This document shows, piece by piece, positions 1 through 35,022 of a stretch of DNA of 35,022 bases; positions within the stretch are counted from its first letter, which is position 1, and every line of letters starts with the position of its first letter. The stretch covers positions 1 to 35,022 of the forward strand of contig SLRB01000333.1 in the NCBI GenBank assembly GCA_007131165.1. Reading direction: 5' to 3'. The notes under the pieces were generated by a model, which ran no database searches, was not told the origin of the DNA, and was given only the letters and a program-made list of their open reading frames with translations. Origin of the DNA: Bacteroidales bacterium (GTDB lineage: Bacteria; Bacteroidota; Bacteroidia; Bacteroidales; PUMT01). The translations under genes and the position numbers were made by a program.

Positions 1-174
1 AACCGTATCTATTAACATAATTTAACAGCCGTAACCCGGCATACAATTACTGACGGTAATTTTACTCCGGTCATAATCAGATTGATTGCCGGTTGCATTA
101 TTGTTTTAAAAAAAACTTGTATATTTATTGCCGCAAATTAAGGTGATATACTTACAACATTTACATTTAAAAAA

Positions 175-300
175 ATGAAGAGAATTCATCTCGTCCTTGC
201 AGTGATCTTTGCAGCAGCAGTTTCGTTCAGCTCATGTTCCGTACAGAAATGCCCGGCATACGGACATCATGAAACAGAGCAGCAGGATACAAGAAGCTGA
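175..300 (+). CDS. Small lipoprotein with KCPAYG motif (41 aa)
   Basis: This gene is too short for the ORF track. Reading from the ATG gives a 41-residue protein: a basic start (MKRIH), a hydrophobic stretch of about 12 residues, then SFSSC, which fits a signal-peptidase II lipobox with Cys21 as the lipidated residue. The mature part is only about 21 residues and carries QKCPAYG followed by a polar, Glu/Gln-rich tail. Tiny lipoproteins with a CPAY motif are, from memory, common in Bacteroidota; their function is unknown to me. It ends about 300 nt before gapA and is separated from it by the gapA promoter, so it is probably its own unit. Upstream (1-174) I see only AT-rich DNA with a possible TATATTTA box at 120-127. 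The call rests on the signal peptide and motif, with no homology search. Confidence 0.65.
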   Translation: MKRIHLVLAVIFAAAVSFSSCSVQKCPAYGHHETEQQDTRS

Positions 301-517
301 ATAAAACAACAGGCCGGGTTCTTTATCCTTGCCCGAAAGCCAGTCAGCCAAACTTCGCCGGTATAACAAACCGCGATAATCCCGGCAGTATCAGAGAACA
401 TCACATCGTGTGTTCACACTTGTATTGTTACGTCTCATAAGTATAGCCATCTGAAAAAGACCCTTTTCCGGTTAACAGATTATAGGTTGAATGATCCCGG
501 GATAACCCGGAAGTTAT

Positions 518-1607
<1,090 letters not shown>

Positions 1608-1628
1608 GAAAGGCTGATATATCCTTCG

Positions 1629-1664
1629 AAAAAAGGCTGCACCTGAAAGAGGCAGCCTTTTTTT
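1629..1664. terminator. Terminator after gapA, likely bidirectional
   Basis: AAAGGCTGC (1632-1640) pairs with GCAGCCTTT (1652-1660) around an 11-nt loop, followed by a T-run. The preceding A-run makes it usable from the opposite strand too, where it would end the leftward permease-SiaC operon. Confidence 0.85.
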
Positions 1665-1724
1665 GTATTGCACAGGTTTCAAATCTTACCTGGCTTGCCA
1701 CTATACCGGCTACCAGGGCAGCAA

Positions 1725-2105
1725 TTACCCGTAAATTTCAATAAACTTGAAGGGCAGCCTGAAGGTGTTTTCATAATGCTTGCCGAGGTCAAGAATATTC
1801 TCGTCATCCTCTTCATAATACCAGTTGACAAGACAGTCATGCCCCTTGTCATACTGTGTCTTTATCAGATGAAAAAATCTAAGAATGAATTTTGATGACC
1901 CTGAATTGATATATTCAAACTGGAAATGAAATTTGGTAAGCTTATGTGGAGACTTGTAGTATTCAAGCATTGAAGAATACACTATATTGTAAAAAGCCTC
2001 GGGATCTTCAGGAATAGAACGCCCCTCCATGGTAAGAACCCCCTTTGCCGGGTCCAGTTCAATAAAAGGGGTTTTATTCTCTTTTTCAATTCTCAGTATC
2101 TTCAT
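1725..2105 (-). CDS. SiaC family regulatory protein (DUF1987)
   Basis: This 126-residue protein begins MKILRIEKENKTPFIELDP and has GRSIPEDPEAFY and FEYINSGSSK, the layout I associate with the DUF1987/SiaC family. In Pseudomonas, SiaC is a small partner-switching protein that is phosphorylated by a SiaB-type kinase and, when unphosphorylated, activates a diguanylate cyclase. The phospho-acceptor there is a Thr in the loop after the 'Y-x-N' strand; here the equivalent loop reads NSGSSK, so a Ser may take its place (inference). No SiaA, SiaB or SiaD homologue lies in the window. It starts 24 nt after the ABC permease stop on the same strand and is probably co-transcribed with it. The transcript would end at the 1629-1664 hairpin. 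Confidence 0.75.
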   Translation of the reverse strand: MKILRIEKENKTPFIELDPAKGVLTMEGRSIPEDPEAFYNIVYSSMLEYYKSPHKLTKFHFQFEYINSGSSKFILRFFHLIKTQYDKGHDCLVNWYYEEDDENILDLGKHYENTFRLPFKFIEIYG

Positions 2106-2129
2106 AGCATTAAGATTCGATATTATTAT

Positions 2130-3386
2130 CTATTCATATCTTAGTGCAACTATCGGATCAAGTTTAGATGCCTTGACAGCCGGGAAATATCCTGATGACA
2201 GTCCCACTATCAGGCAGAGTACTACCCCCGCCCCTATCCACAGCCAGGGAACAACAAAAGGAGAACCGGTTACAAGTGAAACAAGATTTCCGATCAGTAT
2301 TCCAAGAAAAATACCTACAACACCTCCAAGCTGTCCGATTATAACAGCCTCAAAAAGAAACTGGTGTTTTATATATGTACTTTTCGCCCCCAAAGCTTTC
2401 CTGATCCCAATTTCACGTGTGCGCTCGGTAACCGAAACAAGCATTATATTCATCAGCCCAACCGCAGCGCCAAACAGGGTTATTATACCAATAAGTGTAG
2501 CCGCAATGGTAACATAACGAAGGTTCTCAATAACCATGTTTGCAAGATTATCACTTTTGGTAATTCTGAAGTCCGATTCTTCACCTGGTCTCAGTCCCCT
2601 TACCTGCCTGAAAACACCTTCAGCCTCGCTTACTGCTATATCAAGCAGCTGGGGTGAAGAAGGCATGACATTCACCCTGAAGTTCATCCTTGGACGTGAA
2701 AAATACTGTCTCACATTAGTTACCGGCAGTATAACTATATTATCGCCTCCACCTCCAAAAGTAGTTCCTTTTTCCTTCAGTACGCCAATAATCCTGTACT
2801 TGCCACTCCCTACAGTTATTACCTTATCCAGGGGGTCAGTTCCTGAATCAAAAATATTGCGGACCACCTCTTTTCCAACTATGGCGAGATGCCTGTTTGT
2901 TTCGATGTCACCAACTGAAAAGTTCCTGCCCCTTTCAACCTCATATCCGGCTGTCATGATATACTCTTCATCAGCCCCCACTACTGAAACATTTGGATTG
3001 CTGGTGCGTGACCCATGGCTTACAGCAGCATTTCCCGAAGCATTTATAAAAACTGAGACATTAGCGGGAAAGCCAAAATCATCCTTGAACAAGTTAGCCT
3101 CCCGGTAATTAATATATGCATAATTCCTGACTCTCTGCCTGTCGGCCGATACGCGTGTAATATTGCGGCCTTCGATCATAAATGTATTGGCACCCATACT
3201 CATAAATGATTCGCTTATCGACGCCTTAACAGCATCAATTGCAGTAAGTATGCCAACCAGTGCCATTATACCGAAGGCAATGATAAATATGGTGAGTATT
3301 GTCCTCAGCTTGCTTGCGATTATTGCCTGGAAAGAGATACGGACATTCTCCAGGAACAATAATCCTAACCTTATAATTTTTCCCAT
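2130..3386 (-). CDS. ABC transporter permease, MacB/FtsX type
   Basis: This 418-residue inner-membrane protein has the MacB architecture: an N-terminal transmembrane helix after [11 protein letters not shown] (about residues 20-50), a large extracytoplasmic MacB-PCD domain (about 55-270), then three helices of the FtsX domain. The FtsX part contains [15 protein letters not shown], the coupling segment that contacts the ATPase, and ends in [14 protein letters not shown], typical of the family. MacB-type permeases work by mechanotransmission on periplasmic partners or lipoproteins and need a separate MacB/LolD-like ATPase and often an adaptor. Neither lies in the window, so the substrate is unknown. 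It is first in a two-gene leftward unit with the SiaC-like gene. Upstream lies a nested palindrome (3494-3526) that could be an operator. Two TAnnTTTG boxes face it (3399-3406, 3432-3439) but lack a clear -33 partner. Confidence 0.88.
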
Positions 3387-3493
3387 CAGATATTTTTACA
3401 AACTTAAAACGAAAACACATTTCTGTATCAACAAAAATAACCTATTTCTGTCTTAATCTGAATAAATTTATATCCCTCCTGCAAAAACAAACA

Positions 3494-3526
3494 TCAAAAT
3501 TTTGTCAGGGCAATACAAAATTTTGA
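3494..3526. promoter_or_regulatory. Nested palindromes, candidate operator
   Basis: TCAAAATTTTGT (3494-3505) and ACAAAATTTTGA (3515-3526) form a perfect 12-bp inverted repeat with a 9-nt spacer. Each half contains the self-palindrome CAAAATTTTG, and the two are 21 bp apart, two helical turns. It lies about 110 bp upstream of the permease start in the permease/blaI divergent region (3387-4054). This suits a cooperative dimeric repressor or activator. No regulator has been linked to it. Confidence 0.35.
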
Positions 3527-3692
3527 CTTACAGAAGGAAACGCTACGCATTAATTTATATTATTTACAGTAATCAGATTATTTATCAACTATGTTTTTGA
3601 GTCACGACCCGGAAACCCTGCTTTGCAATCCGTTGAATCCTCTTGCAATTATATTCTTCTTTGATCTATAGTTAACTAATGGGGATTCCCCC

Positions 3693-3894
3693 TGAAACGC
3701 CCATGTGCTGACACACACAAAATAAAACGTATAAAGCATGGGCGTTTGACTTCGTCGATCTCACATGCAATATGATTTAACTTTTTGCAAAAATGATCAG
3801 ATGTGACATTCATGGATTGAAAAGCAAAATAGCCTAACCTCGAATCAGTAACATATTGTAAAATAAATTGATAACTATACTTTATACGAATGAA
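3693..3894 (+). repeat. Mosaic intergenic repeat, copy A (modules 1+2+3)
   Basis: This is the longest copy of the family. Module 1 is a hairpin: AAACGCCCATG (3695-3705) pairs perfectly with CATGGGCGTTT (3737-3747). Module 2 (3747-3810) is a 64-nt segment shared only with copy C. It contains TCACAT/ATGTGA arms (3761-3766, 3801-3806) and TTTTTGCAAAAA. Module 3 (3811-3894) is shared with B and D, 80 nt without a difference, and with E at about 74%. The copy starts with TGAAACG and is followed at 3891-3897 by TGAAACG again, so it is bounded by a 7-bp direct repeat. It lies in the divergent region between the permease and blaI, with module 3 towards blaI. Confidence 0.9.
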
Positions 3895-3985
3895 ACGTAT
3901 CTGTATAGTATTCCAAGACCAAGCTTGTTGTAAAACACGCCTGTAAAATATTATTCATCATTTCCGTCAAAAAAACAGTGCAACC

Positions 3986-4017
3986 GTTGACAAACTAACT
4001 ATATAGTTTTATATTTG
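3986..4017 (+). promoter_or_regulatory. blaI promoter with embedded palindromic operator
   Basis: GTTG (3986-3989), a 20-nt spacer and TATATTTG (4010-4017, perfect TAnnTTTG) make a Bacteroidota promoter 38 nt before the blaI ATG. The perfect 12-bp palindrome AACTATATAGTT (3997-4008) fills the spacer. BlaI/MecI/CopY repressors bind such dyads between the promoter boxes, so autorepression is the natural inference. Confidence 0.65.
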
Positions 4018-4054
4018 TATTAAAATTATTCCCAAACTTAATACACAGGCTGAT

Positions 4055-4438
4055 ATGAAGCAACTCACACGGGCTGAAGAGCAGATAATGCAAATACTGT
4101 GGAAACTGGACAAGGCATTTGTAAAAGACATAATTGTGCATCTGCCGGAACCCAAACCTGCCTACAATACGGTTTCTACAATCGTAAGGATCCTTGAAAA
4201 AAAGGGTTTTGTGGGATACAAGGCCTACGGAAAGACCCATGAATATTATCCACTTGTTGACAAGCCGGAGTATACCCAGAAGTACCTGCGTAATTTTGTA
4301 AAAAATTATTTTAGCAATTCTTACAAACAAATGGTCTCATTTTTCGCAAAGGAGGAGAAACTCAGCATTTCAGAAATGGAAGAGATGAGGCAGCTTATAG
4401 AGCAGGAGATTGAGAAGCAAAAGCAGGGTAATGAATGA
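4055..4438 (+). CDS. blaI: BlaI/MecI/CopY family transcriptional repressor
   Basis: The 127-residue protein has the penicillinase-repressor winged helix: LTRAEEQIMQILWKL (about 3-18), the recognition region PEPKPAYNTVSTIVRILEKKGFV (about 31-53) and a wing, YKAYGKTHEYYP. It ends in an acidic/basic dimerisation helix. Family members are homodimeric DNA-binding repressors, released when a partner BlaR1/MecR1 metalloprotease triggers their cleavage. That partner is the next gene, 110 nt downstream. The perfect dyad inside its own promoter suggests it represses itself and the protease. In Bacteroidota such pairs usually are not tied to a beta-lactamase, and none is encoded here, so the inducing signal and wider regulon are unknown. 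Confidence 0.92.
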   Translation: MKQLTRAEEQIMQILWKLDKAFVKDIIVHLPEPKPAYNTVSTIVRILEKKGFVGYKAYGKTHEYYPLVDKPEYTQKYLRNFVKNYFSNSYKQMVSFFAKEEKLSISEMEEMRQLIEQEIEKQKQGNE

Positions 4439-4548
4439 TGCAGTAGTCCATGACAGCCGGTTTTAAATGAAACGCCCGGATTTTTCAGGTAGTTTTTTAT
4501 ACGGCAGGCACCCGGGTATTATAATAATGAATAAATAATGCCATTAAT

Positions 4549-6180
4549 ATGCTATCTCTGATCATTGAACCTGCAATAAGCCTGGCACTTTTTTACCTGG
4601 CATATGCCATCTTTCTCAGGAGGCTTACATTTTTCCGTGCAAACCGGTATTTTCTCCTCGCAGCCGTTGTATTCTCATTGCTACTTCCCCATATAAATTT
4701 TTCACCACCGGTTTCCGTTGCAACCTATTCAATTATTATCCCGGAGGTAACAATTACCGGAGAGGCCCCACCGGGGCACATACCTTCGGAACGCGTGCCG
4801 GTTAATACTGCCAAGCTACTGATGACAATCTACATTGCTGGTGCGGTAGTGCTTTCACTCAGACTGGCACTGAGGCTGGTTCACCTGGCATTTATAATCG
4901 GCCGGAACAGGAAGAACAGGTACAATAATGCAATTATTGTTAACCTTAAATCGGAGCAACCACCTTTCTCCTTTCTCAACTACATTTTCATAAACGAAAG
5001 ACTTTATGACAAGGAGGAGAGGCATAAAATAATTGAGCATGAGCTGGTTCACATCAACCAGGTACACTCTTTTGACCTGTTGCTCCTGGAACTGCTCACC
5101 ATTGTACAGTGGTTTAATCCGGTAGCATGGCTCTACAGGCGATCAATGCTGGAGATACATGAATATCTTGCAGATGAAGAGATCATAAGGAAAGGAACCA
5201 ATATATCATTTTACCAATCACTCCTCCTCAACCTGCAGCTGGGAAGGGAATATTTCTCCCCCGCAAGCAATTTCAACAGGTCGCTTACCCTCAATCGTAT
5301 CAGGATGATGACATCCATTAAGCCTGCAGCCTGGAAACGGACCGGATTCTTCATATTGATGCCTGCACTGGTAATGCTCGTACTCATGTGCACAAAGGAA
5401 GAAGCGGGGGAAGCCTTTGCAATATCCGAACCTTTGACCGGAAATTACACAACTGACAATGAGAGTGGTGACTACAACTACGATGGCAATGCAGAAAGGA
5501 TGGCTGCCGGCAATACTCCGTCAGAAGATGGTGAAGTATTTTTCGTAATAGAAGAAGACGGCATATCAGGGCCACCAGGGAGTGATTATTCCCAGACTGA
5601 CGCGTCAGTCCATAATGGAACCACTTCCGGGGATGACATAACACCACTACCGGGAATTATTGAAAGGCAAGGAAATGAAACGGGTACATTCCAGTCAGCA
5701 CCTGAGGCAGGAAGCATAGAGCCCCGGGTAAGCCAGGATAACCGGGCATCATACGGCACAGCGGTCCTTGACGGAGATCGTGGCAACCAAAATGCACCTC
5801 CTGCCGCATTTCCTGATCCTCCGCACACATCGCCCGAAGAAAGTGAAGTATTCTTTATTGTTGAAGACATGCCCGATTTCAGGGGTGGCGGGCAGGATGC
5901 GTTCAGGAGATATATTGCTGAAAATCTTCGTTATCCTCAGGCAGCAGCCGAAAATGGCATTGAAGGGAGAGTATTCGTGCAGTTTACGGTTGATGCCGAC
6001 GGGATTGTAAGAGATGCCACAATAGTCAGGGGGGTCGACCCGCTTCTTGACCGTGAAGCAATCAGGATCGTTATGGCTTCGCCACGCTGGAACCCCGGAA
6101 GACAGAGAGGACAACCGGTAAATGTAGCATTTACCTTCCCTATCAATTTCGTGCTTCAGCATACCGCATATGCCAGGTAA
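4549..6180 (+). CDS. BlaR1-like M56 metalloprotease with C-terminal TonB domain
   Basis: This 543-residue membrane protein likely senses an envelope signal and relays it to BlaI. The N-terminal part has several transmembrane helices (about 2-20, 34-50, 85-115). The M56 zinc-protease site follows: HELVH at 164-168 and HEYLADEE at 204-211, where a further zinc ligand is expected. A last helix at about 266-282 leads to a long, polar, probably disordered periplasmic linker (about 290-430). A TonB C-terminal fold closes it (about 440-536; RGGGQDAFRRYIAENLRYPQAA, GRVFVQFTVDADG). The penicillin-binding sensor domain of true BlaR1 is absent and replaced by the TonB domain, so beta-lactam sensing is not implied. 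The linker carries a duplicated EVFFxxE motif (329-335 and 433-439). It ends at a strong terminator. Confidence 0.9.
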   Translation: MLSLIIEPAISLALFYLAYAIFLRRLTFFRANRYFLLAAVVFSLLLPHINFSPPVSVATYSIIIPEVTITGEAPPGHIPSERVPVNTAKLLMTIYIAGAVVLSLRLALRLVHLAFIIGRNRKNRYNNAIIVNLKSEQPPFSFLNYIFINERLYDKEERHKIIEHELVHINQVHSFDLLLLELLTIVQWFNPVAWLYRRSMLEIHEYLADEEIIRKGTNISFYQSLLLNLQLGREYFSPASNFNRSLTLNRIRMMTSIKPAAWKRTGFFILMPALVMLVLMCTKEEAGEAFAISEPLTGNYTTDNESGDYNYDGNAERMAAGNTPSEDGEVFFVIEEDGISGPPGSDYSQTDASVHNGTTSGDDITPLPGIIERQGNETGTFQSAPEAGSIEPRVSQDNRASYGTAVLDGDRGNQNAPPAAFPDPPHTSPEESEVFFIVEDMPDFRGGGQDAFRRYIAENLRYPQAAAENGIEGRVFVQFTVDADGIVRDATIVRGVDPLLDREAIRIVMASPRWNPGRQRGQPVNVAFTFPINFVLQHTAYAR

Positions 6181-6270
6181 AATTAAGGAAATATCTCAAT
6201 CTCATAATATCAGAAAATGACGGCACGCAGGGCATGAATTATCAAAATCAGATATTACAGGGTGTCCTGA

Positions 6271-6306
6271 AAAAATTCGCGGAATTTATACCGCGGATTT
6301 TTTTTT
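6271..6306 (+). terminator. Terminator after blaR1-like gene
   Basis: ATTCGCGG (6275-6282) pairs with CCGCGGAT (6291-6298), eight pairs including one G-T wobble, with an 8-nt loop and a run of nine T. It closes the blaI-blaR1 unit. Confidence 0.8.
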
Positions 6307-6345
6307 AGCTGATAATTCCCTATTTTTCGGATAAAATCAGAAAGT

Positions 6346-6648
6346 TTGTATCATAAACTTATAAACTGGCTTGAGTCGGTTACCCAATCCTGCATGTATG
6401 TAAGATTTCTGGGTGCAGAATGCCCCGGATGCGGTACCCAGAGGGCAATTCTTGAATTGCTTAAAGGTAATTTTATCGGTTCAGTAACAATCTATCCTCC
6501 CATCATCACTAACCTGCTGCTTGTTTTGTTACTGGTCGTTCACCTTGTTTTTAAACTGAATCACGGTGCCAGGTTTATAAAAAATTTATTCATACTGAAC
6601 GTCATTGTAATGGTTTTAAATTATATTTATAACTTATTAACCCTTTAA
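6346..6648 (+). CDS. DUF2752 domain membrane protein
   Basis: This small integral membrane protein (100 aa) carries the DUF2752 signature AECPGCGTQRAILELLKG near residues 24-41, followed by YPPIITNLLLVLLLVVHLVF (helix) and a second C-terminal helix. The two cysteines of CPGCG could bind metal or be redox-active; the family function is unknown. The ORF track starts at TTG 6346. An in-frame ATG at 6394 would leave only nine residues before CPGCG, fewer than I expect for the family, so I keep the TTG start with reservation. It lies 11 nt upstream of the DUF4190 gene, an arrangement I recall from other Bacteroidota genomes. Confidence 0.82.
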   Translation: MYHKLINWLESVTQSCMYVRFLGAECPGCGTQRAILELLKGNFIGSVTIYPPIITNLLLVLLLVVHLVFKLNHGARFIKNLFILNVIVMVLNYIYNLLTL

Positions 6649-6659
6649 AATTTATTGCT

Positions 6660-7022
6660 ATGAGTGAAACAGTTCAACCCTCTGAAGAAAAAAAGGAAAT
6701 CCTGGTAAAAGAACAGGTACCCAATGCTACTGTTGTACTGGTTCTTGGAATCCTTTCAATTCTATTCTGGTGCTGCTGGGGAATTGGCCTGATACTGGGT
6801 ATTGTAGGGCTTATCCTGGGCTCAAAATCCAAGAAACTTTACAGGGAAGACCCTGAACGCTATTCGGTCTCATCATACAAAAACCTTAACGCAGGCTGGA
6901 TATGCGCAATGATAGGTACTATTCTGGCAGGAATAGGATTGTTGATTGGCATAATAGGACTTGCGATCGGAACAGGCTTCATGCATTTCTTCCCTTGGGA
7001 AGACCTGATGAACGGTTTTTAA
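6660..7022 (+). CDS. DUF4190/CCC-motif membrane protein
   Basis: The 120-residue protein has a charged N-terminal tail (SETVQPSEEKKEILVKEQ), then two glycine-rich hydrophobic hairpins: VVLVLGILSILFWCCWGIGLILGIVGLILG (about 25-54) and AGWICAMIGTILAGIGLLIGIIGLAIG (about 77-104). A basic loop (SKSKKLYREDPERYS) separates them. The CCWGIG segment and overall pattern match the DUF4190-like 'CCC motif' membrane proteins of Bacteroidota. The function is unknown. It is tightly linked to DUF2752 upstream, and the LuxC-like gene starts 42 nt downstream, so one transcript is likely. Confidence 0.75.
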   Translation: MSETVQPSEEKKEILVKEQVPNATVVLVLGILSILFWCCWGIGLILGIVGLILGSKSKKLYREDPERYSVSSYKNLNAGWICAMIGTILAGIGLLIGIIGLAIGTGFMHFFPWEDLMNGF

Positions 7023-7064
7023 TATCTGCCTTAACCCGAAATCCCGTCCGGTATTGCTGTTGAT

Positions 7065-8147
7065 ATGAGGAAGAAGGAATTAATCAGCACGTTTGAAAAA
7101 CTGGGAGTATTCCTTGAGCAATTAGGCAAAACCGAAAACATGATAACACCGGCCATGCCATGGCTGGAAGATCTCAATAAAGAGTTCTTCCGGCCCATGG
7201 CATCGCTTGTGACTACAAGCCATTATCATAATCCCTGGTTTACCGAAGAGAACGTGAGGTATGCCCTTGAAGTGGCCGGCAGATCACTGAATACCGAATC
7301 GCTGGCAAGATGGCTTAGCTGCTACGGAGAGCCCGTACCCAGGGAAAAGCAAAAGAACATAGCAGTTGTTATGGCTGGAAATATCCCGATAGTGGGATTT
7401 CACGACATGCTATGCGTGTTGATTTCCGGTCACAGGCTCACAGCCAAACTCTCATCAAAAGATGACAGGCTTTTAAAAACCATCGCAGAATTAATTCAGG
7501 ACATAAACAAGCAATTTAAAGGAAAGATCATATTCGAGGAGGGAACGCTCAAAGATTTTGATGCGGTTATAGCAACGGGAAGTGACAACACGGCACGGTA
7601 TTTTGAATATTATTTTGGGAGATATCCGAACATAATCAGAAAAAACCGCAATTCGGCCGCTATTCTGGATGGTTCTGAAACAAAGGAAGATCTAAATAAT
7701 CTTGCCGCTGACGTATTCAGGTATTTCGGACTTGGTTGCAGAAGCGTGTCAAAATTATATGTTCCCCGCGATTATGATTTTGAGCCGCTCGTCGAAACAT
7801 TTGGAAACTACAGCTACCTGGGCAACCATAACCAGTGGGCGAACAATTATGAATACCAGAGAGCAATCCATCTTATAGATAAAATACCGCACATTGATAC
7901 CGGCTTTTTTGTTATCAGGGAAAACAGCAGCCTTTCCTCACCTGTTTCAGTCCTGAACTATGAAAAATATGACCATCCGGAATCTTTATTCGAATCAATC
8001 AATAAGTCTGAAGATAAACTGCAGTGCATTACCGGCAAACAACAACCTGACGAAAGGGTTATTCCCTTCGGTAAAGCACAGGAACCAGACCTTGACGACT
8101 ATGCCGACAATATTGACACTCTTGATTTCCTTTTAAAATTGAAATAA
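7065..8147 (+). CDS. LuxC-type acyl-CoA reductase
   Basis: This 360-residue cytosolic enzyme belongs to the LuxC/aldehyde-dehydrogenase-like family (PF05893), which reduces acyl-CoA or acyl-enzyme to aldehyde with NADPH. Visible landmarks are NIAVVMAGNIPIVGFHDMLCVLISGH (cofactor-binding region, about 103-128), the ATGSDNTARYFEYYF segment, and FGLGCRSVSKLYVP, which places the predicted catalytic cysteine at residue 225. The length is close to that of stand-alone Bacteroidota homologues and shorter than bioluminescence LuxC. No luxAB or luxD/E genes are near, so light production is not implied; the aldehyde's fate is unknown. It sits between the two small membrane proteins and miaA on the same strand. 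Confidence 0.85.
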   Translation: MRKKELISTFEKLGVFLEQLGKTENMITPAMPWLEDLNKEFFRPMASLVTTSHYHNPWFTEENVRYALEVAGRSLNTESLARWLSCYGEPVPREKQKNIAVVMAGNIPIVGFHDMLCVLISGHRLTAKLSSKDDRLLKTIAELIQDINKQFKGKIIFEEGTLKDFDAVIATGSDNTARYFEYYFGRYPNIIRKNRNSAAILDGSETKEDLNNLAADVFRYFGLGCRSVSKLYVPRDYDFEPLVETFGNYSYLGNHNQWANNYEYQRAIHLIDKIPHIDTGFFVIRENSSLSSPVSVLNYEKYDHPESLFESINKSEDKLQCITGKQQPDERVIPFGKAQEPDLDDYADNIDTLDFLLKLK

Positions 8148-8196
8148 CAAAGGCTGTAAAGGTCAAGCCTGTTGATGGCGGTCATAAATTACCGAT

Positions 8197-9153
8197 ATGG
8201 AGCGAAAAAGCCGTACTGCAACCCGATCCGGAAATTACCTGATCGTGATTACAGGCCCAACAGGGGTTGGAAAAACAGAACTTTGCACATTACTGGCCGA
8301 AGAATACGGCAGCCAGATAATATCGGCCGATTCGCGCCAGATGTATAAAGAAATGAAGACAGGGACAGCAGCACCTTCAGGAGAACAGCTTGCAAGAGTA
8401 AAACACTGGTTCACCGGTAATCTTTCAATACACGATTATTACAATGCCAGTATGTTTGAGTTGGAGGTTACCGGACTACTTGAAAAACTCTTTAAGAAAC
8501 ACCGTATAGTTTTTATGACCGGGGGAAGCGGACTCTATATCGATGCTGTTTGCCGGGGAATTGACGACCTTCCCGCAGTGGATATGGAATTGCGTGAAGA
8601 ACTTGCTGCTAAATACCGGGAAAACGGAATTGAATGGTTGAGGTCCCAGCTCAAAAAACTGGATCCGGAACACTACAGGGTTGTTGACCTGAAGAACCCC
8701 AACCGTATGCTTAAAGCCATTGAGATAAGCATCATGACAGGCAGGCCTTATTCATCCTTCCTAACCGGCAAGACAAAGCCGAGGGCGTTTAAAACAATAA
8801 AAATAGGCCTGACACGTGACAGAGAAGAGCTTTACGAAATTATCAATACCAGGGTCGACGATATGATGAAACAGGGCTTGCTTAAAGAGGCAAAGGATCT
8901 TTACCCCCACCGGGATCTGAATGCGCTGAAAACCGTTGGTTACAGAGAGCTGTTCGACTATATTGAGGGAAAGACAAATCTTGAAAGAGCCTTGGAGCTG
9001 ATCAAGCGCAATACCCGTCGATATGCAAGAAGACAGCTAACCTGGCTGGGAAGGTATAATGACATTTTCTGGTTTCATCCCGGCGACATCAAGGGTATCA
9101 GAGACCTGATAATAAACAAAACAGGTGCAGATCCCGGAAAACCGTATAAATGA
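8197..9153 (+). CDS. miaA: tRNA dimethylallyltransferase
   Basis: MiaA transfers dimethylallyl from DMAPP to N6 of A37 in tRNAs reading UNN codons. The 318-residue protein has the P-loop GPTGVGKTEL (about 20-29), the SADSRQMY motif with catalytic Asp, FMTGGSGLYIDAVCRGIDDLP, and TVGYRELFDY. Length is normal. The start at MERKSR leaves a modest N-terminal extension before the first beta strand; no better start is seen. It begins 49 nt after the LuxC-like gene. Its stop codon TGA (9151-9153) is the first three bases of repeat copy B, so the repeat abuts the gene exactly. The C-terminal tail looks complete, which argues against truncation by the repeat. Confidence 0.97.
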   Translation: MERKSRTATRSGNYLIVITGPTGVGKTELCTLLAEEYGSQIISADSRQMYKEMKTGTAAPSGEQLARVKHWFTGNLSIHDYYNASMFELEVTGLLEKLFKKHRIVFMTGGSGLYIDAVCRGIDDLPAVDMELREELAAKYRENGIEWLRSQLKKLDPEHYRVVDLKNPNRMLKAIEISIMTGRPYSSFLTGKTKPRAFKTIKIGLTRDREELYEIINTRVDDMMKQGLLKEAKDLYPHRDLNALKTVGYRELFDYIEGKTNLERALELIKRNTRRYARRQLTWLGRYNDIFWFHPGDIKGIRDLIINKTGADPGKPYK

Positions 9154-9289
9154 AACGCCCATGTGCTGACACACACAAAATAGAACGTATAAAGCATGGG
9201 CGTTCCATGGATTGAAAAGCAAAATAGCCTAACCTCGAATCAGTAACATATTGTAAAATAAATTGATAACTATACTTTATACGAATGAA
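9151..9289 (+). repeat. Mosaic intergenic repeat, copy B (modules 1+3)
   Basis: The hairpin AACGCCCATG (9154-9163) / CATGGGCGTT (9195-9204) is followed by one C and then module 3 (9206-9289). Over its whole length it is copy A with module 2 cleanly absent, plus one substitution in the loop (taga for taaa). It fills most of the gap between miaA and the Nudix gene and points at the latter. Confidence 0.9.
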
Positions 9290-9322
9290 TGATCACTTAA
9301 ATCAATACAAATACAAATAAAA

Positions 9323-9796
9323 ATGGCCGGTAATATCAATAACCCGGGAAAGTTTGTCATAAGGGTATACGGACTGCTTGCAAATAATAAAGATGAGGTT
9401 CTGCTGAGTGATGAATACCGGTTTGGCATGCTGATGACAAAATTTCCGGGAGGCGGTCTCGAATATGGAGAGGGCCCGGAAGATTGCCTTCGCCGCGAAG
9501 CACTGGAAGAACTTGGTCAAAAGATTGAGATAGTCAGGCATTTTTATACTACCGGTTTTTTCCAGCAGGCAATGTTTTATGACAACAGTCAGTTAATCAG
9601 CATATATTACATTATTAAAACCAAAAGCAAAACCAGGTTTGCCGTTTCCGGAAAACCATTTGACTTTTCAGAAAAAACAGAAGGCAGTATATCATTCAGG
9701 TGGAAAAAGATCATGAGTCTTGAGCCGGAAAACGATCTCACATTTCCCATTGATCGTTATGTGGCAGGTATGCTAAAAAAAGACTATTGCAGGTGA
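9323..9796 (+). CDS. Nudix hydrolase
   Basis: This is a 157-residue cytosolic hydrolase of nucleoside-diphosphate-linked substrates. The Nudix box is complete: GGGLEYGEGPEDCLRREALEELG (about residues 44-66) fits G-x5-E-x7-RE-U-xEE-x-G-U, with the Glu residues that bind Mg2+. The N-terminal FVIRVYGLLANNKDEVLLSDE is the usual first strand region. The exact substrate cannot be told from sequence. The gene starts 34 nt after repeat B and has an A-rich leader without a Shine-Dalgarno site. It is convergent with the glycosyltransferase operon. Confidence 0.9.
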   Translation: MAGNINNPGKFVIRVYGLLANNKDEVLLSDEYRFGMLMTKFPGGGLEYGEGPEDCLRREALEELGQKIEIVRHFYTTGFFQQAMFYDNSQLISIYYIIKTKSKTRFAVSGKPFDFSEKTEGSISFRWKKIMSLEPENDLTFPIDRYVAGMLKKDYCR

Positions 9797-9806
9797 GCAG
9801 GTCTAT

Positions 9807-9828
9807 GCAGGCAACTTTAAAGCCTGCA
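9807..9828. terminator. Hairpin between convergent genes, possible terminator
   Basis: TGCAGGC (9807-9813) pairs with GCCTGCA (9822-9828) with an 8-nt AT-rich loop. It sits between the Nudix gene and the leftward GT4 stop. It lacks a T-run, so an intrinsic terminator role is uncertain. Confidence 0.35.
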
Positions 9829-9844
9829 GGACAAAGGACGGCTG

Positions 9845-10993
9845 TTACGTAACGTCCTGTTCTTTCCTGATAACAGAGTAAAGGTCTTCAATACCCCCTG
9901 CAAGCGATGCCCATGAATAATTGAGCTTATCCTTTCTTATATTTGATATAAATTCGCCTGCACGATTATTGTCAAAAAAATCGGCGATTGCCGCAGCGAT
10001 CTCATCAGGATCCTTTTCACATACATAGCCTACTCTTCCGTGTTTCACAACATCCCTTAGTCCGCCGACATTGGTTACGAGCATGGGTTTGTCAAAATTA
10101 TATGCTATCTGGGTAACACCGCTTTGAGTAGCTGAATGATAGGGTAATACCACCAGATCGGCTGCTGCAAAGTACCATGCAACCTCTTCTTTGGGTACAA
10201 AGCTGTTTGTAAACATTATCCTTTTCTCCAGGCCCAGCTTTTCTACCATATCAAGATACCTGCCTTCGTCCTCATAGAACTCACCCGCAACAAGGAGCTT
10301 TAAATCAAGATGGGCAAGGCGGCGGTTTACCAGTGTTTCAAGCAGAAGGTCCAAGCCCTTGTAACTTCTTATTATCCCAAAAAACAACAGGTGTCTGGAG
10401 TCAGGCTCGAGTCCCAGGTTATCGCATGCAAACTGTCTTGTAACAGGTTCGCCGAATATATCATAGACCGGATGAGGAACCTGAACAACAGGTTTTTTCA
10501 CCCCTGTTTTTTCAAGATCGTTAAGTACAGTGGATGACATGGTTATAAATCCGTCACATGAGCGAAGGAAGTATCTGTTAAGCCTTTTCCCGGCAGGCAT
10601 CCCTTCGTGTGGTTCGATATTGTGCAGCAAACCGGCAACAGGCACATCAATTTTACGCTTTACGGCCCGGATTATCCGTCCAAGGGCCGGGGCAAAAAAT
10701 GGCATCCAGTAATGGACCACTATCAGATCGGGCAACATGGATGCAATCTCGCCTGCTGACCTCGCCCACGTAAAAGGATTTACCGAGTTAATTAGTTTTC
10801 TTGACCTTGATCGGGTATGTGGAGCACCTCTTTCATATTGTGACCTGCCCGGAAAAAGTATCGAAGGGTACTGCAATGAATAATTTATGATATGGGGATC
10901 ATGGCTAATATCCAGTGCGGCATACAGAGAGTCATTGAAATTGGCAATCCCGCCACGGTAAGGTGATGCAGGTCCGACAAGAAGTATCTTCAA
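9845..10993 (-). CDS. Glycosyltransferase family 4
   Basis: This 382-residue protein has the GT-B two-domain fold. The N-terminal acceptor domain starts KILLVGPASPYRGGIANFN; the C-terminal nucleotide-sugar domain shows LLFFGIIRSYKGLDLLLETL and the GT4 E-x7-E-like region in VVLPYHSATQSGVTQIAYNFDKPMLVTNVGGL. It likely adds a sugar to a lipid-linked or cell-surface glycan at the cytosolic face; donor and acceptor are unknown. It is last in the DUF4199-GT2-GT4 leftward unit, three nt after the GT2 stop, so translation is probably coupled. A Cys-containing stretch, VGYVCEKDPDEIAAAI, is typical of the family's C-terminal end. Confidence 0.88.
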   Translation of the reverse strand: MKILLVGPASPYRGGIANFNDSLYAALDISHDPHIINYSLQYPSILFPGRSQYERGAPHTRSRSRKLINSVNPFTWARSAGEIASMLPDLIVVHYWMPFFAPALGRIIRAVKRKIDVPVAGLLHNIEPHEGMPAGKRLNRYFLRSCDGFITMSSTVLNDLEKTGVKKPVVQVPHPVYDIFGEPVTRQFACDNLGLEPDSRHLLFFGIIRSYKGLDLLLETLVNRRLAHLDLKLLVAGEFYEDEGRYLDMVEKLGLEKRIMFTNSFVPKEEVAWYFAAADLVVLPYHSATQSGVTQIAYNFDKPMLVTNVGGLRDVVKHGRVGYVCEKDPDEIAAAIADFFDNNRAGEFISNIRKDKLNYSWASLAGGIEDLYSVIRKEQDVT

Positions 10994-10996
10994 GAT

Positions 10997-11950
10997 CTAA
11001 ACATTTATCCTGTTTTCAATTTCATAGGAATTCCTGAATGGCGAATTCCGCGCTATCATTTCACCAATAAAACCCGATAAAAAAAGTTGGGTTCCAAGTA
11101 TCATCGCGGTAAGGGAAAGGTAAAAATATGGACTATCGGTAACAAGTGCAGTCCGTATCCCCTTACTTATATGTATCAGTTTCGTGCTGCCCAGGTAAAC
11201 CGCAGCAATAAACCCGACTAAAAACATCAGTGTCCCAAGCGTGCCAAACAGGTGCATGGGCCTCTTTCCGAACCTTGATACAAATGACAGTGACAAAAGG
11301 TCGAGAAAACCCTTGATAAACCTTTCCATACCGAATTTGGTAGTCCCGTATTTTCTTGCATGATGTCTTACCACCTTTTCGCCAATTCTGGTATACCCGG
11401 CATCCTTCACGATCATCGGAATATAGCGGTGCATCTCTCCGTAAACCTCAATATTTTTCACCACCTCGTTACGATATGCCTTCAGTCCGCAATTAAAATC
11501 ATGGAGCCTGATACCGGTCACCACCCTTGCTGTGAGATTGAAAAACAGGCTTGGTATCCTTTTCCCGGGAGGGTCGTACCTTTTCCTTTTCCAACCCGAA
11601 ACCATATCGAAGCCCTCTTCCGACACCAAACGGTAAAGTTCGGGAATCTCACCCGGATCATCCTGCATGTCGGCATCCATAGTTACAACTACCCTGCCCT
11701 TTGCAATACCGAAACCCGAATAGAGGGCGGCAGACTTTCCGTAATTGCGCCGAAACCTCAATGCCCTGACGGACTTGTTTCTGGAAGCAATATTTTCAAC
11801 TACTGACCAGGAACCGTCGCTACTTCCGTCATCAACCAGAATAATTTCAAAAGAGAGGGAATTTTTATCCATCTCATCTGTGATCCATTCTACAAGCTCC
11901 GGTAGTGATTCCTTTTCATTATAAAGTGGTATGACAACAGAAACATCCAT
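10997..11950 (-). CDS. Polyprenyl-phosphate glycosyltransferase (GT2, DPM1/GtrB-like)
   Basis: This 317-residue protein has an N-terminal GT-A domain: VSVVIPLYNEKESLPELVEW, ILVDDGSSDGSW, and the metal-binding VVTMDADMQDDPGEIPEL (DxD, about residues 90-107). Two or more hydrophobic segments follow at about 230-255 and 270-295 (LFGTLGTLMFLVGFIAAVYLG; FYLSLTAMILGTQLFLSGFIGEMIA). This layout matches GtrB/ArnC/DPM1-type enzymes that charge undecaprenyl phosphate with a hexose or related sugar. It may provide a lipid-linked sugar for surface glycans. It lies between DUF4199 (19 nt upstream) and GT4 (3 nt downstream). Confidence 0.9.
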   Translation of the reverse strand: MDVSVVIPLYNEKESLPELVEWITDEMDKNSLSFEIILVDDGSSDGSWSVVENIASRNKSVRALRFRRNYGKSAALYSGFGIAKGRVVVTMDADMQDDPGEIPELYRLVSEEGFDMVSGWKRKRYDPPGKRIPSLFFNLTARVVTGIRLHDFNCGLKAYRNEVVKNIEVYGEMHRYIPMIVKDAGYTRIGEKVVRHHARKYGTTKFGMERFIKGFLDLLSLSFVSRFGKRPMHLFGTLGTLMFLVGFIAAVYLGSTKLIHISKGIRTALVTDSPYFYLSLTAMILGTQLFLSGFIGEMIARNSPFRNSYEIENRINV

Positions 11951-11969
11951 AAATTATTAATAGTAAATA

Positions 11970-12506
11970 CTATACAGCATCCGATTCAAATGGGTCAGCT
12001 TCTCTCTTGATAAATATAGAGATAATCAAAGAAAAGATAAATCCGGTAAATGCACTACCCAGTACTCCAAATACAGCCATCATAACAGGATTTGTAAACC
12101 TTTTTGCCATATTCATAGCCATCTCTATCTGACTGTCGGTCATCCCGGCCTCATAATAGGCTTCCTCCATCATAAGGTAAGTTTTCTCCATCAGGCCGGG
12201 GTCAATCACAGTATAAAGCAGATATGTAAAAAATGCTGTAATGAATCCGGCAAATACCGAAGTAAGCGTCCCAACTCCCAGGGCACGCCCGTAGCTTATG
12301 TAACCGTCCTGCTCCTTATCCCTGAATGTCTTTGTGGCCAAAACAATACCAACAATCATAATAACATAGGAAACCAGTCCGAGCCCCGTATGTGCGGTCA
12401 TATCGATCATCCAAAGCAGCAGGCTGTAAATGATAAGCGCCAAACCGAGCATGGCACCATAGTTCATAGTACTTTTAAGGAGTGATGTCTTTTTTTTATC
12501 TTCCAT
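11970..12506 (-). CDS. DUF4199 membrane protein
   Basis: The 178-residue integral membrane protein has about four hydrophobic segments: MLGLALIIYSLLLWMIDM, LGLVSYVIMIVGIVLAT, LGVGTLTSVFAGFITAFFTYLLYTV and a C-terminal VMMAVFGVLGSAFTGFIFSLIISIFI. The soluble loop contains DPGLMEKTYLMMEEAYYEAGMTDSQIEMAM. This is the DUF4199 pattern; members are widespread in Bacteroidota and often precede a GT2 gene as here. The function is unknown. It starts the leftward operon, and repeat C lies about 50 nt upstream of its start. Confidence 0.82.
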   Translation of the reverse strand: MEDKKKTSLLKSTMNYGAMLGLALIIYSLLLWMIDMTAHTGLGLVSYVIMIVGIVLATKTFRDKEQDGYISYGRALGVGTLTSVFAGFITAFFTYLLYTVIDPGLMEKTYLMMEEAYYEAGMTDSQIEMAMNMAKRFTNPVMMAVFGVLGSAFTGFIFSLIISIFIKREADPFESDAV

Positions 12507-12553
12507 GATTTTAAAAATTTAAATGTTGATTATGAAGTGCCTGTATTTTCTTA

Positions 12554-12673
12554 TGAAAGCCCCATGTGCTAAATCACACAAAAAGAAATGTATAAAGCAT
12601 GGGCGTTTGACTTCGTCGATCTCACATGCGATATAATTAACATTTTGCAAAAATGATCAGATGTGACATTCAT
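12554..12673 (+). repeat. Mosaic intergenic repeat, copy C (modules 1+2)
   Basis: Module 1 begins TGAAAGCCCCATG and its right arm is CATGGGCGTTT (12598-12608). Nine of eleven stem pairs are kept, with a GC/CG double mismatch. Module 2 (12608-12670) matches copy A with about four differences in 67 nt. After ...TTCAT the match stops and module 3 is missing. It lies between DUF4199 (leftward) and the SRP RNA gene. The rest of the gap (12674-12856) is AT-rich with no gene seen. Confidence 0.85.
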
Positions 12674-12856
12674 ACGTTTGAATAACCTGGTATAATTTCC
12701 ATGCAAAACATAATTCATTGATTATTAATTTTATTAACCTGATTTGCACGTATGAGTAAGCCGGGACAGGCCGGAACACCGGTATCATCTATATTTGCTA
12801 CACCCTGCATGCATGAAGCAAATATATTGGTTTTTTCATTTATAGAGATGGAATAA

Positions 12857-12888
12857 ATTGTAAAAAAACCGATGTTTTACTATCTTTG
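12857..12888 (+). promoter_or_regulatory. SRP RNA promoter (ATTG-N20-TATCTTTG)
   Basis: ATTG (12857-12860) and the perfect TAnnTTTG box TATCTTTG (12881-12888), 20 nt apart, lie just before the predicted RNA 5' end at about 12892. Confidence 0.65.
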
Positions 12889-12891
12889 CAG

Positions 12892-12990
12892 TGGGTAAGT
12901 CTTATACGGCCAGCTCCCGTTGAACTCCCCCAGGTCCGGAAGGAAGCAAGGGTAGACGGTTGTAGCGGCGCGATATAAGTAGCTTACCCA
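12892..12990 (+). ncRNA. ffs: Signal recognition particle RNA (4.5S type)
   Basis: The apical SRP core CAGGTCCGGAAGGAAGCA (GGAA tetraloop, Ffh-binding internal loops) is present, flanked by CCCCC/GGG stem strands. The ends pair as TGGGTAAG (12892-12899) with CTTACCCA (12983-12990), giving a single hairpin RNA of about 99 nt. A T-run directly follows and acts as terminator. With Ffh and FtsY it targets nascent membrane proteins. The gene is independent, with a near-consensus promoter, and is bracketed by repeat copies C and D. The exact ends are inferred from the closing stem. Confidence 0.93.
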
Positions 12991-13023
12991 TTTTTTATTC
13001 ATACAGCGCAGAATACTTCTCAA

Positions 13024-13164
13024 TGAAACCCGCATCAGCCTTCGGCAGACAAAATAACATGAACAAACCATGCGGGTTCCATGGGATTGAAAAGCAAAAT
13101 AGCCTAACCTCGAATCAGTAACATATTGTAAAATAAATTGATAACTATACTTTATACGAATGAA
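13024..13164 (+). repeat. Mosaic intergenic repeat, copy D (variant module 1 + module 3)
   Basis: Module 1 has the stem AACCCGCAT (13027-13035) / ATGCGGGTT (13070-13078): different bases from copies A/B but perfectly paired. An inner GCCTTCGGC hairpin replaces the TGTG/CACA one. Module 3 (13080-13164) is identical to A and B apart from one extra G at its start. It sits between the SRP RNA terminator and the aldolase gene, pointing at the latter. Confidence 0.9.
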
Positions 13165-13230
13165 ATGCCTGTTAACAAAATTGCCAAAACTTTGTAAGTT
13201 TACACCAAAAACAAATAAAAACTATATAAT

Positions 13231-13887
13231 ATGAAGTTCTTTCTTGACACAGCCAACCTTGATCAGATTAAAACCGCCGGGGAAATGGGCATTATAGATG
13301 GTGTTACGACAAACCCGTCATTGATGGCAAAAGAGGGCATAACCGGCAATGAGAACATACTTGAGCACTATGTAAATATATGCAGAATAGTTGACGGCGA
13401 TGTAAGCGCCGAAGTCATATCAACAGAATCTGAAGGTATGGTTGAAGAGGGTGAAAAACTTGCATCCCTGCATGAACAGATAGTTGTTAAGGTTCCTGTT
13501 ATCCCTGAAGGGATCAAAGCCATCAAATACCTCACTAAAAAAGGAATCAGGACCAATTGCACCCTGATATTCAATGCAGGGCAGGCATTGCTTGCTGCCA
13601 AGGCCGGAGCTGCCTATGTCTCACCATTTATTGGCAGGTTGGATGATATAGGGCAGGATGGAATGGAACTGATCCACCAGATAGTACACATTTTTGATAT
13701 TTACGGGCTGGAAACAGAAATCATAGCGGCCTCGATAAGGAACACAAACCATATTTTAAGGTGCATGGAAGCTGGAGCCCATGTGGCTACCTGTCCCCTT
13801 GACGCCATAACAGGCCTTCTTAATCATCCGCTTACCAGTGCGGGGCTGGAGAAGTTTCTTGCAGACCACAGGAAGCTGAATAAATGA
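13231..13887 (+). CDS. fsa: Fructose-6-phosphate aldolase / transaldolase-like
   Basis: The 218-residue TIM-barrel protein belongs to the short transaldolase family (FSA/TalC/MipB). MKFFLDTANLDQI is the family N-terminus with the catalytic Asp6. GVTTNPSLMAKEG follows, and the Schiff-base lysine is Lys87 in QIVVKVPV. TNCTLIFNAGQALLAAKAGA and SPFIGRLDDIG are also conserved. Members act either as transaldolase (non-oxidative pentose phosphate pathway) or as F6P aldolase, and sequence alone does not settle which. The rpe gene elsewhere in the window fits pentose-phosphate use. Its stop codon (13885-13887) coincides with the first bases of repeat E, as with miaA and repeat B. Repeat D lies about 66 nt upstream. 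Confidence 0.93.
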   Translation: MKFFLDTANLDQIKTAGEMGIIDGVTTNPSLMAKEGITGNENILEHYVNICRIVDGDVSAEVISTESEGMVEEGEKLASLHEQIVVKVPVIPEGIKAIKYLTKKGIRTNCTLIFNAGQALLAAKAGAAYVSPFIGRLDDIGQDGMELIHQIVHIFDIYGLETEIIAASIRNTNHILRCMEAGAHVATCPLDAITGLLNHPLTSAGLEKFLADHRKLNK

Positions 13888-14024
13888 AAGCCTGATGTGC
13901 CAAATCACACAAAAAGAAATGTACAAACCATGCGGGATTCCATGGATTGAATAATAAATTATCTGTATCATGAAATTGCAACATCTTGTTAAATAAATTG
14001 ATAAACATACCTTATACAAATAAA
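13885..14024 (+). repeat. Mosaic intergenic repeat, copy E (diverged)
   Basis: Module 1 (TGAAAGCCTGATG ... CCATGCGGGATTCC) shares its loop with copy C and its right arm with copy D, and its stem is degraded. Module 3 (13941-14024) has exactly the same length, 84 nt, as in copy A and about 62 of 84 positions equal. The shared blocks cover CATGGATTGA, the TTGT-AAATAAATTGATA stretch and the CATAC-TTATAC end. It lies between fsa and the TsaC-like gene. Confidence 0.8.
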
Positions 14025-14122
14025 CCACCCCGGGCAAAGCACCAGAGTATATTATGGTATTTTTTGCTTCCGGTACCGAAGGCCGGGGTATTTAAACCAA
14101 TACAAGAAAAAAACAACATGGT

Positions 14123-14743
14123 ATGAGCATGCTTCTGAAAATCCACCCAGAGAACCCAAGCGCGAGAGCGATAGGAAAGGTTGTCGACATCCTCAGGGAA
14201 GGAGGTGTTATCATTTACCCAACCGATACCGTATACGGGCTGGGCTGTGATATATACAACTCCAGGGCAGTTGAAAAGGTGGCAAGGATCAAGGGTGTTA
14301 AAATGAAGGCTGCAGATTTCTCCTTTATCTGTCACGATTTCTCACATCTTTCGGAATATACAAAGCCGATAGCAGGATCCTATTTCAAATTGCTCCGAAA
14401 AAACCTGCCGGGTCCTTTCACCTTCATTCTGCAGGCCAGCAATAATGTGCCGAAACTTTTCAAGAATAAGAAAAAGACAGTAGGTATAAGAATTCCTGAG
14501 AACAACATTATTCTTGAAATTGTAAGGCAGTTGGGCAGGCCGATACTCACTACCTCAATTCATGATGATGATGAGGTGATTGAGTATACAACCGATCCGG
14601 AACTTATCCACGAAAAGTTCAAACTTCTTGTTGATGTTATAATTGACGGCGGATACGGCAATAACATACCATCAACCGTGGTTGACTGTACAGACAGTGA
14701 ACCTCTTATAGTGCGTCAGGGGCTTGGAGACCTTAAACTGTGA
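14123..14743 (+). CDS. YciO/TsaC-type threonylcarbamoyl-AMP synthase-like protein
   Basis: The 206-residue protein has the YrdC/Sua5/YciO fold: [17 protein letters not shown] (about 28-44), [16 protein letters not shown], the nucleotide-site LPGPFTFIL (about 95-103), [14 protein letters not shown], and [17 protein letters not shown] near the end. TsaC/Sua5 makes L-threonylcarbamoyl-AMP from threonine, bicarbonate and ATP for t6A37 of ANN-decoding tRNAs. The [14 protein letters not shown] variant and length resemble the YciO branch, whose physiological role is less certain. With miaA, it may be the second position-37 tRNA modification gene in this block. It follows repeat E and is convergent with trkH. 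Confidence 0.85.
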
Positions 14744-14842
14744 AGCCCTGATAAGCCTTTGGCTATCAAATATACATGAATGACACATCCGGTAAATAAT
14801 GCAAAAAGCGAACAACAGCGCATGTGAAATCGGCCGAAGATC

Positions 14843-14894
14843 AACAAACCACGGGGGTTCCACCGGAATTGAAAAGCAAACCATGCGGGTTCCA
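14843..14894 (+). repeat. Mosaic intergenic repeat, degenerate copy F
   Basis: ACAAACCACGGGGGTTCC, then ATTGAAAAGCAAA, then CCATGCGGGTTCCAT, correspond to the right stem arm of copy D, the start of module 3, and a second right arm. It looks like a rearranged remnant. It lies in the 222-nt gap between the convergent TsaC-like gene and trkH, in which I see nothing else clear. Confidence 0.65.
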
Positions 14895-14965
14895 TACCTT
14901 CAAGGTCATGACCGGCTGATAATAAGACCCTGTAACCTGGTTTGCACATTTTAAACGGAGCGGGA

Positions 14966-16414
14966 TCATTTTCTCCAGAATGCCGGCGAAAACAGGACCA
15001 GCACGGTAAACAGCTCCAGCCTGCCAAGCAGCATCAGCAACGAAAGGAACCACTTGCCGGCATCGGGAAAGTGGGCATAACTATCAACCGGTCCCACCAG
15101 GCCGGTACCCGGACCGATATTGCCCAGAGTGGCCGCGGCAGCGCCAAATGAGGTAGCCATATCATACCCCATCGATGATATCACGGCTACTGAAACGATC
15201 ATTACCAAAACATAGATGAACACAAAAGCAAGTACATTTCCGATTATTTGCTGGGGAATAGGGCGGTTATCAAGCTTTACGGGTATTATAGCAGACGGAT
15301 ATATAAGCCGCCTTATCTCGAGATAAGAATTTTTAATAACCAGCAGGACTCTTATGATCTTCACTCCTCCCCCGGTTGACCCGGCCGACCCGCCAAAGAA
15401 CATCATGACAAAGACCAGTATGGAAAGAACCGGCGCCCATTGGAGGTAGTCGGCTGTAACAAAGCCCGTAGTGGTAATTATAGATACTACCTGAAACAAA
15501 GCTGTCCTGAAAGCATATTCTGCAGACCCGTTTCCGGAAATGATTAATCCTACAGTGATTACCGCAGCAAAAAATGCAACCAGTCCGAGATAAAACCTGA
15601 ACTCTTCGTTCTTCCAGACCTTATCAAACCTCAGGTGCATGGCGAAATAAGAAAGGATAAAACTTGTGCCCGCCAGGAACATAAAAATAGTTATAACATA
15701 CTGGATATATGCAGAATCAAAGTGTGCTATGCTTGCCTGCTTAGTCGAATATCCGCCTGTTGCCATGGTAGTGAATGAATGGCAGACCGAATCAAATATG
15801 GTCATCCCACCCAGGTACAGCAGGACCATCTGTGCCAGGGTAAAGGCGATATAAATACCCCATAATCTTTGTGCGGTCTGCATGACGCGGGGATGTATCT
15901 TCTCCTTTGTAGGTCCGGGCACCTCGGCGACAAAAAGCTGCATGCCGCCAACTCCAAGAACCGGGAGGATTGCCAGAGACAAAACAATTATCCCCATACC
16001 ACCCATCCACTGGGTCATACTCCGCCAGAGCAGCACCCCTCCCGGAACAGCCTCGATATCTTCCAGTATTGTTGCACCTGTTGTGGTAAACCCGGATATA
16101 GTTTCAAAAAAAGCATCAGTAAAAGAGGGTGCAGTGCCACTCAGCCAGAAGGGAAGTGCACCCAACAAGGAGAAAAGTACCCATACCACACTAACTATTA
16201 CAAAGCCTTCTCTCTTACCTATAGATTTGTCAGCCCTCCGTGTCAATGACCAGAGAAAGATGCCGGAAGCAAACATTGCAACTGCAGTCATTACGAATGC
16301 TGCAAGGTCATCTCCACCATAATATGCAGCGACCGGTATGCAGGCCGAAACAAACAAACCTTCTATTATTACAAGGCGCCCAAGGATATTAGCCACCCTT
16401 TTAAAATTGATCAT
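14966..16414 (-). CDS. trkH: Trk/Ktr potassium uptake channel subunit TrkH
   Basis: The 482-residue inner-membrane K+ translocator shows four pore repeats. Selectivity-filter segments are visible as FTTTGATILEDIE, FTTMATGGYSTKQAS, ITTTGFVTADYLQW and LGNIGPGTGLVGP. Each is flanked by hydrophobic helices, starting with ILGRLVIIEGLFVSACIPVAAYY. The length is typical of TrkH/TrkG. It is gated by the cytosolic TrkA ring, whose gene ends 2 nt upstream, so the pair is a translationally coupled operon (trkA then trkH). The C-terminal FTVLVLFSPAFWRK is the usual end. No intrinsic terminator is evident downstream. Confidence 0.97.
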   Translation of the reverse strand: MINFKRVANILGRLVIIEGLFVSACIPVAAYYGGDDLAAFVMTAVAMFASGIFLWSLTRRADKSIGKREGFVIVSVVWVLFSLLGALPFWLSGTAPSFTDAFFETISGFTTTGATILEDIEAVPGGVLLWRSMTQWMGGMGIIVLSLAILPVLGVGGMQLFVAEVPGPTKEKIHPRVMQTAQRLWGIYIAFTLAQMVLLYLGGMTIFDSVCHSFTTMATGGYSTKQASIAHFDSAYIQYVITIFMFLAGTSFILSYFAMHLRFDKVWKNEEFRFYLGLVAFFAAVITVGLIISGNGSAEYAFRTALFQVVSIITTTGFVTADYLQWAPVLSILVFVMMFFGGSAGSTGGGVKIIRVLLVIKNSYLEIRRLIYPSAIIPVKLDNRPIPQQIIGNVLAFVFIYVLVMIVSVAVISSMGYDMATSFGAAAATLGNIGPGTGLVGPVDSYAHFPDAGKWFLSLLMLLGRLELFTVLVLFSPAFWRK

Positions 16415-16416
16415 CT

Positions 16417-17757
16417 CTATTTAAAATACCTTCCAATTTTATAAATGGCAGAAGGAAGTGCGAAGACTATAACTGTATCACCAGGTTTCACCTGGGTATT
16501 GCCGTGGACTATAAAACTGGATCTCCCTCGTATAACCCCTCCTATTACAGCTTCACCCGGCAAATGAAGATTCTTTACTGCCTTCTTTGTTATAATGCTG
16601 CCGGGTTTAGCAACATATTCAAGAATTTCGGCATCTGTACCGGTCAGGCACTTTATTGACGACACCTCGTCATCCATGGTGTACCTGAATATCCTGCTGG
16701 CAGTACTGACCTTTTTGTTAATAATGGTATCAATGCCCATGTTTTCGGCAAGGGATATATAATCGAAATTTTCAACCTCGCATATTACCTTTCTTACACC
16801 AAGTTTTTTAGCCATCAGACTCGAAAGGATATTGGTTTCCGAGCTTCCGGTAACGGCGATGAAGGCATCCATACTGCCTATACCTGCTTCCTTCAAAAGA
16901 TCAAGATCCCTTCCATCCCCCTGTATTACCAGTGTGTCGTCAACATATCCGGTTATCAGGCGGCATTTTTCCTTGTCAATCTCAATTAACTTAATATTGC
17001 AGGAGTGTTCAAAATCCATTGCCGTCCTGATACCCGTACGGCTACCGCCGAGGATCATCATATTACGCACCCTGATATCCTCTTTACCTGAATACTTCAT
17101 TATATCATTTACACCTGCAGGGCTGGTTATTACGTAAACCAGGTCGTTTGGCAAAAACTGGTCACAGCCTCTCGGTATCAGAGTAACGCCGTTACGGGTA
17201 ATTGCTACGGCCCGGTATTCGAGCCTGGTGTTCTTTTTGGCAATTTCAATAAGTGATTTGCTGATAACAGGTGCATTATCCTCCAGCTTAATAACATACA
17301 TTGAAAGCTTCCCGCCGGCATAATCGACAAAATCGGTCGTTGAAGTCTTGTTAAGAAGAGTAATTATCTCCTTTGATACAATCCTTTCGGGATAAATAAG
17401 ATAGTCGATCCCCATTGATGAAAAATGTTCCTTGTTATGAGGAGAAAGAAATTCTGAGCTGTCAATGCGTGCAATTGTTTTTTTAGCACCAAGTCTTTTG
17501 GCAAGTAGTGCTGCGGTTATGTTTGTATCCTCCAGAGGGGCAACAGCTATAAACAGATTGCATTTTTTTATGCCGGCTTCACGCAGCACTTCAAAGGATG
17601 TAGCTGATCCAATGACAGTAAGCAGATCATAATTATGTTCTATATATCCTGTTTTCTCAGAATTGGTATCTATTACTACCACCTCATGCTTTTCATTGCT
17701 GAGCATTTTAGCAAGATGGGTACCCACCTCTCCGGCCCCTGCAACAATAATTCTCAT
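16417..17757 (-). CDS. trkA: Trk potassium uptake NAD-binding subunit TrkA
   Basis: The 446-residue peripheral protein has two tandem RCK units. The first Rossmann domain starts MRIIVAGAGEVGTHLAKML with the NAD(H) GxGxxG loop and acidic VVIDTN. The second starts near residue 225, MMILGGSRTGIRTAMDFE...LIEIDKEK. Each is followed by a TrkA-C domain (about 140-215 and 365-446, ending GDTVIVFALPSAIYKIGRYFK). It binds NAD(H)/nucleotides and gates TrkH. The second loop reads GGSRTG rather than a strict GxGxxG, as is common in the second half. It is first in the trkA-trkH pair. Confidence 0.97.
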   Translation of the reverse strand: MRIIVAGAGEVGTHLAKMLSNEKHEVVVIDTNSEKTGYIEHNYDLLTVIGSATSFEVLREAGIKKCNLFIAVAPLEDTNITAALLAKRLGAKKTIARIDSSEFLSPHNKEHFSSMGIDYLIYPERIVSKEIITLLNKTSTTDFVDYAGGKLSMYVIKLEDNAPVISKSLIEIAKKNTRLEYRAVAITRNGVTLIPRGCDQFLPNDLVYVITSPAGVNDIMKYSGKEDIRVRNMMILGGSRTGIRTAMDFEHSCNIKLIEIDKEKCRLITGYVDDTLVIQGDGRDLDLLKEAGIGSMDAFIAVTGSSETNILSSLMAKKLGVRKVICEVENFDYISLAENMGIDTIINKKVSTASRIFRYTMDDEVSSIKCLTGTDAEILEYVAKPGSIITKKAVKNLHLPGEAVIGGVIRGRSSFIVHGNTQVKPGDTVIVFALPSAIYKIGRYFK

Positions 17758-17841
17758 TTGAAGTTAGCTAAGTTGAAAACTCTGCAAATATAGTAACTTA
17801 ACATAATAACCTGATAGTATATACCCGAAACTTAAATTAGA

Positions 17842-19974
17842 TCAATATTTTTTACCCCCATTAAAGGTATAGGCTCCGGAAACCGACACGTCATGAAAGG
17901 GCAGGTCCATCTCAAGACATTGACGGGCAAAGGATTGCCGCCGGCGATAACTGTTAGATGAGTCAAACACCACAACCGAAGGCTTGACCCCCTCCAGCAA
18001 ATCCGGCAGATGCCCGGTGAACCCTGAAGATATGACCAGGATATCAATCTCTGCAGGAGCAGTGAGACAAGAAACATAGACCCGGTTGCTAAGAGCGAAG
18101 AAGATTTTTTTCCCTGCAAAACAGACAAAGCTTTTTTTAACCCCGTGTAACTGATTTTGCTCAGTGGCCGGCTTCAAAAAGAATTGTTCCTGGCTAATAA
18201 TGGAGTATCCGGAAATTCCAAAACCGGCAATCCCTGCAGCAGCCGGACGAGGTACACCGGAGGTACCGGTCTGTTCATTGTCGCCGGATATCAACAACTT
18301 TGATCTTCCCGAAACAAACCCGTAAAGTGAGTTCCGGTTGTCATTATATACTATAAAAACCTGCTGACCCGACCTCCTGAAGCTGTGTTCTGCCCTCAGC
18401 AGCAATCCGGTTCCGGCCAGTATCATCGCACAGAAGAGAAACACAGGCTTCCTTAAGAACAAGAAACAGGTGACCATTATCAAAACCCCATAAATTACCA
18501 AAACGCCCGGCAGAGTAACATAAATTCCATCTGTTTGTGAAAAGGAAAGCGAACCCACGGTGCCGGTCAGATAATTGAGCAATGCTATTGAGGTGTTGAG
18601 GACTTCAGCAAAAAGGGAACCCATTAAAGGGATGAACGAAAATCCAATAAATGCTAGTCCGCTATACAGAATTATCACAGCAAGGGGCACTGCGAAAAGG
18701 TTGGTGAGTAGAAACAGGTTTGGGAAATTGTTAAAATGGTAGATAATAAGGGGGAATATGGCCAGTTGCGCTGCGATGGATACAGTAGTCAGCGCCCATA
18801 TCCTGCCGGCTATAATATTCCTGAACCTCGCGAGAGAATAAATGGCCGGCTGATACAGCACAATACCCGCTACAGCTGCATAGGAGAGCTGAAAGCCTGC
18901 GAGGAAAAGCAGGCTGGGATTCAATAAGAGCTGGAATAGTGCCGAAGAGGCGAGAGTATTGAATATCGCGGCAGGTCTTCCAATGGATAACCCGGCAGCA
19001 ACAAAAGAAAACATGGTTGCAGACCGCGTAACTGAGGGTGAAAGACCGGTTAAAAAGGCGTATAACCATATAACCAAAACAATCACTGCCGGCCTGATGA
19101 ACCTGTAGTAACCGTTTTTCCGGAAAATGTGCAGGAACCAAAGCACCACCATATATATTATACCAACATGCAATCCCGATACCGCAAGAATATGCATCGC
19201 ACCTGATGCAGCATATGCGTCCCGCAACTCCCTGTCAAGGCCTCCCCTGTAACCCAGTATCAGTGCTCCTGCTACAGCATACTCCTTCTCTTTAATTCCT
19301 CCGTCACGCATAACACCAAGAAGACGCTCCCTGAGCCTGGAGGCATAGTTACGCATACCTCCGCCACCACCCTCACTGGTAACAAACCAACTGCCTGATG
19401 GGGCCCAGATCTCACCTCCTATCCCCATGTGCATCATATATGCCTTATAGTCAAACTCAAACGGATTACCATAATTTCTTATGGCATTAACTCTGTTTGG
19501 GAGAACAACCCTGTCGCCGCTACTGAGGGTACCAGCCAGACTGTCTTTTTCAAACCAGACCAGCAATTTACCTTTGTTTCGCTTTATCTCCCCCTGGCTT
19601 ATACAGGCAATAGGCTCTATCACAACTCTCCAGTTACGCTCCCTTTCATCAGGTGTTCCTGCCACCCTTGCAAGGAGGGCACCTCCGGCGTGTGATTGGT
19701 GCGAGGAGTATTCGCCCAGCGTTTTCATCCCCGTAAGGGAAACAGAAAAACAAAACATGAATACTGCCAGGGTAAGTCCGCTAAGCCAGCCTGCAGCATA
19801 GCCGCCTTTGCGACCGGCCAGATTAATTCCGGCTGCAAGAATGAAACTTAGTATAGATGCGGTAAGTGTTAGCGAAAGGGGCAGCGCTGCATGATGCTGA
19901 AAAACAATGCCAAGGCAGAAGGGAACAAGCAGGCGGAGCACAGGTACTCCCTTCAGTACTGCAGGGACCCCCAT
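17842..19974 (-). CDS. comEC: ComEC/Rec2 family DNA-uptake channel-like protein
   Basis: The 710-residue polytopic membrane protein has an N-terminal DUF4131-like region with OB-type strands (about 100-200) and the Competence domain with GGLDRELRDAYAASGAMHILAVSGLHVGI (about 250-280). A series of transmembrane helices follows to about residue 520. ComEC conducts single-stranded DNA into the cytoplasm during transformation. The C-terminal part (about 535-710) lacks a clear metallo-beta-lactamase HxHxDH motif, so nuclease activity looks absent, as in many Bacteroidota members. Whether this organism is competent cannot be told from one gene. It is 82 nt downstream of def on the same strand. Confidence 0.9.
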   Translation of the reverse strand: MGVPAVLKGVPVLRLLVPFCLGIVFQHHAALPLSLTLTASILSFILAAGINLAGRKGGYAAGWLSGLTLAVFMFCFSVSLTGMKTLGEYSSHQSHAGGALLARVAGTPDERERNWRVVIEPIACISQGEIKRNKGKLLVWFEKDSLAGTLSSGDRVVLPNRVNAIRNYGNPFEFDYKAYMMHMGIGGEIWAPSGSWFVTSEGGGGGMRNYASRLRERLLGVMRDGGIKEKEYAVAGALILGYRGGLDRELRDAYAASGAMHILAVSGLHVGIIYMVVLWFLHIFRKNGYYRFIRPAVIVLVIWLYAFLTGLSPSVTRSATMFSFVAAGLSIGRPAAIFNTLASSALFQLLLNPSLLFLAGFQLSYAAVAGIVLYQPAIYSLARFRNIIAGRIWALTTVSIAAQLAIFPLIIYHFNNFPNLFLLTNLFAVPLAVIILYSGLAFIGFSFIPLMGSLFAEVLNTSIALLNYLTGTVGSLSFSQTDGIYVTLPGVLVIYGVLIMVTCFLFLRKPVFLFCAMILAGTGLLLRAEHSFRRSGQQVFIVYNDNRNSLYGFVSGRSKLLISGDNEQTGTSGVPRPAAAGIAGFGISGYSIISQEQFFLKPATEQNQLHGVKKSFVCFAGKKIFFALSNRVYVSCLTAPAEIDILVISSGFTGHLPDLLEGVKPSVVVFDSSNSYRRRQSFARQCLEMDLPFHDVSVSGAYTFNGGKKY

Positions 19975-20056
19975 AATAATTAGTATTGGTTACCACTCTT
20001 AAATAAAGTTAGTGAAAACCAAGGTATAAATCAATTAAAAACGGATAAAAGTAAAA

Positions 20057-20611
20057 TCAGAGGTGTTTAACCCTGTACTTAACATCCACTTTACCTTTAC
20101 TTATTGAGGTCAGCTTTCTTTTCAGCAGCCTTTTTTTCAGGGGAGAAATACGGTCGGTAAAAAGCTTACCCTCAAGGTGGTCATATTCATGCTGTATTAT
20201 CCTGGCTGCAATGCCTTCAAAATAGTCTTCGCGGTAATTGAATTCCCTGTCACAGTACCTTATCCGGATGGCTTCCTCCCTGTCAATATCCTCCCTGATT
20301 TCGGGTATGCTAAGGCAGCCTTCATTGTAGGTACTTATGGCTCCTTCATAGGAAATAATAGTGGGGTTGATGAACACCTTTTTGAAACCCTTCAGTGAAG
20401 CATCATCCTCTTCAAGCGGAGAAGCGTCAATAACGAAAATCCTGAGAGATTTTCCAACCTGGGGGGCTGCAAGTCCAACCCCTTCGCTCTGGTACATGGT
20501 TTCAAACAGTGATACTATCAGTTCATCGAGCCCCGGGAAATCCTCGGGGATTTCTGAAGCTACTTTTCGCAACACGGGTGAACCGTATAAAAAAACGGGT
20601 AATACCATCAT
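20057..20611 (-). CDS. def: Peptide deformylase
   Basis: It removes formyl from the N-terminal methionine of new proteins. All three metal/active-site motifs are present: GVGLAAPQVG, EGCLSIPE (Cys ligand) and QHEYDHLEGKLF (HExxH). From the start chosen here (MMVLPVFLYGSPVLRK) the product is 184 aa. The ORF-track start seven codons earlier overlaps the end of ruvX, whereas this ATG begins one nt after the ruvX stop, as expected for translational coupling. ruvX-def-comEC form a leftward cluster. Confidence 0.96.
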   Translation of the reverse strand: MMVLPVFLYGSPVLRKVASEIPEDFPGLDELIVSLFETMYQSEGVGLAAPQVGKSLRIFVIDASPLEEDDASLKGFKKVFINPTIISYEGAISTYNEGCLSIPEIREDIDREEAIRIRYCDREFNYREDYFEGIAARIIQHEYDHLEGKLFTDRISPLKKRLLKRKLTSISKGKVDVKYRVKHL

Positions 20612-20612
20612 G

Positions 20613-21029
20613 TTAAATATTTTTGCTGTCAATAAATGACTGCAACATTATCACGGCGCTTATCCTGTCGATAGCAGACTTGTTTTTTCTGGCCTTCTTT
20701 CCCGCGCCTGCGTCAATCATGGCCTGGAATGCCATTTTGGAAGTAAAGCGCTCATCAACGCGCTTTACAGGAATTCCCGGATACCGTTCCCTGAGTTTTT
20801 TCACAAAAGGCTCAATGAACCTGACAGATTCTGAGGGATTATTGTTCATTTGAACAGGATGACCTACTACAAAAAGATCTACCCTTTCGTTCTGCAAATA
20901 CTGGTCAATATATTCAAAGGCTTTGGATATATGTACCGTATCCAGTCCGGTTGCAATAATTCCAAGAGGATCTGAAACAGCCAGCCCCACTCTCTTCTGC
21001 CCTACATCCAGCCCTATTAATCTGCCCAT
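20613..21029 (-). CDS. ruvX: Holliday junction resolvase RuvX/YqgF
   Basis: This protein of about 138 aa has the RNase H-like fold: GRLIGLDVGQKRVGLAVSDPLG with the first catalytic Asp, DLFVVGHPVQMNNN, VDERFTSKMA, and KSAIDRISAVIMLQSFI with the last acidic residue. Members resolve branched DNA or process the 5' end of pre-16S rRNA. I start at MGRLIG, three codons inside the ORF-track start, because family members begin there. It is directly upstream of def with 1 nt between stop and start. Confidence 0.92.
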   Translation of the reverse strand: MGRLIGLDVGQKRVGLAVSDPLGIIATGLDTVHISKAFEYIDQYLQNERVDLFVVGHPVQMNNNPSESVRFIEPFVKKLRERYPGIPVKRVDERFTSKMAFQAMIDAGAGKKARKNKSAIDRISAVIMLQSFIDSKNI

Positions 21030-21090
21030 ATGAAACATATTGAAGCTTCACTGCAAAAATACGATTTATTTGCCGTAAACCCTCAACTCA

Positions 21091-22104
21091 CTAAATTACC
21101 GGATATTTCTTAATTATTTCTTCGGGCTTCATAAGAATATCAACATATTGGGCTCTGGAATAGGCAAACGGATCGCTTATGGATGCCTTGGATAGCTTGC
21201 CCCTGAAATCGCCGATAGAACTGTACGATTTTGATTCCATCCATTGTTCAAGCTCGGAGAGCATGGTTTTAATATGTGCAGGCTTGTTCTTGTATAATGC
21301 ACTTACTACCTGTACACAATCAGCGCCCGCCAGGATCATTCTGGCAACATCCTTTCCGCTGTAAATACCGGTATTGCCACAAATACTGGCTTTAACATGA
21401 TCATACAGCATACCGGTAAACCTGAGCGACAGCCTGTAATCTCCCTCACGGCTAAGAAAGAAAGGGAAAACGTGTTTTTGATCATCAACATCAATATCAG
21501 GCTGAAACAACCTGTTGAACAGTACAAAACCGTTCACGCCAATCTTGTCCATTTCCGATACTACATATACCGGATTTGAATAAAATGGACCGAGTTTAAC
21601 GCCTACAGGTATGCTCACCACTTTGCGCACGGCCCTGAGAATATCCAGTTGCTGGTTTTCGATGGCTGCAGCATCAGTACCGGCATCTTTCGGAACCGCA
21701 TAAAAGTTCAGCTCAATACCATCAACTCCGGTATCCTGGATCAGTTGGGCATATTCTACCCATGTCTCTTTATATACAGCATTAAGGCTTGCTATGAGAG
21801 GTATGGAAAGAGTTTCCCTGGCTTTTTCCAATTCAAGCAAATACTCCTTTGGACCTCCATGCTCGAGATTTGGATGGATACTTGTCATTTCAGCATGCCT
21901 CTCATCAAATTCGTGGAGCGATTCGTTCATCTGTATCCTCTCATACTGAATCTGCTCTTCGAAAAGTGATTTGTACACGATAGCAGATGCTCCGGCTTTT
22001 TCAAGCTGAACAAGAGTTTCAGGGTTCTGTGATAAATTACATGCACCGACAACAAGGGGGTTCTTCACCTCGATGCCCATAAATCTGGTTTTAAGATCAG
22101 CCAT
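21091..22104 (-). CDS. Dihydroorotate dehydrogenase-like flavoprotein
   Basis: The 337-residue TIM-barrel protein resembles class 1 dihydroorotate dehydrogenase/PreA-like FMN enzymes: RFMGIEVKNPLVVGACNLSQ at the start, SIPVGVKLGPFYSNP, NGFVLFNRLFQPDID, and the phosphate-binding NTGIYSGKDVARMILAGADCVQVVSALYKN. It may oxidise or reduce a cyclic substrate, possibly using ferredoxin. Because it lies next to nifJ (an arrangement I recall in other Bacteroidota), it may not be the pyrimidine-pathway enzyme itself; no other pyr gene is present. A strong terminator separates it from nifJ upstream, so it should have its own promoter. Confidence 0.85.
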   Translation of the reverse strand: MADLKTRFMGIEVKNPLVVGACNLSQNPETLVQLEKAGASAIVYKSLFEEQIQYERIQMNESLHEFDERHAEMTSIHPNLEHGGPKEYLLELEKARETLSIPLIASLNAVYKETWVEYAQLIQDTGVDGIELNFYAVPKDAGTDAAAIENQQLDILRAVRKVVSIPVGVKLGPFYSNPVYVVSEMDKIGVNGFVLFNRLFQPDIDVDDQKHVFPFFLSREGDYRLSLRFTGMLYDHVKASICGNTGIYSGKDVARMILAGADCVQVVSALYKNKPAHIKTMLSELEQWMESKSYSSIGDFRGKLSKASISDPFAYSRAQYVDILMKPEEIIKKYPVI

Positions 22105-22163
22105 ATTTTCAATATTTAATTAAACAATTCTAACCAGATAACAATTTACAACAATCTTGGTTC

Positions 22164-22201
22164 AAAAAAAAGCGGCCTCATTAATGAGGCCGCTTTTTTT
22201 T
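22164..22201. terminator. Strong bidirectional terminator after nifJ
   Basis: AGCGGCCTCA and TGAGGCCGCT form a perfect stem around a 4-nt TTAA centre, flanked by an A-run and a T-run. It lies 17 nt past the nifJ stop (leftward gene). Confidence 0.93.
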
Positions 22202-22217
22202 GAACGTTATACTGATG

Positions 22218-25200
22218 TTATACCTTAGAAAAATCCATTGAGGCCATCCTGACGTAACTCTGGTACCTCCATTTTGCATTCTCCTCTGCTGCCTTGAACA
22301 GTTCTGCTGCAGCATCGGGGAAAGCTTTCTGCAGAGAAGTATACCTTACTTCCGATTTCAGGAAATCCTGGAACTTGCTCCAGTCAGGTTCCTTGGAGTC
22401 AAGTACAAAGGGATTCTTTCCTTCCTCCTCAAGCATTGGGTTATATCTCCAGTTGGTCCAGTAACCCGCCTCAACAGCGCGCTTACTTTCTTCCATGGTT
22501 TTGCCCATTCCATCCCTTAACCCGTGGTTGATGCAGGGTGAATATGCAATGATAACCGATGGACCCGGATATGCCTCAGCTTCCTTAACTGCTTTGAAAA
22601 ACTGTGCCTGGCTTGCTCCAAGTGCAACCTGTGCTACGTAAACGTATCCATAGCTCAAAGCCATTATGCCAAGGTCTTTTTTACGGATTCTCTTACCTGC
22701 AGCTGCAAACTTGGCTACCGCACCAATAGGTGTTGACTTCGAAGCCTGGCCGCCCGTATTACTGTAAACCTCGGTATCCATTACAAGCATATTAATATTG
22801 TCGCCCGAAGCGATCACATGATCGAGTCCTCCATAGCCTATATCGTAAGCCCAGCCGTCGCCGCCAAATACCCACACTGACTTCTTGACAAGATATTGTT
22901 TAAGCTTCATGATCTCTACCGATATCTCGTCCTTCTGACCCTTAAGGGCGTCCTTGACTTTTTCTGAAGCTGCCCTGGACTTCTCACCGTCTTCTTTATT
23001 CTCCAGCCACTCATTAAAGGCTTCCTTAATTTCTGATGATGGATTACCTTCCAGGGCCTTTTTCATAAGCCCTTCAATCCGCAATCGCATCTGCCTCACG
23101 CCCAAAAACATTCCGTAGCCATATTCTGCATTGTCTTCAAACAGTGAATTGGCCCAGGCAGGACCATGGCCGTTGGTGTTTACAGTATAGGGTGTCGACG
23201 GAGCCGATCCACCATATATCGATGAACATCCTGTTGCGTTGGCCACCATCATCCTGTCGCCATACAACTGGGTTATCAGCTTAATATAGGGGGTTTCACC
23301 ACAACCTGCGCACGCGCCGGAAAATTCAAATAACGGTTGTGCAAACTGGCTGTTCTTGACTGACTTGTCTTTTTCGAGAACTGTATCCTTATACCCTACC
23401 TTGTTATGCATGTACTCCCAACGCTCATCCTCAATCATCTGCGATTCAAGGGATTGCATCTCGAGAGCCTTGGTCTTTGAGGGACATACGTCCACACAGT
23501 TACCGCAACCTGTACAGTCAAGGGGACTGATCTGCATACGGTACTGGTATTCCTTGGTGCCTCCTATGCCCTTTATGGTTTCGGTACCTTCAGGTGCATT
23601 CTTTACTTCATCCTCTGTCAGCAGGAAAGGCCTTATAACAGCATGGGGACAAACATATGCACACTGGTTGCACTGTATACAATTCTCAGGGATCCATTTT
23701 GGCACATGAACTGCAATACCGCGTTTTTCATAAGCAGTAGTGCCTGCGGGGAATGTTCCGTCCTCACGTCCCACGAATGCACTTACCGGCAGGCTGTCGC
23801 CATTCTGTGCGTTGATCGGTTCCATGATGTTCTTGATGAAGTCGGGTATATCCCTTTTGTCCTCCTTTGTAGCTTCATCAAGGTTTTTCCAGTCGGCCGG
23901 TATGTCAATCCTGATCACATCTCCACCACGATCTACTGCGGCATTATTCATGGCAACAATTTCTTCGCCTTTCATGCCGAACGACTTGACAATTGCTTTC
24001 TTCATTTCGTCAACCGCCTTCTCATAAGGAATGACATTTGAAATCTTAAAGAACGCCGATTGCATTATGGTATTGGTCCTGCCGCCCAGGCCGATCTCTT
24101 CGGCTATGCTTGTGGCATTTATCATATAGAACTGAATATCATTTTCAGCCATATATTTTTTCATTCTCGCAGGAAGCTTATTCTTGGTCTCCTCTACATC
24201 CCATATACTGTTCAGCAGGAATGTGCCACCTTTTTTCAGCCCTTTCAGCAGATCATATTTTTCAAGATATGCGGGTACGTGGCATGCAACAAAATCGGCA
24301 GAATTTACCAGATAGGGCGACCGTATTGGTGTGTCGCCAAAACGGAGGTGCGATACTGTTATACCGCCAGATTTCTTTGAATCATATGCAAAGTATGCCT
24401 GTGCAAATTTGTCGGTTGTATCTCCTATTATTATGATTGAATTTTTGTTGGCGCCAACAGTACCATCCGCCCCTATACCGAAAAACTTGGCAGCATAATT
24501 GCCTTCGGGTGATACATCAATTTCAGGCAAAAGTGGAAGTGACCGGAAAGTAACGTCGTCAGTAATTCCAACGGTAAATCTGTTTTTTGGTTCGGGAAGT
24601 TGAAGGTTCTCATAAACAGAGAGTATCATTGCAGGAGTGGTATCCTTCGAGCTAAGTCCGTAACGTCCTCCGACTATCACAGGTGCATCAGATTGTCCGT
24701 AAAACAGATCTTTTACATCAAGATAAAGGGGTTCGCCATTAGCTCCGGGCTCCTTGGTCCTGTCAAGCACAGCAATCCTTTTTACCGTTTCAGGGAGCAC
24801 TTTCATAAAATACTTTGAGGAAAAGGGACGGTACAGATGCACTGAGATCAGTCCGGCTTTTCCACCCTTACTGTTGATATAATCAACCGTTTCCTTAATT
24901 GTTTCGGTAATCGAACCCATTGCAACCACAATATCAGTTGCGTCGGGGGCCCCGTAATAGGTAAACGGATGGTATTCCCTGCCGGTGATCTTTGTGATCT
25001 CCTTCATATATTCATCAACAACGTCGGGAACAACATCATAGAATTTATTCGCTGCTTCGCGTGACTGGAAGTAGATATCGGGGTTCTGCGCGGTACCCCT
25101 GGTAACAGGATGCTCAGGGTTAAGGGCTCTTTCCCTGAATGCCTGGACAGCATCCATGTCCAGAAGTTTTGCCATTTCTTCCTGATCGCATGGCTCAACC

Positions 25201-25751
25201 TTCTGTATCTCGTGTGAAGTACGGAAACCGTCAAAGAAATGGAGAAATGGCACTCTTGTCTTGATTGAAGCAAGGTGTGCAACTGCACCTATATCCATAA
25301 TTTCCTGTACACTGCCGGTAGCAAGGAGTGCAAAGCCGGTTTGACGAGTACTCATAACATCACTATGATCGCCAAATATTGATAGTGCCTGTGCAGCAAG
25401 GCTCCTGGCACTTACATGGAAAACACCGGGCAACAGTTCTCCCGATATTTTATACATATTTGGTATCATAAGCAGCAGGCCCTGTGAGGCAGTAAACGTT
25501 GTTGTCAGTGCACCTGACTGGAGCGAGCCGTGAACGGCACCGGCAGCACCGCCTTCTGATTGCATTTCTACAACCTTCAGAACCTCACCGAAAATATTCT
25601 TTCTTTCTTTTGCTGCCCACTCATCAACATTCTCAGCCATATTCGATGAGGGAGTAATCGGATAGATAGCAGCAACTTCACTGAACATATATGCAACATG
25701 TGCCGCCGCATAGTTCCCGTCGCAAGTAATGAATTTTTTCTTCTTTGTCAT
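22218..25751 (-). CDS. nifJ: Pyruvate:ferredoxin (flavodoxin) oxidoreductase
   Basis: This single-chain enzyme converts pyruvate + CoA to acetyl-CoA + CO2 and reduces ferredoxin, a hallmark of anaerobic metabolism. The 1177 residues follow the homodimeric PFOR order: domain I with CDGNYAAAHVAYMFSEVAAIYPITPSS; domain II; the gamma-type domain; and a two-cluster ferredoxin domain (CIQCNQCAYVCPHAV and CTGCGNCVDVCPS, about 690-770). The C-terminal TPP domain has ACAGCGETPY, ATGCSSIYGGSAPSTPY and FGGDGWAYDIGYGGLDHV...DTEVYSNTGGQASKSTP. The extra cysteines in CAGCG and ATGC bind the proximal cluster. Length is normal and no frame break is seen. The 227-nt gap to rho upstream holds no visible gene. 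It ends at a strong terminator. Confidence 0.97.
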   Translation of the reverse strand: MTKKKKFITCDGNYAAAHVAYMFSEVAAIYPITPSSNMAENVDEWAAKERKNIFGEVLKVVEMQSEGGAAGAVHGSLQSGALTTTFTASQGLLLMIPNMYKISGELLPGVFHVSARSLAAQALSIFGDHSDVMSTRQTGFALLATGSVQEIMDIGAVAHLASIKTRVPFLHFFDGFRTSHEIQKVEPCDQEEMAKLLDMDAVQAFRERALNPEHPVTRGTAQNPDIYFQSREAANKFYDVVPDVVDEYMKEITKITGREYHPFTYYGAPDATDIVVAMGSITETIKETVDYINSKGGKAGLISVHLYRPFSSKYFMKVLPETVKRIAVLDRTKEPGANGEPLYLDVKDLFYGQSDAPVIVGGRYGLSSKDTTPAMILSVYENLQLPEPKNRFTVGITDDVTFRSLPLLPEIDVSPEGNYAAKFFGIGADGTVGANKNSIIIIGDTTDKFAQAYFAYDSKKSGGITVSHLRFGDTPIRSPYLVNSADFVACHVPAYLEKYDLLKGLKKGGTFLLNSIWDVEETKNKLPARMKKYMAENDIQFYMINATSIAEEIGLGGRTNTIMQSAFFKISNVIPYEKAVDEMKKAIVKSFGMKGEEIVAMNNAAVDRGGDVIRIDIPADWKNLDEATKEDKRDIPDFIKNIMEPINAQNGDSLPVSAFVGREDGTFPAGTTAYEKRGIAVHVPKWIPENCIQCNQCAYVCPHAVIRPFLLTEDEVKNAPEGTETIKGIGGTKEYQYRMQISPLDCTGCGNCVDVCPSKTKALEMQSLESQMIEDERWEYMHNKVGYKDTVLEKDKSVKNSQFAQPLFEFSGACAGCGETPYIKLITQLYGDRMMVANATGCSSIYGGSAPSTPYTVNTNGHGPAWANSLFEDNAEYGYGMFLGVRQMRLRIEGLMKKALEGNPSSEIKEAFNEWLENKEDGEKSRAASEKVKDALKGQKDEISVEIMKLKQYLVKKSVWVFGGDGWAYDIGYGGLDHVIASGDNINMLVMDTEVYSNTGGQASKSTPIGAVAKFAAAGKRIRKKDLGIMALSYGYVYVAQVALGASQAQFFKAVKEAEAYPGPSVIIAYSPCINHGLRDGMGKTMEESKRAVEAGYWTNWRYNPMLEEEGKNPFVLDSKEPDWSKFQDFLKSEVRYTSLQKAFPDAAAELFKAAEENAKWRYQSYVRMASMDFSKV

Positions 25752-25978
25752 ATTTGTAATTCAATTAGTTGGTTAGTAGTATCGTAATTGGTTTGTTCAT
25801 GGTCATTTTTTTACCGGAAACCCGGCGACCAGCAAAAATATAAAATTGAGAAAAAAAATTACATGACATTGCTCATAATGATTCCTGGCGCTGACAGAAA
25901 TCATTACGGGAAATTGGCATAACTGAGTTTCTGCTGAATGCTTCAAATACCAGGAAGTGACCTTGACCCGCCAGTATT

Positions 25979-27634
25979 TTATTCACTGTTCATGGAAATC
26001 AGGAACTCTTCGTTTGATTTTGTTTTAGAGACACGGTCACGCAGAAATTCCATCGACTCAACAGGGTTCATATCAGACAGGTAGTTGCGGAGTATCCATA
26101 TCTTGTTCATCATCTCCTTGTCAAGAAGGAGGTCTTCTCTCCTTGTGCTTGAAAGGTTAACGTCAACTGAAGGATAAATACGCTTGTTCGACAACCTCCT
26201 GTCAAGCTGCAACTCCATATTGCCCGTACCCTTGAATTCTTCGAATATCACATCGTCCATCTTTGAACCGGTTTCGGTCAAAGCAGTAGCAAGTATTGTG
26301 AGTGAACCTCCATGTTCGATATTCCTGGCAGCCCCGAAGAACCTTTTGGGTTTTTGCAGTGCATTTGCATCAACACCTCCCGAGAGGACCTTACCTGAAG
26401 CAGGAGAAACAGTATTAAAAGCCCTGGCAAGCCTGGTTATGGAATCGAGCAAAATAACTACATCATGCCCGCACTCAACCAGACGCTTGGCTTTCTCAAT
26501 AACCATGTTAGCAACCCTGACATGCCTTTCAGCAGGCTCATCGAAGGTTGACGAAATGACCTCGCCCTTTACACTTCTTGCCATGTCGGTCACCTCTTCC
26601 GGGCGCTCGTCAATCAGCAGAACCATCAAATAAACTTCAGGGTGATTTGCCGCAATTGCATTTGCAACTTCTTTAAGCAAAACGGTCTTCCCTGTTTTGG
26701 GCTGTGCCACTATCAATCCCCTCTGTCCTTTGCCAATGGGTGCAAAAAGATCAACTACACGCGCAGACAAACTATTGCTTTTCTCGCTTACCAGGGTAAA
26801 TTTCTGATCGGGGAAAAGAGGGGTAAGATAGTCAAAAGGCACCCTGTCTCTGATAAAATCGGGGGTCCGGCCGTTGATCTGCTCCACTTTTATCAGCGGA
26901 AAATATTTCTCTCCATCTTTTGGGGGGCGTATTGTCCCCTGAACCGTGTCACCGGTTTTCAGTCCGAATAACTTTATCTGCGACTGCGATACATATACGT
27001 CATCGGGGGAGTTAAGATAATTATAATCGGACGATCTGAGGAAGCCATAACCATCGGGCATTATTTCCAGCAGTCCCGAAGCCGATATAATTCCGTCAAA
27101 ATCATATTCACGGCCGGCACTCTTTCTTTCATGCTGCTGCTTTTTATAAAAGCCTTCCTTTGCATGCCTTTCGGGTTGAGCTGGTTTCTCTTCATCCCTG
27201 GCATGCGGCCGGGGCTTCCCGCCTCCATGCTGTTTTGCGGGAACGGACTCCTTTTCGGCTTTAGCCGGTTTCTCCTGTGTTACGGGAGCATTAGCTTTGG
27301 GGCTGCCGGACTTGGCAGCGCCCGCCCCTGGTAACGAGGTTTCCTCCCGGGTTTTTGCTCCTGTGGATTTACTCTCAGGAGCCTGTTCTTCTTCTTTTTT
27401 CTTTTTATGCTTTGGAGGTCTTCCCCGCCTTTTCCCGGTAGCCTGCCCCTGACCGGCTGATGCTTTTTTACTTTTCTCAACATCTTTTTCTGAAGTGTTG
27501 ATCGCCTGCTGATCAAGTATCTTATAAATCAGGTCTTGCTTCTTAAGTGATTCGACGCGTTTAATTTTCAGCTCCTTGGCAATCTCACGAAGCTCAGGAA
27601 CAAGTTTCTTGTTCAATTCAAGAATATCGTACAT
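25979..27634 (-). CDS. rho: Transcription termination factor Rho
   Basis: This is a hexameric RNA-dependent ATPase that ends transcription. The 551-residue protein has a Rho_N/SAP-like start ([31 protein letters not shown]), then a roughly 120-residue Lys/Ala/Pro/Glu-rich low-complexity insert (about 50-175; [17 protein letters not shown]). The cold-shock RNA-binding domain follows (about 180-250; [22 protein letters not shown]), then the ATPase with Walker [11 protein letters not shown], Walker [15 protein letters not shown] and the R-loop region [20 protein letters not shown]. The insert is a known Bacteroidota-type feature that may add RNA binding or phase-separating behaviour. It is divergent from rpoD. 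Confidence 0.98.
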
Positions 27635-28001
27635 TTGTTTATATGGAATTAATGAATAATTGTATGTTATTATGATAAAGACCGGGTATTGGTATCCGGT
27701 ATCCGGTATCAGATAAGGGAATTATGTATTTGCCGTGCAATAGTGGAAATATTTTGCAATAATACGTATTTCGGAAGATTAATCAAAAAGCAGCGAAAAA
27801 AAAAATTAATTTTTGATTGTGTATTACTTTTTTATGGAACTTATAACTAAGTTTGCTTCTGCAGACAAAGTTAAGGTATTTTCTTTAATTCAAAAAATTA
27901 AGTTTCACAAACTGGTCATCACTTATATTTTATACTTGGGTTGCAACTTTCACTTCTGGTTTTTCGTAAATACCTTTTAATGAACTAAACTCTCAACTTG
28001 A
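27635..28001. other. rho/rpoD divergent intergenic region
   Basis: This is 367 nt of AT-rich DNA with no convincing gene. It contains TAAGTTTG (27848-27855), a perfect -7 box facing rpoD but without a correctly spaced TTTG; it would give a leader of about 140 nt. It also contains a small tandem of GGTATCC-like units (27685-27710). No hairpin terminator or riboswitch-like structure was recognised. Confidence 0.45.
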
Positions 28002-28862
28002 ATGAGGCAGCTAAAGATCATCAAACAGGTAACCAACAGGGAAACACCCTCACTTGACAAGTATTTGCATGAAATTGCAAAAGTCGAGCTGATATCTGCC
28101 GAAGAAGAGGTTGAACTTGCCCGAAGAATCCGGAACGGCGATGAGAAAGCTCTCAACCTGCTGATCAAGGCCAATCTCAGATTTGTTGTCTCTGTTTCAA
28201 AACAATATCAGAATCAGGGCTTAAGCCTTCCTGATCTCATCAATGAGGGGAACCTTGGGCTCATCAAGGCGGCACAGAGGTTTGACGAAACAAGGGGGTT
28301 TAAATTCATTTCATACGCGGTATGGTGGATCAGGCAATCAATATTGCAGGCCCTTGCAGAACAGGCAAGGATAGTGAGACTGCCCCTCAACAAGATCGGC
28401 TATATTAACAAAATCAACCGCACTTTCTCTGAACTTGAACAAAAATATGAAAGAGAACCCTCGGTGCTTGAGATAGCACACGCACTTGAACTGGCTCCGA
28501 AAGATGTTAAAGAATCACTTAAAACATCCGGCCGGCACGTTTCAATGGATGCTCCGCTAAGTCCAGATGAGGAAGGCAATATGTACGATGTTCTGCTAAC
28601 CGACAATATTCCTGAGCCCGACCGTGAACTTCTTAATGAATCATTAAGGAAGGAGATTGAACGGGCACTTTCGACATTAACATACCGTGAAGCCAATATA
28701 GTGAGACTCTATTTTGGCTTAAACGGCAAACATCCGCATACTCTCGAAGAGATCGGTGAGGCCTTCAACCTGACAAGGGAAAGGGTCAGGCAGATTAAGG
28801 AGAAAGCAATCAAGCGGCTTAAGCATTCCACAAAAAACAAAATACTGAAAACATATTTGTAG
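28002..28862 (+). CDS. rpoD: Primary RNA polymerase sigma factor (RpoD/SigA)
   Basis: The 286-residue sigma-70 factor starts [25 protein letters not shown] (region 1.2) and lacks region 1.1, as usual in Bacteroidota. Region 2 is complete, with [57 protein letters not shown] (core binding and -10/-7 recognition). Region 3 follows, and region 4 has [14 protein letters not shown]...[28 protein letters not shown], the -35/-33 helix-turn-helix. It should recognise the TTTG/TAnnTTTG promoters seen in this window. rpe follows 57 nt downstream on the same strand and may be co-transcribed. Confidence 0.97.
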
Positions 28863-28919
28863 ATCACCCTTATTTCCGGGCTGTTTTTTTACCGGATTCA
28901 ACATAAAAATATCCTTTAA

Positions 28920-29585
28920 ATGCAACCACTGGTAGCGCCTTCATTATTGTCGGCAAACTTTGGCAATCTTGACGCAGACATTGAAGTAATAAACAACTCT
29001 GATGCAGACTGGTTCCATGTTGATATAATGGACGGGGTCTTTGTACCCAATCTAAGTATTGGCTTTCCCGTTTTAAAAGCAATAAAGAAAAAAGCACGTA
29101 AACCCCTGGATGTTCATCTGATGATGGTTGAACCCGGTCAGTACATCAGGCGGTTCATGGAAGCCGGAGCTTCGGTACTCACTGTCCATTACGAAGCTGT
29201 TTCCCATCTCCACAGCGTGGTAAGGGATATCAGGTCTCTGGGGATAAAAGCAGGGGTATCTCTAAATCCACATACACCTGTTACATTTCTTGAAGAGATA
29301 CTGCCCGATCTTGACCTTGTACTTCTCATGACCGTAAATCCGGGTTTTGGTGGTCAGTCATTTATTGAAAGCAGCTACAACAAGATCAGGAAGCTTCGTG
29401 CTATGATACATGAAACAGGATCCCAGGCACTCATTGAAGTAGACGGCGGAGTGGATCTGAATAACGCACCATTGCTTGTAAAAGCCGGAGTGGATGTACT
29501 GGTTGCCGGCAATACTGTTTTTTCATCTGAAGATCCTGCAGAAACAATAAGACTTCTAAAAAACCCACCCGGCACACCTGCATGA
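28920..29585 (+). CDS. rpe: Ribulose-phosphate 3-epimerase
   Basis: It interconverts ribulose 5-phosphate and xylulose 5-phosphate in the pentose phosphate pathway. The 221-residue TIM barrel shows VAPSLLSANFGNLDADI, the metal/catalytic WFHVDIMDGVFVPN, PLDVHLMMVEP, VLLMTVNPGFGGQSFI and ALIEVDGGVDLNNAPLLVKAGVDVLVAGNTVF (phosphate binding). Catalytic Asp residues lie in VDIMDG and EVDGGV. Length is typical. It starts with an ATG 57 nt after rpoD. Confidence 0.97.
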   Translation: MQPLVAPSLLSANFGNLDADIEVINNSDADWFHVDIMDGVFVPNLSIGFPVLKAIKKKARKPLDVHLMMVEPGQYIRRFMEAGASVLTVHYEAVSHLHSVVRDIRSLGIKAGVSLNPHTPVTFLEEILPDLDLVLLMTVNPGFGGQSFIESSYNKIRKLRAMIHETGSQALIEVDGGVDLNNAPLLVKAGVDVLVAGNTVFSSEDPAETIRLLKNPPGTPA

Positions 29586-29652
29586 GGGAACCCTGATCTT
29601 TTGCACACTTGTAAAAAAGCAACAAACATTGAAAATTTTGTAAAAAATTAGC

Positions 29653-29700
29653 TAAAACGGGACCATCCATCCCTTGAGGAGGTGACTTTCGTCCCGGTTT
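29653..29700. other. Structured segment between rpe and the oxidoreductase
   Basis: AAACGGGAC (29655-29663) can pair with GTCCC-G-GTTT (29691-29700, one bulged G). The interior CCTTGAGG (29672-29679) can form a nested small hairpin. It lies in the 220-nt gap between two convergent genes. It may be a terminator for one or both, although T-runs are weak, or a small structured RNA. Nothing else is seen in this gap. Confidence 0.3.
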
Positions 29701-29805
29701 ATGCTTTGCACCGTATTTTTAGTTCACATGAATTCAGGGCAAAGCCCTGCCGGGATATTACCACGACCTGATTACCTAAGTTTTATAGGTTAACAGAAAT
29801 CATAT

Positions 29806-31008
29806 CTATTCTCCTCCGGCCAGATAATCCTCCAGGTAAGAAAAATTGCGTGTAAGTCCCCCTTCCCTGACTATGGTTGCCCTTTCAATTATCCCGTCCC
29901 TGTCATTTAAAAATGCAGGAAATACACTCTCAGCCAACCTTTCAGAGAATTCACGGGAAGCATCTCTGGGCAGTTCACCGGGTAGGTTATCCACAGCCAT
30001 TACAGTTACATTGTTATTATCGAACGGATCAGCTTCCACTCCCCTGGCTGGATCGTAACCATAAAAAGGTTTATCAATAGTAGACGCCCTTATGGTCGAT
30101 GCCACTGGTCCGCCAACATCACAACTTACATCGGCAATAACCGATATTCTGAAGTCCGGCCTGAGGTAGTCCTCCCTCCTCAAAAAGACCGGTGATTTCG
30201 GATCCCAGTAGTGACAGGGAATAAAAAGATCAGTCACTGTGCTGTAGGGATAAAAAACAGATTCATATTCCTCGGGGTAATAGAAAAAATGCTGCAAATC
30301 AAAATCTTCGCCATCTGTTCTCCTGACATAGTCCCAGGGTTCAAGCTGGCAGATTACAGGCTCATTAAAGTTTTTCTCCAAAAAACCGGCCGGGTTTACT
30401 CTTTTATAACCCAGAGGGGCCAGGGTTTCAAGTGCGCCCTGGGCTACCCTGCCACCGCCTGTAATAAGTATCTTTACGGGCGGGAGCTTAACTTTTTTCA
30501 ATTCTTCCAACATCCCGGTCATCTCATGACATTTATGTGCCGGCTTCAGGTCAAAAAGTCCGTTACGGATGCCAAAAGCCCTCAATCCGTTGTATGCACC
30601 GACAATTCCGGCCCATCGCCCGAATGCAACAAGCCTAACGTTATCATTGCCGGTGAGGTATTCATAGTCAATAAGAGTAATCTTGTTTCTTACTACCTCC
30701 TGCAGGAGTTTCCTGTTATGCGGCTGTTTCTTTGCAGTATGCGAAAAAAACATATAGGTTTTGCCGGGTATCAGGGTAGATATTGCAACCTCCTTGACCC
30801 CTACCAGCAGATCACAATCGGACATGTCGTTTTTTACCGGAATGCCAGACCCGGTATATTCATCATCGCTGTAACATCTTATATCACTGCTTTGGGCGGT
30901 AATATTGAATTCAGGATATTGTTTCAGCAATTCAACAGCAGCCTGCGGAGTTAATGGGGTCCTCCGGTCAACAGGTACTTTTGTCTCTTTCAGTATACCG
31001 ATATGCAT
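29806..31008 (-). CDS. NAD(P)-dependent oxidoreductase, saccharopine dehydrogenase (LYS1)-like
   Basis: The protein of about 400 aa has the alanine dehydrogenase/transhydrogenase-type N-terminal domain: HIGILKETKVPVDRRTPLTP and GKTYMFFSHTAKKQPHNRKLLQEV. A Rossmann NAD domain follows with ILITGGGRVAQGALETL (about 195-211). Catalytic-type Lys (KETK) and His (SHTAKKQ) residues match the lysine-forming saccharopine dehydrogenase/LYS1 group. SVIADVSCDVGGPVASTIRAST and FYGYDP also fit. The real substrate is uncertain: no lysine genes are nearby. I start at MHIGIL; the upstream MT is an alternative. It is divergent from ssrA. Confidence 0.82.
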   Translation of the reverse strand: MHIGILKETKVPVDRRTPLTPQAAVELLKQYPEFNITAQSSDIRCYSDDEYTGSGIPVKNDMSDCDLLVGVKEVAISTLIPGKTYMFFSHTAKKQPHNRKLLQEVVRNKITLIDYEYLTGNDNVRLVAFGRWAGIVGAYNGLRAFGIRNGLFDLKPAHKCHEMTGMLEELKKVKLPPVKILITGGGRVAQGALETLAPLGYKRVNPAGFLEKNFNEPVICQLEPWDYVRRTDGEDFDLQHFFYYPEEYESVFYPYSTVTDLFIPCHYWDPKSPVFLRREDYLRPDFRISVIADVSCDVGGPVASTIRASTIDKPFYGYDPARGVEADPFDNNNVTVMAVDNLPGELPRDASREFSERLAESVFPAFLNDRDGIIERATIVREGGLTRNFSYLEDYLAGGE

Positions 31009-31088
31009 GGTCATTTTTTTTTTACTAAAATAATAATTCGGCTGAAATTATCATATTGGCAGAGTGTAATAAAATGGCAAGGTTTTTG

Positions 31089-31096
31089 TACCTTTG
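31089..31096 (+). promoter_or_regulatory. -7 box of the tmRNA promoter
   Basis: TACCTTTG matches TAnnTTTG and ends 10 nt before the predicted tmRNA 5' end. I find no properly spaced TTTG upstream. Confidence 0.55.
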
Positions 31097-31106
31097 TAGT
31101 ACGCAT

Positions 31107-31496
31107 GGGGCTGACTGGTTTTGACAGCAAGACGAACAGATATGCAAGCATGCCGAGCAAAGCATGTTAACTCGTTAAACTGTAGTGCGAACATATAAAC
31201 GGCGAAGATAACTACGCGCTTGCGGCATAATCTTTAGAAGATCTATGCCCTATCTGCGGTCAAGGACCACAGACAAGCTGTCTCTCAAAAACCGTGCCCG
31301 GCGGTTTTTGACAAAGAGGCACCGGTAAAGTCGGGCTGGCCGGAAGCTTTTCCCGCGCTTCCGGTAAGAAACAAGGGAATAAGGTCCGGATAGGTTGTCT
31401 GTTGCCGGCCCGGACCCGACAATAAATAACAGACTAAGCATGTAGAAACCATATTGGTTCCTTGTTTGGACGAGGGTTCGATTCCCTCCAGCTCCA
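31107..31496 (+). ncRNA. ssrA: Transfer-messenger RNA
   Basis: The RNA rescues stalled ribosomes with SmpB. The 5' end GGGGCTGACTGGTTTTGACA and the 3' part GAGGGTTCGATTCCCTCCAGCTCCA form the tRNA-like domain: the acceptor pairs GGGGCTG with CAGCTCC, and the T-arm is GAGGGTTCGATTCCCTC. The 3' CCA is not encoded and would be added after processing at 31496. The tag reading frame runs from GGC 31201 to TAA 31228-31230 and encodes GEDNYALAA, ending in the ALAA degron expected for Bacteroidota. Several GC-rich pseudoknot-like segments follow. A perfect hairpin terminator is just downstream. ORF-track entries over this RNA are spurious. Confidence 0.97.
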
Positions 31497-31500
31497 CAGA

Positions 31501-31526
31501 AAAACCCGGCCGGGAGGCCGGGTTTT
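31501..31526. terminator. tmRNA terminator, likely bidirectional
   Basis: AAAACCCGGCC and GGCCGGGTTTT form a perfect 11-bp stem with a GGGA tetraloop, ending in a T-run. The A-run on the other side also suits the leftward FISUMP gene, which ends at 31562. Confidence 0.92.
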
Positions 31527-31561
31527 TATATTGAGGGCGATATAACCGGAACAAATAGCGC

Positions 31562-32311
31562 TTACTCCATCAGGCATCTGACACTGTATCCTATCCTTTT
31601 ATTAACAGAGTATCTGAAAATACCTTCGGTCTTAAAAGTAAGCCCCCTGTTCCATGCATTGTTCTCATCATATCCGGTTACAGTCCAGTAATATGTATCC
31701 TCGCCAAGAAAATCAAAAAACACTATAGGCTCAACCTGCCTGGATCCTGCAGGAAGGGCAGTAAACCCTGTTTCGTTGGTTGCACCTGCATTCGGAATAT
31801 TCCAAAGCTGAGTACCGGTATCCTTAAGCATACCACCCTGATCCGTACCCCTAAGTCCTTCCAGAAGCACTGCCTCTTCACTCATGCCCAGGTATTTTTC
31901 CAGTATCTGCCAGTCGTCATCCGAAGGAACTTTCCATCCGTCAGGGCAGAGGCCCCTCTCGTCGACAACCGCATACCAGTTATAGAGTGCCCCGAACTCC
32001 TTGCCCAGGTTTTCGTTATTATCATAATAGGCCATTGCGCCTCCTTCGGCCATAAGCCACTCTGTGTCATCCTGCACATCAGGTATCACACTGCCATCGA
32101 GGTATACTGTAACACGCAGATTTTCTGCCATCCACCATTGATCACCAATTTTTACTGTTGTATATACATTCTCATCAGCATCCAAAACAGCACCGGTTTC
32201 AAGCTGTGGCTGGTCATTTCCGTTAACATCATTCTCCCCTGAACATCCCGGTAATATAATGATGGTTAACAGCAAAATAAATATAACCCTGTAGAAATAA
32301 ATATAGTACAT
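31562..32311 (-). CDS. FISUMP domain lipoprotein
   Basis: From the chosen start (MYYIYFYRVIFILLLTIIILPGC) the 249-residue protein has a lipoprotein signal peptide with lipobox ILPGC, then an acidic linker and a Fibrobacter succinogenes major paralogous (FISUMP) domain. The domain markers are YTTVKIGDQWWMAENLRVT, GALYNWYAV, GLCPDGWKVPSDDDWQILEKYLG, NETGFTALPAGSR, YWTVTGYDENNAW and GYSVRCLME. The ORF-track start 19 codons upstream would put a second hydrophobic stretch before the signal peptide, so I reject it. FISUMP proteins are outer-surface lipoproteins common in Bacteroidota and Fibrobacter; their role is unknown, though carbohydrate or adhesion functions are suspected. It is monocistronic. 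Confidence 0.88.
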   Translation of the reverse strand: MYYIYFYRVIFILLLTIIILPGCSGENDVNGNDQPQLETGAVLDADENVYTTVKIGDQWWMAENLRVTVYLDGSVIPDVQDDTEWLMAEGGAMAYYDNNENLGKEFGALYNWYAVVDERGLCPDGWKVPSDDDWQILEKYLGMSEEAVLLEGLRGTDQGGMLKDTGTQLWNIPNAGATNETGFTALPAGSRQVEPIVFFDFLGEDTYYWTVTGYDENNAWNRGLTFKTEGIFRYSVNKRIGYSVRCLME

Positions 32312-32451
32312 ATTAACAATATCAATTAATATAATAACCCGTAATATAAGTGAAATATTATCACCCATGCCAAGTCATGATACTTGACCGGGATGAAGAT
32401 ACCGGCATTATACCATAACACAAAAGCCGGGAAAAAATGGTGCAGGGTAAA

Positions 32452-32703
32452 TCAACCGTTCCTCCTTGGATTAGCCCTGCTAACCTTAAGGTTTCTACCA
32501 AGCAATTCTTTTCCGTTAAGGTTTTCAATGGCCTTTTCACCGTCTGTCTCGTTTTCCATTTCAACAAAGCCATAACCTTTTGATCTGTGAGTAAACTTGT
32601 CGGCAATAATTTTTACTGACGCGACTGTTCCGAAATCAGCAAATAATTGCTCAATGTCGGCTTCTTTTAGGGAGTAGGGGATATTCCCGACATAAATTGT
32701 CAT
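32452..32703 (-). CDS. RNA-binding protein with a single RRM
   Basis: The 83-residue protein is almost entirely one RNA recognition motif: RNP2 is IYVGNI (residues 3-8) and RNP1 is KGYGFVEM (about 42-49). The C-terminal tail SRANPRRNG is basic. Such small RRM proteins are frequent in Bacteroidota and cyanobacteria; in Bacteroides, homologues are reported to act as global RNA regulators. It is a separate gene between the argF terminator and the FISUMP lipoprotein. Confidence 0.93.
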   Translation of the reverse strand: MTIYVGNIPYSLKEADIEQLFADFGTVASVKIIADKFTHRSKGYGFVEMENETDGEKAIENLNGKELLGRNLKVSRANPRRNG

Positions 32704-32784
32704 AAGTAACAGGTTTTGACCAAGATATTAAACAAAATCTAATACAAGTTATGAATAAATGCTTTAAAACAAAAAAAATAAGCA

Positions 32785-32827
32785 AAAAAAACCGGAAAAC
32801 GTTATAGCTAAGCATAACTCTTTCCGG
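32785..32827 (-). terminator. Terminator of the arcC-argF transcript
   Basis: CCGGAAA (32792-32798) pairs with TTTCCGG (32821-32827). An inner stem GTTAT/ATAAC with GCT/AGC extends it. On the minus strand it is followed by a run of T (A-run at 32784-32791 on the plus strand). It lies 25 nt after the argF stop. Confidence 0.88.
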
Positions 32828-32852
32828 CATCTTTACAGTTCCTGGCTTTTTT

Positions 32853-33854
32853 TCAATGTCCAAGTGTTGCAACCATAACCGCTTTGATGGTATGCATCCT
32901 GTTTTCTGACTGGTCGAACACTACTGAATGATCAGATTCAAATACATCATCTGTTACTTCCATTGCTTCAATACCGAACTTGTTGTAGATATCTTCTCCA
33001 ACTTTTGTCTCCCGGTTATGGAAAGCCGGCAGGCAATGCAGAAATTTTACATCAGGATTACCAGTTAATTCAAGAACCTGCCTGTTAACCTGGTAAGGCT
33101 TAAGAAGCTCAATCCTCTTCTCCCATACATTGTCAGGCTCACCCATTGACACCCAGACATCGGTATACAGGAAGTCAACACCGCTTACCGCCTCTTTCAC
33201 ATCGTCGGTTATGGATATCCTTGCACCAGTTGATCCGGCAATCTTTTTGCATATATCAGTATGCCCCGGTTCGGGCTGACAATCCTTTGGCGCTGCAGCC
33301 CGGAAGTCCATTCCCATTTTGGCGGCCCCTGCCATAAGCGAGTTGCCAACATTGTTCCTGGCATCGCCCAGGTAACAGAAAGCGATGTCTTTCAGAGGTT
33401 TGTCAGAATGCTCCATCATTGTCATCAGATCGGCCAGCACCTGAGTTGGATGGTATTCGTTCGTCAATCCGTTCCATACAGGCACTCCGGCATACCCGGC
33501 CAGTTCTTCAACTATATGCTGGCCGAATCCCCTGTACTCAATCCCGTCATACATCCGCCCCAGCACACGTGCCGTATCCTTCATCGATTCCTTATGCCCG
33601 ATCTGCGATCCGGAAGGCCCGAGATAACTTACATGAGCCCCCTGATCATGTGCTGCAACCTCAAAGGCACAGCGTGTCCGGGTTGATGCTTTTTCAAATA
33701 TCAGGGCTATGTTTTTCCCTTTAAGCATCTGCCGCTCCGTTCCGGCGTATTTTGCAGCTTTGAGAGAAAACGAGAGATCCAGCAGGAATCTTATCTCACC
33801 GGGAGTAAAGTCAAAAAGTTTAAGGAAGTGACGGTTTTTAAGATTAAAAGCCAT
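32853..33854 (-). CDS. argF: Ornithine carbamoyltransferase (probably catabolic, ArcB-type)
   Basis: It interconverts ornithine + carbamoyl phosphate and citrulline. The 333-residue protein has the carbamoyl-phosphate loop STRTRCAFE (about 55-63), the [11 protein letters not shown] segment, the ornithine-binding region DVWVSMGEP and the catalytic [10 protein letters not shown]. Many Bacteroidota make arginine with an N-acyl-ornithine transcarbamylase instead. A genuine OTC next to carbamate kinase therefore suggests the arginine deiminase direction: citrulline to ornithine plus carbamoyl phosphate, then ATP. It is 44 nt downstream of arcC and ends at a strong terminator. No arginine deiminase gene is visible in the window. 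Confidence 0.93.
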
Positions 33855-33898
33855 TTTTATTCATTCATTAAGTTAAACAAGTATTTCGATGATATATT

Positions 33899-34855
33899 CT
33901 AATTTTCATATTCCATTGTGATCTTGGTTCCGTATTTTTTGTCAGCAAGCTTAAAAGCCTCGGTTATAACACTTTTCTGTCCACCCATTTCAATAAACTG
34001 CAAACACGCCCGAATTTTCGGAGCCATACTACCTTCTGCAAACATGCCGGCCGAAAGATACCTTACCGTATCGGACTTGTCAAGAAACTCTACCGGCTTT
34101 TGCCCGGGCCGGTTAAAATTTAGATAAACATATGGAACATCGGTAAGGATATAAAATTCGTCGGCGCCAATCCTTGCTGCCAGAAGTGAGCCGGCAAGAT
34201 CCTTGTCCACTACCGCTTCTGCCGGCCTGACATTATTATTCTCGTCAAAATAAACAGGCACACCTCCCCCGCCAGCGGCAATTACAATGGTACCGCTGTC
34301 GGCCATGGCTTTTACAACATTCTCGTTCATTATACTTATTGGCTCAGGTGATGGAACCACCCTTCGCCAGCCGTCCTTAACTTTTACCTCTTCCCTGAAT
34401 TCCCATCCTTTTTCCCTGGTAAGCTTATCTGCTTCCTCCCTGGTACATGTTTTCCCAACACGCTTTGTAGGATTAGCGAAGGCCTTGTCATCCTTATCTA
34501 CCTGAACCATTGTAACAAGGGTTACCACATCCCTCCTGATATTATGCCTTTTAAGTACATTATGCAGCATCCTCTCGATCATATACCCGATTCCTCCCTG
34601 TGAATCGGCAACACAAATATCAAGAGGCATCTGGGGTATACCGAATTTCTCTTCACCAGCGTCATTCCTCATAAGTATATTTCCAACCTGGGGTCCGTTA
34701 CCATGCGTTATAACAATGTTGTAACCATCCTCTAAAAGAAATACCAGATTTTCAAGGGTGTCGGTTGTGTTTTGCTCCTGCTCCTCAATCGTTCCCGCCT
34801 GATCACCACGAAGCAATGCATTTCCTCCGAGTGCTATTACTGCTAATTTAGTCAT
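33899..34855 (-). CDS. arcC: Carbamate kinase
   Basis: It makes ATP from carbamoyl phosphate and ADP in arginine/citrulline fermentation. The protein of about 318 aa has the amino-acid-kinase motifs LAVIALGGNALL (start), NIVITHGNGPQVGNILMRND, VIAAGGGGVPVYF, VDKDLAGSLLAARIGADEFYILTDVPYVYLNF, and GSMAPKIRACLQFIEMGG. I start at MTKLAV, since the ORF-track start eight codons earlier falls in a putative -7 box (34877-34884). It is the first gene of the arcC-argF unit unless the partial ORF at the window edge is part of it. Confidence 0.95.
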   Translation of the reverse strand: MTKLAVIALGGNALLRGDQAGTIEEQEQNTTDTLENLVFLLEDGYNIVITHGNGPQVGNILMRNDAGEEKFGIPQMPLDICVADSQGGIGYMIERMLHNVLKRHNIRRDVVTLVTMVQVDKDDKAFANPTKRVGKTCTREEADKLTREKGWEFREEVKVKDGWRRVVPSPEPISIMNENVVKAMADSGTIVIAAGGGGVPVYFDENNNVRPAEAVVDKDLAGSLLAARIGADEFYILTDVPYVYLNFNRPGQKPVEFLDKSDTVRYLSAGMFAEGSMAPKIRACLQFIEMGGQKSVITEAFKLADKKYGTKITMEYEN

Positions 34856-34876
34856 AATTATTAATTTACAAAAAAA

Positions 34877-34884
34877 CAAAATTA
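34877..34884 (-). promoter_or_regulatory. -7 box before arcC
   Basis: On the minus strand this reads TAATTTTG, a perfect TAnnTTTG, ending 21 nt before the arcC ATG. No clear TTTG partner was found. Confidence 0.4.
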
Positions 34885-34951
34885 TATTATTTTTACCGCA
34901 TTAATAATGCTTTAAAACATTAAACCCTAACCACCGGGAAATTGCCTCATA

Positions 34952-35022
34952 CTAATACTTCACGGAGGGCATGAACTCTTTGAGGTTGTTATTTCCAAAA
35001 AAAAAGCAGATCTTGAATAAAA
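34952..35022 (-). CDS. Possible C-terminal fragment of a gene cut by the window edge
   Basis: The minus strand is open from the window edge to a TAG at 34954-34952. It encodes 22 residues, ending NNLKEFMPSVKY. The C-terminus looks protein-like, while the first codons (KICFFF) come from a poly-A/T run and may be non-coding. If real, it is the gene upstream of arcC on the same strand; an arc-pathway partner would be expected there. The evidence is only a short open frame. Confidence 0.22.
   Translation of the reverse strand, partial: LFKICFFFGNNNLKEFMPSVKY

Follow-up and report, generated by a model that had tools for sequence, protein, structure and literature searches.

The insertion site of the transposon IS608 lies 3' of a fixed tetranucleotide, which is retained in the left flank and chosen by guide base pairing, and each end of the transposon has its own guide 5' of a hairpin (PMC5934647). 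Palindrome-associated transposable elements (PATEs) are the transposase-free IS605-type elements of Haloquadratum (PMC3119063). Among the REP/BIME repeats with their TnpAREP (RAYT) proteins, stop codons may come from the REP ends (PMC3733652), and the Bacteroidetes subclass 2.6 has been noted for 'atypical' structures (PMC6006769).

We analysed a stretch of 35,022 nt (hereafter the window; contig C107) from the draft genome of a Bacteroidales bacterium (3.4 Mb in 382 contigs, about 90% complete), for which an earlier note had described a covarying hairpin. We found that this hairpin is the left half (the head) of an element of 140–210 bp. The repeat represents a family of short protein-free mobile elements in Bacteroidales that we take to be soda-lake inhabitants, and both its mobile nature and its targeting of ATGA are well supported. 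No described Bacteroidota element of such kind was found in the open-access literature.

A complete unit consists of (A)TGAA, the head hairpin, zero to four body hairpins, CAT, a tail and ATGAA. The optional body module has a GAC-loop-GTC mini-hairpin and a TCACAT/ATGTGA stem, and the tail is about 84 nt long with ATGA(A) as its terminus. The modules are usually ordered as head-tail or head-body-tail; some units stand in tandem, with neighbours sharing one ATGA. In body-bearing units, ATGAA and TTCAT are able to form base pairs that enclose head and body, which creates a hairpin junction. The body stem of the sister genus reads CAAAT/ATTTG, with its pairing retained.

Five copies are present in the window, all on the + strand: copies A, C, D and E of the earlier note, and a fifth one at position 12554 that we added to this set. 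Copy A comprises a head hairpin (3693–3746, stem AAACGCCCATG/CATGGGCGTTT), a body module (3747–3810, with a GAC-TTC-GTC mini-hairpin and the TCACAT/ATGTGA stem) and a tail of type T1 (3811–3894) ending in ATGAA. The head of copy C (9151–9204), the TGA of which is the stop codon of an upstream miaA-like gene (8197–9153), is followed by a T1 tail (9206–9289). In the copy at 12554, the head (12554–12608) and the body module (12609–12670) precede a tail of another type (12671–12755, CATACGT...ACGTATGA), which has a perfect 7-bp terminal stem. The head hairpin of copy D (13024–13078, preceded by the A of ATGAA at 13023) has the outer stem AACCCGCAT/ATGCGGGTT and the inner hairpin GCC-TTC-GGC, and its T1 tail (13080–13164) runs from CATGGGATTG to TATACGAATGAA. 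In copy E, the TGA of the head (13885–13940) is the stop codon of a transaldolase-like gene (13231–13887), and the tail (13941–14023) ends in ATAA, not ATGA. A degenerate copy at 14741–14895 (+ strand), with an inverted body module (14776–14844) interrupting its head, and a degenerate lone tail at 3551–3631 on the − strand were also observed. The genes flanking copies C, 12554, D and E are ordinary host genes. Elsewhere in the window, we noted a small SRP RNA (RF04183; 12886–12993), a tmRNA (RF00023; 31107–31499) and a terminator-like, perfect 23-bp inverted repeat with no spacer and a T run at its end (22160–22205).

Comparison of these copies revealed a mosaic organization. The tails of copies A, C and D are nearly identical, and among these three only A has a body. 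Copies A and C have nearly the same head and an identical tail, while the tails of A and D are 99% alike and their heads only 69%. Shared heads and tails with differing bodies indicate that modules were exchanged between copies, and thus heads, bodies and tails are swapped within the family. Up to four body repeats can be present per element, and an inverted body inside the head loop also occurs, which implies that modules flip as well as being added. Head-to-tail body repeats, up to four per element and each with its own hairpins, were seen at L138 (46–299; the same stretch is present in L242) and at three further loci, L130, L139 and L168. Besides the degenerate copy at 14741–14895, five loci (L017, L042, L043, L129 and L136) have an inverted body in the head loop. 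At L049, L050, L036 and L136, another head module (...GGGGGAGCGGGGAGGTAACGAACCGCTCTACCCGGAGGGTT) is fused to the same body and tail as in the main element. A short ATGA-flanked unit, ATGA-ATCGTCCATGA..., was found at L164, L093, L127, L154 and L010, and is apparently another family with the same target letters.

The earlier note had claimed that the stem covaries between subfamilies with perfect pairing, and had attributed this to selection on a fold and not on the primary sequence. The stems of copies A and D are both present as described, and the switch of the inner hairpin from TGTG/CACA in copies A, C and E to GCC/GGC in D was confirmed. In a larger alignment that includes copies from sister genomes, covariation persists over at least six stem types, and D is not a lone recombinant; the arm combinations include AACCCGCAT/ATGCGGGTT, AACGCCCAT/ATGGGCGTT, ATCATCCAT/ATGGATGAT, AACCCCCAT/ATGGGGGTT, AATCCCC/GGGGATT and AACCCTCAT/ATGAGGGTT, among others. 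The pairing is perfect in A and D, whereas the common type AAGCCCC/GGGGGTT has a G.G mismatch and the outer stem of copy E is broken. Copy E combines a 5' arm of the A/12554 type with a D-type 3' arm, with Watson-Crick pairs at only 5 of 9 positions, and by its sequence it looks like a recombinant between two subfamilies. Inter-subfamily recombination therefore happens, yet it does not explain the covariation.

In 40 distinct heads, 90.7% of the pairs were standard. The pair-keeping double-changed cells numbered 28 as against 6.0 ± 2.2 in shuffles, and the covariation score was 0.252, compared with 0.100 ± 0.016 for shuffled and 0.066 for the best slid version. We also used a tree null, where substitutions were replayed along a FastTree/Fitch tree in 300 simulations. 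For 81 intact heads, from which those judged degenerate or interrupted had been excluded, the covariance was 1.62 for the outer stem (0.45 ± 0.22 under the null; 0/300) and 1.59 for the inner hairpin (0.21 ± 0.16; 0/300, with one alignment gap moved by hand). The same picture emerged with all 93 heads (outer stem 1/300, inner hairpin 0/300). Covariation extends to the terminal stem of the tail (90 versus 70.7 ± 4.5 in a shuffle test uncorrected for relatedness); in the commonest tail type this stem has only 3 bp. In an unrestricted R-scape-like test of every column pair, no individual stem pair was significant; module mosaicism and subfamily linkage dominate this test, and single pairs fail it because subfamily structure widens the null. 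What the data support is covariation of whole helices, not of any one pair. These results show that compensatory changes have preserved the pairing in the head and its inner hairpin as well as at the tail ends. The fold, rather than its letters, was thus kept as had been proposed, and the choice between RNA and extruded single-stranded DNA had been left open in that proposal.

Next, we compared the places of the copies with the orthologous places in sister genomes. Those of copies C, 12554, D and E were unoccupied in all the sister genomes compared (5 to 12 per site), showing that the copies examined are insertions. Two base-exact empty sites were obtained elsewhere in the genome (loci L030 and L013), each with one ATGAA when empty and two when filled, the second being element-borne or duplicated. 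At L030, the empty site is a 4-bp ATGA stop/start overlap: genomes G008, G002, G004 and G009 have one ATGAA in the gene overlap (in G008, ...GGAAAATGAAGGACCTG...), whereas our genome has two, 200 bp apart (...AAAATGAAGCC[...]GCATGAAAGCG...), and both reading frames survive the insertion. At L013, one ATGAA in G008 corresponds to two in our genome, 136 bp apart, and the insertion falls on a start codon. The orthologues of L013 in G003 and G007 (L271 and L273) carry what appear to be different ATGA-flanked insertions on the same start codon.

From the junction logos, we observed at the left end A in 74% and TGAA in 97–100% of the copies, and at the right end ATGA in 93–99% followed by A in 91%, while the flanks were free. 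The target is a single ATGAA, (A)TGAA is present at both ends after insertion, and the polarity relative to ATGA is fixed. The ATG of the right end opens a frame of at least 90 codons in 35 of 98 copies (0 and 9 for the other two frames), and the left TGA closes a long frame in 7 of 91. As ATGA is kept on both sides, neither protein is damaged when the element lands on a start codon, on a stop codon or in a 4-bp ATGA stop/start overlap, and this would account for the survival of such insertions. Part of the enrichment at gene borders is expected to come from selection, where insertions within genes are lost and those at ATGA borders are harmless.

Head stems are on the whole less well formed where the tail has diverged (Spearman 0.33, p=0.002 for 84 copies; 0.40 for the 32 copies of our own genome). 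Together with the absence of the insertions from sister genomes, this correlation, modest as it is, suggests that the structure is selected while the element spreads rather than for a service at each locus.

How does this element compare with the described systems? Like IS608 and ISDra2 of the IS200/IS605 family, it has a fixed short target in its left flank, a fixed polarity, hairpins at its ends and an internal pairing with the letters of the cleavage site (PMC5934647). In contrast to them, it has neither tnpA nor tnpB inside, and its two ends have the same ATGAA, where IS608 has TTAC and TCAA. IS608 has two guides; here, one candidate guide (CAT) would have to serve both ends, which speaks against an IS608-like mode of movement. 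With PATEs the element shares a short, non-coding and heterogeneous mosaic organization without terminal inverted repeats and with palindromes near both ends; in both cases, insertion was seen against the empty site of a relative, and mobility goes without an obviously intact transposase (PMC3119063). In the present case, the left TGAAACC... and the right ...TATACGAATGAA are not inverted copies, and the palindromes are the head hairpin and the terminal stem of the tail, both covarying. However, PATE palindromes resemble those of IS605-type transposons of the same genome, and no such transposon was found here. The element differs from PATEs also in the one CAT able to pair with both ends, the optional and repeatable bodies and the target ATGA(A). 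We did not file it as a PATE, since no IS605-type transposon with the ends of the repeat was found in its own draft genome (about 90% complete; no PF01797 match above the cut-off). The REP/BIME systems resemble it in being intergenic, hairpin-forming and present in high copy, in their short 5' foot, and in their mosaic units and tandem arrays, but the foot here is (A)TGAA/ATGA and not GT[AG]G, and the unit is a head-body-tail one of 140–210 bp. HEARO/IscB elements insert next to ATGA or GTGA and have a folded RNA at one end; in contrast, the ATGA element has no match to RF02033 and no gene inside. In the Rfam search at gathering scores, only the SRP RNA and the tmRNA were matched, and the repeat matched no family, HEARO included.

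The fixed target and polarity, the target kept in the left flank, the end hairpins and the guide pairing favour a single-strand HUH transposition of the IS200/IS605 kind. We estimate at roughly 55% the probability that the repeat is a new non-autonomous family, moved as folded single-stranded DNA by an HUH-type enzyme in trans and working like the IS200/IS605-derived PATEs. According to this scheme, the element would be mobilised as folded single-stranded DNA, and an HUH/Y1-type single-strand transposase supplied from elsewhere would cut next to ATGA, as in IS200/IS605. Base pairs could form between the central CAT and the ATG at each end (across the head as ATGAA...TTCAT or TCCAT, across the tail as CAT...ATG), and this CAT would be the candidate for a single shared guide that chooses both the cleavage and the target site. 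We infer the identity of the enzyme, and likewise that the folded strand is DNA and not RNA.

We searched for such an enzyme. The own genome (about 90% complete) and three genomes of the sister genus gave no Y1 transposase (PF01797) match above the cut-off. The Y1 genes present in the genus are IS200 remnants or are flanked by different hairpins, none of them being linked to the repeat, and no TnpAREP/Y1 gene flanked by or linked to the repeat was found. Remnants of IS200-type Y1 C-termini with a CCCACAAGC...GCTTGTGGG-like hairpin were seen in five genomes of the genus (L219–L223), and a RAYT-like Y1 gene lies between its own CCCATTGCCCACGG hairpins at L085, unrelated to the ATGA repeat. A search for Y2/IS91 returned one short Y2 fragment, which is not near any copy, and no head...gene...tail composites were found among the copies. 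It is rather unlikely, in our estimate, that the family constitutes a modular protein-free transposon in which one central CAT guide base-pairs with the cleavage site at each end, the mover is no known Y1/Y2 transposase, and the design is suited to ATGA overlaps and start codons and so spreads without gene breakage.

We then asked which strand folds. At the stem foot, about half of the heads have an A.C mismatch on the + strand (TGA[A].../...GTTC[C]AT), which is a G.T/G.U wobble on the − strand. The predicted RNA energy was lower on the − strand for 73 of 91 heads, while DNA energies were nearly equal and did not separate the strands. RNAalifold recovered the stem only on the − strand, with no pair on the + strand (the two alignments differed somewhat in their rows, and the comparison was repeated on one set). 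A covariance model, R1, was dropped as sequence-only, since RNAalifold gave no pair on the + strand. The inner loop is mostly TNC on the + strand, which is GNA on the − strand (in 45 of the 65 triloop heads, or 19 of 31 when only distinct heads are counted), and GNA loops are unusually stable in DNA. These predictions are no more than suggestive of a better fold on the strand opposite to that of the earlier note. They speak against the single-strand model to the extent that fold and wobbles favour the − strand, while the insertion polarity, 3' of ATGA, fits a transfer of the + strand. A further point against this model is that staggered cutting at TGAA is a possible source of the direct repeat.

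The better fold and the wobble bias of the − strand, its GNA loops in 45 of the 65 triloop heads, and a module swapping that resembles template switching would also suit another enzyme acting on a folded strand, either a reverse transcriptase copying a minus-strand RNA or a tyrosine recombinase as with integron attC. We consider this unlikely. The reverse transcriptase domain PF00078 is present in 4 of 11 clade genomes searched, is absent from the own genome and is not found near the copies, and the attC core AAC/GTT is not preserved across the stem types. We rejected integron attC itself: the RYYYAAC...GTTRRRY boxes are not matched, and the ATCATCC/GGATGAT stem type is without AAC/GTT and has unfit flanking letters.

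A cut-and-paste MITE of a DDE transposase, with the direct repeat as its target duplication, is quite unlikely. The copies are short, dispersed and non-coding and have a direct repeat at each end, as such a MITE would, but they lack terminal inverted repeats; the repeat is always TGAA with one polarity, where both orientations would be expected at a non-palindromic site, and its sequence is invariant, unlike the usual duplications. The least probable alternative is a cis-regulatory element or structured RNA, acting as a hairpin in a 5' leader or 3' UTR and retained at each locus in the service of the host. It would account for the compensatory changes, the third or so of copies directly before start codons and the better RNA fold of one strand, but is very unlikely in view of the element-free orthologous loci in all sister genomes compared, the worse stems of diverged copies, the functionally unrelated flanking genes and the lack of an Rfam match. 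Single copies may nevertheless serve as promoters or leaders once inserted.

We return to single-strand transposition by an HUH-type enzyme as the preferred reading, and to the distribution of the family. The own genome has ~54 head matches, a few of them degenerate or spurious, so that we give its copy number as about 50; these copy numbers are lower bounds. The first locus set, relatives included, had 128 head matches. The five copies per ~10 kb in the window are far above the genome average, estimated at roughly one per 60–70 kb. The repeat occurs in 13 of 13 genomes of the genus and in all 3 searched from the sister genus, which belongs to the same family, and genomes of other families gave only a few marginal matches to the tail end. 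The weak tail matches in other families (L073–L076) were AT-rich sequences before start codons and were discarded. In GTDB genome contigs, the conserved head pattern was confined to uncultured Bacteroidales/Bacteroidetes MAGs, presumably from soda-lake sediment, as we read their sample names, and the plasmid and phage collections searched gave no match.

Covariation that was taken as a hint of RNA instead reveals a mobile family and allows its insertion points to be placed with single-base precision. It is a parasite able to insert on start codons and ATGA overlaps with neither gene broken and with the leader of the downstream gene replaced. The diversity of its ends amounts to a natural mutagenesis experiment on the recognition of folded ends. 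The family also raises the question of which enzyme is responsible for its movement in genomes that yielded no matching transposase.
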